Source of the DNA: Thermoplasmatales archaeon SW_10_69_26 | GTDB taxonomy: Archaea; Thermoplasmatota; SW-10-69-26 | Direction of reading: 5' to 3' | NCBI GenBank assembly: GCA_003009755.1 | Contig: PXUB01000019.1 | Coordinates: forward strand, 74,827 to 118,105 | DNA: 43,279 bases | Shown here: positions 1 to 43,279 of the stretch, piece by piece | Numbering within the stretch: the stretch's first letter is position 1 | Layout of the letters: every line of letters begins with the position of its first letter | Translations under genes and position numbers: made by a program | Notes under the pieces: generated by a model | Database searches by the model: none | The model's input: only the letters and a program-made list of their open reading frames with translations | Told to the model about the DNA's origin: nothing

Positions 1-780
1 GCGGGCGGCCCGCCAGGCGCTGCCCTCCCGGCGTTGCTGGGTGCCGATCAACGCGAGCCCGGTCGGGAGCGCGAGCGCGAGCTCGATCACGGTGGCCCAG
101 CCGTCGGAGTCGGAGGCGCCGTCGTTGCCGAGGTGCTCGCGGTAGAGGCGCTCGACGTAGGGTTCGCCCATGAAGTCGGACTCGAGCCGGGATTGGGCGT
201 CCTGGACGCCGTCCACGGCGTGGCGGAGCGTGAACCAGTCGAAGTGCTCGCTGTGGACTTGCAGCAGGACCCAATCCTCGTCGGCGCTGGGATCCTCGTA
301 CAGGCGGATGTGGTGGCGGTAGCCGAAGTAGTCGCCGTCGTTGAGCTGGGCGGACTCGCGCACCCACTGGCCCTCGCCGTCGTGGACGTAAGCGTAGCGG
401 GCCGTGCCCTTGGCTTGCCCCCAGACGATGTTGGTGCCGGTCACGTTGAGCCCGCCGGCGTCCTCGCGGTCGGTCGTGTTCGCGTCCTCGAGGACGGTCT
501 CGTTCCACTGCGTGGGCGAGCGCTCGCGCAGGGCTGTGAGGACCTCGGAGAGGTTGCCGATCACGACGACGTTCACGGGGCTGCGGTTCGCGAACGTCGG
601 GTCGTCGTTCAGGTACGGGTAGAACCCGCTCTCGTGATCGTCGAGGCGGTGCAGATCCGCCTCGCGCTCCGGCTCGGGCGCCGGACGGTCGTTGGTGGGG
701 GGCGCCAGCCAGCTGGTGGCCAGCCCGAACACCACGGCCAGGCCCAGGACGAGCCCCACGATGACGAGCGACCGCCGCAT
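1..780 (-). CDS. exported or membrane-anchored protein, partial (C-terminus outside window)
   Basis: An uninterrupted reading frame of 260 codons runs off the left edge, so the C-terminus is missing. Residues about 4-24 form a hydrophobic signal or anchor segment, followed by a Pro/Glu-rich linker and then a globular region with the pattern SPVNVVVIGN, YFGYRHHIRLY, DWVLLQVHSEHFDWF. That pattern loosely resembles the LssY C-terminal family (a pilin-like loop before an RHH-x-RLW core), but I would not assign the family on this alone. The ATG at 780 is chosen because a T/A-rich box lies about 30 nt upstream at 806-814. The gene is transcribed away from the small secreted-protein gene at 924. Function unknown. 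Confidence 0.75.
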   Translation of the reverse strand, partial: MRRSLVIVGLVLGLAVVFGLATSWLAPPTNDRPAPEPEREADLHRLDDHESGFYPYLNDDPTFANRSPVNVVVIGNLSEVLTALRERSPTQWNETVLEDANTTDREDAGGLNVTGTNIVWGQAKGTARYAYVHDGEGQWVRESAQLNDGDYFGYRHHIRLYEDPSADEDWVLLQVHSEHFDWFTLRHAVDGVQDAQSRLESDFMGEPYVERLYREHLGNDGASDSDGWATVIELALALPTGLALIGTQQRREGSAWRAAR

Positions 781-805
781 GCTCGGTGGTCACGGAGCCG
801 CTGGA

Positions 806-814
806 GGTTAAGCG
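806..814 (-). promoter_or_regulatory. TATA-like box of the partial exported-protein gene
   Basis: The minus strand reads CGCTTAACC, about 30 nt before the ATG at 780. This is the spacing expected for an archaeal TATA box and a leaderless or nearly leaderless transcript. Assigned by eye. Confidence 0.4.
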
Positions 815-923
815 TTCGGTGCTCGGCCCTGCTCAGCCATCGTCTTCGACGTCCGCTAGAGGTCGTTGAAGGGGTTGGACGGGCAAGGATGGGGTAGCCC
901 GGTGACCCCGGGAGCGTGATACG

Positions 924-1202
924 ATGGATACGCGGAAACTGATCGCAAGCGGTCTCGCGCTAGCACTGTTGAGCATCAGCGCCCCCGCCGTGGCCTCGGG
1001 CCCTGGCGGCCACGGACCGGACGAGGGGGGCGGCTTCGACGGGCTGCCCGACCAGGCCCTGTATGGGATCTGCAACGCGTTCGGGCACGCCGACGAGAAC
1101 GCGAGGGCCGCCCATCCGTTCGCCTGGCTGACCTCGGGCATGTGCGAGGACGCCTCGCACCCCGCCGACGACCGCGACGAGGCCGGCGGCCCGCCGCGGT
1201 AA
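924..1202 (+). CDS. small secreted protein of unknown function
   Basis: The frame encodes 92 residues. A clear Sec signal peptide (MDTRKLIASGLALALLSISA, then PAVASG) covers residues 1-25. The mature part is only about 65 residues, Gly/Asp/His-rich, with two Cys (in GICNAF and SGMCED) that could form one disulfide. Codon use matches the neighbours. It stands alone, divergent from the gene ending at position 1, and a long pyrimidine-rich tract that could act as an archaeal terminator follows it. I do not recognise a family. Confidence 0.65.
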   Translation: MDTRKLIASGLALALLSISAPAVASGPGGHGPDEGGGFDGLPDQALYGICNAFGHADENARAAHPFAWLTSGMCEDASHPADDRDEAGGPPR

Positions 1203-1204
1203 CC

Positions 1205-1275
1205 GAGGGACAGATCGCCGGTTCCCCTCCCTTCTCTTCTCCCCTCCTCTCCTCCCGCTTGGCTCTTCTCTCCGA
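1205..1275 (+). terminator. pyrimidine-rich tract after the small secreted-protein gene
   Basis: Directly after the stop codon the plus strand becomes almost pure C and T for about 50 nt (from about 1223 to 1274). Archaeal intrinsic termination uses T-rich runs, and this is a plausible though C-rich version. The same arrangement follows the other small secreted-protein gene at 19245-19276. Confidence 0.35.
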
Positions 1276-1324
1276 TCGATGCAACGTTTGGGCATCTGCG
1301 TGTGGGCCAGCGGGGAGGAGGGGG

Positions 1325-1457
1325 TGCGTTCCTCGGCGCGGTCGGCCTCGCCCAGGTCCTCGGCGGAGAGGTCGGCCAGGTCGTCGACGACGCGGGCGCC
1401 GGTGGCACGGGCCAGTTGCTCCACGTCGGAGGACTCGACGCGGCGGATGGCGAAGAT
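1325..1457 (-). pseudogene. remnant of a thermosome (group II chaperonin) gene
   Basis: The minus strand of this intergenic stretch translates to a short run matching the thermosome apical-domain region: FAIRRVESSDVEQLARATGA, then RVVDDLADLSAEDLGEAD and RAEER. In intact archaeal thermosomes the corresponding text is like AVRRVKKSDMEKLARATGA...DDLSPEDLGEA...VEER. Only about 44 codons survive, with no start, no ATP-binding motifs and no continuation on either side. The frame is open here but loses thermosome character at both ends. I read it as the debris of a duplicated or displaced chaperonin gene; no functional product is expected. Confidence 0.7.
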
Positions 1458-1500
1458 GGATGAGGGTTGCCTGAACGAACCTCTACCGGCGGTGTGGGAG

Positions 1501-2055
1501 CTAGATGTAGCCTCGGATGTTGTCGCCGGTCGTCGTCGACTCCTGCTCGGGATCGGCCGGCGCCTCGGGGCCCAGGTGCTGGTTGAGGACCTCGATCAAC
1601 TCGAGGTGCTTCGTGTAGAGCGTGCGCAGGCTCTGGAAGAACCGATCCTGGCTGAGCCCGTCGTCGTAGACGGAGATGTCGAGCTGCCAGCGGGCGAGCA
1701 CGTCGTCCTCCATCTGCGGGGCGAAGCCGACGTCGCCGCCTTCGAAGGCGCACCGGCGGATGGCGTGGATCAGGCCCTGCTTGTCGTCCTGGGGCAACGC
1801 CTGGAACGGTTGCTTGTGGTTCGGGGACAGCTGGACGCCGAGCATCATCGCCAGCACCGGGCGCCCGGGCGGGCGCACGACGTGGATGTTGGCGTCCCCG
1901 GTGGAGGCCGGGTACTGGATCGTGTAGTGGAAGTCAGCCTGGTCGTCCTCGGTGATCCGTTTGGAGGAGATGCCTTCCTGGTCGAGCCAGCGGCGGATCT
2001 CGTCGTCGAGCTCGTCCGAGGCGAACGTTTCTCCCACGTCGGCGTCCAACGTCAT
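1501..2055 (-). CDS. conserved archaeal protein, DUF2299-like
   Basis: The product is 184 residues and soluble. The pattern IRRWLDQEGISSKRI, DDQADFHYTIQYP, NIHVVRP and MMLGVQLSPNHKQ is how I remember the archaeal DUF2299 family, whose fold is thought to resemble type III secretion chaperone or YbjN-like proteins; no activity is established. The ATG at 2055 is preferred because the frame upstream is Arg-rich non-coding-like text. A small hairpin (GCACC/GGTGC around 2076-2090) lies in the presumed leader. It sits between the thermosome remnant and the membrane-bound regulator, all on the minus strand. Confidence 0.7.
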   Translation of the reverse strand: MTLDADVGETFASDELDDEIRRWLDQEGISSKRITEDDQADFHYTIQYPASTGDANIHVVRPPGRPVLAMMLGVQLSPNHKQPFQALPQDDKQGLIHAIRRCAFEGGDVGFAPQMEDDVLARWQLDISVYDDGLSQDRFFQSLRTLYTKHLELIEVLNQHLGPEAPADPEQESTTTGDNIRGYI

Positions 2056-2129
2056 GGTCGATCCTCGCACCCGTAGGTGCAGAGAGGGATGGCGGCCATC
2101 CTTTGAAAGTTGGCCGACACGGGAACCTG

Positions 2130-4628
2130 TCAGTCTCCGCCTTCGGAGACCGGGTTGGCGTACAGGCGCGAACGCCGGCCCTCCCGCACCTTGTCGACGA
2201 GCCCGACGTCGACGAGCTGGCTGACGAGCTTGCTGGCGTAGGCCTTGGAGATCTCGGCGCGCTCGGCGAGCGTCGTCGTGTCCAGGCCGGGATCCTGGCG
2301 CACCGCCTCGTACACGGCCTCCGCCTTGCCGCGCTGCAGCGAGGCCAACGCCTGCATGCGTTTGGGGGAGTGCTGGCCCTGCACGAAGTAGTGGTTGTAG
2401 CCGCCGCGCTCGAGCTCGGCCAACACGTCCTCGCGGACGAGCACGTCGACGTGGTGCTCGACGGTTCGCTCGTTGGCGTCGACCTGGCGAGCGATCGCGC
2501 TCCCGTGGATGCCGGGCTCGACCTCGACGAGGTCGCGGATCTGCTGGCGGGTGTCGTGGGCCAGCACCTCGTCGCCTTGCAGGCGGCTGTACAGCGCCCA
2601 GACGGCGAGCGCGATCAGGCCCAGCAGACCGGCGCCCGTCGCGGCCCCGACGACCGGGTCGCCGCCGCCGAACGGGACGGCCTCGCCTCCCGGGCCGGCG
2701 CTCGCGGCCGACGACAAGGCGTCGGCCGGTTGCGTGAGGCCCTGGTGGGACTTGACGCCGGTGGTGTGCGTCAACGTCTCGCCGCTCCCCAACGCGAGGG
2801 CGACCGTGGTCGGGACCTCGGCGGATCCGGTGGCCCCGGCTTGGGCCTGGCCACCGGGGGTGCCGACGGCGAACTGGGCGGTCCGCGGGCCGCGCGGTTT
2901 CTCGTCGGCGAGCGGCTGGTAGCGGGCGAGCTCGAGGGGCGCGCTGGCGTTGTCGGGATCCAGCAGGCGCCAGCGGTCGAGGGCGGCGTCCCAGGTGGCG
3001 GCCTGGCTGGGCAGCGCCTGGGTGCCGCGGGCGGGCACCTGGGTCAGGTGGTCGGCGGCCTCGCGAGGTTGGTCGGTTTCGCGGCACTCGGCGGCGGGGG
3101 GAGCCAGGGCGTTGCCCTGGGCCTGGCCGACGGGGCGCTGGCACTCGACCAGGATCGGGCCCTCGTCGGGGGCGGTGTAGGCCAGGGTCCAGGTGAGCGT
3201 GCGAGCCTCGCCGGCGTCGGTGTCCTCGTCGGGCAGCAGTTGGGCGCCGGCGAGGACCGCGTCCTCGTCCTCGAGCAGGGCCTGCAGCTCGGTGAGCGTG
3301 GGGTCTTGCCGGGCGGCCTGCGAGGCGTCGGCGAGGGGGAACGGGACGGCCTCGGCGCTTCGGAGCTGGGGCCCGTCGAGCGGGGCCAGGGGGGCCCGGT
3401 CGATCGAGGCGGGCCCCCGGGGGGCCGCGTCCTGGGCGAGGGGCTCGCCGGCGCGGGTCAGGTTCGTCAGGTTGGCGGCGAACCGGTCGGCCTCGTCACC
3501 GTCCACGCCGACCGTGATCGTGTCGACCTGGATCGGGTAGGGGACGCCCTCGGCCCAGACGAGCTTCGCGACGATGCGAGGGTCCTCGGCGTCGTCGACC
3601 CCGTACTGGGGGACCGTGGTGAGCCCGCGCTGGGTCTCGGGCTCGCCGGTCCACCAGGAAGCGTCGAGGTCGGCCCCCGGGCAGGGGTCGCCGACGCGGG
3701 CGCCGGTCGCCAACGCGTCGCCCTGCAGGACGTTGCGGTACAGGCAGTCGACGACCGTGGGCCGGACGTCGTAGCGGATCTCCCAACGGATCTCCGCGCT
3801 GGCCCCCGAGGCCGAGGCCGACGAGGCCGAGCTGACGGGTCGCGTCTTGGCGACCGGGTCGGGATCTGCGGGGGCGTAGCGGACGCGGTCCTCGACGCCC
3901 TCGGAGCTGGCCTCGACCTCGAACAGGGGACCGCTGGACGCCTCGCCCTCCGCGTGCGAGGGGGTCAGGTAGGCGAGCTCGGGGCCCGTGAGCTCGCGGC
4001 CGCGTTCGTCGTGGAAGGTGGTGTTGGCGATCCAGGCGAACGGGACGGAGGCGGCCTCCGTCCAGTTGGGCTCGGCGACATCGGACCAGACGAGCAGCCG
4101 CCCCTCGCTGGCGTCGAGCGGCATCGGGACGTCGATCCGCTCGTCGGCGTCCGCCGAGCGGGCGGCCAGGGCCTCCTCGAAGAGAGCCTGGAAGCCCGGG
4201 ACCAGGCCCTCGCAGCCGCCCCCGCGGACGGCGATGCCGCCGGTGTCGGTGATCCGAAACGGGGCCAGGGTAGGGCCGTGGCAGCCGGCGGTGTCGGCTT
4301 TGGTCGAACCGCGGGTCCGCGAGTCCTCGTCCTCGACGACGACCTCGACGCGGTACTCGCCGGGCTCGCCGGGGTGGCGGTGCGTCCAGGTCTCCCCGGC
4401 GGGCACGGTCACTTCCTCGGACCAGGGGTCGGGACCGTCGATCGCGACCTCGACGTCGCGATCCCGGTTGTCGTCGTTCGCGAGCTGGACGAGCACGTGG
4501 GGCTCGTCGTCTGCGACGTGGTCGCTGGCCTCGCCGACGTCGGCGAGCATCGGGGCGGCCAGGACCACGGCGAGGGCGGCCAGCGCGAGACCGCCCTTGC
4601 TCGGGACGCTCATCGGTCCGATGTCCAT
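2130..4628 (-). CDS. membrane-anchored winged-helix transcriptional regulator with a large extracytoplasmic sensor
   Basis: The product is 832 residues. Residues about 10-30 are a signal peptide or N-terminal membrane segment. About 620 extracytoplasmic residues follow, with scattered Cys and N-x-S/T sites. A single membrane helix lies at about 659-680 (AGLLGLIALAVWALYSRL). The cytoplasmic tail carries two winged helix-turn-helix domains: about 693-750 (IRDLVEVEPGIHGSAIARQV, DANERTVEHHVDVLVREDVL) and about 762-826 (GLDTTTLAERAEISKAYASK, LVSQLVDVGLVDKVREGRRS). This is the layout of a one-component receptor that reads an outside signal and binds DNA from the membrane. ATGs at 4628 and 4613 are both possible starts. 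The gene follows 4651-5247 closely and may be cotranscribed. Ligand and targets are unknown. Confidence 0.85.
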   Translation of the reverse strand: MDIGPMSVPSKGGLALAALAVVLAAPMLADVGEASDHVADDEPHVLVQLANDDNRDRDVEVAIDGPDPWSEEVTVPAGETWTHRHPGEPGEYRVEVVVEDEDSRTRGSTKADTAGCHGPTLAPFRITDTGGIAVRGGGCEGLVPGFQALFEEALAARSADADERIDVPMPLDASEGRLLVWSDVAEPNWTEAASVPFAWIANTTFHDERGRELTGPELAYLTPSHAEGEASSGPLFEVEASSEGVEDRVRYAPADPDPVAKTRPVSSASSASASGASAEIRWEIRYDVRPTVVDCLYRNVLQGDALATGARVGDPCPGADLDASWWTGEPETQRGLTTVPQYGVDDAEDPRIVAKLVWAEGVPYPIQVDTITVGVDGDEADRFAANLTNLTRAGEPLAQDAAPRGPASIDRAPLAPLDGPQLRSAEAVPFPLADASQAARQDPTLTELQALLEDEDAVLAGAQLLPDEDTDAGEARTLTWTLAYTAPDEGPILVECQRPVGQAQGNALAPPAAECRETDQPREAADHLTQVPARGTQALPSQAATWDAALDRWRLLDPDNASAPLELARYQPLADEKPRGPRTAQFAVGTPGGQAQAGATGSAEVPTTVALALGSGETLTHTTGVKSHQGLTQPADALSSAASAGPGGEAVPFGGGDPVVGAATGAGLLGLIALAVWALYSRLQGDEVLAHDTRQQIRDLVEVEPGIHGSAIARQVDANERTVEHHVDVLVREDVLAELERGGYNHYFVQGQHSPKRMQALASLQRGKAEAVYEAVRQDPGLDTTTLAERAEISKAYASKLVSQLVDVGLVDKVREGRRSRLYANPVSEGGD

Positions 4629-4650
4629 CGCGTCGTCCCCCTATGAAGCG

Positions 4651-5247
4651 TTAGGTCGAACCGCCGTGGGGAACGATCTCCCCGGTGACGTGGAAGTCCT
4701 GGCTGGTGTGGACGTCGGCGTACAGGGGGTCGGGCGTGGGGTTGGGTCGGTCGACGAGGATCCACAGCGACTGGCCCTCGTCGATCGAGAGGTCTCCGGC
4801 GGTGAGCGTCAGCGGCGAGGTGCCGCTGGTCTCGGCGATCGTCGACCAGGTGAAGCAGGAGCCGCCGCAGGAGCCGGCGCTGGCCAGGCTGATCTCCAGC
4901 TCGTCGGTGTCGGGCGTGTTGGCCTCCCAGCGGAGCTCGAGCTCGGCGTCCTCGGCCGAGCCCGTGATGCCGGTGTCGTGGCGGTCGTCGGCCTCGCCCA
5001 CGCTCGTGCCTCGGCAGCTGTGGAGCCCGGAGGGCAGGCAGGCGTCGTTGTCCAACTGTCCCTCCCAGTCGACGACGAGGGGGTCAGCCTGCTCTTCGTC
5101 GGAGGCCTGGGCGGCGCTGGCGGCCTGCACGGGTTCGCGGCCCGTGTCGGCGACGATGCCGAGCCCGGCCGTGGCGGTCAGGCCGACGGCGAGCAGGACG
5201 GCGACGGCGGTCGTAGCGGCGTGGTCCTCGATCGGTCGTGTCCTCAT
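4651..5247 (-). CDS. secreted or pilin-like surface protein with N-terminal hydrophobic segment
   Basis: The product is 198 residues from the ATG at 5247. The N-terminus MRTRPIEDHAATTAVAVLLA continues hydrophobic to about residue 30. A short charged leader plus a long hydrophobic helix fits an archaeal class III (pilin-type) signal as well as a Sec anchor. The exposed part is acidic with two Cys pairs (DACLPSGLHSC and GSCGGSC) and looks beta-rich. An upstream in-frame start at 5286 would add 13 residues before the charged leader, which is less likely. It lies 22 nt upstream of the membrane-bound regulator and could supply or modulate its signal (inference). Confidence 0.65.
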   Translation of the reverse strand: MRTRPIEDHAATTAVAVLLAVGLTATAGLGIVADTGREPVQAASAAQASDEEQADPLVVDWEGQLDNDACLPSGLHSCRGTSVGEADDRHDTGITGSAEDAELELRWEANTPDTDELEISLASAGSCGGSCFTWSTIAETSGTSPLTLTAGDLSIDEGQSLWILVDRPNPTPDPLYADVHTSQDFHVTGEIVPHGGST

Positions 5248-5366
5248 GTCCTCGGTCACCTCGACCGGGACTCGGCTGGGGGACACTTGAGGTGATTGGG
5301 CCGATCGGGAAACGGTGTGGGTCGGTCGGTGAAACGCCGCTCGCTGGAGGCGGGGGACGCGGTAGA

Positions 5367-5522
5367 TCAGGGCTGCGCGGTCGCCTCTCGGGTCGGGGCC
5401 TGGTGCTCGGCGTGGCAGTCCTCGTCGCAGAAGGCCCGCTGGGGCGGGTCGGCCCAGTCCTCGACCTCGAAGGGGATCGACTCTCCGCAGTGCTGGCAGG
5501 CGACCTCGATCGTTTCCCTCAT
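5367..5522 (-). CDS. small zinc-ribbon-like protein
   Basis: The product is 51 residues from the ATG at 5522 (MRETIEVACQHCGESIPFEV). It has a C-x2-C knuckle (CQHC) followed by C-x3-C (CDEDC) and a His (AEH), about 20 residues apart, enough for one zinc site. The upstream in-frame ATG at 5552 would add a basic stretch unlike the rest. Function unknown; it may act as a zinc-binding adaptor or be a minimal nucleic-acid-binding protein. Confidence 0.6.
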   Translation of the reverse strand: MRETIEVACQHCGESIPFEVEDWADPPQRAFCDEDCHAEHQAPTREATAQP

Positions 5523-5614
5523 CCTTGGATCACTCCGGCCCGCCCGTGGCACGGCAGGCCAAGCCTCCCTTGCCGGGCCAGACCTTCAGCTTTGCCCTTC
5601 CTTGGTGTGTCAGT

Positions 5615-5632
5615 TGTGCGCTACAGCGCACA
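5615..5632. repeat. inverted repeat downstream of gatE
   Basis: TGTGCGCT-AC-AGCGCACA is an 8-bp perfect inverted repeat with a 2-nt centre. It lies about 40 nt beyond the gatE stop codon and 93 nt before the start of the small zinc-ribbon gene. It could be a transcript-end hairpin of the gatDE operon or an operator for the next gene. Confidence 0.45.
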
Positions 5633-5669
5633 GACCGTGCAGATCTGTGGGGTGTCGGCGGCGCGGCGC

Positions 5670-7532
5670 TCAGATCCGCTCCTGGATCGCCTCGCGCACG
5701 AGTCGGTTGACGGTCTCGCCCTCGAGCTTGCCTTTGAGTTCGCCCATGGCTTGCCCCATGAGGGCACCCATGGCGCCCATGCCTTGGTTCTCGACCATCT
5801 CGGCGTTGTCGTCGACGATGCCCTCGACGATCTCTCGGGCCTCGTCCTCGCTGACGCCGCCCAGACCCAGCTCCTCGACGGCGTCCTCGATCGCCAGCCC
5901 CTCGCGGGCGGCCTCGAGCAGGACGTCCTCGAGCGCGTCCTTGGTGAACGCGCCGTCGGTGAGGGCCGACACGGCCTCGCGGAGCAGCTCGTCGGGGACC
6001 TCGTGGCCCTCGTCCTCGACCTGGGGACGGATCTGGAGCACGCTGCTGGCGGCCACGGAGGCCTCGGCGCCCTCGGCGACGAGGTCGTCGAAGAGGCCGG
6101 CGTGCTCGCTGGTGGCGAGCGCGGCGGCGATCTCCTCGTTGAGCTCGAGCTCCTCCTGGTAGCGAGCCTGCTTCTCCTCGGGCAGCTCGGGCAAACCGGC
6201 CTCGATCGCCGCCATGCGGTCGGGGTCGATGGTGGCCGGCGGGACGTCGGTCTCGGGGTACATGCGGGCGCTGCCGGGCAGCGGGCGTAGGTAGCGCGTG
6301 AGCCCGTTCTCGAGGGCCTCCCGCGTCTCCTCGGGCACGCCCTCGAAGGCCGTGTGGGCCCGCTCGAGGGCGGCCTCCAGCGACCGTTGGGCGATGTCGG
6401 GATCGGCGGCGACGAGGCAGAAGGCGTCCTCGTCGGGGTCCGTGCCCAGCGCCTCGTGCACCTGACCGATCTCGTGCTCGGTGATGCCGTAGGCCGGCAA
6501 CTCGTCGGTGTGGAACAACCCGCTGGCGCCCTGGCTGCGGGCGTAGCCGGCCAACTCGCGGCCCAGCCGGTGGTCGGTCTCCTCCCTGGTGCCGAGGTGC
6601 CCGTCGAAGCCGGGCAGGGCCAGGGCCCAGACCTCGCCGTCGGCGGCGAGCGCGTCCTCGACGACGCTGCTGTCGGTGTGCTCGAAGACGTCGCTGACGT
6701 CGACCGGGCCCTCGGGCAGGGCCTCGGGGCTGGTCGTCTTCGACAGGCGGTCGGCCAGCTCGACGAAGGTGCGCTGGCGCTGCTGCTCCTGCTCGACGTA
6801 GGTCGGAAGCAGGTCCAGATCCTGCACGCCCTTGATCTCGACGCGAGCGCCCTCCGGGACGCTGATGTTGAGATCCTGGCGGATCGTGCCGAGCCCGCGC
6901 TTGGCTTGCCCGGTGGCGCGGATCATCGTCCCGATGCGCTGGGCGGCTTCCCGGACGGCCTCGGGGCTGTGCAGTTGGGGCGCAGTGGCGATCTCGACGA
7001 GCGGGATGCCCAGCCGGTCGAGCCGGTAGCGGGCTTGCCGGGAGCCGCGTTGCATGATACGGGCGGCGTCCTCCTCGAGCGCCATCGCCTCCAGCTCGAT
7101 CTCGCCCTCGCTGATCTCGATCGAGCCGCCTTTGGCGACGAGCGCGGTGCGTTGGAAGCCCGTCGTGTTCGAGCCGTCGATCACGATCTTGCGCATCGTG
7201 TGCACCTCGTCGGCGGGCCGGGCGTCGGTCATCGCGGCGATCGTGAGCGCGACGTCGAGGGCCTGCTGGTTGAGCGCGTGCGGGGGCTCCTCGTCGGCTT
7301 CGACCAGGCAGGCGGTGGCCGAGCTGGCCTCGTAGGAGAAGTCCCGGCCCTTGCGGGCTTCGGCGAGCGCGGCGCGGTCGACCTCGCCCATCTCGCTTTG
7401 CGTGGGGCGCAGCCGCCGCGTGATCGTGACCTCCTCGCGCTCGTCGAGCTCGGTGGGGCAATCGCAGAACAGCTTGCCGGTGTCGAGCTGCTGGTGGATC
7501 TCGAGCCCGCACACGAGGTCGGGGTCGCTCAT
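5670..7532 (-). CDS. gatE: Glu-tRNA(Gln) amidotransferase subunit E
   Basis: The product is 620 residues, the usual GatE length. GatE, with GatD, converts Glu-tRNA(Gln) to Gln-tRNA(Gln) in archaea: GatE activates the misacylated glutamate and binds the tRNA. Visible family text includes VCGLEIHQQLDTGKLFCDCP at the N-terminus, the GatB/E core (GSNTTGFQRTALVAKGG, RLGIPLVEIATAP, QDLNISV, VEIKGVQDLD), a GAD-type insert in the middle (FDGHLGTREETDHRLGRELA), and the C-terminal YqeY-like helical tail. The ATG at 7532 overlaps the gatD stop codon by four bases (ATGA), so the two are translationally coupled. Confidence 0.97.
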   Translation of the reverse strand: MSDPDLVCGLEIHQQLDTGKLFCDCPTELDEREEVTITRRLRPTQSEMGEVDRAALAEARKGRDFSYEASSATACLVEADEEPPHALNQQALDVALTIAAMTDARPADEVHTMRKIVIDGSNTTGFQRTALVAKGGSIEISEGEIELEAMALEEDAARIMQRGSRQARYRLDRLGIPLVEIATAPQLHSPEAVREAAQRIGTMIRATGQAKRGLGTIRQDLNISVPEGARVEIKGVQDLDLLPTYVEQEQQRQRTFVELADRLSKTTSPEALPEGPVDVSDVFEHTDSSVVEDALAADGEVWALALPGFDGHLGTREETDHRLGRELAGYARSQGASGLFHTDELPAYGITEHEIGQVHEALGTDPDEDAFCLVAADPDIAQRSLEAALERAHTAFEGVPEETREALENGLTRYLRPLPGSARMYPETDVPPATIDPDRMAAIEAGLPELPEEKQARYQEELELNEEIAAALATSEHAGLFDDLVAEGAEASVAASSVLQIRPQVEDEGHEVPDELLREAVSALTDGAFTKDALEDVLLEAAREGLAIEDAVEELGLGGVSEDEAREIVEGIVDDNAEMVENQGMGAMGALMGQAMGELKGKLEGETVNRLVREAIQERI

Positions 7533-8842
7533 CGGGCCTCCTCCCTGGGGTAGTAGAAGCCGGTCCGGGGGCTTTGCTCTCGGCCTTGCGGCTGGCGGAA
7601 CAGCTCGCGGGCCTCGTCGGGATCGTCGGCGGTGGCCAGCGCCCAGACGAGCTTGACGTAGGCGGTCTCGGGCAGCATGTCCCCGGCCTCGATCGCTCCG
7701 GCCTCGACGAGCTGGCGGCCGGTCTCGTAGACGTGCATGTTCGTGCGGCCGTTGAGGCACTGGCTGGCCATGGCCACCAGCGTGCCCTCGTCGGTGAGCT
7801 CGTCGACGTCCTCGGCGAGGTGGCTGGGCAGGTGGCCCAGGCCGGTGCCGGCGACGACGAGGCCGTCCCGGGCGGCGGCGCGGATCTCGTCGGCGTCGAT
7901 GCCGGGGTAGCTGTGGACGAGGCCGACGTCGGCATCGAAGCTGCCGCTGCGTTGCACTCGGTCGGCGGGCTCGCGGGGCTCGACGTTCCACTCGATCGCG
8001 TCGTCGGTGACGACGCCCAGCGGGCGGTGGTCCAGCGACTGGAAGGCGTCGCGTCGGCTGGTGTGCATCTTGCGGGCCCGGCCCGCAGCGTGGATGGCCC
8101 AGGTCTCGTCGCTCATGCCCTCGTGCATGACGACCATGGCTTCGCCGGCGTCGGTCTCGGCGGCCACGCGCACGGCGCTGGTGAGGTTCGTGGCCGCGTC
8201 GCTGGAGGGGCGATCGGAGGAGCGTTGGGCGCCGACGAGGACGACCGGTCCGGGCAGCTCGTCGAAGGCCAGTTCCAGCGCCATCGCGGTGTAGTGCATC
8301 GTGTCGGTGCCGTGCGTGACGACGACGCCCTCGACGCCACGCTCGAAGGCAGCCTCGACGGCGTCGGCCAGCTGGCTCCAGTGGTCCGGGGTCAGGTCCT
8401 CGCTGAAGGCCTCGAACACGACCTCGGGGTCCAGGCGAGCGTGCTCGAAGGCCTCGGGCACGGCCGCGGCCAGCTCCTCGGGGCTGGTGGCCGGGTGGAC
8501 GGCGCCGGTGCGGTACTCGACGAAGCTGGCGATCGTGCCGCCGGTACCGAGCAAGGCGACAGTGGGCAGCTCGTCGACGTCATCCGGCATGGCCGGCGGT
8601 TGCTCGGGAGCCTCGCCGCCGGTCTCGAGCCGTTCGACCTCGTCCCCCTCGTCGACGCGAAGGCCGATGTTGTAGCCGCTGTCGAGCTTGAGGACGACGA
8701 CATCGGGGTCGGAGAAGCCGTGGCGGGGCATCACGCGACCCTCGAGGGTGTCCTCGTCGCGATGGACGCGGACCCGGTCGCCGGGCTCGGCGTCGACGGA
8801 GGCCAACAGCTGGTCCGCCGAGGAGGCCTGATCGGTGCTCAT
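7529..8842 (-). CDS. gatD: Glu-tRNA(Gln) amidotransferase subunit D
   Basis: The product is 437 residues from the ATG at 8842. It is an L-asparaginase-like glutaminase that supplies ammonia to GatE. An N-terminal small barrel covers about residues 15-65 (GDRVRVHRDEDTLEGRVMPR). The asparaginase fold follows with catalytic Thr motifs GTGGT at 99-103 and HGTDT at 177-181, then VVMHEGM and GLGHLP downstream. A GTG at 8860 would add six residues; the ATG is preferred because a T/A-rich box sits 30 nt upstream of it (8869-8876). It is first gene of the gatD-gatE operon. GatDE is restricted to archaea and so fixes the domain of this organism. Confidence 0.97.
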   Translation of the reverse strand: MSTDQASSADQLLASVDAEPGDRVRVHRDEDTLEGRVMPRHGFSDPDVVVLKLDSGYNIGLRVDEGDEVERLETGGEAPEQPPAMPDDVDELPTVALLGTGGTIASFVEYRTGAVHPATSPEELAAAVPEAFEHARLDPEVVFEAFSEDLTPDHWSQLADAVEAAFERGVEGVVVTHGTDTMHYTAMALELAFDELPGPVVLVGAQRSSDRPSSDAATNLTSAVRVAAETDAGEAMVVMHEGMSDETWAIHAAGRARKMHTSRRDAFQSLDHRPLGVVTDDAIEWNVEPREPADRVQRSGSFDADVGLVHSYPGIDADEIRAAARDGLVVAGTGLGHLPSHLAEDVDELTDEGTLVAMASQCLNGRTNMHVYETGRQLVEAGAIEAGDMLPETAYVKLVWALATADDPDEARELFRQPQGREQSPRTGFYYPREEAR

Positions 8843-8868
8843 CGTCGGCTGAGACGTCACCGGAGGGG

Positions 8869-8876
8869 AAAACGTT
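8869..8876 (-). promoter_or_regulatory. TATA-like box of the gatDE operon
   Basis: The minus strand reads AACGTTTT, centred 30 nt upstream of the gatD ATG at 8842. This suits a leaderless transcript and supports that start over the GTG at 8860. Confidence 0.4.
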
Positions 8877-8940
8877 GTCGGCGGCCACCGGCGGATCGCT
8901 CGCGCACGATCGGCCCCGAAGGTTGGCTTTCCAGGGTGGG

Positions 8941-9013
8941 GGATGCTTCGGGGGGCCGGGGTGAACGGTTGGGCGACGGAGGCAGGGAGGCTGGGCAGGC
9001 CCCCGAAGCATTC
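8941..9013. repeat. long imperfect inverted repeat between elp3 and gatD
   Basis: ATGCTTCGGGGG at 8943-8954 pairs perfectly with CCCCCGAAGCAT at 9000-9011. After a one-base bulge, CC at 8956-8957 pairs with GG at 8998-8999, and a G-T and a G-C pair extend it outward. The loop is about 40 nt and purine-rich. It lies in the 267-bp gap between the gatD start and the elp3 stop, which holds no gene that I can see. Possible roles are the elp3 transcript end or a regulatory hairpin near the gatD promoter. Confidence 0.6.
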
Positions 9014-9093
9014 CTTCGTCCCCGGGAGGGATTAAAGGCGTTGCCGGCAGGGCACGGAACCGGCCGTCCACCCCTGGCGACCGGCAGGCGTCC

Positions 9094-9109
9094 CCGGCCG
9101 ATCGGCCGG
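9094..9109. repeat. 16-bp perfect palindrome at the elp3 stop codon
   Basis: CCGGCCGATCGGCCGG is its own reverse complement. It abuts the elp3 stop codon (9110-9112), so an RNA hairpin would form directly after translation ends. No T-run follows, so this would be an unusual terminator. Confidence 0.6.
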
Positions 9110-10705
9110 TCAGGAGAGGGGCTTGACCATGTAGGGACCCTCGCGCTCGTAGCCGAGCTTGCGGTAGTACTCGCGGGTGCCGACGCCGGCCATCACGAGC
9201 AGCTTGCCGCGTCCGCGTTCGTGGGCGACGTCCTCGGCGCGGCGCATCAGCGCGGTGCCGTGGCCTTGGTGTTGGTGGGATCGGTCGTCGCCGGAGCCGG
9301 CGAGGGGAACCTCGCTGCCGACGACCTTCAGCTCGCGCACGATCGCCGCACCGTCAACCTCGTCGCGGTGGGCGTCCATGGAGGGGATGCGCACGCGGCA
9401 GTAGCCGACGACGGCGTCCTTGCTCGTGTCCTCGACGGCGAGGAACACCTCCTCGCCCCCGCTGGCCTCGTAGCCGTGCTGGGTCTCCTCGAGATCCAGG
9501 GGTTCCTCGGTGCGACGGGGGGCTTCCCGGCAGCGCAGGCACGAGCACTGGGCGCCCATCTCGTCCCACGCGAGCTCGCGCAGGTTCGTCTTGAACACGC
9601 CGGCGGCGATCTCGTGCGTGGGGATGTCGCGCTCGACGCGCTGCACGCGCACCCACGGTGGGACCATGTCGAGGATCTCGCTCACGAGGTCGGCAGCCTC
9701 CTCGTCACCCAGGGGCTCGAACTCGCCGCGCTGGTGTTGCTCGTGCAGCGCGGTGCCGGGCACGACGAGCGTGGGATAGATCTTCAGCATGTCCGGCCGC
9801 AGCCTGGGATCGTCGAACGTCTGGCGGGCCGTCTCGAGATCCATCTCGCGGGAGGACTCGGGCAGGCCCGGCATCAGGTGGTAGCAGACCTTGAGGCCGG
9901 CATCGCGGGCGGTCTGCGATGCTTCGTAGGTGTCCTGCATCGTGTGGCCGCGGTTCGTGGCCGCCAGCACCTCGTCGTAGACGGTCTGGACACCGATCTC
10001 GATCCGCGTGGTGCCCAGGGCCAGCATGTTGTCGACGTGGGGCTTTTGGCACCAATCCGGCTTGGTCTCGAGCGTGAGCCCGATCCCGCGGGCATCGGCC
10101 GTCTCGTTGCGGCGGTGGGCCTCGGCGAGGTCGGCCGAGCGCTGCTCCTCATCGGTGCCGTGGTCGTTCAGCGCGTCGTAGAGGCTCGTGACGAACCGCT
10201 GTTGATCGTCCCAATCGCGGGCCGGGAACGTGCCGCCCTGGACGATGAGATCGACCTTGTCGACGGGGTGCCCGTTGCGTTCCAGATCCTGCAGCCGCGA
10301 GCGGGCCTGGTCGTAGGCGTCGAACCCGTGGCGGTCGGCCCGCCGGGCGGCCGGCTCCTTGCCGGTGTAGCTTTGCGCGGTCCCCATGCGGGGCCCGCCG
10401 GGGCAGAACGTGCACGTGCCGTGCGGGCAGGCCTCGGGCGGCGCCTGCACGGTCACGACCGCCACACCGGACAGCGAACGAGTTGGCTTCTTCACCAGCA
10501 GCGGCTTGAACGCCTCGCGCTCGTCCTCCGGCAAGGCGTTCAACAGCTTGCTGTTCTTCGGGATCTTGGGGACCTCGTGGTCGCGCGCCGTGCGGATCTT
10601 GAGCTTTTGAACGTCCTCGCGGCTGTCCGGAGGGTCCTCCATCATGCGGTCAACGATGTCCTCGAGGTAGGCGTCCAGGCCCAAGGCAGGCCAAGCCAGG
10701 GGCAT
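9110..10705 (-). CDS. elp3: Elp3, tRNA wobble-uridine carboxymethylating enzyme (radical SAM plus GNAT domain)
   Basis: The product is 531 residues from the ATG at 10705. Archaeal Elp3 works alone on U34 of tRNAs, forming the carboxymethyl side chain from acetyl-CoA by radical chemistry. The radical-SAM cluster motif is C93-x4-C98-x2-C101 (ACPHGTCTFCPGG). Further family text includes RIEIGVQTVYDEVLAATNRG and LKVCYHLMPGLP. A second Cys set (CSCLRC) lies before the C-terminal GNAT acetyltransferase domain, whose acetyl-CoA loop reads QHQGHGTAL. An in-frame ATG at 10768 would add an atypical 21-residue extension. The neighbouring tRNA-Arg(UCU) has a wobble U34, a possible substrate (inference). 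Confidence 0.95.
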   Translation of the reverse strand: MPLAWPALGLDAYLEDIVDRMMEDPPDSREDVQKLKIRTARDHEVPKIPKNSKLLNALPEDEREAFKPLLVKKPTRSLSGVAVVTVQAPPEACPHGTCTFCPGGPRMGTAQSYTGKEPAARRADRHGFDAYDQARSRLQDLERNGHPVDKVDLIVQGGTFPARDWDDQQRFVTSLYDALNDHGTDEEQRSADLAEAHRRNETADARGIGLTLETKPDWCQKPHVDNMLALGTTRIEIGVQTVYDEVLAATNRGHTMQDTYEASQTARDAGLKVCYHLMPGLPESSREMDLETARQTFDDPRLRPDMLKIYPTLVVPGTALHEQHQRGEFEPLGDEEAADLVSEILDMVPPWVRVQRVERDIPTHEIAAGVFKTNLRELAWDEMGAQCSCLRCREAPRRTEEPLDLEETQHGYEASGGEEVFLAVEDTSKDAVVGYCRVRIPSMDAHRDEVDGAAIVRELKVVGSEVPLAGSGDDRSHQHQGHGTALMRRAEDVAHERGRGKLLVMAGVGTREYYRKLGYEREGPYMVKPLS

Positions 10706-10769
10706 CGTCGGGAAGAAGGTTGCGGGGAGGGCGAGGTGGGGTCCAGGTGAGAGCCCGACGGGTCTCATC

Positions 10770-11109
10770 CTGCGAGCCTAGACCTGAACCCTGGAGGCCT
10801 TCCCTCGCTGGTACGCTCGGTCGACCTCCAGATCCGAACGTCCGGCCTCGCTCTGAGGTCTCGGCCGGACGTTCTCTGGGTCGGATGGTGAAGGCCCGAG
10901 ACCGCTTGGTGACGCCGGTCTCGGGATCCGGACGGATCAGAGATCCGTCCTCTTCCGAGGCGAGCGCTGCGGTCCCCGTCTCGCCTCGGAACGCGCTCGC
11001 CGGGATCCGCGGACGAGCCTGGCGTAAATCACCGAACTCGTCCTCTACGGAGACCGTCCACCTTCACCGGTCTCCGGACGAACCCAAGGGTTCTCATCCC
11101 GGCTCGCAG
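10770..11109 (-). ncRNA. candidate structured RNA, about 340 nt, closed by complementary ends
   Basis: The stretch has no convincing gene but holds many strong helices. The ends pair: 10770-10778 with 11101-11109 (9 bp). Next inside, 10786-10791 pairs with 11088-11093 (6 bp). A long-range helix joins 10887-10894 and 11061-11068 (8 bp). Local hairpins are 10791-10797/10825-10831, 10836-10847/10863-10874 (12 bp), 10895-10904/10916-10925 (10 bp), 10930-10938/10942-10950 (9 bp, loop AGA), 10953-10964/10980-10991 (12 bp), 11011-11017/11037-11043, and 11048-11056/11068-11076 (9 bp, competes with the long-range helix). All but the last nest. Strand is not certain; minus is chosen because tRNA-Arg ends 12 nt before it and elp3 follows. 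I did not find RNase P or SRP RNA signature motifs. Confidence 0.5.
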
Positions 11110-11121
11110 CGACCCGGTCAG

Positions 11122-11197
11122 CGCGCTCGCCGGGATTCGAACCCGGGATCCTCGGCTTAGAAGGCCGATGCCTTGGTCCGGACTAGGCTACGAGCGC
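11122..11197 (-). tRNA. tRNA-Arg, anticodon UCU
   Basis: A full cloverleaf can be drawn on the minus strand. The acceptor stem GCGCTCG/CGAGCGC pairs perfectly over 7 bp. The D arm is GCCT/AGGC. The anticodon stem TCGGC/GCCGA encloses the loop CTTCTAA, giving anticodon TCT. The variable loop is GGATC and the T arm is CCGGG-TTCGAAT-CCCGG. The discriminator is G and no CCA is encoded, so the ends need CCA addition. No intron. It decodes AGA and AGG. Hairpin-rich DNA lies on both sides. Confidence 0.95.
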
Positions 11198-11265
11198 TCA
11201 CAGGTGGCACTGGGCTTCGTCATATTAGTGGCCGGTTCCTGTGGGAAAGCGAGGCAGGCGAGACG

Positions 11266-11455
11266 CGGACCGCGGTCCGGATCGCCGGAGTCCCTGTCCG
11301 TCAGGCGGACTCCGGCGAGAGCACGGATCTTCGGTCCGTGCCGACCAGGCGACGGGCGCTCGGGCGGGCACTGACCTTCGCTGTATCCGTGACCGGTGCC
11401 CTCGAGACGCCACCGCACCCCATTCTTTGACGATCGTTGCGGCTCCGGGCGTCTC
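11266..11455. repeat. second chain of hairpins, on the 5' side of tRNA-Arg
   Basis: Consecutive inverted repeats fill this gene-free stretch. CGGACC-GC-GGTCCG lies at 11266-11279. 11282-11293 pairs with 11307-11318 (12 bp). 11321-11329 pairs with 11333-11341 (9 bp with one G-T, loop TTC). 11366-11371 pairs with 11396-11401. 11404-11411 pairs with 11448-11455 (8 bp). They follow each other with hardly a gap. The strand is unknown; if minus, they would form the leader of the tRNA-Arg transcript. The rest of the 341-bp gap (11198-11538) holds only the promoter of the next gene. Confidence 0.55.
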
Positions 11456-11538
11456 CGTCCGCCATCGGCGGCCACGGTCCGCCCCGTCGGTCGTCCGAAA
11501 ACCTCACAACGATAAACGACGCGCGTGTTGGCGGGGGC

Positions 11539-12539
11539 GTGCCGGCGGACGAGCCGCCTGTGGATGCGGACGAGGGTCCGCCCGAGGAGCCGAAGCCGTT
11601 GGGCCGCCCGGTGCAGGTGAACCAGGCCGATCTCGTCCGTGGGATGATCTGCGTCGGCAAGAAGAAGGCGGTCACGCTGTTGCGCGAGCCCGAGCGCCGG
11701 ACGAGCGAGGTGCACGGGCTGGCGAGCCTGCTCGATGCCTACGTGGCGTTCACGAGCGAGGGGCCGCAGACGTCGGCCTTCTACGACGAGCTCGACAGCC
11801 GCGAGAAGGCCTCCTTCTCCTACCGGGTCGGCATGGGGCTGGCCCTGCTGGCGGCCCAGCACGCGCTCGAGATCCCGTGGCTGATGCACGCCGCCTCGCT
11901 GGAGGCCAGCGGCGGCCCGCATCGAGCCCGAGGACACCGCGCGCGGACCTGATCGGGCTCTCGCTCGACGGGCGCTGGCAGCTGGTGAGAGCGCACGCGC
12001 GCTCGACGGAGATCACGGCCTCGATCGTCGAGGACACCCGTCGCGAGGTGGCCGAGGTGGCCTCGATCAACGACCGGGAGCCGGTCGAGCGGCGGGCCTG
12101 CGTGGCCGGGCTGGGCGAGGCGCCGTTCCGCGTCAGCTTCGAGCCCGGACTCCCGCCGGAGGAGGCCGAGGACGAGGGCCCCGAGGTGCGCTTCCGGATC
12201 GACCCCTCGCAGTACATCGCCGAGTACTACGCCCAGTTTTCGTTCTTCACGAGCCTCGACACGCGCGAGCACACGTTCGCGAAAGACATCGGATGCGGGA
12301 ACCTGCCGCCGGCGGTGCTCTCGGATCTGGAGGGCACGCCATACGAGATCGGGCTGTTGAAACCGCTGCACGATGCCTTGCAACCGCCGGAGGAGCGGGT
12401 CGAGGAGACCCAGAGCCTGGACGAGGCGGTGCCGGGCAAGCGCGGCTGGGAGCCGGCCGATCCCCGCCGGGCCCGCCAGGCGGGCGTGAGCGTGGGCCGG
12501 GATGGCGTCGTCGTGACCGGGCCGGCGCCACCCGGGTAG
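11539..12539 (+). pseudogene. frameshifted gene of unknown function
   Basis: Two consecutive good reading frames encode one apparent protein. Part one runs from the GTG at 11539 (VPADEPPVDADEGPPEEPKP) through VQVNQADLVRGMICVGKKKA and LDSREKASFSYRVGMGL, and stops at 11952. Part two, one frame over, picks up near 11940 (ADLIGLSLDGRWQLVRA) and continues to 12539 with sensible text such as RIDPSQYIAEYYAQFSFFTS. The junction is a GC-repeat-rich stretch around 11910-11945, where an indel is likely. It may be a real mutation, a sequencing error or a programmed shift. A T/A-rich box at about 11512-11520 supports the GTG start. No known domain is recognised; the whole would be about 333 residues. Confidence 0.6.
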
Positions 12540-12549
12540 CTGACCCGTA

Positions 12550-12557
12550 GGTTAACC
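12550..12557 (+). promoter_or_regulatory. TATA-like box of the SPOUT methylase gene
   Basis: GGTTAACC is centred about 34 nt upstream of the GTG at 12587 and only 11 nt after the previous stop codon, which suggests the methylase has its own promoter. Confidence 0.35.
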
Positions 12558-12586
12558 AGGGCGAGCTCGCTGGCCGGGCGAGAACG

Positions 12587-13636
12587 GTGCGCCTGCTGGT
12601 CACGACCCGGACGGGGAACGAGTACCTGGCTGCCCGCATCCTCGAGGATCGCTTCCACGCGATCGAGGACACCGACGCCCGACCGACGGGGCTGAAGGGC
12701 CTAGTGATCCTCGAGGCTCGCGAGGGGATCGAGGCCGACGAGGTGGGCGAGGTCAGCGAGGTCGAGAAGGTCATCGAGATCGATCGCGAGCTGGAGGACC
12801 CGCAGGTGCGCGAGATCGCCAAGGCGGCCGGCGAGGTCGCCGCCGAGCTCCCGGACGGCACCCGGTTCGCGGTGCGTTGCACGCGCCGCGGGTCGCACGA
12901 TTTCACGAGCCAGGACGTCGAGCGGTTGGCGGGCGCGGCGGTGCTGGACCGCGACGAGGAGCACGAGGTCGACCTGGACGACCCCGACCACGTGCTCCGG
13001 GTCGAGATCATCAACGACTGGACCGGGATCGGGCTCGTGGCCGGCGAGGACATCCACAAGAAGTACGTCGGCAAGCCCGACGCGCGCCGGCTGACGAAGA
13101 AGACGACGATCGTGCAGCGGATGTACGAGAGCCAGCACCCGCGCGGCACGAACCGCATCGGGGCCGCGCTGGGTCGCTCGGCCCAGGCCTTCGAGGTCGA
13201 CCGGCTCGTCGTCGGCATGGCCGAACCGGCCGAGGCCGACGACCTGGACCGGTTCGTCGACGCCCTGCAGGAGGGCATCGGGTCGCGGCACGAGGTGCAG
13301 AAGAAGGCCTACGAGCAGCAGCGCGACCGCGTCCCGGTCGAGGTGGCCGACCTGCACCAGATGGCGCGCCGGGCGAAGGGCTCGGGCGCGCTCGTCGTCG
13401 CGACCGATCCGCGCGGCGAGACGGTGGCCGACGTGCGCGACGAGCTGGGCACCGATCTGCGCGAGGCCGACGAGATCTACGTCTTCAACGGTTCGAACGA
13501 GGCGTTGCCGACGGGCATGTTCTCGCACGCCGACCACGTGCTCGACCTGGCGCCCTCGATCACATATGGCACCGACCAGGCGATCGCGGCCTCCTTGGTG
13601 GCCCTGTTGACGGCCTGGAAGCCGCCCGAGGGCTAG
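12587..13636 (+). CDS. THUMP-SPOUT family RNA methylase (COG1818)
   Basis: The product is 349 residues from a GTG start. The N-terminal THUMP-like RNA-binding region covers about 1-165 (MRLLVTTRTGNEYLAARILE; GTRFAVRCTRRGSHDF). The C-terminal half is a SPOUT methyltransferase fold ending in the knot motif APSITYGTDQAIAASLVALL. Family knowledge: archaeal COG1818 proteins are predicted SAM-dependent RNA methylases of unproven target. The sequence IHKKYVGKPDARRLTKKTT and MYESQHPRGTNRIGAALG fits RNA contact. The stop codon overlaps that of tspO on the other strand (shared CTAG), so the two are convergent. Confidence 0.85.
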   Translation: MRLLVTTRTGNEYLAARILEDRFHAIEDTDARPTGLKGLVILEAREGIEADEVGEVSEVEKVIEIDRELEDPQVREIAKAAGEVAAELPDGTRFAVRCTRRGSHDFTSQDVERLAGAAVLDRDEEHEVDLDDPDHVLRVEIINDWTGIGLVAGEDIHKKYVGKPDARRLTKKTTIVQRMYESQHPRGTNRIGAALGRSAQAFEVDRLVVGMAEPAEADDLDRFVDALQEGIGSRHEVQKKAYEQQRDRVPVEVADLHQMARRAKGSGALVVATDPRGETVADVRDELGTDLREADEIYVFNGSNEALPTGMFSHADHVLDLAPSITYGTDQAIAASLVALLTAWKPPEG

Positions 13637-14136
13637 TTCAGGAGGACGAACCCGGCGTTGAGCGCGGTGGCGTAGACGACCCACACGAGGTAGGGGACCA
13701 GGAGCCCGGCCGCGCGCTTGTTGACTCCCCGGAAGGCTCTGATCGTCCAACCGATCGCGGCCAGCAGGACGACGATCTCGATCAGCGCCCACCGGGGCCG
13801 CTGCAGGCCGAAGAACAGGCCCGACCAGCCGACGTTGAGCGCCAGCTGCACCCCGAAGGGGACCATCGCTCGTGCCCGGTGGGGACCGGATGTGCGCTGC
13901 CAGACGAGCCAGCCGCTGACGGCCATCATGGCGTACAGGGCCGTCCAGACGGGGCCGAACACCCAGGAGGGCGGCGTCCCGAGCGGCTTCTCGAGCGTGG
14001 GGTACCAGGTTTCGACGGCGCCGGCGGTCAGCCAGCCGCCGATGGCGGCGGCCGCGAAGCAGATCGCCAGGAAGACGCCCAACGAGACGAGAGTGCGGCC
14101 GAAGCTGGGCTCGTGCACGCCGTCGGTCTCGGCCAT
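13633..14136 (-). CDS. tspO: TspO/MBR family tryptophan-rich sensory protein
   Basis: The product is 167 residues with five predicted membrane helices. Diagnostic text is WYPTLEKPLGTPPSWVFGPV followed by WTALYAMMAVSGWLVW, then QLALNVGWSGLFFGLQRPRW, and the aromatic TspO core is present. TspO binds porphyrins and related ligands and may have a role in tetrapyrrole or oxidative-stress handling; the exact role in archaea is open. The ATG at 14136 is chosen because upstream text is low-complexity Arg/Gly. The gene starts 2 nt after the preceding hypothetical gene on the same strand, so they form an operon. Confidence 0.93.
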   Translation of the reverse strand: MAETDGVHEPSFGRTLVSLGVFLAICFAAAAIGGWLTAGAVETWYPTLEKPLGTPPSWVFGPVWTALYAMMAVSGWLVWQRTSGPHRARAMVPFGVQLALNVGWSGLFFGLQRPRWALIEIVVLLAAIGWTIRAFRGVNKRAAGLLVPYLVWVVYATALNAGFVLLN

Positions 14137-14138
14137 CC

Positions 14139-14513
14139 TCACTCCCCCAGGGCCTCGGAGGCCTCGTCGACGGTGCCGATCACGGCGTTGCCGCCGGCGT
14201 GGAACCCCTCGACGTAGCCCAGGCACAATCCCCAGGCACCCAACAGCCCGGCCTCGTGGCCGTCGAGCGGGAGGCCGCCGGGTTCAGCGTCGACGAGCTC
14301 GAGACCTTGCTCACTCGCGACCCCCTCGAGCACGGCCTGCGGGCGTTCGTCGGGATCGGCCTCAGGGATCGCGGCGAGGACCGCCTCGAAGAACGCGGCT
14401 TGGCCGTCGAGGTAGGCCGAGCGCTCCTCGGTGGCCTCGACCGCGGCGAGCAGATCCTCGACGCCCTCGCCCAGCGCCTCCAGCACGTCGATCTCGCGGG
14501 CCGGCTGGCTCAT
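14139..14513 (-). CDS. hypothetical acidic helical protein upstream of tspO
   Basis: The product is 124 residues from the ATG at 14513 (MSQPAREIDVLEALGEGVED). It is acidic, without signal or membrane segments, and likely all-helical. Text such as LLAAVEATEERSAYLDGQAA and GLCLGYVEGFHAGG suggests a small helical bundle. No family recognised. The stop codon lies 2 nt before the tspO start, implying cotranscription and perhaps a linked role. Confidence 0.7.
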   Translation of the reverse strand: MSQPAREIDVLEALGEGVEDLLAAVEATEERSAYLDGQAAFFEAVLAAIPEADPDERPQAVLEGVASEQGLELVDAEPGGLPLDGHEAGLLGAWGLCLGYVEGFHAGGNAVIGTVDEASEALGE

Positions 14514-14592
14514 CGTGGACCCCAACGGGCCCCCGCTTGGAAACGGTTCGGTCCGCCCGACAGGCTTTCCCACGGCGAGCCGCTGCCCACGC

Positions 14593-15033
14593 GTGGCCGA
14601 GTGGGAGCTGTACCGGGCGATCGCCGACCACTGGCGCTCGCGCGGCTACCACGTGGTGACGTCGGTGACGGACCCCAGCGGCTCGCGCGTGGAGCTGGAC
14701 GTGGTCGCGTTCACGCCGGAGCTGGACGACGTGCGGATCACGGAGGCCAAGGTCGCGGCCTCGAAGGCGTTGGTCGACCAGTGCATCGATCGGTTGCGGT
14801 ACGCAGAGCGCGTGTACGCGGCCGTGCCGGCGACCGCGGCCGAGCGGTTGCGATCGCAAGCCGGCTCCGGGCCGGCGGACCGGCTGGGGATCTTGGCCGT
14901 GGCGGAGACCGGGGTCGAGGTGGTGCGGCAGGCCGAGCCGAGCGATCAGCGACGGGAGCCGGGCAAGGCGCACGTGATCGAGCGCCAGCTGCGGTCGGCG
15001 TTGGCGGAGGGCGAGGCCGAGGGGCCGGCGTGA
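14593..15033 (+). CDS. small PD-(D/E)XK-like nuclease-fold protein
   Basis: The product is 146 residues from the GTG at 14593 (VAEWELYRAIADHWRSRGYH). An N-terminal helix is followed by SRVELDVVAFTPELDD and VRITEAKVA. The acidic strand (E-L-D) followed by E-x-K is the PD-(D/E)XK nuclease signature, and CIDRLRYAERVYAAVP fits the next helix and strand. At this size it could be an isolated endonuclease, a repair factor or an inactive relative. It is divergent from the tspO operon, with about 80 bp between. Substrate unknown. Confidence 0.65.
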   Translation: MAEWELYRAIADHWRSRGYHVVTSVTDPSGSRVELDVVAFTPELDDVRITEAKVAASKALVDQCIDRLRYAERVYAAVPATAAERLRSQAGSGPADRLGILAVAETGVEVVRQAEPSDQRREPGKAHVIERQLRSALAEGEAEGPA

Positions 15034-15042
15034 GCGGCCGAC

Positions 15043-15237
15043 TCAGCCCTGCAGCGCGATCCGCACGTCGACGTCCTTGACGGCCCAGGTGCGGGCCTCG
15101 CTGGTGTTGGCGAACGTGACCTCGATGCGGCCCTCCTCGGCCAGCCAGTGGGCCAATTCGTCCTCGACGAGGGCGAAGGCCTCGTCGAAGCGGGGGCCCT
15201 GGGGGAGCTCGATCGTGCAGGGCACGGTCTCCTCCAT
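15043..15237 (-). CDS. 64-residue protein resembling the IleS C-terminal domain
   Basis: The product is 64 residues from the ATG at 15237 (MEETVPCTIELPQGPRFDEA). It aligns by eye with the last 75 residues of the adjacent IleS: VPCTIEL against VDCTIGL, a central acidic helix (LVEDELAHWLAEE against ELEDLESYLREAIEE), TWAVKD against EWEITNK, and VRIALQG against IRIVLHG at the very end. So it looks like a free-standing copy of the domain that ends the synthetase. The gene starts 33 nt after the ileS stop codon in the same direction and is probably cotranscribed. Function unknown; it may bind tRNA or the synthetase. Confidence 0.65.
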   Translation of the reverse strand: MEETVPCTIELPQGPRFDEAFALVEDELAHWLAEEGRIEVTFANTSEARTWAVKDVDVRIALQG

Positions 15238-15248
15238 GTCGAGCTTAG

Positions 15249-15270
15249 CTCCTAAGGAGGGGTAGCCCCT
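15249..15270. repeat. two overlapping inverted repeats between ileS and the 64-residue gene
   Basis: CTCCT-A-AGGAG (15249-15259) overlaps AGGGG-TAG-CCCCT (15258-15270). Both lie in the 32-nt gap before the small gene's ATG. The GGAG runs could serve ribosome binding on the minus strand. Confidence 0.4.
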
Positions 15271-18200
15271 CAGTCGCCGTGAAGGACGATTCGAATGGTC
15301 TCCTCGTCTCCGCTCGCCTTGTTCGTGATCTCCCACTCGGTGGCGGAATCGGAGACCCCTTCGAACGAGAACGAGAGGTTCACCCTGGCCTCCTCTTCGA
15401 TCGCCTCTCGGAGGTAGGACTCGAGGTCCTCGAGCTCGCCCTCCCACGCCCTCGCGACGGTGGCTTGGGGATCTAGGCCGATGGTGCAGTCCACGACGGC
15501 CTCCATCTCCAGGTCCTGGCGCTTGCGCATCTCCTGGATCCTACGCAGAATCTCTTGGCTGAGACCTTCCTGCTCGTGCTCGGGCTCGAGGTGGGCGTCA
15601 ACGAACACGCTGCCCTCCTCGAAGTCAGCACCGAGGATGCCCTCGGGGACCTCGGTCGTGAACGAGACGGCCTCGGGCGGGATCTCGAAGCCGTCGATCT
15701 CGACGGTCTCACCAGCGTCGACGCGCTTCTTGAGCGCCTGGGCGTCGGCCTCGCTGATCGCCTTCTTCACGGCGGGGGCGTCCTCGCGGAACTCGGGACC
15801 GACGACCGAGCGCACGGGCTCGGCGACGAGGTGCAGCTCCTCCCAGGTGGGGCCGGCGTACTCGACGCGTTTGGCGTTGCACTGGTCGGCCAGCACGTCC
15901 TCCAGCGTCTCGCAGGCGCGCTCGACCGGCTTGGGTCCGGCCAAAACGACGCGCGGGACCGGCCATCGCAGGGACAGCTTCTCCTGCTCGCGAGCCTTGC
16001 TGGTCGCCTCGACGATGTCGCGCACGAGCTGCATGTCCTCCTCGAGCTCGGTGTCGCGCAGCGTCTCGTCGGGCTCGGGCCAGGCATCGGCGTGCACCGT
16101 GTCGGCCTCGGGGTACAGGTCGCGCCAGATCTGGTCGGCGACGTGCGGGGTGTAGGGCGCCAGCAGGCGGGCGACGTCGGCGAGCGCGACGCCGAGCACG
16201 TCGTACAGGCGGGTCTGAGCCTCGCCGTCCTCCCAGGCGCGGTCGCGGGTCAGCCGCACGTACCAGCGTGAGAGATCCTCGAGCACGAAGGTCGTGATCG
16301 TGCGCGCGGCCTCGTGGTATTCGTGGGCGTGCAGTTCGTCGCTGGCCTGCTCGACGGTGGCGGTCAACCGCGACAGGATCCAGCGGTCGAGGGCGTCCTC
16401 GGGCGGGTCGGCGTCCCAGCCCGGGCTCTGGGCCACGACGTCGTCCATGGCCATGTACTGGGTGGCGAACCGGTGCACGTTCCACAGGATGTTGAGCGTG
16501 CGTTGGGCCTCCTCGGCCGTCTCCTCGCCGTACTTGAGGTCGTTCCAGGGGGCGGAGGGCTCCAGCAGGGACAGCCGCGTCGGGTCGACGCCGTAGGCCT
16601 CGATGACGTCCTCGGGCGCGATGATGTTGCCCAGGGACTTGCTCATCGGGCGGCCCTCGTCGTCGTGGACGAACCCGTGCATGACGACCTCCTCGTAGGG
16701 CACCTGACCCATGGCGACGGTGCCGGCGGCGAGTTGGGAGTAAAACCAGCCGCGGGTCTGATCGAGGCCCTCGATGATGAGATCGCAGGGGAACCAATCG
16801 TCGAGCTGTTCGTCCGAGCGGGGGTATTCGAGGCTGGCCCAGGAGGCCACGGCCGAGTCGAACCAGACGTCGAGCACGTCGACGACGCGCTCCATCTCGC
16901 CCTCGCACCCGTCGGCGGTGCAGCCGAAGGTGACCTCGTCGACCCAGGGGCGGTGCAGGTCGGGCACGTCCTGGCCGGAGCGGCGTTCGAGCTCGGCGTG
17001 CGAGTCGACGACGTGTCGGTGCTCGCACGTGCCGCAGATCCAGATCGGGATCGGGATGCCCCAGTAGCGTTGCCGGCTGATGCACCAGTCGCGCACGTTC
17101 TCGACCCAGTCGCGTTGGCGGCCGGCGCCGGCCCACTCGGGGGTCCAGTCGACGCGGTCGATCTCGTCGAGCATCTCCTGCTTGCGATCGGTGACCGCGA
17201 GGAACCACTGCTCGGCCGTGCGGTACAGGATCGGCGTGTCGCAGCGCCAGCAGTGGCCGTAGCTGTGGTCGGTGAGGGCATCGGAGAACAGCAGGCCCTT
17301 CTCGGTCAGGCGCTCGATCACGGCGGTGTCGGCGTGGTCCTCGGGTGGCTCGCCGTCCTCGCCGGCTTCCTTGCGGACGCGAAGCCCGGCGAGCTCGCCG
17401 GCCTGGTCCGTGTAGAAGCCGTCGGCGCCGACGGGGCTGAACGGCGGGATGTCCTTCTCCTTGCCGATCTCGTAGTCCTCTTCCCCGTGCCCGGTCGCGG
17501 TGTGGACGAGCCCGGTGCGGTCGGCCTCGACGTGATCGCCGAGGACGAGGGTGTACTCGTTCTCGGTGCGTCGGTCCCGGTGATAGGGGACCTCGTCCGC
17601 GAACGGGTGCTCGTAGGCCAGGCCTTCGAGCTCGGTGCCCGGGAGGTGCTCCATCACGGTGACGTCGCGGGCCACCTGGTCGAGCACGTCGATGCAGGTC
17701 TCCTCGATGATCAGCTCCTCGGTGTCGCCGGCGTGGCTGGTGGCGAGCACGCGGGCGTAGGTGAGATCGGGGTGGGCCGCGACGGCGTTGTTCGCCGGCA
17801 GGGTCCACGGCGTGGTGGTCCAGACGAGCAGCGAGGCGTCGTCGTCGACCAGCGGCAGGCGGACGTAGATGCTGGGATCGACGCGGTCGTCGTACTCGAC
17901 CTCGGCCTGGGCGAGCGCCGTCTCGCAGCGGGGACACCAGGGCAGCCCGCCGCGGTTGTCGCGGTACAACAAATCCTGCTCGTCGGCGCGCTTGATCGCC
18001 CACCAGGCGCCTTCCATGTACGTGTCGTCGATGGTGCGGTAGGGGTCATCCCAGTCCAGCCAGACGCCGAGCTCGGCGAACTCGTCGTTCATCGTGTCGA
18101 GGAACCCGGTGGAGAACTCGCGGCACTTGTCGACGAAGTTGCCGACGCCGTAGTCCTCGATCTCGTTCTTGTCGGCGATGCCCAGCTCCTTCTCGACCTT

Positions 18201-18497
18201 GACCTCGATCGGGAGCCCGTGCATGTCGTAGCCGGGCTGGTCGCGGACGTCGTAGCCCTCCATCCGCCGGAACCGGACCAGCAGGTCCTTCATCACCTTG
18301 TTCCAGGCGGTACCCATGTGGATGTGGCCGCTCGTGTACGGCGGGCCGTCGACGAAGGAGAACGGGGGATCGTCGGCGTGGGCCTGGCGGACGGTCTCGA
18401 TCGCGTCCTCGGCCTCCCACCGCTCGCGGACCTGATCCTCGATGGCGTGGGGATCGTACTCGGAGCGGGCCGGCTGGACGGGTTCACGTTCGCCCAT
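15270..18497 (-). CDS. ileS: isoleucyl-tRNA synthetase
   Basis: The product is 1075 residues, the full length for an archaeal/eukaryal-type IleRS. It charges tRNA-Ile with isoleucine. The class I signature HIHMG is at 58-62 and the KMSKS equivalent (PMSKSLGN) at about 617. The editing domain (WTTTPWTLPANNAVAAHPDL) and zinc-type Cys pairs (CPRC, CWRC, CGTC) are visible. After the anticodon-binding domain comes a long archaeal C-terminal extension ending in the domain shared with the neighbouring 64-residue protein. The ATG at 18497 is supported by a TATA box at 18528-18533, about 33 nt upstream. Confidence 0.98.
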   Translation of the reverse strand: MGEREPVQPARSEYDPHAIEDQVRERWEAEDAIETVRQAHADDPPFSFVDGPPYTSGHIHMGTAWNKVMKDLLVRFRRMEGYDVRDQPGYDMHGLPIEVKVEKELGIADKNEIEDYGVGNFVDKCREFSTGFLDTMNDEFAELGVWLDWDDPYRTIDDTYMEGAWWAIKRADEQDLLYRDNRGGLPWCPRCETALAQAEVEYDDRVDPSIYVRLPLVDDDASLLVWTTTPWTLPANNAVAAHPDLTYARVLATSHAGDTEELIIEETCIDVLDQVARDVTVMEHLPGTELEGLAYEHPFADEVPYHRDRRTENEYTLVLGDHVEADRTGLVHTATGHGEEDYEIGKEKDIPPFSPVGADGFYTDQAGELAGLRVRKEAGEDGEPPEDHADTAVIERLTEKGLLFSDALTDHSYGHCWRCDTPILYRTAEQWFLAVTDRKQEMLDEIDRVDWTPEWAGAGRQRDWVENVRDWCISRQRYWGIPIPIWICGTCEHRHVVDSHAELERRSGQDVPDLHRPWVDEVTFGCTADGCEGEMERVVDVLDVWFDSAVASWASLEYPRSDEQLDDWFPCDLIIEGLDQTRGWFYSQLAAGTVAMGQVPYEEVVMHGFVHDDEGRPMSKSLGNIIAPEDVIEAYGVDPTRLSLLEPSAPWNDLKYGEETAEEAQRTLNILWNVHRFATQYMAMDDVVAQSPGWDADPPEDALDRWILSRLTATVEQASDELHAHEYHEAARTITTFVLEDLSRWYVRLTRDRAWEDGEAQTRLYDVLGVALADVARLLAPYTPHVADQIWRDLYPEADTVHADAWPEPDETLRDTELEEDMQLVRDIVEATSKAREQEKLSLRWPVPRVVLAGPKPVERACETLEDVLADQCNAKRVEYAGPTWEELHLVAEPVRSVVGPEFREDAPAVKKAISEADAQALKKRVDAGETVEIDGFEIPPEAVSFTTEVPEGILGADFEEGSVFVDAHLEPEHEQEGLSQEILRRIQEMRKRQDLEMEAVVDCTIGLDPQATVARAWEGELEDLESYLREAIEEEARVNLSFSFEGVSDSATEWEITNKASGDEETIRIVLHGD

Positions 18498-18527
18498 CGG
18501 TTTCGCCCTCGGGAAGCGAGCCCCGTC

Positions 18528-18533
18528 TTTAAA
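18528..18533 (-). promoter_or_regulatory. TATA box of ileS
   Basis: TTTAAA within GGTTTAAAGACG on the minus strand is centred about 33 nt upstream of the ileS ATG. It is the clearest TATA element in the window and implies an almost leaderless mRNA. Confidence 0.55.
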
Positions 18534-18596
18534 CCGTTCCGTTCGGCCGGAGGGCGTGCGACGTTCGACGACCGGTCATCCCAAGAAATTAGGGAT

Positions 18597-18616
18597 GCAG
18601 GCAGATGGCTGCCTGC
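18597..18616. repeat. 8-bp inverted repeat just upstream of a secreted-protein gene
   Basis: GCAGGCAG-ATGG-CTGCCTGC is an 8-bp perfect inverted repeat with a 4-nt loop. It lies between a T/A-rich box (18586-18592) and the preferred ATG at 18623, at or just before the expected transcription start. An operator is the simplest reading. The alternative in-frame ATG at 18605 is in the loop. Confidence 0.55.
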
Positions 18617-18622
18617 GGTATC

Positions 18623-19201
18623 ATGTCGCAAATCAAGAACGTCACACGGTTCGCCGCCGCGATCGCGCTGCTCGTCGGGTTCGCCGTCGTCGCCCCGTCG
18701 GTCAGCGCCGCCGAAGAGGACACGGAGACGCCGAGCGCCGAGACCACGCAGACGATCCCGCCCTGCGCGACCTTCAACCCCGAGTACAACGTCGGCCCCG
18801 CCACGGCGGGCATCGACGAGTTCTGCAGCCCCTACGCCTCCGTCGATCTGGATCTCGACCCCGACGAGGACCCGACCGAGAAGTGCTCGGTCACCACCAG
18901 CGAGGACAAGCCGTTCGTCCTCGTCAGGTGCCAGCTCTCGACCACCTCCGAGCCGCATTGCTACCACATCTACTGGAAGACGGAGGTCGGCCCGGTCACG
19001 TGGGAGCAGCGGTCGAGCTGCGATGGCGATATCACGGTCGACAAGGACTGGCGGCCCGACACGGACCCCAGCACGACGTCCACCTGCCTGCAGATCTACT
19101 ACAAGATCGAGATCGGTCCCGTCGTCTACGAGCGTAGCGGCTGCGACAGCCAGCTCTACGTCGACGAGAACTGGCAGCCCTCCGACGAGATCCCCCAGTA
19201 G
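18623..19201 (+). CDS. secreted protein with two Cys-containing tandem repeats
   Basis: The product is 192 residues from the ATG at 18623 (MSQIKNVTRFAAAIALLVGF), with a signal peptide ending near VSAAEE. The mature protein has two related units: HCYHIYWKTEVGPVTWEQRS then CDGDITVDKDWRP, and CLQIYYKIEIGPVVYERSGC then DSQLYVDENWQP. Each repeat is about 35-45 residues, beta-strand-like, with paired Cys. No family recognised. An ATG at 18605 would add six residues; the T/A-rich box at 18586-18592 fits the later start better. A pyrimidine-rich tract (19245-19276) follows, as after the secreted gene at 924. Confidence 0.75.
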   Translation: MSQIKNVTRFAAAIALLVGFAVVAPSVSAAEEDTETPSAETTQTIPPCATFNPEYNVGPATAGIDEFCSPYASVDLDLDPDEDPTEKCSVTTSEDKPFVLVRCQLSTTSEPHCYHIYWKTEVGPVTWEQRSSCDGDITVDKDWRPDTDPSTTSTCLQIYYKIEIGPVVYERSGCDSQLYVDENWQPSDEIPQ

Positions 19202-19244
19202 GGCTCCCCCCTCCGACCGTAGCCTACGCCAAGGCTGCCGCTGG

Positions 19245-19276
19245 GCGTCTCCCCGTCTTTCCCTTTTCCCCTCTCG
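19245..19276 (+). terminator. pyrimidine-rich tract after secreted-protein gene
   Basis: The run contains CTTTCCCTTTTCCCCTCTC, a T-rich pyrimidine tract 45 nt after the stop codon, plausible as an archaeal intrinsic terminator. Confidence 0.4.
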
Positions 19277-19360
19277 GACCCGACGAGCCGAGGCTCGCGC
19301 CCGGGACGTTTCGAGGCTTCCGCCTCAACGCTCAAGACCCCAAAGGCCACCTATTCCCCC

Positions 19361-20143
19361 GTGGACGAGGACCTCCCCTGGGTGACCGTCGCCGCGGTCG
19401 CCGCGGTCGCCTACGTCGCCTGGCAGGTCACTGGCTTCGTGCCGACCGAAGCCTCGCTGTCGCCGTACTGGTTCTCGGCCGAGGCGATGGAGGCCGGCGA
19501 GTGGCATCGGCTGATCACCAGCGTGTTCGTCCACGGCGGCCTGCTGCACCTGGCGTTCAACGTCTTCGCGATCGTGTCCTTGGCCGGCCTCGAGAAGCAG
19601 CTGGGCTCGCCGGCCTACGCGGTGGTGTTCCTGGCGGCGGGCATCGGCGGCAACCTCGCCCACGTCATGGTCAGCCCGACGCCCGTCGTGGGCGCCTCGG
19701 GCGCCATCTTCGGGCTGCTGGGCGTCCTGTTGGCGATCGCTCCCGGCACGCGGTTGGCCCTGATGGGCATCATCCCCGTGCCGGCGGCCATCATGTTGCC
19801 CGGGTACGCGGCCGTCGTGTTGCTCGTGCCGGGCCTCGAGCAACTGGCGCCCGTCGCCCACTTCGCCCACCTGGGCGGGTTGCTCGTCGGGTTGGCCGCC
19901 GGCGCCAGCTTGGCACCGACGAAGGCGCTGGGCAACCTCGCCTACGCCGCCGTCGCCTTCCTCGGCATCGGATCGCTCGTCGTCAACGTCCAAGCCGTCG
20001 GCCTGGGCCGCTTGGTCGAGGCCGCCAGCAGCCGAGGCCTGGGCGGGCTGTTGACGCTGGCGTGGCCCTCGCTGGTCGGGCTCGGGCTCGTCGGCCTCGT
20101 GCTGAACGGGTTGCCGGACGGTCAGCGCTCGCCGGCCGCCTAG
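19361..20143 (+). CDS. rhomboid family intramembrane serine protease
   Basis: The product is 260 residues from a GTG start. It is hydrophobic, with seven or so membrane helices. The first helix is followed by EWHRLITSVFVHGGLLHLAF (the rhomboid HxxxN region, HLAFN). The catalytic serine motif GASGAIFG follows, and the catalytic histidine is in HFAHLGGLLVG. The protease cuts membrane proteins within the bilayer. The C-terminal third (after about residue 185) is extra hydrophobic sequence of unknown role. Its stop codon shares CTAG with a short frame on the other strand. Confidence 0.93.
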   Translation: MDEDLPWVTVAAVAAVAYVAWQVTGFVPTEASLSPYWFSAEAMEAGEWHRLITSVFVHGGLLHLAFNVFAIVSLAGLEKQLGSPAYAVVFLAAGIGGNLAHVMVSPTPVVGASGAIFGLLGVLLAIAPGTRLALMGIIPVPAAIMLPGYAAVVLLVPGLEQLAPVAHFAHLGGLLVGLAAGASLAPTKALGNLAYAAVAFLGIGSLVVNVQAVGLGRLVEAASSRGLGGLLTLAWPSLVGLGLVGLVLNGLPDGQRSPAA

Positions 20144-20283
20144 CCCCTGGCCGCCGATCCCCGCACCAGCGTCTGCGCCGCCAGGTTCGCCGTCGCCGAG
20201 CCCAGCTCGTCGGTGGTGGTCTCGACGACGTCGAACCCGCCCGACGGGCCGGACCGGGAACGGCTCTGGTGGCTCGCGGGCAC
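20140..20283 (-). CDS. possible small protein, 47 residues
   Basis: A short minus-strand frame starts with the GTG at 20283 and ends at a TAG that shares CTAG with the rhomboid stop codon. The C-terminal part (FDVVETTTDELGSATANLAA, then QTLVRGSAARG) reads like real protein rather than the Arg/Gly-rich text of most shadow frames here. The convergent CTAG overlap is the arrangement seen for the SPOUT methylase and tspO. No family, promoter or ribosome-binding site is clear, so it could be a gene remnant. Confidence 0.3.
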   Translation of the reverse strand: MPASHQSRSRSGPSGGFDVVETTTDELGSATANLAAQTLVRGSAARG

Positions 20284-20318
20284 CAAGGCTTTCCCCGGAA
20301 GCCGACGTGGGGCCGGTG

Positions 20319-21119
20319 ATGGAGCCCGCCGGTCGCTGGCAACTGGACCGCCCCGACGGGGCCGAGCTGTCGATCCACGAGCTCGGCAGCGGCCCGCCCG
20401 TCGTGCTCGTCCACGGCACGGCCTGCGATCACCGGGTGTGGGCGCGCGTGGCCCGCCGCCTGGCGCCGAGGTTCACGCTGCACATGCCCGACCGACGAGG
20501 GCGGGGCGACGGAAGCGAGGCCGAGGAGTGGAGCCTGGAGACCGACGCGCGCGACGTGGCCGCCATCGCCGACGAGGTGGGCGAAGACGTGCCCGTCGTC
20601 GGTCACTCGATGGGGGCGATCGTCGCGATCGAGGCTGCCCGTCACGGCGATCGGGTGGGTCCGGTCGTGGCCTACGAGCCGCCGGTGCACGGGGGCCAGG
20701 GGCCGCCGGTGGCCGCCGCCGACGAGCTGGCCGCCATCCTCGAGGAGGAGGGCCCCGACGCGGCGGTCGAGGCGTTCCTGCGCCAGGTCGGCTACGGTGA
20801 CGAGCAGCTCGGTCAGCTGCGCCAGCACGAGCAGCTGTGGGCGGCGACCGTGGCGACGGCGCCGACGCTGCCGCGCGAGGTGCGGGCCGACCTCGCCTAC
20901 GCGATCGACGACGAGCGGCTGGCCAGCATCGGGTCGACGGTGCTCTTGCTCGAGGGCGAGCAAAGCCCCTCGGACTTCGACGAGGGGCTGGATCGCCTGG
21001 CGAGGGCGCTGCCCGACGTCGAACGCCGCGTGATCGACGACGCCACGCACGCGATCCTCTACGAGGCGCCTGGAGCCTTCGCGGACGCGATCGAGGCCTT
21101 CCTCGCCGAGCAAGGCTAG
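20319..21119 (+). CDS. alpha/beta hydrolase
   Basis: The product is 266 residues from the ATG at 20319. The fold is clear: PPVVLVHGTACDHRVWARVA (oxyanion strand HG), LHMPDRRGRGDG, the nucleophile elbow VVGHSMGAIVAIEA (G-H-S-M-G, Ser nucleophile), an acidic residue after LLLEGEQSPSDF, and the catalytic His in DDATHAILYEAP. The family includes esterases, lipases and C-C hydrolases; the substrate cannot be read from sequence. A GTG at 20307 would add four residues. It lies between rhomboid and a large secreted protein on the same strand. Confidence 0.9.
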   Translation: MEPAGRWQLDRPDGAELSIHELGSGPPVVLVHGTACDHRVWARVARRLAPRFTLHMPDRRGRGDGSEAEEWSLETDARDVAAIADEVGEDVPVVGHSMGAIVAIEAARHGDRVGPVVAYEPPVHGGQGPPVAAADELAAILEEEGPDAAVEAFLRQVGYGDEQLGQLRQHEQLWAATVATAPTLPREVRADLAYAIDDERLASIGSTVLLLEGEQSPSDFDEGLDRLARALPDVERRVIDDATHAILYEAPGAFADAIEAFLAEQG

Positions 21120-21180
21120 GGCCCGACATGTTCGCGCTCTGGGGGGCTTTTCGGCTTCCTGAGCGTTGGCTGGGCCGCCG

Positions 21181-23532
21181 ATGGCCTCCTCGTCCGCGTC
21201 CGGGAGCCTTGGTCCTCCGACGATCGCGGCGCTGGTTCTCGCCCTGGCCGGGACGGTCGTCTTGGCGGGCGCAGCCGGGGCCTACCACCTCAGCGCCGGC
21301 GTCAGCGACACCGCCGCCACCGGCCCCGAGGAGACGCCCACCGACCCCAGCGTCGACCGCGAAACGTACGAGCGCGGGCTGGCTCGGGACTGCTACGAGC
21401 CCGCCGAGGACGGGCTGGCACGGGCGGCCGAGGCGGACGGGTTCTGCGGGCGCCTGGTCTACCATCCCGGCACCGTCTTCGAGCAGGCCAGCCCGCCCGA
21501 CCAGGATCTCGTCACCGCCGAGATCGGGGGCTTCGACGTCGTGTACGCCAACTACGTCGGGACCTACGGTGTCGGCACCTGCAGCCCGTGGTGCTTCCCG
21601 GGCGGCGAGAGCCTCTACCGGGCCGGGCACGACGCCGGCGCCCAGCTGGGCCTGACCCCGACCGGCGAGGAGGCCTACCGGGACGACCAGGGTTGGCAGA
21701 CCTACGGCGGCGACCTGGCCCACCCGAACGCCGCCCGGATCGCCCAGGCCTCCACGGGCGCCTGGGCGGCCAACGGATGGGCTCAACCGATGCCCGACCA
21801 GAGCTTCGTCGGGTTCGTGGAGGACACGGAAGGTGACCCGATCGACGAGGTGCGTCTGGCGGCGCTCGCCAGCGACCACGAGAGCTTGCCCTCGCGGGCG
21901 GTCCCGGCCGTGTGCGGGTTCACCCCGGACGCGGACCTCGCCGACAGCGGTCCATCCCAGGCCTGCGAGGTCACCCTCCACTGGCGGGGCACCGGCTCGC
22001 AAGACGCCGCATGCCGGTCGCCGACCTACACCTGCGGGGCCCTGACGCCGGCGTGGCACGGCCAGGTCGCCTGCTGGCCCGTCCACGGGTGCCAGGGCAC
22101 CGCTCTGGGGGAGCCGGCGGAGCCCTCGCTGGACCTGGGGCCCTCGTCCAGCGCCGCCGACTACGACGTCTGGCACTGGGTGCTTGCCCCCGCCCCCAGC
22201 GCCTGCGGCGGCGCCCAAGAGCCCGGCTTCGCCACCTCGCCCGACGCCGACCTCCCCTACCTCGCCCACGATCTCGACGTCTACAGCCCAGCCACGACCG
22301 CGGCCGGGATCGATCGAGGCCAGCCGCTGGCCGAGGCCGCCCAGACCGCGGTCGGTCACCGGCTCGGCCAGGCCCCGTCACCGCCCGAGCCCGCGAGAGA
22401 GCCCGAGCCGGCTGCTGCCGAGCTCGTCGCCAAGGACGACCGCGTCGAGCCCAACGCCCCCGGCGACTCGAGCCAGTCCACGATCGACGTCGACCGCGAC
22501 CCGCTCGCGAACGAGTGCACCCTCGTCCGCGAGGACGCCGAGCAGGCGGCCTCCGTGGATCCCTGGGTGGACCTGATCGACGCCCAGGTGTACCGGAACC
22601 TCTGGCTGGACAGCATCCTGGGCGTCGACCCCTGGCTGGAGGGCCTGGACCGAGCCAGCTACCAGCAGGCCCCCGTCGCTGGGGCCTTCGGAGACGCCAA
22701 CGACGCCTACCTGCAGGACGAGGACCACCAAGACGCGAGCAACCGGCCCGGGCCCTGGATGTACTCGGCCGGCGGCCAGGTGGGCGTGTTCACGGATCTC
22801 GACGACGACGGCCGCTACGACCAGGCCGCCAACGGTCGCCTGTTCGAGGCGATCGGGGACGTGGGCGCCTATCCGCTGTTCTGGGACATGCGCGTCACCG
22901 AGGACGGGGCGATCGACGGGGACGCCGGATGCACGCTCGCCGGCGAGCGGCTGACCCAAGCGATGGCCGAGGCCGGCTACGGCCCCCGGACGGGCCTGAT
23001 CACGGCGGTGCACAAGACCGAGCCCACCGTGCTGTACGACTGGCGGACCTCGCAGGCGTTCCCCCAGCTCGAGGCGGGACAGACCTACGTGTTGCTCAGC
23101 CAGGCGCTGGCCGCCCAGCGCGAGGATCCCACCGTCCGCCAGGCGATCGCAGCCACGCTGGACAAGCTGCCGGCCGAGGTGGCCCTCGACGACGACCGCG
23201 TCGTGTTCCCCGGGGAGTGGACCACGCCGGCCAGCGACTTCTACGAGCAGTGCGGCTACCCGACCGGCGGTTTCCACACGTCCTGGAGCTTCACCCACGA
23301 GGCCCGAGCGCTGGCCGGCGACACGATCGTCACCGCCTACGTCCTCGACAACGCCGCCGCGGACGGCGTGCTCGGCGGCGACGGGCTCGTCCCGGCGTTC
23401 ACGCCGCAGGGTGAGGCCTACGCGTTCGAACACGGCCTCTCGCAGTGGTTCGACGTCGACCCCATCGACGGGGACCCCGACCGGAACACGGAGACCTGCA
23501 GCGCCCCACCACACGAGGGGGATCGATGTTGA
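21181..23532 (+). CDS. large secreted Cys-rich protein of unknown function
   Basis: The product is 783 residues from the ATG at 21181. A hydrophobic segment at about 12-35 (IAALVLALAGTVVLAGAAGA) serves as signal or anchor. The exported part has at least 15 Cys, several in close pairs (CSPWC, CRSPTYTC, CWPVHGC), a low-complexity Pro/Glu linker near the middle, and one Asp-rich loop FTDLDDDGRYDQ like dockerin or thrombospondin-type calcium loops. The C-terminal half has regular globular text (VFPGEWTTPASDFYEQCGYP). No enzyme motif recognised. A T-rich box at 21146-21153 about 30 nt upstream supports the start over an upstream TTG at 21166. Confidence 0.85.
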   Translation: MASSSASGSLGPPTIAALVLALAGTVVLAGAAGAYHLSAGVSDTAATGPEETPTDPSVDRETYERGLARDCYEPAEDGLARAAEADGFCGRLVYHPGTVFEQASPPDQDLVTAEIGGFDVVYANYVGTYGVGTCSPWCFPGGESLYRAGHDAGAQLGLTPTGEEAYRDDQGWQTYGGDLAHPNAARIAQASTGAWAANGWAQPMPDQSFVGFVEDTEGDPIDEVRLAALASDHESLPSRAVPAVCGFTPDADLADSGPSQACEVTLHWRGTGSQDAACRSPTYTCGALTPAWHGQVACWPVHGCQGTALGEPAEPSLDLGPSSSAADYDVWHWVLAPAPSACGGAQEPGFATSPDADLPYLAHDLDVYSPATTAAGIDRGQPLAEAAQTAVGHRLGQAPSPPEPAREPEPAAAELVAKDDRVEPNAPGDSSQSTIDVDRDPLANECTLVREDAEQAASVDPWVDLIDAQVYRNLWLDSILGVDPWLEGLDRASYQQAPVAGAFGDANDAYLQDEDHQDASNRPGPWMYSAGGQVGVFTDLDDDGRYDQAANGRLFEAIGDVGAYPLFWDMRVTEDGAIDGDAGCTLAGERLTQAMAEAGYGPRTGLITAVHKTEPTVLYDWRTSQAFPQLEAGQTYVLLSQALAAQREDPTVRQAIAATLDKLPAEVALDDDRVVFPGEWTTPASDFYEQCGYPTGGFHTSWSFTHEARALAGDTIVTAYVLDNAAADGVLGGDGLVPAFTPQGEAYAFEHGLSQWFDVDPIDGDPDRNTETCSAPPHEGDRC

Positions 23533-23585
23533 GGGAAGAGAGCTCCGCGGACACCCTCTGCAGCGCTCGCATCCTCCGGGGTGGG

Positions 23586-23596
23586 AAACCTACTTG
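23586..23596 (+). promoter_or_regulatory. TATA-like box of rfcS
   Basis: AAACCTACTTG is centred about 28 nt before the GTG at 23620. This fits a leaderless transcript and favours that start over the GTG at 23581. Confidence 0.35.
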
Positions 23597-23619
23597 ACGG
23601 CCATCGACCTTGGCGGCTT

Positions 23620-24582
23620 GTGGCCCTCGAAGAGGTCTGGCTCGAGAAGTACCGACCCGACACGCTTGACGAGGTGCTGGGACAAGACCACGTGATCGAC
23701 CGGCTGCAAGGCTACGTCGACGCCGGTCAGCTCCCGCACCTGCTGTTCGCGGGCCCAGCCGGTGTAGGCAAGACCACGTGCGCGATCGCGCTCGCCAAGC
23801 AGCTGTTCGGTGACGACTGGGAGAACAACTTCCAGGAGCTCAACGCCAGCGACGAGCGCGGCATCAACACCGTCCGCACGAAGATCAAGGACTTCGCCCG
23901 CACCGCGCCGCTGGGCGAGGCCGACTTCAAAGTCATCTTCCTCGACGAGGCCGACAACCTGACCTCGGACGCGCAGGCCGCGCTGCGCCGCACGATGGAG
24001 CAGTACGCCCAGACGTGCCGGTTCATCCTGTCCTGCAACTACTCCTCGCGCATCATCGACCCGATCCAGAGCCGCTGCACCATCTTCCGCTTCCGCCCGA
24101 TCCCCGAGGAGGGGATCCGATCGATGGTCGAACGGGTCGCCAAGCGAGAGGGCCTCTCGATCGACGAGGAGGCGATGGAGGCCGTCGAGTACATCGCCGA
24201 CGGCGACATGCGCGGCGCCGTCAACACGGTCCAGATGGCAGCCAGCGTCTCCACGGATATCGACAGCGACGTGATCTACGAGGCTGCCACGGCCGCTCGC
24301 CCGGAGGAGGTCGAGGACATGGTCGGGCTCGCGCTCGAGGCCGAGTACCTCGACGCCCGCGACAAGCTCGACACGCTGCTCGTCGACCAGGGCCTCTCGG
24401 GCGAGGACGTCGTCAAGCAGGTCCACAAGACGCTCGTCGACGCCCCCGTCGACGACGAGCTCAAGGTGCGGCTGATCGACCGGTTGGGCGACACCGAGTA
24501 CCGGCTCGTCATGGGCGCCAACGAGCGCGTCCAGCTGGAAGCGATGCTGGCCCACTTCGGCATCGCCGACGACGAGGCCTGA
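23620..24582 (+). CDS. rfcS: replication factor C small subunit (clamp loader)
   Basis: The product is 320 residues from the GTG at 23620, matching the family length and its N-terminus (EVWLEKYRPDTLDEVLGQDH). RfcS with the large subunit loads the PCNA clamp on primed DNA using ATP. Walker A GPAGVGKT is at 45-52, Walker B LDEAD at 108-112, the arginine-finger SRC motif at 151-153. The collar domain forms the C-terminal third. The more upstream GTG at 23581 would add 13 residues not seen in the family. It is the last plus-strand gene before the minus-strand replication block with cdc6. Confidence 0.97.
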   Translation: MALEEVWLEKYRPDTLDEVLGQDHVIDRLQGYVDAGQLPHLLFAGPAGVGKTTCAIALAKQLFGDDWENNFQELNASDERGINTVRTKIKDFARTAPLGEADFKVIFLDEADNLTSDAQAALRRTMEQYAQTCRFILSCNYSSRIIDPIQSRCTIFRFRPIPEEGIRSMVERVAKREGLSIDEEAMEAVEYIADGDMRGAVNTVQMAASVSTDIDSDVIYEAATAARPEEVEDMVGLALEAEYLDARDKLDTLLVDQGLSGEDVVKQVHKTLVDAPVDDELKVRLIDRLGDTEYRLVMGANERVQLEAMLAHFGIADDEA

Positions 24583-24588
24583 CCCGCG

Positions 24589-24903
24589 TCAGCGACCGTT
24601 CGGCCCGCCCGCAGGCTCGCAAGCGGGCTGCGGGAACCAGAACGTCGAGCCCTCGCCGTCCTCGGCCTCGTCGATCGCAGCGGCCAGCCCCTTGCGGCGC
24701 TCATCCAAGACGTCGGCGGCATCGACCGGTTGACGGTCGGCCTCGGTCCCGCCAGCCCGAGCATAGCAGAGGGCGTTGCCAACGAGGGAGTTCATCCGCT
24801 CGGCGCCGGACGGGGCGTCCTCGAGCAGCTCGCGCCGCTCGTCAGCGAGCTCGTCGCCGAGGTCGAGGCTTAGCAGGTCGAGGTTGCTGACGTCCTCCGT
24901 GAT
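24589..24903 (-). pseudogene. remnant of a histidine kinase (HisKA fragment joined to HATPase end)
   Basis: The minus strand reads like the dimerisation helices of a phytochrome-type or haloarchaeal histidine kinase: LGDELADERRELLEDAPSGA, then ERMNSLVGNALCYARAGG and PVDAADVLDERRKGLAAAID. It then jumps straight to GEGSTFWFPQP, the text that normally ends the ATP-binding domain (GEGSTFWFTLPA). The phospho-His helix upstream and the N, G1 and F boxes are absent. So the sensor, the H-box and about 120 residues of ATPase are gone. Expression of a short protein is possible, from the internal ATG in AERMNS, but kinase activity is not. Confidence 0.6.
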
Positions 24904-25015
24904 GGATGCGCGGAGGTCGGACCCGAGGCGGGGATGCGGGGTCGAGTGCGAACGCGCCCGACCCCGGAACAGGAGGGGGGATGCACCTCGGGAGGGGGGT
25001 CGAACAAGGTTATCG

Positions 25016-25273
25016 TCACTGGATGCAGTCGGCCGGATCGAGCACGGCGGTGAGACCGCTGGAGCCGGATGGCGAACCGAAGGACACCGGACCAGACTCG
25101 GGAAGGTCGGCGCCGCCGGTGGTGTACTCGAACGTTCCACAGCGGGAGCACTCGTAGGACTCGCGGGCTCGCCCGTTGGACCAAGCGTGCACGCGCTTGA
25201 CTTCGGCTCCGCACCCGGGGCAGGAGCCTTCCGTGTTCGTCATGCCGCCGCGGATCGTCTGTTGGTACGCCAT
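25016..25273 (-). CDS. small zinc-ribbon protein
   Basis: The product is 85 residues from the ATG at 25273 (MAYQQTIRGGMTNTEGSCPG). Two knuckles, CPGCG and CSRCG, about 24 residues apart with HAW and YEC between, make one zinc-ribbon. The C-terminal part is flexible (Gly/Ser/Pro-rich). Such proteins in archaea often bind nucleic acid or serve as adaptors. An internal ATG at 25243 is a possible alternative start. It is the first of two zinc-ribbon genes around cdc6. Confidence 0.65.
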   Translation of the reverse strand: MAYQQTIRGGMTNTEGSCPGCGAEVKRVHAWSNGRARESYECSRCGTFEYTTGGADLPESGPVSFGSPSGSSGLTAVLDPADCIQ

Positions 25274-25427
25274 CGCTTACTCACCAACACCTGGGACCCC
25301 CCGACACGTAAGAAGCTCTCAGGCTAGGTCGTCGAAAGTACTCGGTGGCCCCCCTTGGAGCGGGTCAACCTACCCACGCTCGCGTCCCGCCCAGGGCGTC
25401 CGGGAGAGTCCGCCACCAAGGCCGCCG

Positions 25428-25509
25428 CGTTCCCGTATCAAGGGGTGAGCCTACGTCTAGCCTCGGCGGCCTGCGGCGATCGACGCACCGATGGTCGAGT
25501 ACGGGAACG
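25428..25509. repeat. spaced 10-bp inverted repeat
   Basis: CGTTCCCGTA (25428-25437) is complementary to TACGGGAACG (25500-25509). The 62-nt interior includes smaller complementary GCC/GGC stretches. It lies on the left side of the hairpin chain next to cdc6. Apart from this and that chain, I see no gene in the 421-bp gap 25274-25694. Confidence 0.5.
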
Positions 25510-25542
25510 GGACCGCGCTGAGCCATCGTTTCGTTCGCTCTC

Positions 25543-25702
25543 GTGACGACCGCGCAATCCTCGCCGGTCGTCACTCCAAGCGTCGAGCCCGCACGGTTGA
25601 CACCGGGCTAGCGACGCTCGAGATTCGAACGAGCCGCTCCACGGTTGGGCCGGCTCGTTCTCTTGCGTGACGACCGCGTGATGTATGTCGGTCGTCACGC
25701 AA
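25543..25702. repeat. chain of four hairpins next to and into the cdc6 3' end
   Basis: Four inverted repeats in a row. H1 is GTGACGACCG at 25543-25552 with 25565-25574 (10 bp, 12-nt loop). H2 is 25580-25591 with 25604-25617 (12 bp with a 2-nt bulge, 12-nt loop). H3 is GAACGAGCCG at 25627-25636 with 25651-25660 (10 bp, 14-nt loop). H4 is TTGCGTGACGACCG at 25663-25676 with 25689-25702 (14 bp, 12-nt loop). H1 and H4 share the 10-base arm GTGACGACCG but differ in loop. H2 and H3 share CACGGTTG in their loops. The cdc6 stop codon lies inside the H4 arm. Confidence 0.75.
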
Positions 25703-26888
25703 TCTCGCCGGCTTCGAGGCGCTCGCCGAGGTGCTCCTCGATCTGGTGGGCCGGGGCATCGGGCAGGCTCATCAGCGTCGTCGTGCCGACGACGCCCTCG
25801 CCGGAGCGCTTGGCCTCGATCAGGCCCAGCGCGTCGAGATCCTGGATGTAGGTCCAGAACTGCGTGTGGCCGCGCGGCTCGGCGTCGAACTCCTCGCAGG
25901 CGGCCTCGTAGGCGGACTTGACGTCGCCGGTCTTGGCGTAGGCGCCGCCGCGGTCGAGCACGCGAGCCACGCCCAGCAGCGTGAGGGCGTGTTGCTCGTC
26001 GAGCTCCTCCAGGCGTTCGTCGAGGATGACAGGGTGGATGTGGGCCTTGGCGGCGCGCACGTGCTCGGGAACGACCTGGTCCTCGCTGCGCTCGTCGGCG
26101 GCTTGCCCGGCCTCGTGCAGCAGCTCGATCGCGAACCGGGCGTCACCGTCCTCGCTGGCCAGGTCGGCCACCAGATCCACGACGCCGTCCTGCACCGTGT
26201 TGGGGTGGAAGGCCAGGTCGACACGTTGCTCGGCGATCGAGCCCAGCTCCTCGGCCCCGTAGGCGTCCAGCTGCAGCGTGTTCGTCTGCTTGAACGTGGA
26301 CTTGGTGCCCTCGTCCATCAGCAGACGCACGTTCTCCTGGCTGACGAGGATCACCGAGACGCCGAACTCGCCGCCGCCGGTCTCCTCGTTGAACCGCGTG
26401 AGGTGATAGACGAGGTCCGCATCGTCGCGCTTGATCAACACGTCGACCTCGTCGAGCACGACGATCAGGTGCGAGCGGTTGCGCTTGAGCTGCTTGGCGA
26501 GCTGCTCGAGCATCTCGGTCGTCGAGAACCCGCGATCGGGGAAGCCCGGATCGAACTCGTTGACGATCTGCAGCAGCGCCGAGGAGGTCGTCGACCGGCG
26601 CCGACAGTTGACGTGCACCGTCTCGAGGTTGATCTCTCGGCTGTCGGCCGCGCGCTCGAACTCGCGACAGAAGCGCTTGCTGAGCGCCGTCTTGCCGGAC
26701 CCGACGGGCCCACGGACGAGCATCGACTGCTGGGTGCCCTCCTCGAACACCGACCGCATCTGGCGGGTCATCTCCCGCATCTCGTCCTCGCGGTGCGGGA
26801 GCTCGTCGGGGACGTAATCGAACCCCAGCTTGCTCTCGTCCTTGAACACGGACGGGCCACGGAGGGTCTCCTCGATCACGTCCCGCAT
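25695..26888 (-). CDS. cdc6: Orc1/Cdc6 replication initiator
   Basis: The product is 397 residues, typical for archaeal Orc1/Cdc6. It binds origin repeats and loads the MCM helicase. AAA+ Walker A GPVGSGKT is at 60-67, Walker B LDEVD around 145-149. Sensor text follows (VSVILVSQENVRLLMDEGTK) and the AAA+ lid (GDARFAIELLHEAGQAADER). The C-terminal winged helix covers about 300-390 (YIQDLDALGLIEAKRSGEGV, VGTTTLMSLPDAP). The ATG at 26888 has a TATA box about 29 nt upstream. Archaeal origins usually lie beside cdc6, so both flanks are worth checking for origin boxes. Confidence 0.96.
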   Translation of the reverse strand: MRDVIEETLRGPSVFKDESKLGFDYVPDELPHREDEMREMTRQMRSVFEEGTQQSMLVRGPVGSGKTALSKRFCREFERAADSREINLETVHVNCRRRSTTSSALLQIVNEFDPGFPDRGFSTTEMLEQLAKQLKRNRSHLIVVLDEVDVLIKRDDADLVYHLTRFNEETGGGEFGVSVILVSQENVRLLMDEGTKSTFKQTNTLQLDAYGAEELGSIAEQRVDLAFHPNTVQDGVVDLVADLASEDGDARFAIELLHEAGQAADERSEDQVVPEHVRAAKAHIHPVILDERLEELDEQHALTLLGVARVLDRGGAYAKTGDVKSAYEAACEEFDAEPRGHTQFWTYIQDLDALGLIEAKRSGEGVVGTTTLMSLPDAPAHQIEEHLGERLEAGEIA

Positions 26889-26910
26889 ACGAGCCCTCGA
26901 TGGGTGCCCT

Positions 26911-26921
26911 GAAAGTATAGG
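26911..26921 (-). promoter_or_regulatory. TATA box of cdc6
   Basis: CCTATACTTTC on the minus strand is centred about 29 nt upstream of the cdc6 ATG (26888), giving a leaderless or near-leaderless mRNA. Confidence 0.5.
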
Positions 26922-26949
26922 CTTTGTCCAGGGGGCGTACCGAAACTAC

Positions 26950-27108
26950 TCACTGCTGCTGGACGACGCCTGCCTCGGATTCCAGCCGACCGTTGGTTCG
27001 CGAGAAGCAGGCGCCGCACATGAAACCATCCGAGCCCTCGCCCACCAGGTACCAGATGCCTGCGACGGATTTGGACTCGCCGCACGATGAGCACATGCGT
27101 GTTTCCAT
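26950..27108 (-). CDS. small zinc-ribbon protein, 52 residues
   Basis: The product starts at the ATG at 27108 (METRMCSSCGESKSVAGIWY) and has two C-x2-C knuckles (CSSC and CGAC) 22 residues apart. That is a minimal zinc ribbon with a Gln-rich tail. It lies 61 nt upstream of cdc6 on the same strand. A T/A-rich stretch on the minus strand (ATTATCTA at 27140-27147) is about 35 nt upstream. Function unknown. Confidence 0.7.
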   Translation of the reverse strand: METRMCSSCGESKSVAGIWYLVGEGSDGFMCGACFSRTNGRLESEAGVVQQQ

Positions 27109-27135
27109 GGGGCGACCACGTTGGGGAGGCGCCGG

Positions 27136-27258
27136 GTGGTAGATAATGGTTTGCGCGGCGACTCGGCCCGGTGGCCCGATCGCGACCCCATCGAGCTGAT
27201 GCATCTGATCCAGTCGAAAGAATGGTGGGGGTCCGGGTCGGTCGACGAGATGGACTAG
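27136..27258 (+). CDS. possible small acidic protein, 40 residues
   Basis: A plus-strand frame from the GTG at 27136 (VVDNGLRGDSARWPDRDPIE) continues as LMHLIQSKEWWGSGSVDEMD and stops. The text has Trp, Met and balanced charges, unlike the Arg/Pro/Ala-rich shadow frames around it. It overlaps the T/A-rich promoter stretch of the divergent zinc-ribbon gene. No family recognised and no clear ribosome-binding site, so the start is uncertain. Confidence 0.35.
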   Translation: MVDNGLRGDSARWPDRDPIELMHLIQSKEWWGSGSVDEMD

Positions 27259-27312
27259 GGCGCCGCCAACGTTCAACTGCGGGCAACGGGTGGCCCACCA
27301 CGGCCCGCCGCC

Positions 27313-28791
27313 ATGCCCGATCGCTCCTCCGGCCGTGTCCGGTCCGCGATCCTCGATCTGCTGTTCGGGTTCCCAGCAGCGCTCGCGAAGCTGGGGATCG
27401 TCGACCGCGAGGCCGGCGACCGCGCCTTCGATCTGGCGCTGCCGGTGATGCTGACCGCCGGCTTCCGCATCCTCCAGCAGGTCGCCGACTTCCTGATGGT
27501 CTCGATCGCGCTGGGCGCCAGCGCGGTGGCCGGGCTCGAGATCGGGTTCCAGTACTACTTCATCGGGTTCGGGCTCTCGCTGGCGGTCTCCAGCGGCACG
27601 ATCAGCGTCGTCTCCCGCCTGGTCGGCGCCGGCGAGGACGCCCAGGCCGACGTCGCGCTCAAGCAATCGCTGTGGTTGTCCCTGCTGTTGGCGGTCCCGC
27701 TGACGCTGCTGGCGTGGCTGTACGCGGAACCGATGGTCGGCCTGTTGACCGACGACGGGGCGGTGATCCGCCAGGGCGGTGCCTACCTGCGGGTCGTGAT
27801 GCTGGGTTTGGTGTTCCGCTTCTGGACGATGGTCGCCGCTCGGGCGCTGTACGGGGCCGGCGACACGCGGACGCCGATGTACGTCCGCTTCGTGACGATC
27901 CCGGTCAACCTCGTCCTGAACGCCGTGCTGATCTTCGGCTTGGGCCCGGCGCCGGCGTTGGGCGTCGTCGGGGCCGCCTGGGGCACCACGGTGGCCAACG
28001 CCTTGGCTGGCCTCGCGTTCCTGGCGTTGCTCGTGACCGACCGCTTCTCCGTGCGCTTGCGCCTGGGCGGCCCCCAACTGGCCCCCTCCATCGCCTGGGA
28101 GGTCGTCCGCGTGGGCTTCCCGCTGGGAGCGACCCGGTTGACGCGCACGCTGGGCCGGTTCCCGTTCCTGTTCGTGCTCGGCACGCTGGGCACCGGCGTC
28201 CTGGCCGCCTACGCCATCGCTCGACGGGTCATCCTGTTGGCGATCATGCCGGCCTGGGGCTACGGGACGAGCGCGAGCACGCTCGTCGGGCAGGCCTTGG
28301 GCGCCGGCGACGAGGAGGAAGCCAGCTACCTGGGCTGGCAGACGTTGCGGATCGGCGTCGCCACGCAGGCGCTCGTGGCCGTCGCGCTGGCGCTGGCCGC
28401 CGAGCCGATCGTGGCCGCCTTCGCCTCGCCCTCGCCCGAGCGGGCCGTCGCGTTCCTGCGCGTGTTCGCCATCGGCGTCATCCCCTACGCCCTGGCCCGC
28501 GCCGCCCGGGGTGGCCTGCGCGGCGCCGGCGACGCGATGTTCCCCCTGTACGGTGTCACCTTGGGCACAGGGTTGCGCCTGGTGGTCGCGTTCACCGCGC
28601 TGCCCGTCGGGTTCGTCCTCTCCTCGATGGCGGGGATCGAGCTCTCGCCCGGCATGGGTTGGGGGATGGCGGCCATCTATGCGGCGATCGTGAGCGACTG
28701 GACGGTGCGAGCCCTCGTCAACGTCGGCCGGTTCGCCGGCGGCCGATGGAAGCTGGTGGCGCGCGAGAGCGCGATCGGCGGCCGGCCGTGA
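27313..28791 (+). CDS. MATE family multidrug/metabolite exporter
   Basis: The product is 492 residues with about 12 membrane helices in two similar halves, the MATE layout. Typical text includes LALPVMLTAGFRILQQVADF, FLMVSIALGASAVAGLEIGF, RALYGAGDTRTPMYV in the first half, and the matching GGLRGAGDAMFPLY in the second half. MATE proteins expel cationic drugs or metabolites driven by Na+ or H+. Substrate cannot be told. The ATG at 27313 is 54 nt after the small frame that ends at 27258, and no strong TATA box is seen. Confidence 0.93.
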   Translation: MPDRSSGRVRSAILDLLFGFPAALAKLGIVDREAGDRAFDLALPVMLTAGFRILQQVADFLMVSIALGASAVAGLEIGFQYYFIGFGLSLAVSSGTISVVSRLVGAGEDAQADVALKQSLWLSLLLAVPLTLLAWLYAEPMVGLLTDDGAVIRQGGAYLRVVMLGLVFRFWTMVAARALYGAGDTRTPMYVRFVTIPVNLVLNAVLIFGLGPAPALGVVGAAWGTTVANALAGLAFLALLVTDRFSVRLRLGGPQLAPSIAWEVVRVGFPLGATRLTRTLGRFPFLFVLGTLGTGVLAAYAIARRVILLAIMPAWGYGTSASTLVGQALGAGDEEEASYLGWQTLRIGVATQALVAVALALAAEPIVAAFASPSPERAVAFLRVFAIGVIPYALARAARGGLRGAGDAMFPLYGVTLGTGLRLVVAFTALPVGFVLSSMAGIELSPGMGWGMAAIYAAIVSDWTVRALVNVGRFAGGRWKLVARESAIGGRP

Positions 28792-28830
28792 GCGCCGACG
28801 ATCCCCGAGCCCCCGACTCTCGACGTCGAA

Positions 28831-28908
28831 ACGGTTATCAGGGGCCACCCGTACAAGTTCATCTTGGCCGGTCGTGCCTGCCTCCGGCAGGCTGAACCCC
28901 GAACGGAG
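28831..28908 (+). promoter_or_regulatory. leader of the TIM-barrel/hexuloisomerase operon, with hairpin and Shine-Dalgarno
   Basis: A T/A-rich box (ACGGTTATCA, 28831-28840) is followed by a 7-bp hairpin GCCTGCC-TCC-GGCAGGC (28876-28892) and GGAG (28905-28908), 10 nt before the GTG at 28919. Unlike most genes here, this mRNA should have a leader of about 50 nt. Confidence 0.5.
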
Positions 28909-28918
28909 TGACCCCCTC

Positions 28919-29794
28919 GTGATACGTCTTGGACCATCTGGAGTTCCGCTCTCCTGCAAAGGACGCACGCTCAAGGACGGCGTCGAGTTCACCCACGAGC
29001 TCGGTCTCGGTGCCATGGAGGTCCAGTTCTCCCGCGGGATCCGCATCGAGGAGGAGTACGCCGAGGAGGTCGGCGACCGCGCCGACGAGCTGGGCGTCCA
29101 GCTGTCCGTCCACAGCCCGTACTACACGAACCTCGGCAGCGACGACGAGGAGGTCGTGCAGAACTCGATCGACAAGATCGTCATGAGCGGCCACATGGGC
29201 GACGTCATGGGCGCCAACGTCGTCGTCGCCCACCCCGGCTTCTACACCTCCCTGGACCCCCAGGAGACGAAGGAGAAGATCACGCAGAACGCCAGCCTCA
29301 CGCGGGACTTCTTCCGGGACTCGAACTACCAGGTCGACCTGGGCCTGGAGGTCATGGGCAAAAAGCAGACCTTCGGCACGCTCGACGAGGTCATCGAGCT
29401 GTGCGAGGAGATCGGCGAGGGCGTCGTCCCCGTCATCGACTTCGCGCACATCCACGCCCGCTCCAACGGTGGTCTGCGGGAGCGCGAGGACTTCGAGGAG
29501 ATCTTCGAGAAGCTCGACAGTCTCGGCCTCGACCGCTACTACACCTACTTCACCGGCGTCGAGTACGAGAACGGGAACGAGGTCTCCCACAAGCCGATCA
29601 AGAAGGCCGACCTGGACTTCGACATCCTCGGCCAGATGCTGCTCGAATCCGGTCACGACGTGACCGTGATCAGCATCTCGCCGCTCGTCGAGCACGACGC
29701 GATCTACATGAAGATCCGGCTGGAGCGCATGCTCGACGACCTCGAGCGCGAGGGCACCTTCAAGGAGGTCGCCCAGCAGGTCACCGGAGCGTGA
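28919..29794 (+). CDS. TIM-barrel protein of the endonuclease IV / sugar isomerase superfamily
   Basis: The product is 291 residues from the GTG at 28919, chosen because GGAG precedes it by 10 nt. The xylose-isomerase-like/AP-endonuclease 2 barrel is clear. Metal-ligand candidates are His65 (SVHSPYY), His105 (VAHPGFY), Glu144 (LGLEVMG), Asp174 and His177 (VIDFAHIHA). Archaeal relatives are annotated as deoxyribonuclease IV (AP endonuclease), but sugar isomerases share the same fold. The downstream overlapping gene is a hexuloisomerase, so a sugar-phosphate role is possible. I cannot choose between repair and sugar metabolism by sequence alone. Confidence 0.85.
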   Translation: MIRLGPSGVPLSCKGRTLKDGVEFTHELGLGAMEVQFSRGIRIEEEYAEEVGDRADELGVQLSVHSPYYTNLGSDDEEVVQNSIDKIVMSGHMGDVMGANVVVAHPGFYTSLDPQETKEKITQNASLTRDFFRDSNYQVDLGLEVMGKKQTFGTLDEVIELCEEIGEGVVPVIDFAHIHARSNGGLREREDFEEIFEKLDSLGLDRYYTYFTGVEYENGNEVSHKPIKKADLDFDILGQMLLESGHDVTVISISPLVEHDAIYMKIRLERMLDDLEREGTFKEVAQQVTGA

Positions 29795-30348
29795 GCCGGG
29801 TGAAACGCTTCGAGCAGGCCGTCGACTTCCTCGTCGACGACGTCCGACGCACCACCCGCGAGGTGGACGTCGACGACCTCGACGTGTTGCTCGATCAGCT
29901 CGAAGCCGCCCGCCACGTCGTCATCTTCGGCCGCGGCCGTAGCGGCCACGTCGCCCAGTCCTTCGCCACACGCCTGGCGCACCTGGGCTTCAAATCCTAC
30001 GTCGTCGGCGAGACGAGCACGCCCCCGGTCAGCGACGAGGACGTCGTGTTGCTCGTCTCCGGCAGCGGCGAGACGTTCAGCGTGACGCTCACCGGCCGCA
30101 TCGCCCGCGACGTCGACGCCACCGTCGTCTCCGTCACGGCCACGCCCGACAGCGCGCTGGCCGAGGACAGCGACCACGTCGTCCACCTCCCGGTCGAGAC
30201 CACCCCGACCTCGGGCGAGCTGGCGCCGCTCGGGACCCGGTTCGAGCTCGCGGCCCATGCCGTCTTCGACGGGCTCGTCGCCGAGCTGATGGAGCGCCTG
30301 GACGAGGACGAGAGCTCGATGCAGGACCGTCACGCCACGCTGGAGTGA
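29791..30348 (+). CDS. hxlB: 6-phospho-3-hexuloisomerase (SIS domain)
   Basis: The product is 185 residues from the GTG at 29791, which overlaps the previous stop codon by four bases (GTGA). The SIS-domain features are GRGRSGHVAQSFATRLAHLG, VVGETSTPP, LLVSGSGETFSV and the family-specific TSGELAPLGTRFELAAHAV. PHI interconverts hexulose-6-phosphate and fructose-6-phosphate in the ribulose-monophosphate pathway, which many archaea run in reverse to make pentoses. Hexulose-phosphate synthase is not in this window. Translational coupling to the TIM-barrel gene suggests a joint role. Confidence 0.9.
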   Translation: MSRVKRFEQAVDFLVDDVRRTTREVDVDDLDVLLDQLEAARHVVIFGRGRSGHVAQSFATRLAHLGFKSYVVGETSTPPVSDEDVVLLVSGSGETFSVTLTGRIARDVDATVVSVTATPDSALAEDSDHVVHLPVETTPTSGELAPLGTRFELAAHAVFDGLVAELMERLDEDESSMQDRHATLE

Positions 30349-30384
30349 CCGTCGACATCCGCGCCCGGCCCTGTCCAGCGTGAA

Positions 30385-30394
30385 AATCTTAAAG
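30385..30394 (+). promoter_or_regulatory. TATA-like box of the 203-residue exported-protein gene
   Basis: AATCTTAAAG is centred about 40 nt before the ATG at 30429. GGGAG at 30418-30422, 6 nt before the ATG, could act as a ribosome-binding site. Confidence 0.4.
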
Positions 30395-30428
30395 AGGAGC
30401 GGGCCGCTGCCGGCGAAGGGAGCCGCCA

Positions 30429-31040
30429 ATGGTGAACAGGGTCGACGGAGTCATCCTGGGCGTCGGGATCGTGGTGCTCGTTGCCTCGGTCATCGGCGTC
30501 GTGCTCTACGACGAGCAGAGCCCGCAGTCCTACAACCTCAGCTGGTCGGAGAGCGAGGCGATCGAGCTCGACGAACAGACCGACAGCGGCGGCCCCGGCG
30601 AGTTCACCTTCGCGACGAACGTCTCGGAGGAGGCGCTGGCCCGCGCCGAGTTCACGGTCGAGGTGACCGCCTCGGGAACGACCGTGGAAGACAGCAACGT
30701 AGAGGTCGAGGTCGAGACCTCCGAGGGCGAGACCGACACCTGCTCGTTCACCGTCGCTGGCGGCGGTCAGACGTCCTCGACGGGCGACTGCACGGTCGAG
30801 TTCGAGCTCAACCCGCGGCCGGCCCTGTCGACGGCCAACGGTGTCAACAACACGGCGGCCGAACGGCAGGCCCTCGACCAGGTCGCGTTCCCCAACGGGA
30901 CCGGCGAGTGGGCCACCACGGTCACCGTGGACGCCGGCACCGGGATCTCGGACCCGGATTACGACGTCAGCCTGCAGCCGACAGTGTACAACTGGGAGGT
31001 CACCGCCACCCAGAACGCCCCCGGCGGACGCGCGGGTTGA
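30429..31040 (+). CDS. membrane-anchored exported protein of unknown function
   Basis: The product is 203 residues. A hydrophobic helix at about 7-27 (GVILGVGIVVLVASVIGVVL) anchors it. The rest is Thr/Glu/Asp-rich and beta-strand-like with one Cys pair (TCSFTV, DCTVEF) and several N-x-S/T sites. This fits a surface protein with an immunoglobulin-like or CARDB-like fold, though no family is certain. It is a separate unit between hxlB and the amino-acid permease. Confidence 0.7.
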   Translation: MVNRVDGVILGVGIVVLVASVIGVVLYDEQSPQSYNLSWSESEAIELDEQTDSGGPGEFTFATNVSEEALARAEFTVEVTASGTTVEDSNVEVEVETSEGETDTCSFTVAGGGQTSSTGDCTVEFELNPRPALSTANGVNNTAAERQALDQVAFPNGTGEWATTVTVDAGTGISDPDYDVSLQPTVYNWEVTATQNAPGGRAG

Positions 31041-31101
31041 CGACGATCGGCCCCTGATCCCCGGCCGCGGTGGCCGACGGCTCGATGCCGGTACAGCAAC
31101 G

Positions 31102-31109
31102 CCTTTCAA
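31102..31109 (+). promoter_or_regulatory. TATA-like box of the amino-acid permease gene
   Basis: CCTTTCAA is centred 26 nt before the GTG at 31131, fitting a leaderless transcript. Confidence 0.35.
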
Positions 31110-31130
31110 CCCCGCTCGGCGTCCGGCGCC

Positions 31131-32528
31131 GTGGACCTTCGACGGGATCTGGGCCCGGTCGCCGCGACGAGCGTCGTCGTCGGCAGCATGATCGGCTCCG
31201 GCATCTTCTTCGGCCCCCAGATCGTCGCCTGGCAGTTCACCTCGAACGGGATCGACCCGACCGCGCCCCTCGTGCTGAGCGTGTGGGCCGTGGCGGGGTT
31301 CCTGTCCCTGCTGGGCGCTCTCACGTTCGCCGAGCTCGCCGTCGCCATGCCCGAGTCCGGCGGGCAGTACGCCTACATCCGTGAGGCCTTCGGCGCCAAG
31401 CTCGGGTTCCTGCAGGGCTGGTCGAGCTTCTTCATCGGCAAGGCCGGCTCGGTTGCGGCCCTGGCCGTCGCCTTCGGCAACCTGCTATCCGAGGTCGAGG
31501 GCGGCCAGTGGGTCGGTACCGGGCTCGACGTGACCTTCGTCGCCGTCGGCCTGATCACCGGGCTCACGCTCGTCAACTACGTCGGCGTCAAGTTCGGCGG
31601 CTGGGTCCAATCGTCCACGACGGTTCTCAAGGTGCTGGCCCTGGTCCTGCTGGCCGGCGTGGCCGTGTTCGCCGAGCCGAGCGGCGACCCGATCGCGACG
31701 GCCCCGATCGACGGCTCCGGCTCCCTGCTGGCCGCGTTCGGGCTCGCGCTCGTGCCCGCCCTGTGGGCCTACGACGGCTGGTACAACAGCACCCAGGTCG
31801 CCGAGGAGATCGAGAACCCCGATCGCAACCTGCCGTTGTCGCTGATCGGCGGCACCGTGCTCGTCATCGTCGTCTACGCGGCGACGAACTGGGCCTACTT
31901 GCACGTGCTCGGCGGCCAAGGGTTGGCTGGCATCCAGGAAGCCTTGGGTGACGTTGGCGCGGCCCAGGCGGCTCAATCGCCGGCCGGCTTGACCGCCCAG
32001 TTGCTCGGCGGCGACGGGCTGTCGACGTTCATCCTCGCCGGCGTGCTCATCTCCGTGTTCGGCACCTGCAACGCCGTCATCCTCACCGGGCCCCGCATCC
32101 CGTTCGCGATGGCGCGCGACGGCGTGTTCTTCGAGAGCCTCACCGGCGTCCACGACGATTTCGCGACCCCGCACGTCGCGCTGCTCGTCCAGGGGGCGTG
32201 GTCGCTGGTGTTAGCCCTGACCGGCACCTTCGAGCAGCTGATCACGCTCGTCGTGTTCTCGATCTGGCTGTGGGTCGGGCTCGGCGGGTTGGCCGTGATC
32301 GTGCTCCGCCGCAAACGGCCCGACATGCGCCGCCCCTACGAGGTGCCCTTGTACCCGTGGATCCCGCTGGCCTTCATCGCGCTGGCCGGGATCTTCGCGG
32401 CGAACCTGATCCTCGAGTCGCCCGTCGAGAGCATCGTCGGGACCGCGATCATCCTCGCCGGGTTGCCGATGTACTTCCTGGCTCGCCGGCCCGGCGCCGA
32501 ACGCGACGTCGAACTCGAGGAGATGTAG
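31131..32528 (+). CDS. APC superfamily amino-acid permease
   Basis: The product is 465 residues from a GTG start with about 12 membrane helices. The first-helix signature SVVVGSMIGSGIFFGPQIVA is the APC substrate-binding G-S/G-S-G-I-F motif. Helix 6 (FGLALVPALWAYDGWYNSTQ, then VAEEIENPDRNLP) is typical of LAT-like exchangers and permeases. The C-terminus RRPYEVPLYPWIPLAF also fits the LAT group. Substrate is probably neutral amino acids (inference). The gene is convergent with the MidA-type methyltransferase, with 6 nt between their stops. Confidence 0.92.
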   Translation: MDLRRDLGPVAATSVVVGSMIGSGIFFGPQIVAWQFTSNGIDPTAPLVLSVWAVAGFLSLLGALTFAELAVAMPESGGQYAYIREAFGAKLGFLQGWSSFFIGKAGSVAALAVAFGNLLSEVEGGQWVGTGLDVTFVAVGLITGLTLVNYVGVKFGGWVQSSTTVLKVLALVLLAGVAVFAEPSGDPIATAPIDGSGSLLAAFGLALVPALWAYDGWYNSTQVAEEIENPDRNLPLSLIGGTVLVIVVYAATNWAYLHVLGGQGLAGIQEALGDVGAAQAAQSPAGLTAQLLGGDGLSTFILAGVLISVFGTCNAVILTGPRIPFAMARDGVFFESLTGVHDDFATPHVALLVQGAWSLVLALTGTFEQLITLVVFSIWLWVGLGGLAVIVLRRKRPDMRRPYEVPLYPWIPLAFIALAGIFAANLILESPVESIVGTAIILAGLPMYFLARRPGAERDVELEEM

Positions 32529-32534
32529 GCCGGC

Positions 32535-33683
32535 TCAGAAGAGGTCGCTGCCCAGCCCGGCCAGCCCTTCCTCGCCGCCCATGTCCTCCATGGCGCGCGT
32601 CCAGACGTCCGGGTCGTCGAGGTCGACGGCCAGATCGAGGGTGTCGGCCACGCCACCTCGGTCGAGCACGAGCGCGCGGAACCGCTCGCCGAACCCGGTC
32701 GATCGGCTGGGGACGAGCAGCTGTTTGACCTCCTGCATGCGATCGCGCTGGCGAGCGACCTCGACGAGGCCTAGGTGGACAAGCAGGCGGTCCTGGCCGC
32801 CGTAGGCCGTCTCCGCGAGGCCGAGCGCGTCGGCCAGGCCCATGACGCGGGAGAAGTCGACGTCGGCGGTGAGGTCGACCTCGCCGGGATCTTCGAGCAC
32901 CTCGGCGTGCTGGTGCTCGCGGAAAGCCCGCAGCGTGCCCGAGCTCCCCTGGCCCCAAAGGTCGTCGAAGCGGCCGCCGTAGTCGAAGACGGCGGCCACG
33001 CCGGGGTCCAGCGTCCCAGCGACCGACCGGAGCAGCTCCTCGAGGCCGCGGGACAGCTCGTAGCGGCCGCCCTCGGGCAGCCGAGGCGCGACCGGGGCGG
33101 CAGCTTCGGCCAGTGGGGGCTCGGCCGGCTGCCAGACCTCGACGAAGCCGTCCCCGTCGTCGAGGTCGACGTGCATCGCGTCCAGGCCGTCCTCGGTCTT
33201 CGCGAGCACGTCGACCGGCAACGCGTCGAGCACCTCGTTGGCGAGCAGGAACGTGCGTCCCGGCTCGACGGGCTCGAGGTCGCCGACGACGCGCGGGCGG
33301 TGGCCGGTGTCCTCCTCGACGCGGTCGGCCAAGGCCTGCTGGCGGGCCTCGAAGGGCTCGACGAGCACGACCTCCAGGCGCTGGCGGGCCTCCTCGCTGA
33401 GCTGATCGAGGACGTCGGTCACGAGCCGGCCGCTGCCCGGCCCGAGCTCGACCAGGCGCGAGCCCTGCTCGGCGAAGGCCTCGACGGGCTCGGCCAGCGT
33501 GGCGCCCATCAGCGGGCCCGTGTCCGGCGCCGTCGCGAAGTCGCCGGACCGGCCCGTCGTGAACGAGGGATCGGCGTAGTAGCCGTCCTCGGGGTCGTAC
33601 AGGGCTGCGTTCATGTACTCGGAGAAGGCGATCGGTCCCTCCGAGCGGATGCGCTCGCGAAGGCGGTCGGCCAGCGAGGTCAC
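32535..33683 (-). CDS. MidA/NDUFAF7 family SAM-dependent methyltransferase
   Basis: The product is 382 residues from a GTG start. The family (COG1565, formerly DUF185) is recognised by GPIAFSEYMNAALYDPEDGY, YADPSFTTGRSGDFATAPD, the SAM-binding LVELGPGSGRLVTDVLDQL and FLLANEVLDALPVDV. Eukaryotic NDUFAF7 methylates an arginine of a complex I subunit; the archaeal target is unknown. A TATA-like box (minus CCTTTTACG at 33706-33713) lies about 27 nt upstream. The gene is divergent from the methylmalonyl-CoA mutase gene, with a shared 109-bp intergenic region. Confidence 0.92.
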   Translation of the reverse strand: MTSLADRLRERIRSEGPIAFSEYMNAALYDPEDGYYADPSFTTGRSGDFATAPDTGPLMGATLAEPVEAFAEQGSRLVELGPGSGRLVTDVLDQLSEEARQRLEVVLVEPFEARQQALADRVEEDTGHRPRVVGDLEPVEPGRTFLLANEVLDALPVDVLAKTEDGLDAMHVDLDDGDGFVEVWQPAEPPLAEAAAPVAPRLPEGGRYELSRGLEELLRSVAGTLDPGVAAVFDYGGRFDDLWGQGSSGTLRAFREHQHAEVLEDPGEVDLTADVDFSRVMGLADALGLAETAYGGQDRLLVHLGLVEVARQRDRMQEVKQLLVPSRSTGFGERFRALVLDRGGVADTLDLAVDLDDPDVWTRAMEDMGGEEGLAGLGSDLF

Positions 33684-33705
33684 AAGCTCACCCAGGGTGC
33701 CGGCC

Positions 33706-33768
33706 CGTAAAAGGCTGGCCCGCGGCCGGGCGGGCGCCGCCGGCGAGACCTCGGGCCCAACCCTTTAG
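33706..33768. promoter_or_regulatory. divergent TATA-like boxes between the methyltransferase and mutase genes
   Basis: Minus CCTTTTACG (33706-33713) lies 27 nt from the GTG at 33683. Plus CCTTTAG (33762-33768) lies 28 nt before the ATG at 33793. The latter supports 33793 rather than 33775 as mutase start, since the earlier ATG would be only 7 nt from the box. Confidence 0.45.
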
Positions 33769-33792
33769 CCCCCGATGCGGTTGCCGGCCGCG

Positions 33793-35397
<1,605 letters not shown>

Positions 35398-35495
35398 GCC
35401 CGGCCGACGCCGACCGGCTGGGTCCCCTCCGTCCATCGACAGCGTCGACCGATGGCCCCCACCTTCGGGGTTCATAGCTGAGGGCGGCGCCAGTA

Positions 35496-35542
35496 GTGAG
35501 GGAGCCTCACCGTGTGCGGGCTCACCGATGAGGTGGCCTCAC
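35496..35542. promoter_or_regulatory. two palindromic operator candidates upstream of the marR gene
   Basis: GTGAGG-GAG-CCTCAC (35496-35510) and ATGAGG-TGG-CCTCAC (35528-35542) are near-identical 15-bp palindromes with 32 bp between centres, about three helical turns. A further half-site CTCACC lies between (35521-35526). A T/A-rich box (TTCATAGC near 35471-35478) is just upstream. Their place before marR points to autorepression by the MarR protein (inference). Confidence 0.6.
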
Positions 35543-35597
35543 CATCCCGACCCCGACGGATCTCGCCGACGTCTTCTCGCGCTTCGGTCCGGCGTTC

Positions 35598-35990
35598 ATG
35601 CGCTGGATCAAGAACGCCAGCGAGGCCGACGGGCTGACGATCGCTCGCCTGCGCTTGCTGTGGGCGCTCGAGACGCAGGGCCCGCTGATCATGAGCGATC
35701 TCAAGGATGCCCTGGGCGTCACGGCGCGCAGCGTCACCTCGCTCGTCGACGGGCTCGAGGAGGAGAGTCACGTCCGCCGCCGTGCCCACCCCGAGGACCG
35801 GCGAGCCACGATCGTCGAACCGACGGCGGCCGGCCGTGAGGCCGTGCTACGAGCCCAAGAGGGTCACCGCGAGCAGGCCGCCGTGCTCTTCGAGCACCTG
35901 GACGAGGCCGACCGCCAGTCGCTGCTGCGCATCATGCGTTCCGTGATCGAGCAGCTCGAAGCCCGTCATCGCGCGGAGGGATCGTCGTGA
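35598..35990 (+). CDS. MarR family transcriptional regulator
   Basis: The winged-helix region is GPLIMSDLKDALGVTARSVT, SLVDGLEEESHVRRRAHPED and RRATIVEPTAAGREAV, clear MarR text including the DxR wing. From the ATG at 35598 the protein is 130 residues. However, the in-frame sequence upstream (DLADVFSRFGPAF before MRWIKNASE) looks like the first MarR dimer helix, and the frame stays open back to a TGA at 35529 with no ATG, GTG or TTG. So the true N-terminus may begin at a non-standard codon. The stop overlaps the ABC ATPase start by four bases. It most likely represses this operon through the paired palindromes upstream. Confidence 0.88.
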   Translation: MRWIKNASEADGLTIARLRLLWALETQGPLIMSDLKDALGVTARSVTSLVDGLEEESHVRRRAHPEDRRATIVEPTAAGREAVLRAQEGHREQAAVLFEHLDEADRQSLLRIMRSVIEQLEARHRAEGSS

Positions 35991-36700
35991 GCGAGGACCA
36001 GCTGGCGATCGAGACCCACGGTCTGTCGCGAACGTACGAGCGCGGGGAGGACAACGCCGTGGACGCGCTCGTCGACGTCGACCTGGCCGTCGAGGCCGGC
36101 GAGCGCATCGGCATCATGGGCACCAGCGGCAGCGGCAAGTCGACGCTGTTGAACCTGCTGGGCACCCTCGACCAGCCGACGACAGGCACCGTGTGGCTCG
36201 ACGGGATCGATCCCTCCACCCTCGACGACGACGCCCGATCGCGGCTGCGGAACCGCAAGATCGGGTTCGTCTTCCAGCAGTTCAACCTCATCCCCCGGAT
36301 GACGGCCGAGCAGAACGTCGCGCTGGCCCTGATCCCGCGCGGCGTCGACCGGGCCACCCGCCACGAGCGAGCCCGCGAGGTCTTGGCCGACGTGGGGCTG
36401 GGCGACCGGATCGACCACCACCCCAACGAGCTGTCCGGCGGCCAACAGCAGCGCGTCGCCGTGGCTCGTGCGCTCGTGACCGAGCCGCCGATCCTGTTGG
36501 CCGACGAGCCGACGGGGCAGGTCGACACGGAGACCAGCGAGCGTCTGATGGATCTGTTCGCCGACCTGAACGAGCAGCTCGGCCTCACGATCGTCATCGT
36601 CACCCACGACCCGACCGTCGAGGACCACGTCGACCGGACGGTCCACCTCAGCGACGGGCACGTCGTCGACGAAGCCAGCTACGCGGGGGCGATGCCGTGA
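35987..36700 (+). CDS. ABC transporter ATP-binding protein (MacB/LolD type)
   Basis: The product is 237 residues from a GTG start overlapping marR. Walker A GTSGSGKS is at 45-52, the Q-loop in GFVFQQFNLIPRMTAEQNV, the signature LSGGQQQRVAVARAL at about 147, Walker B ILLADEPT after it, and the switch His in VIVTHDPTVEDHV. The Q-F-N-L-I/L-P sequence is typical of the MacB/LolD/FtsE group that works with long FtsX-like permeases, here encoded two genes later. It is translationally coupled on both sides (GTGA overlaps). Confidence 0.95.
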   Translation: MSEDQLAIETHGLSRTYERGEDNAVDALVDVDLAVEAGERIGIMGTSGSGKSTLLNLLGTLDQPTTGTVWLDGIDPSTLDDDARSRLRNRKIGFVFQQFNLIPRMTAEQNVALALIPRGVDRATRHERAREVLADVGLGDRIDHHPNELSGGQQQRVAVARALVTEPPILLADEPTGQVDTETSERLMDLFADLNEQLGLTIVIVTHDPTVEDHVDRTVHLSDGHVVDEASYAGAMP

Positions 36701-38277
36701 GCCGCCGCTCCGCGCTGGCGGCCGTCGCCGTGGCGCTGGTCGCTTTGCTGGCCCCCCAGCCGGCGCAGGCCGCCTTCGACGTGGGAGCCGAGTTCGAGCG
36801 GGCCTACTGGGGCCAGACCCCCTCGGAGGTCTCGCCGGGCGATGGGGGCCGGCTGTTGACCGTGGAGATCCGCAACGGGGACACGATCGGGTTCTACGGC
36901 GTCGAGGCCGAGCTGCGTGATCACGCCAACCTCACCCCCTCCCCCGCGGGAGGCGACGAGATCAACCGCGGCGAGACGTTCGCCGCCGGCGACGTCTGGA
37001 AGGCGCAGTTCCGCGTCGACCTGGACGACAACCTCACCGTCGGAGACGAGCTCGGGCTCGACGTCCGCGTCACGATGCGCGCCAACGAGGGCGGCAGCGG
37101 GTTCGACGAGGGCGACATCCTCCGCGAGACGCTGGACGTGACCGTCACCGTCCCCGGCCGCACGGACCTCCGCGCCGAAGCCACGACGCCCTCGGTCCCC
37201 CGCGACACGCGGACGAGGGTCCCGATCGCGATCACCAACGAGGGCGACGGCGCCGCCGGGACGATCGAGATCAACGCCTCGCCCGGCCCCGGCAGCGGTC
37301 TGCGCGTGGCCTCCGCCGGCTCCATCGAGCGCATCCCGCGCTTGGGCCCCGGCGAGACGAGCACGGTGGATCTCACCGTCGTCACGCCGGCCGAGACCGG
37401 CCTGCAGGACCTGCGCGTGGGGCTCACGTACGCCTCGACCGTCGGTGAACCCGTTCGCCGGTCGTTGACGGTCCCGCTGAACGTGGCCTATCGCTCGATC
37501 GAGCCGGTGAGCGTGGACCTCGTCGGCGAGGCCACCGCCGGCCGCGCCAGCGAGGCCACGCTGCGCGTCACCAACGACGGCCAGGAGGCGCTGGGCGATT
37601 TGGAGGCCCCCGTCCAGCCGCAGGCTCCACCGCAGGGTCCCTCGCAGCTGACGACGCTCAACGGGACCGGCGTCGTCGCGCTGGGCCCCCTGGAGCCCGG
37701 GCAGACGACCTCGGCCGACGTCCGCGTCTACGCCTCCCGCCAGGCCCCGGATCTGGTGCCGGTGGACGTCACCCTCCAATGGCGGGACGACAGCGGGTTC
37801 GACCGCCGCCTTGAGCGCACGTTCGGTCTCGTCGTGCAGGGTGCGATCGAGGTGCAGATGACCGGCCTGGACGCCCGGCTGCACGGGGACGAGCGCGAGA
37901 TCGTCGTCGAAGGCCGGATCACGAACACCGGCAACACCGAGGCCACGAACGTCTACTTGCGGATCGAGCCGGCCGAGGGCCTGGAAGGCACCGATCCCGT
38001 TTACCAGGGCGACCTGGACCCGGACTCCCCGATCCCGTTCACGCTCGCCTCGCCGGCCGACCCCGAGGACGCGCCGGACAGCGTGACGTTGACGCTGACC
38101 TGGACCGACGACCAGGGCCAATCGCGCGAGCTGACGCGCGGCGTCGGCGTCCGCCCGGCCAGCCCGCCGGCCGAACCAGCCGACGAGGCCGAGGACAACG
38201 ACACGCCCGTGCCCGGCGTGGCGGCTGTGCTCGTGGCCGTGGCCCTCGGCCTGGCTCTGCGTCGACGGGAGGTCTAG
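36697..38277 (+). CDS. surface protein with CARDB-like repeats and a PGF-CTERM-like tail
   Basis: The product is 526 residues from the GTG at 36697, which overlaps the ATPase stop codon. A signal peptide covers 1-23 (ALAAVAVALVALLAPQPAQA). The body is made of several beta-rich units (TVEIRNGDTIGFYGVEAEL, RVPIAITNEGDGAAGTIEIN, EATLRVTNDGQEALGDL, EIVVEGRITNTGNTEATNVY), like the COG1361/CARDB proteins found with archaeal ABC exporters. An acidic linker precedes TPVPGVAAVLVAVALGLALR plus RREV, a Pro-Gly motif, hydrophobic helix and Arg cluster as in PGF-CTERM-like sorting tails. Archaeosortase processing is an inference. It is probably the extracytoplasmic partner of the transporter. Confidence 0.85.
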   Translation: MSRRSALAAVAVALVALLAPQPAQAAFDVGAEFERAYWGQTPSEVSPGDGGRLLTVEIRNGDTIGFYGVEAELRDHANLTPSPAGGDEINRGETFAAGDVWKAQFRVDLDDNLTVGDELGLDVRVTMRANEGGSGFDEGDILRETLDVTVTVPGRTDLRAEATTPSVPRDTRTRVPIAITNEGDGAAGTIEINASPGPGSGLRVASAGSIERIPRLGPGETSTVDLTVVTPAETGLQDLRVGLTYASTVGEPVRRSLTVPLNVAYRSIEPVSVDLVGEATAGRASEATLRVTNDGQEALGDLEAPVQPQAPPQGPSQLTTLNGTGVVALGPLEPGQTTSADVRVYASRQAPDLVPVDVTLQWRDDSGFDRRLERTFGLVVQGAIEVQMTGLDARLHGDEREIVVEGRITNTGNTEATNVYLRIEPAEGLEGTDPVYQGDLDPDSPIPFTLASPADPEDAPDSVTLTLTWTDDQGQSRELTRGVGVRPASPPAEPADEAEDNDTPVPGVAAVLVAVALGLALRRREV

Positions 38278-38278
38278 G

Positions 38279-39541
38279 GTGGGCTGGCGCGCCCTGGCGC
38301 GCTTGGCCGCCGAGGCCCTCCTCGCGCGCCGCACCCGGACGGCGCTCACCGTGCTCGGCATCTTCGTCGGCGTCGCGCTGATCACCTCGCTCGTCGGGAC
38401 CAGCCAGGGCATGGCGAACGCGATCGACGAGGAGTTCTCCCAGGTGGGGCCGACGACGATCGTCGTGCGCTCGACCACCGACCTCGTCGAGCCGCACGAG
38501 ATCCGCGAGGTCGAGGGCATCCAGGGGGTGCAAAGCGTCGTGCCGGTCGTCTCGGCCCAGGGCGAGGTGACGGTGGCCGGCGAGGACCAGGACGTCTCCG
38601 TGATCGGGATCGAGGCCGGCCGCCTCGAGGAGGCCTTGCAGGGCTACGAGCTGGATCGCGGCCGCGATCTGACCAACGCCGGCCAGACGGAGGTCGTCGT
38701 GGGCACGGACCTGGCAACCGCCGGCGGCTCGAGCCCACCGATCGGGGACGTCGGCGACGTCTTCCGCCTCACCGTCACCCAGACCCAGGAGGACGGCGAA
38801 CGCGGCGAGGAGTCGGGCACCTACCGCATCGCGGGCGTCTCGGCCCCGTTCGGCGGCTCGTTCCTCGTCGACGTGGACGGGGGCGTGCTCATGCACGAGC
38901 GGGCCGCCCAGAGCCTGCTCGGCATCGGCAACGACTACAACCAGGTGATCGTGATCGCCGAGGACCGGGCCGCGGTCGATCCGGTCGCCGCCGAGCTCGA
39001 GCAGACCTTCGACGACGAAGCCAACGTCCTGTCGGTCCAGCAGATCGCGAGCACGATCGACAGCGCCGTCGACGCGCTCACCGTGCTCGTCGTCTTCATC
39101 GCGGCCGTGAGCCTCGTCGTCGCGGGCCTAGGCATCGCGAACACGATGCTCGTCAGCGTCATGGAGCGCACCCGGGAGATCGGGGTGTTGCGGGCGCTGG
39201 GGTTCGAGCGCTCGGCGGTGCGGTGGCTGTTCGTGCTCGAGGCCGGGTTGACGGGGTTGATCGGCGGGCTCACCGGCGTGGCGACCGGGGTCGGGTTCAC
39301 CTACCTCATCACGGCCGTGCTCAGCCCGATCGGCGGCGGAGGCCCCGAGGGCCCAGGTGCGCCCGAGGAGGGCCCGCCAGGCGGCGGCGATCCCTCGGGA
39401 TTGGACATCGCGCCGGCGTTGCCGGCCGAGCTGTTGATCGGCGTCGTGGTGTTCGCGACGGTGGTCTCGATCCTGGCCGGGCTCGTGCCGGCTCGCAAGG
39501 CCGCCGACCTGGATCCGGTGGACGCGTTGCGCAGCGAGTAG
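38279..39541 (+). CDS. ABC transporter permease, FtsX/MacB type
   Basis: The product is 420 residues from a GTG start one base after the previous stop codon. The first membrane helix (RTALTVLGIFVGVALITSLV) is followed by a large outside domain of about 230 residues and then three helices near the end: VDALTVLVVFIAAVSLVVAG, LFVLEAGLTGLIGGLTGVAT and ELLIGVVVFATVVSILAGLV. The FtsX-family coupling text is MERTREIGVLRALGFERSA. The C-terminus PARKAADLDPVDALRSE is the classic MacB ending. A low-complexity Gly/Pro insert lies before the last helix. It is the last gene of the marR operon, convergent and abutting the lipoprotein gene. Confidence 0.93.
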   Translation: MGWRALARLAAEALLARRTRTALTVLGIFVGVALITSLVGTSQGMANAIDEEFSQVGPTTIVVRSTTDLVEPHEIREVEGIQGVQSVVPVVSAQGEVTVAGEDQDVSVIGIEAGRLEEALQGYELDRGRDLTNAGQTEVVVGTDLATAGGSSPPIGDVGDVFRLTVTQTQEDGERGEESGTYRIAGVSAPFGGSFLVDVDGGVLMHERAAQSLLGIGNDYNQVIVIAEDRAAVDPVAAELEQTFDDEANVLSVQQIASTIDSAVDALTVLVVFIAAVSLVVAGLGIANTMLVSVMERTREIGVLRALGFERSAVRWLFVLEAGLTGLIGGLTGVATGVGFTYLITAVLSPIGGGGPEGPGAPEEGPPGGGDPSGLDIAPALPAELLIGVVVFATVVSILAGLVPARKAADLDPVDALRSE

Positions 39542-40540
39542 CTAGATTTCGAGCACGTCGGCGGTGAGCTCGTACTCGACGGCGGCGTTGCCGTAGTTGA
39601 CGACGCGCAGCGTCCAGGTGCCCTCGCCGATCGCGTCCACGTTGGCCTCGTGCAGCGCCAGGCCTTCGTCGGCCTCGGGCGTCACGCTGCGGGCGGCGAC
39701 CTCGCCCGCGGGGTCGAGCAGCTCGAGGTCGATGTCGGCGATCCCGGCGCCTTGCAGGCGCTGGAGGCTGGCGGTGAGGCCGGCGTCGGTCTCGTCGATC
39801 TCGATCTCGTAGGCGTCGGCGGTCGTCTGTTCGTCGGCGCCCAGGGCGTAGGCGCTGCCGGCCAGCGTGCCGGTCTCGTCCACGACCGATATCGGCTGGG
39901 TCTCCTCCACGGTGGTCCCTTCGGCGCTGAGCTCGGCTCGCGCGGGGTGGTCGGTGCCGTTGACGAGGAACTCGATGCGGGTGTCCTCGGCGCTGCCTTG
40001 GCCTTGCACGGGCGCCAGCTTGACCACCGGTTCGACCCCGGCGGGCAAAACGAGCCCGCCCTCGGGGACGGCCAGGTCGGCGCTGACCTCGACGACCTCG
40101 CCCTCCTGCACGGTGTCGGGGCCCCCGACGCTGGCCCACGCCATCGGGGCCTGTTCGGTGCCGAAGTAGACGACGAATTCCGGGAACCCCTGGTCCTGGG
40201 GCCCGGTCGTGGCGGTCGCGGTCTCGGCGGTGTAGAAGAACGTCAGCTCGACGGCGTCGGCGTGTAGGCCGGTCGCGAGCGGCGAGCCCGTCCAGGTGGG
40301 CTGTTCCTCGCCCTGCGCCCACGCGGTGTAGAAGTTGCCGGCGGTCACGCGGGCGGCCTCGCCGCTGGCTTCCCGCGTGGTGAGCTCTTCGTCGCCAGTG
40401 AGGTAGAAGGTGGCCTCGTCCTCGCCGAGGGGGGCTTGCTCGGCTGCGTCGGTGTCGGCCCCCGAGCCGGTCTGGGGGGCCGAGGAGAGGCAGCCGGCGG
40501 TGAGCAACGCCACGGCGAGCAGGACGAGATGGGTCCGCAT
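39542..40540 (-). CDS. lipoprotein with C-terminal beta-sandwich (PPC-like) domain
   Basis: The product is 332 residues. The N-terminus MRTHLVLLAVALLTAGCLSS has a lipobox (T-A-G-C), so it should be lipid-anchored outside the membrane. Two parts follow: a middle acidic beta-rich region (FPEFVVYFGTEQAPMAWASV) and a C-terminal domain reading DIDLELLDPAGEVAARSVTP and GTWTLRVVNYGNAAVEYELT, close to the prepeptidase C-terminal or P-domain sandwich. No catalytic motif. Its stop codon directly abuts that of the ABC permease (TAG then CTA), zero-gap convergent. Confidence 0.8.
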   Translation of the reverse strand: MRTHLVLLAVALLTAGCLSSAPQTGSGADTDAAEQAPLGEDEATFYLTGDEELTTREASGEAARVTAGNFYTAWAQGEEQPTWTGSPLATGLHADAVELTFFYTAETATATTGPQDQGFPEFVVYFGTEQAPMAWASVGGPDTVQEGEVVEVSADLAVPEGGLVLPAGVEPVVKLAPVQGQGSAEDTRIEFLVNGTDHPARAELSAEGTTVEETQPISVVDETGTLAGSAYALGADEQTTADAYEIEIDETDAGLTASLQRLQGAGIADIDLELLDPAGEVAARSVTPEADEGLALHEANVDAIGEGTWTLRVVNYGNAAVEYELTADVLEI

Positions 40541-40581
40541 CGGGTTGGGATACGGCTTCGGGCCCTAAAACGGTGGCCGTG

Positions 40582-40971
40582 TCACCGGCGGCCGAGGCTG
40601 GAGAACAGCAGGTGCATCCGCTCGTCGTCCGCCATGGCGCGGATCGCCTCGATACCCTCCTCGCCGCAGGTCCATTCGACCAGCGGCTCCAGCGCGTCGT
40701 CGACCTTGCGAGCCGGATGGTCGGGCGCGGTGGGCGGCTTCCCGGGGCGGTCGGCGGTCCCGTAGGCGACGAGGTCGGCCAGGCGGTCGGTGTCGACCAT
40801 CTCCTCGACGAGCGTGCGGGCCTCTTTCACCGGCATCTCGTCGATCTGTCGCCCTAGCGAGCGGCGGACCGGCTCCGGGTGGTCCTCGCAGGCGATCTCG
40901 AAGAGACCGTCGAGGGCTTGGCGGACCAGCTCGGCGTCCTCGCGTCCCGATGGGGAGGGCACGTCGTGCAC
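40582..40971 (-). CDS. hypothetical helical protein
   Basis: The product is 129 residues from the GTG at 40971 (VHDVPSPSGREDAELVRQAL), with no signal or membrane segment and almost entirely helical. It has two Cys (FEIACEDH and VEWTCGEEG) and HEAT-like amphipathic segments (VRQALDGLFEIACEDHPEPV, VRRSLGRQI). A GTG at 40962 is also possible. A T/A-rich box about 35 nt upstream (ACTTACAT on the minus strand) supports this start region. The frame stays open much further upstream, but that text is low-complexity and antisense to the epimerase gene. Function unknown. Confidence 0.65.
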   Translation of the reverse strand: MHDVPSPSGREDAELVRQALDGLFEIACEDHPEPVRRSLGRQIDEMPVKEARTLVEEMVDTDRLADLVAYGTADRPGKPPTAPDHPARKVDDALEPLVEWTCGEEGIEAIRAMADDERMHLLFSSLGRR

Positions 40972-41139
40972 CTGGGAACGTGTGAGCCGTGCGGGGTGAT
41001 GTAAGTTTCGCCCAGCACCGTCGGCGGAGCCTAGCCATCGGTGGGCTCGACGGTGGGGGTGCCCTCCATCGTGGATGGCAAGCACCGGTCGCACTCGAAC
41101 GTGCGGCGGGCCGAGGATGTGAGGCCTCGGCTGACGGTA

Positions 41140-41147
41140 CGTTTTAG
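41140..41147 (+). promoter_or_regulatory. TATA-like box of the epimerase gene
   Basis: CGTTTTAG is centred 29 nt before the ATG at 41173. It supports a leaderless start there rather than at an in-frame GTG at 41158. Confidence 0.45.
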
Positions 41148-41172
41148 CGGGAACAGCGTGTGCCCGTCCTCG

Positions 41173-41592
41173 ATGAACCTCGAACGCCTGGACCACGTCG
41201 GCGTGGCCGTCGAGGACGAGACGCAGGCGCGCGCCGTGCTGGAGGACGTGTTCGGCTGTGCGTCGCCGACGGAGGAGACCGTCGAGGACCAGCGCGTCCG
41301 CACGCTGATCTACCAGCTGGGCGACGCCAAGGTCGAGCTGCTCGTGCCGACGAGCGACGAGAGCCCGATCGCCAAGCACCTGGAGAAGCGGGGCGAGGGC
41401 CTGCACCACGTCGCGTTCGAGGTGGACGACGTCGAGCACGCCATCGAGACGGTGGACGCCTCCGAGCTCGAGATGATCGACGAGGAGCCGCGGACCGGCG
41501 TCGAGGGCAGCGAGATCGCGTTCGTGCACCCGAAGGGGACCTTCGGGACGCTGCTGGAGCTCGTCGCGTTCTCCGGCGGCCGTACCGGCTAG
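41173..41592 (+). CDS. mce: methylmalonyl-CoA epimerase (VOC/glyoxalase family)
   Basis: The product is 139 residues from the ATG at 41173. It interconverts the (R)- and (S)-methylmalonyl-CoA forms and works with the mutase encoded at 33793. The metal-binding residues fit the family: His in LERLDHVGVAVED, Gln in YQLGDAKVELLVP, His in GEGLHHVAFEVDD, and Glu in GTLLELV. The family phrase SPIAKHLEKRGEGLHHVAFE is diagnostic. It stands alone, about 200 bp from the divergent hypothetical gene. Confidence 0.95.
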   Translation: MNLERLDHVGVAVEDETQARAVLEDVFGCASPTEETVEDQRVRTLIYQLGDAKVELLVPTSDESPIAKHLEKRGEGLHHVAFEVDDVEHAIETVDASELEMIDEEPRTGVEGSEIAFVHPKGTFGTLLELVAFSGGRTG

Positions 41593-41684
41593 CCTGCCGG
41601 ACTCGATGTGCCTACCATCTCGCGCCGGCCTGAGCGAGTCAAGGTCAAAGAGGCCGACGCAGGAAACCCCTCTGCGGGTTGTCG

Positions 41685-43214
41685 ATGCAGGCCGACGATG
41701 AGATGGGCCGCTCAGGCCGCCGCCCGAGGGGCCGCCCTCAGCAGGCCGACGCCGACGGGAACGCGGTCGCCGCGCCCGCAAGCGTCGTCGCCGTCGACCT
41801 CGAAAGGCCCTGCGGGCCTTCCGTCGTCTTGGCTCCTAGCTTTCGACCTCCTGAGGGCGGCGAGAGGTACGCAGATAACCGCGACCACGTCCGGGGTGAC
41901 CCCGAGGCCCCGGTCACGCTGGTCATGTACGGGGACTTCGACTGCCCGCATTGTGGCGACGTGTACCCGGTGGTCCAGCAGCTCAGGGAAGCCCTCGGGG
42001 ACGAGCTGGCCGTCGTCTACCGGCACTTCCCGCTCGAGGAGATCCATCCGCGCGCCATCCAGGCGGCAGAGGCGACGGAGGCGGCCGCCGAGCAGGGAGC
42101 CTTCTGGGCCATGCACGACCGTCTCTACGAGCACCAGGACGAGCTCGCGTTCGAGGAGCTCGTGGATCACGCCCGCGCGCTTTCGCTGGATGTCGATCGG
42201 TTCCGGGAGGATCTCGAGCAACGCCGGCATCGCGACCGTGTGCACGCCGACTTCGACGCCGGCCTGGAGACCGGTGTCCACTCGGCGCCCACGTTCTTCA
42301 TCAACGGCGACCTCTACGAGGGGCCCAACCGTTTCGAGGCGATGAGGGCCGCGATCGCGACACGGAGCCCAGGGGCGGCCGCGGTGGGTGCCGGTGCCGC
42401 CGTCGACGGGGGACCCTCGGCTGGGATTCGGGAGGCCATCGACCGGTCGAAGAGCGGCGCGCCCGCGGCCGGCGAGGCCGTGCGCGATCGGTTCTCGGCC
42501 GACGAGATCTTCCAGCGCATCGTGGCCACCGCCGACGAGGAGTTCGCCCGCTCGAACCGCCTGTTGTTCCTGTCCGGTCTGGCCGCCGGCCTGTCGATCA
42601 CCCTGTCGTTCGTGGGCGCTGCCACCCTGGGCGCTGCCGTGCCCGCGAACCTCGCGCGGCCCATCGGTTACCTGCTGTATCCACTCGGGTTCCTCTTCAT
42701 CGTGATGGGTGGCTACCAGCTGTTCACCGAGAACACGTTCACCCCCGTCACGCTCGTGCTTACCCGCATCGCCAGCCTCCCGGCCTTGTTACGGGTGTGG
42801 GGGGTCGTCTTCACAGCGAACATCCTTGGGGCCGCCGGCGGTGGCTACCTGCTGGCGAACACGGGCGTCTTCGGGCCCGAAGCTGCAGCCGTCGCGGCTG
42901 ATCTGGCCCACCACGTGCTCGACCTCTCCTGGAGCGAGCTCTTCTGGAAGGGGGTCATCGCCGGCTGGCTGGTCGCCGGGCTCGTCTGGTTGACCCACGC
43001 CGCCCGCAGCGCGACGGCTCGAGTGCTGTTGATCTTCACCATCATCTACACCGTCGGCGTCGCCGGCTTGGCCCATTCGGTGATCGGCTCGGCCGAGGTG
43101 CTCTACCTCGTCTTCCAGGGGGAGGTCACGATCGCGCGCTTCCTGAGCGGCTTCCTCGTCCCAGCGACGCTCGGCAACACGCGCCCTCGCCCAAAACCCC
43201 AGACTGGCCTCTGA
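41685..43214 (+). CDS. fusion of a DsbA-like thioredoxin domain with an FNT-family channel
   Basis: The product is about 509 residues from the ATG at 41685; the first 60 residues are low-complexity and a later start (for example the TTG at 41829) is possible. Residues about 65-230 are a DsbA-like oxidoreductase with CPHC at 87-90 (VTLVMYGDFDCPHCGDVYPV) and the cis-Pro loop VHSAPTFFINGDLYEGPNRF. A Gly/Ala linker follows. Residues about 300-495 are a formate/nitrite transporter-type channel (LLFLSGLAAGLSITLSFVGA; GGYQLFTENTFTPVTLVLTR). No signal peptide, so the redox domain is probably cytoplasmic. The last helix is cut short after FLVPATLGNT, replaced by a basic tail. The substrate is unknown. 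Confidence 0.85.
   Translation: MQADDEMGRSGRRPRGRPQQADADGNAVAAPASVVAVDLERPCGPSVVLAPSFRPPEGGERYADNRDHVRGDPEAPVTLVMYGDFDCPHCGDVYPVVQQLREALGDELAVVYRHFPLEEIHPRAIQAAEATEAAAEQGAFWAMHDRLYEHQDELAFEELVDHARALSLDVDRFREDLEQRRHRDRVHADFDAGLETGVHSAPTFFINGDLYEGPNRFEAMRAAIATRSPGAAAVGAGAAVDGGPSAGIREAIDRSKSGAPAAGEAVRDRFSADEIFQRIVATADEEFARSNRLLFLSGLAAGLSITLSFVGAATLGAAVPANLARPIGYLLYPLGFLFIVMGGYQLFTENTFTPVTLVLTRIASLPALLRVWGVVFTANILGAAGGGYLLANTGVFGPEAAAVAADLAHHVLDLSWSELFWKGVIAGWLVAGLVWLTHAARSATARVLLIFTIIYTVGVAGLAHSVIGSAEVLYLVFQGEVTIARFLSGFLVPATLGNTRPRPKPQTGL
41811..41827. repeat. 7-bp hairpin near the start of the DsbA-FNT gene
   Basis: AAGGCCC-TGC-GGGCCTT is a perfect 7-bp inverted repeat. It lies inside the low-complexity N-terminal part of the frame, and would be in the leader if translation begins at the TTG at 41829. 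Confidence 0.45.
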
Positions 43215-43279
43215 TCCGACTCGACCCAGTAGAAACTGATTCGAAGAATAAACGGCGGGTTCGGCGACTTTTGTTTTGA
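43215..43279 (+). other. A/T-richer tail after the DsbA-FNT gene
   Basis: Base composition changes sharply here (GAAGAATAAACGG, then ACTTTTGTTTTGA). The T-runs could be an archaeal terminator. The window ends within this stretch, so nothing more can be said. Confidence 0.3.

Follow-up and report, generated by a model that had tools for sequence, protein, structure and literature searches.

A probable array of tRNA-linked repeats in the 3' trailer of an archaeal tRNA-Arg gene

Organization of the tRNA-Arg trailer

The window, i.e., the whole stretch of 43,279 nt from Thermoplasmatales archaeon SW_10_69_26 that was analyzed, carries tRNA-Arg(TCT) at 11121-11197, identified with ARAGORN and Rfam, and elp3 at 9110-10768. 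The block studied here sits between them, as originally placed, and since both genes are encoded on the minus strand it constitutes the 3' trailer of the tRNA gene.

The part of the block adjoining the tRNA was a single complete unit of 129 nt (10992-11120, minus), delimited by the tRNA-end repeat, the unit list and a match to the covariance model R1 described below. It consisted of a spacer, an inverted copy of the T-arm (GGATGAGAACC), the GGTTCG motif, two variable hairpins and, last, the copied 3' end of tRNA-Arg. The source of this copy is the last 18 nt of the tRNA (11122-11139, minus), comprising the 3' strands of the T-stem and of the acceptor stem; the copy itself, CGGATCCCGGCGAGCGCG (10992-11009, minus), lies 130 nt from the original 3' end and agrees with it in 17 of 18 nt (15 contiguous, one mismatch). 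A conserved box, GGATGAGAACCCTTGGGTTCG (11079-11099, minus), in which the inverted T-arm copy is followed by the T-arm 5' strand, encloses helix P2 (11088-11093 with 11080-11085, minus). Pattern matching revealed eight copies of the box in this genome, and it was also present in bacteria. The 5' strand of P1, CCGGGAT (11096-11102, minus), is complementary to ATCCCGG at two places, one within the tRNA (11130-11136) and the other within the copy downstream of it (11000-11006). The two variable hairpins, supported by sequence and covariation, are P3 of 9 bp (11048-11076, formed by 11068-11076 with 11048-11056, minus), whose stem sequence varies between units with the pairing kept, and P4 (11011-11043, formed by 11037-11043 with 11011-11017, minus).

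The remainder of the block (10769-10991, minus) was a degenerate second repeat stretch with hairpins at 10953-10991, 10930-10950, 10895-10925 and 10836-10874. Positions 10786-10873 showed 87% identity to arrays on contigs C34 (behind tRNA-Arg(CCT)) and C17. Upstream of tRNA-Arg (11198-11480, minus), further long perfect hairpins were noticed, including one of 12 bp at 11282-11318. Elsewhere in the window, at 25440-25760, a cluster of perfect hairpins (10-14 bp) with the inverted T-arm-like sequence GATTCGAACGAG and no tRNA nearby is possibly the remnant of a tRNA-linked repeat (TLR).

Folding of the block

The original prediction had regarded the 340 nt between the two genes as one structured RNA of an undescribed kind, closed by its complementary ends. 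All the stems named there were found in the sequence, among them a closing 9-bp helix CTGCGAGCC/GGCTCGCAG (11101-11109 with 10770-10778, minus), a long-range 8-bp helix GGTGAAGG/CCTTCACC (11061-11068 with 10887-10894, minus) and local perfect hairpins of 7-12 bp. Folding of 10769-11120 against dinucleotide shuffles gave a z-score of -6.7 for the minus strand (that of tRNA-Arg and elp3) and -5.8 for the plus strand, none of the 100 shuffles being equally stable. The raw energy was not exceptional for this 70% GC window, where 12 of 246 equal-sized segments had lower-energy folds. An Rfam search around the block matched the tRNA only, and none of the other families came near its gathering score within the block. 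The view that the block is neither RNase P RNA nor SRP RNA was borne out, as both were located elsewhere in the genome (RF00373 on C30 and RF01857 on C25), above their cut-offs; these RNAs are of the archaeal type, so the host is also marked by them as an archaeon.

Presence and nesting of the stems and the minus-strand z-score speak for a single new 340-nt RNA, but the repeat structure already contradicts its main point and this reading is hardly tenable. The block is a mosaic of one repeat unit and degenerate repeat material, and its pieces occur separately elsewhere. Both the closing and the long-range helix were found at this locus only, whereas the recurring pairing is that of the inverted T-arm with the tRNA 3'-end copy. 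Nor is the kind undescribed, the layout being that of the E. coli tRNA-linked repeats and of RtT RNA. The proposed role at the RNA level survived in part: the block contains a structured element on the tRNA strand that probably acts or arises as RNA, but the proximity to elp3 is incidental because sister arrays lie behind tRNA genes elsewhere in the genome.

Related arrays in the genome and in relatives

Comparison of the block with the genome gave 16 partial matches besides itself, several of them adjoining other tRNA genes: tRNA-Arg(CCT) on C34, tRNA-Arg(TCG) on C32 and tRNA-Ser(GCT) on C39. Stretches around tRNA genes and around the matches were then read (41 tRNA loci), and a common unit was recognized, composed of the tRNA 3' end, a spacer, the reverse complement of that end, a GAACC..GGTTC hairpin, two larger hairpins and a 3'-end copy. 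The units were mostly 109-135 nt long, some of them doubled or in tandem. One complete unit in the window and three behind tRNA-Arg(TCG) agree with the one to five per locus that characterize TLRs.

The specificity of the copies was assessed by searching for exact copies of at least 11 nt of the last 19 nt of a tRNA within 400 nt downstream. Such a copy of the gene's own 3' end followed 17 of 39 tRNA genes (about 4 in 10) in comparison to 4 of 1444 non-cognate pairs; for inverted copies the corresponding values were 14 of 39 and 7 of 1444. Exact 3'-end copies of 16-19 nt were present at several other tRNAs of the genome. The same family is represented by one genome (75% complete), in which none of 21 tRNAs had a cognate copy. 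Within the same class, genome G002 was clearly positive (5 of 14 versus 2 of 174), and the small samples from G003, G004 and G006 contained one or two examples per genome.

Upstream of Arg-CCT, Arg-TCG and Ser-TGA, exact copies of 23-25 nt of their own 5' ends were found (own 3 of 40, non-cognate 1 of 1534), interleaved with hairpins and inverted copies of the anticodon-stem strand. These mirror arrays (L042 4990-5300, minus; L043 4740-5100; L072, upstream of tRNA-Ser(TGA)) are made up of tRNA nt 1 to approximately 24, hairpins, and then nt 25-38 with the inverted anticodon-stem strand. Single examples were noted in G003 (L145) and G004 (L161). No description of this upstream form was found in the literature searched, which included few subscription journals.

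Several arrays of this genome were devoid of a tRNA (L041 3790-4005 and L046 4080-4330, both on C17; L044 4500-4650 and 8290-8420 on C9). The block on C17 begins at an end resembling that of tRNA-Arg(CCT) and runs up to one resembling that of tRNA-Arg(TCT), and C9 has two near-identical hairpin clusters approximately 3.8 kb apart. Nearly whole pseudo-copies of the tRNA occurred at tRNA-Leu TAA (L086), tRNA-Ser TGA (L072) and tRNA-Val TAC (L053), interrupted by hairpin pairs at the anticodon, the variable region or the T-loop (with, e.g., nt 1-51, 52-70 and 69-85 apart).

Covariation within the units

Fourteen units, each reaching from its inverted T-arm up to the copy that follows, shared the same four helices. 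By pair counting for P2-P4, 86% of the cells were paired and 56 two-sided changes were scored versus 19.5 ± 3.4 in shuffles and at most 17 with the partners slid, the units being paralogues of one genome whose relatedness is controlled by the slide test alone. The hairpins covary between these paralogous copies. The stems were about 98% Watson-Crick. Among the mismatches on the tRNA strand, 14 were G.T and 3 were A.C in this genome (one-sided p of 0.006), an excess of G.T that suggests selection on RNA of that strand. The ratio in relatives was 12 to 10, with no excess, and the counts in bacteria were too few; the G.U asymmetry was for these reasons dropped as a proof of RNA. Several archaeal P4 hairpins had a GA/GA internal loop (CGAGC..GCGAG) similar to the tandem GA of the tyrT repeat, where the framing helix has covariation support (PMC8250186).

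Occurrence in other genomes

The motif derived from the archaeal units, GGATGAGAACCC N0-4 GGTTCG, was scanned over the GTDB species genomes and matched at least 118 stretches. Those listed came from Paenibacillus, Sphingobacterium, Bacteroidales, Opitutales, Lentisphaerae, Alpha-, Beta- and Gammaproteobacteria, Chlamydiae, Saccharibacteria and one Thermoplasmata archaeon. Among the 96 matches listed (80 loci), a tRNA of the same strand was present within 600 nt upstream in 74 and a tRNA of the opposite strand was near in one; no tRNA was in view in 21, some of these lying at locus edges and some probably arising by chance. A further tRNA 3'-end copy followed in 55 of the 96 matches listed. Units also occurred in tandem, with Paenibacillus sp. 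OVF10 having an array of four and an alphaproteobacterium one of three. The exact box was present in one of 293 genomes of the window's phylum, and its history there may involve inheritance, transfer or convergence. A single motif match was obtained in 2.9 million viral contigs, and a phage origin was set aside. At several bacterial loci (L202 5380-5900, L164 2980-3530, L216, L217 and L206), the intrinsic terminator of the tRNA was repeated inside each TLR unit; the tRNAs concerned were mostly Ser or Arg.

The covariance model R1 was built from 26 bacterial units and included neither enteric tyrT nor archaeal sequences. It detected the window unit (10991-11107, minus) with 34.7 bits and E of 3e-6, all four E. 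coli RtT copies with 26.6-31.4 bits, the Thermoplasmata locus L209 with 42.4 bits and additional trailers behind tRNAs of this genome. All seven genome-wide matches at E <= 0.001 lay in tRNA trailers (Arg-TCG three times, Leu-TAA, Arg-TCT of the window, Leu-TAG and Met), and none of them was found by the Rfam RtT model; in 30 relatives R1 gave no match at E <= 0.001. Archaeal matches bearing the motif are partly expected, since the bacterial units had been chosen with the archaeal motif. The E. coli copies lack a match to that motif and therefore represent the independent part of the test.

Interpretation of the repeats

On the sequence comparisons, we regard the block as very probably an archaeal TLR array, too divergent for the Rfam RtT model; this confidence refers mainly to the TLR identity. 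That a processed RNA with any function results is put forward more tentatively, at somewhat short of an even chance. The product would most likely be an RNA that is processed from the trailer, soon decays and exerts, at best, some modest regulation coupled to transcription of the tRNA. The unit would be transcribed as the 3' trailer of the pre-tRNA and fold into a T/acceptor-like helix P1 bearing P2-P4. As every unit terminates in a true 3' end of a tRNA, its release may be effected by the enzymes of tRNA 3'-end maturation, and recombination between the repeated ends might then give rise to tandem units. The strict relation to the tRNA strand, taken together with the E. coli data, favours an RNA. 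In equilibrium folding, the trailer was predicted to capture the authentic 3' end of the tRNA, with no release by the downstream copy. Such a capture would be costly if the unit were fully transcribed and would count against a processed trailer; unless transcription seldom extends that far, the tRNA would have to be protected by co-transcriptional folding together with early cleavage. The lack of Rfam RtT matches in this genome and the presence of the exact box in only one of the 293 genomes of the phylum also weigh against the TLR reading. The same predictions bear on a maturation switch, in which the inverted T-arm would pair with the real tRNA 3' end to block it or with the downstream copy to free it. 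The units allow either pairing, in this genome in a locus-specific manner, and with 45 nt of trailer added the probability of the acceptor stem fell to <=0.06 for 11 of the 14 cases. The downstream copy, however, never restored the acceptor stem (0.00 in 14 of 14), and in bacterial units the complementarity beyond the T-stem was weak (mean run of 1.8 nt versus 1.1 nt), which makes a switch very unlikely. On this equilibrium folding, rescue of the tRNA from an antisense trailer by the downstream copy was unsupported.

The main rival of the processed trailer RNA is a functionless by-product of replication, generated by template switching and slippage at the tRNA gene, which, itself composed of inverted repeats, would yield perfect hairpins as well as copies of its arms in direct and inverted orientation. 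Direct and inverted copies specific to each tRNA, stems as fully Watson-Crick as expected of fresh fold-back copies, similar hairpin clusters without a tRNA, and copying of 5' and middle pieces of tRNAs all agree with such an origin. The order of parts, the box and the spacing nevertheless recur from Paenibacillus to Thermoplasmata to E. coli, and random switching should not preserve GGATGAGAACC, with its central GA non-inverted, in so many lineages. We consider the neutral origin rather unlikely; it overlaps with the processed-trailer reading, so the confidences in the two need not add up to one. Still less probable is the footprint of casposon- or integrase-like mini-elements at tRNA 3' ends, with the repeated end being a target-site duplication or an att core. 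The tRNA 3' end is also the target of many tRNA-targeting integrases, and blocks have spread from one tRNA-Arg locus to another as well as to C17. Furthermore, the duplicated stretch corresponds to the casposon target of 14-15 bp at the tRNA 3' end (PMC6614799). Against a mobile element, the inserts behind different tRNAs had no common ends beyond the tRNA-derived sequence (unit list, by eye), each of them held an inverted copy of its own tRNA, and the viral contigs gave only the one match. A casposon or CRISPR-like array as such was set aside on account of the unshared insert ends and the locus-specific inverted copies.

The occurrence of the TLR layout behind tRNAs in Firmicutes, Bacteroidota, Verrucomicrobia, Proteobacteria, Chlamydiae, Saccharibacteria and an archaeon implies that the layout is widespread either as an RNA class or as the result of mutation at tRNA genes, and comparative genomics could separate the two. 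A single RNA class shared by bacteria and archaea, linked to many isotypes and involved in pre-tRNA maturation, to which archaea add the upstream mirror form with 5' pieces, seems improbable to us at present. Trailers of this type call for caution against annotation as single new RNAs or as tRNA pseudogenes.

Comparison with known systems

TLRs have been known since 1978, according to the studies cited in PMC8144298 (Egan and Landy 1978, Rudd 1999). In E. coli, 22 TLRs are present at ten loci and share 18-19 bp with the 3' end of the upstream gene; no function is known, an early claim concerning recovery from starvation having been withdrawn later, and the 5S-linked TLRs are transcribed and processed, both Hfq and CsrA binding to them (PMC8144298). 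RtT has also been reported in Pasteurellaceae (PMC4986893). No description of TLRs in archaea or across phyla was found in a literature search that covered few subscription journals; the reachable literature places TLRs in Enterobacterales only (RtT also in Pasteurellaceae), and an archaeal TLR lies outside this described range.

Other repeats resemble the window unit in part. The RrA/RrB/RrF sRNAs of the E. coli rRNA operons (PMC8144298) belong to the TLR family and repeat the end of the upstream stable RNA but lie behind 5S rRNA; in E. coli they bind Hfq and CsrA. REP/BIME palindromes also form clustered intergenic hairpins, and rttR was entered as REP-containing in a REP survey (PMC12306157), whereas units of the window type keep to the strand of the tRNA and include ends derived from a tRNA. 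Casposon insertions duplicate the tRNA 3' end as well; here, no shared element with inverted ends was seen between the duplications (unit list, by eye), and the inverted copy was locus-specific.

RtT RNA (RF00391) has a closing helix, in which the inverted T-arm pairs with the tRNA 3' end that follows, and a GGAUGAGAA..GGUUCGA core, both as in the archaeal units. The Rfam RtT model gave no match in this genome at E <= 0.001 or in the window at E <= 10, and the window unit did not reach the gathering threshold, whereas the E. coli control matched. This model recognizes four copies at K-12 tyrT, and its consensus closing helix equals the inverted T-arm with the next 3'-end copy. The repeats read at that locus are ordered GGGGAAGGATGAGAAGCTTC..AAGGTTCGA, hairpins, AATCCTTCCCCCACCACCA, the same as the archaeal units.

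The archaeal repeats differ from E. coli TLRs in their host, in their presence behind 17 of 39 tRNA genes of many isotypes (ten loci in E. coli), in the stem sequences, in the lack of CCA in the copies, in the absence of the GATGAGA form of the box from some units and in the occurrence of some upstream arrays of 5' pieces. A TLR is expected immediately downstream of a gene for tRNA or 5S, in the same orientation and with 18-19 bp of 3'-end identity; here, the unit (10992-11120, minus) follows tRNA-Arg (11121-11197, minus) with 17 of 18 nt identical. As with the tyrT/tyrV repeats of E. coli, the units stand directly behind the tRNA on the same strand, contain the inverted T-arm box, GGTTCG and hairpins, occur in tandem and are closed by a copy of the tRNA 3' end.
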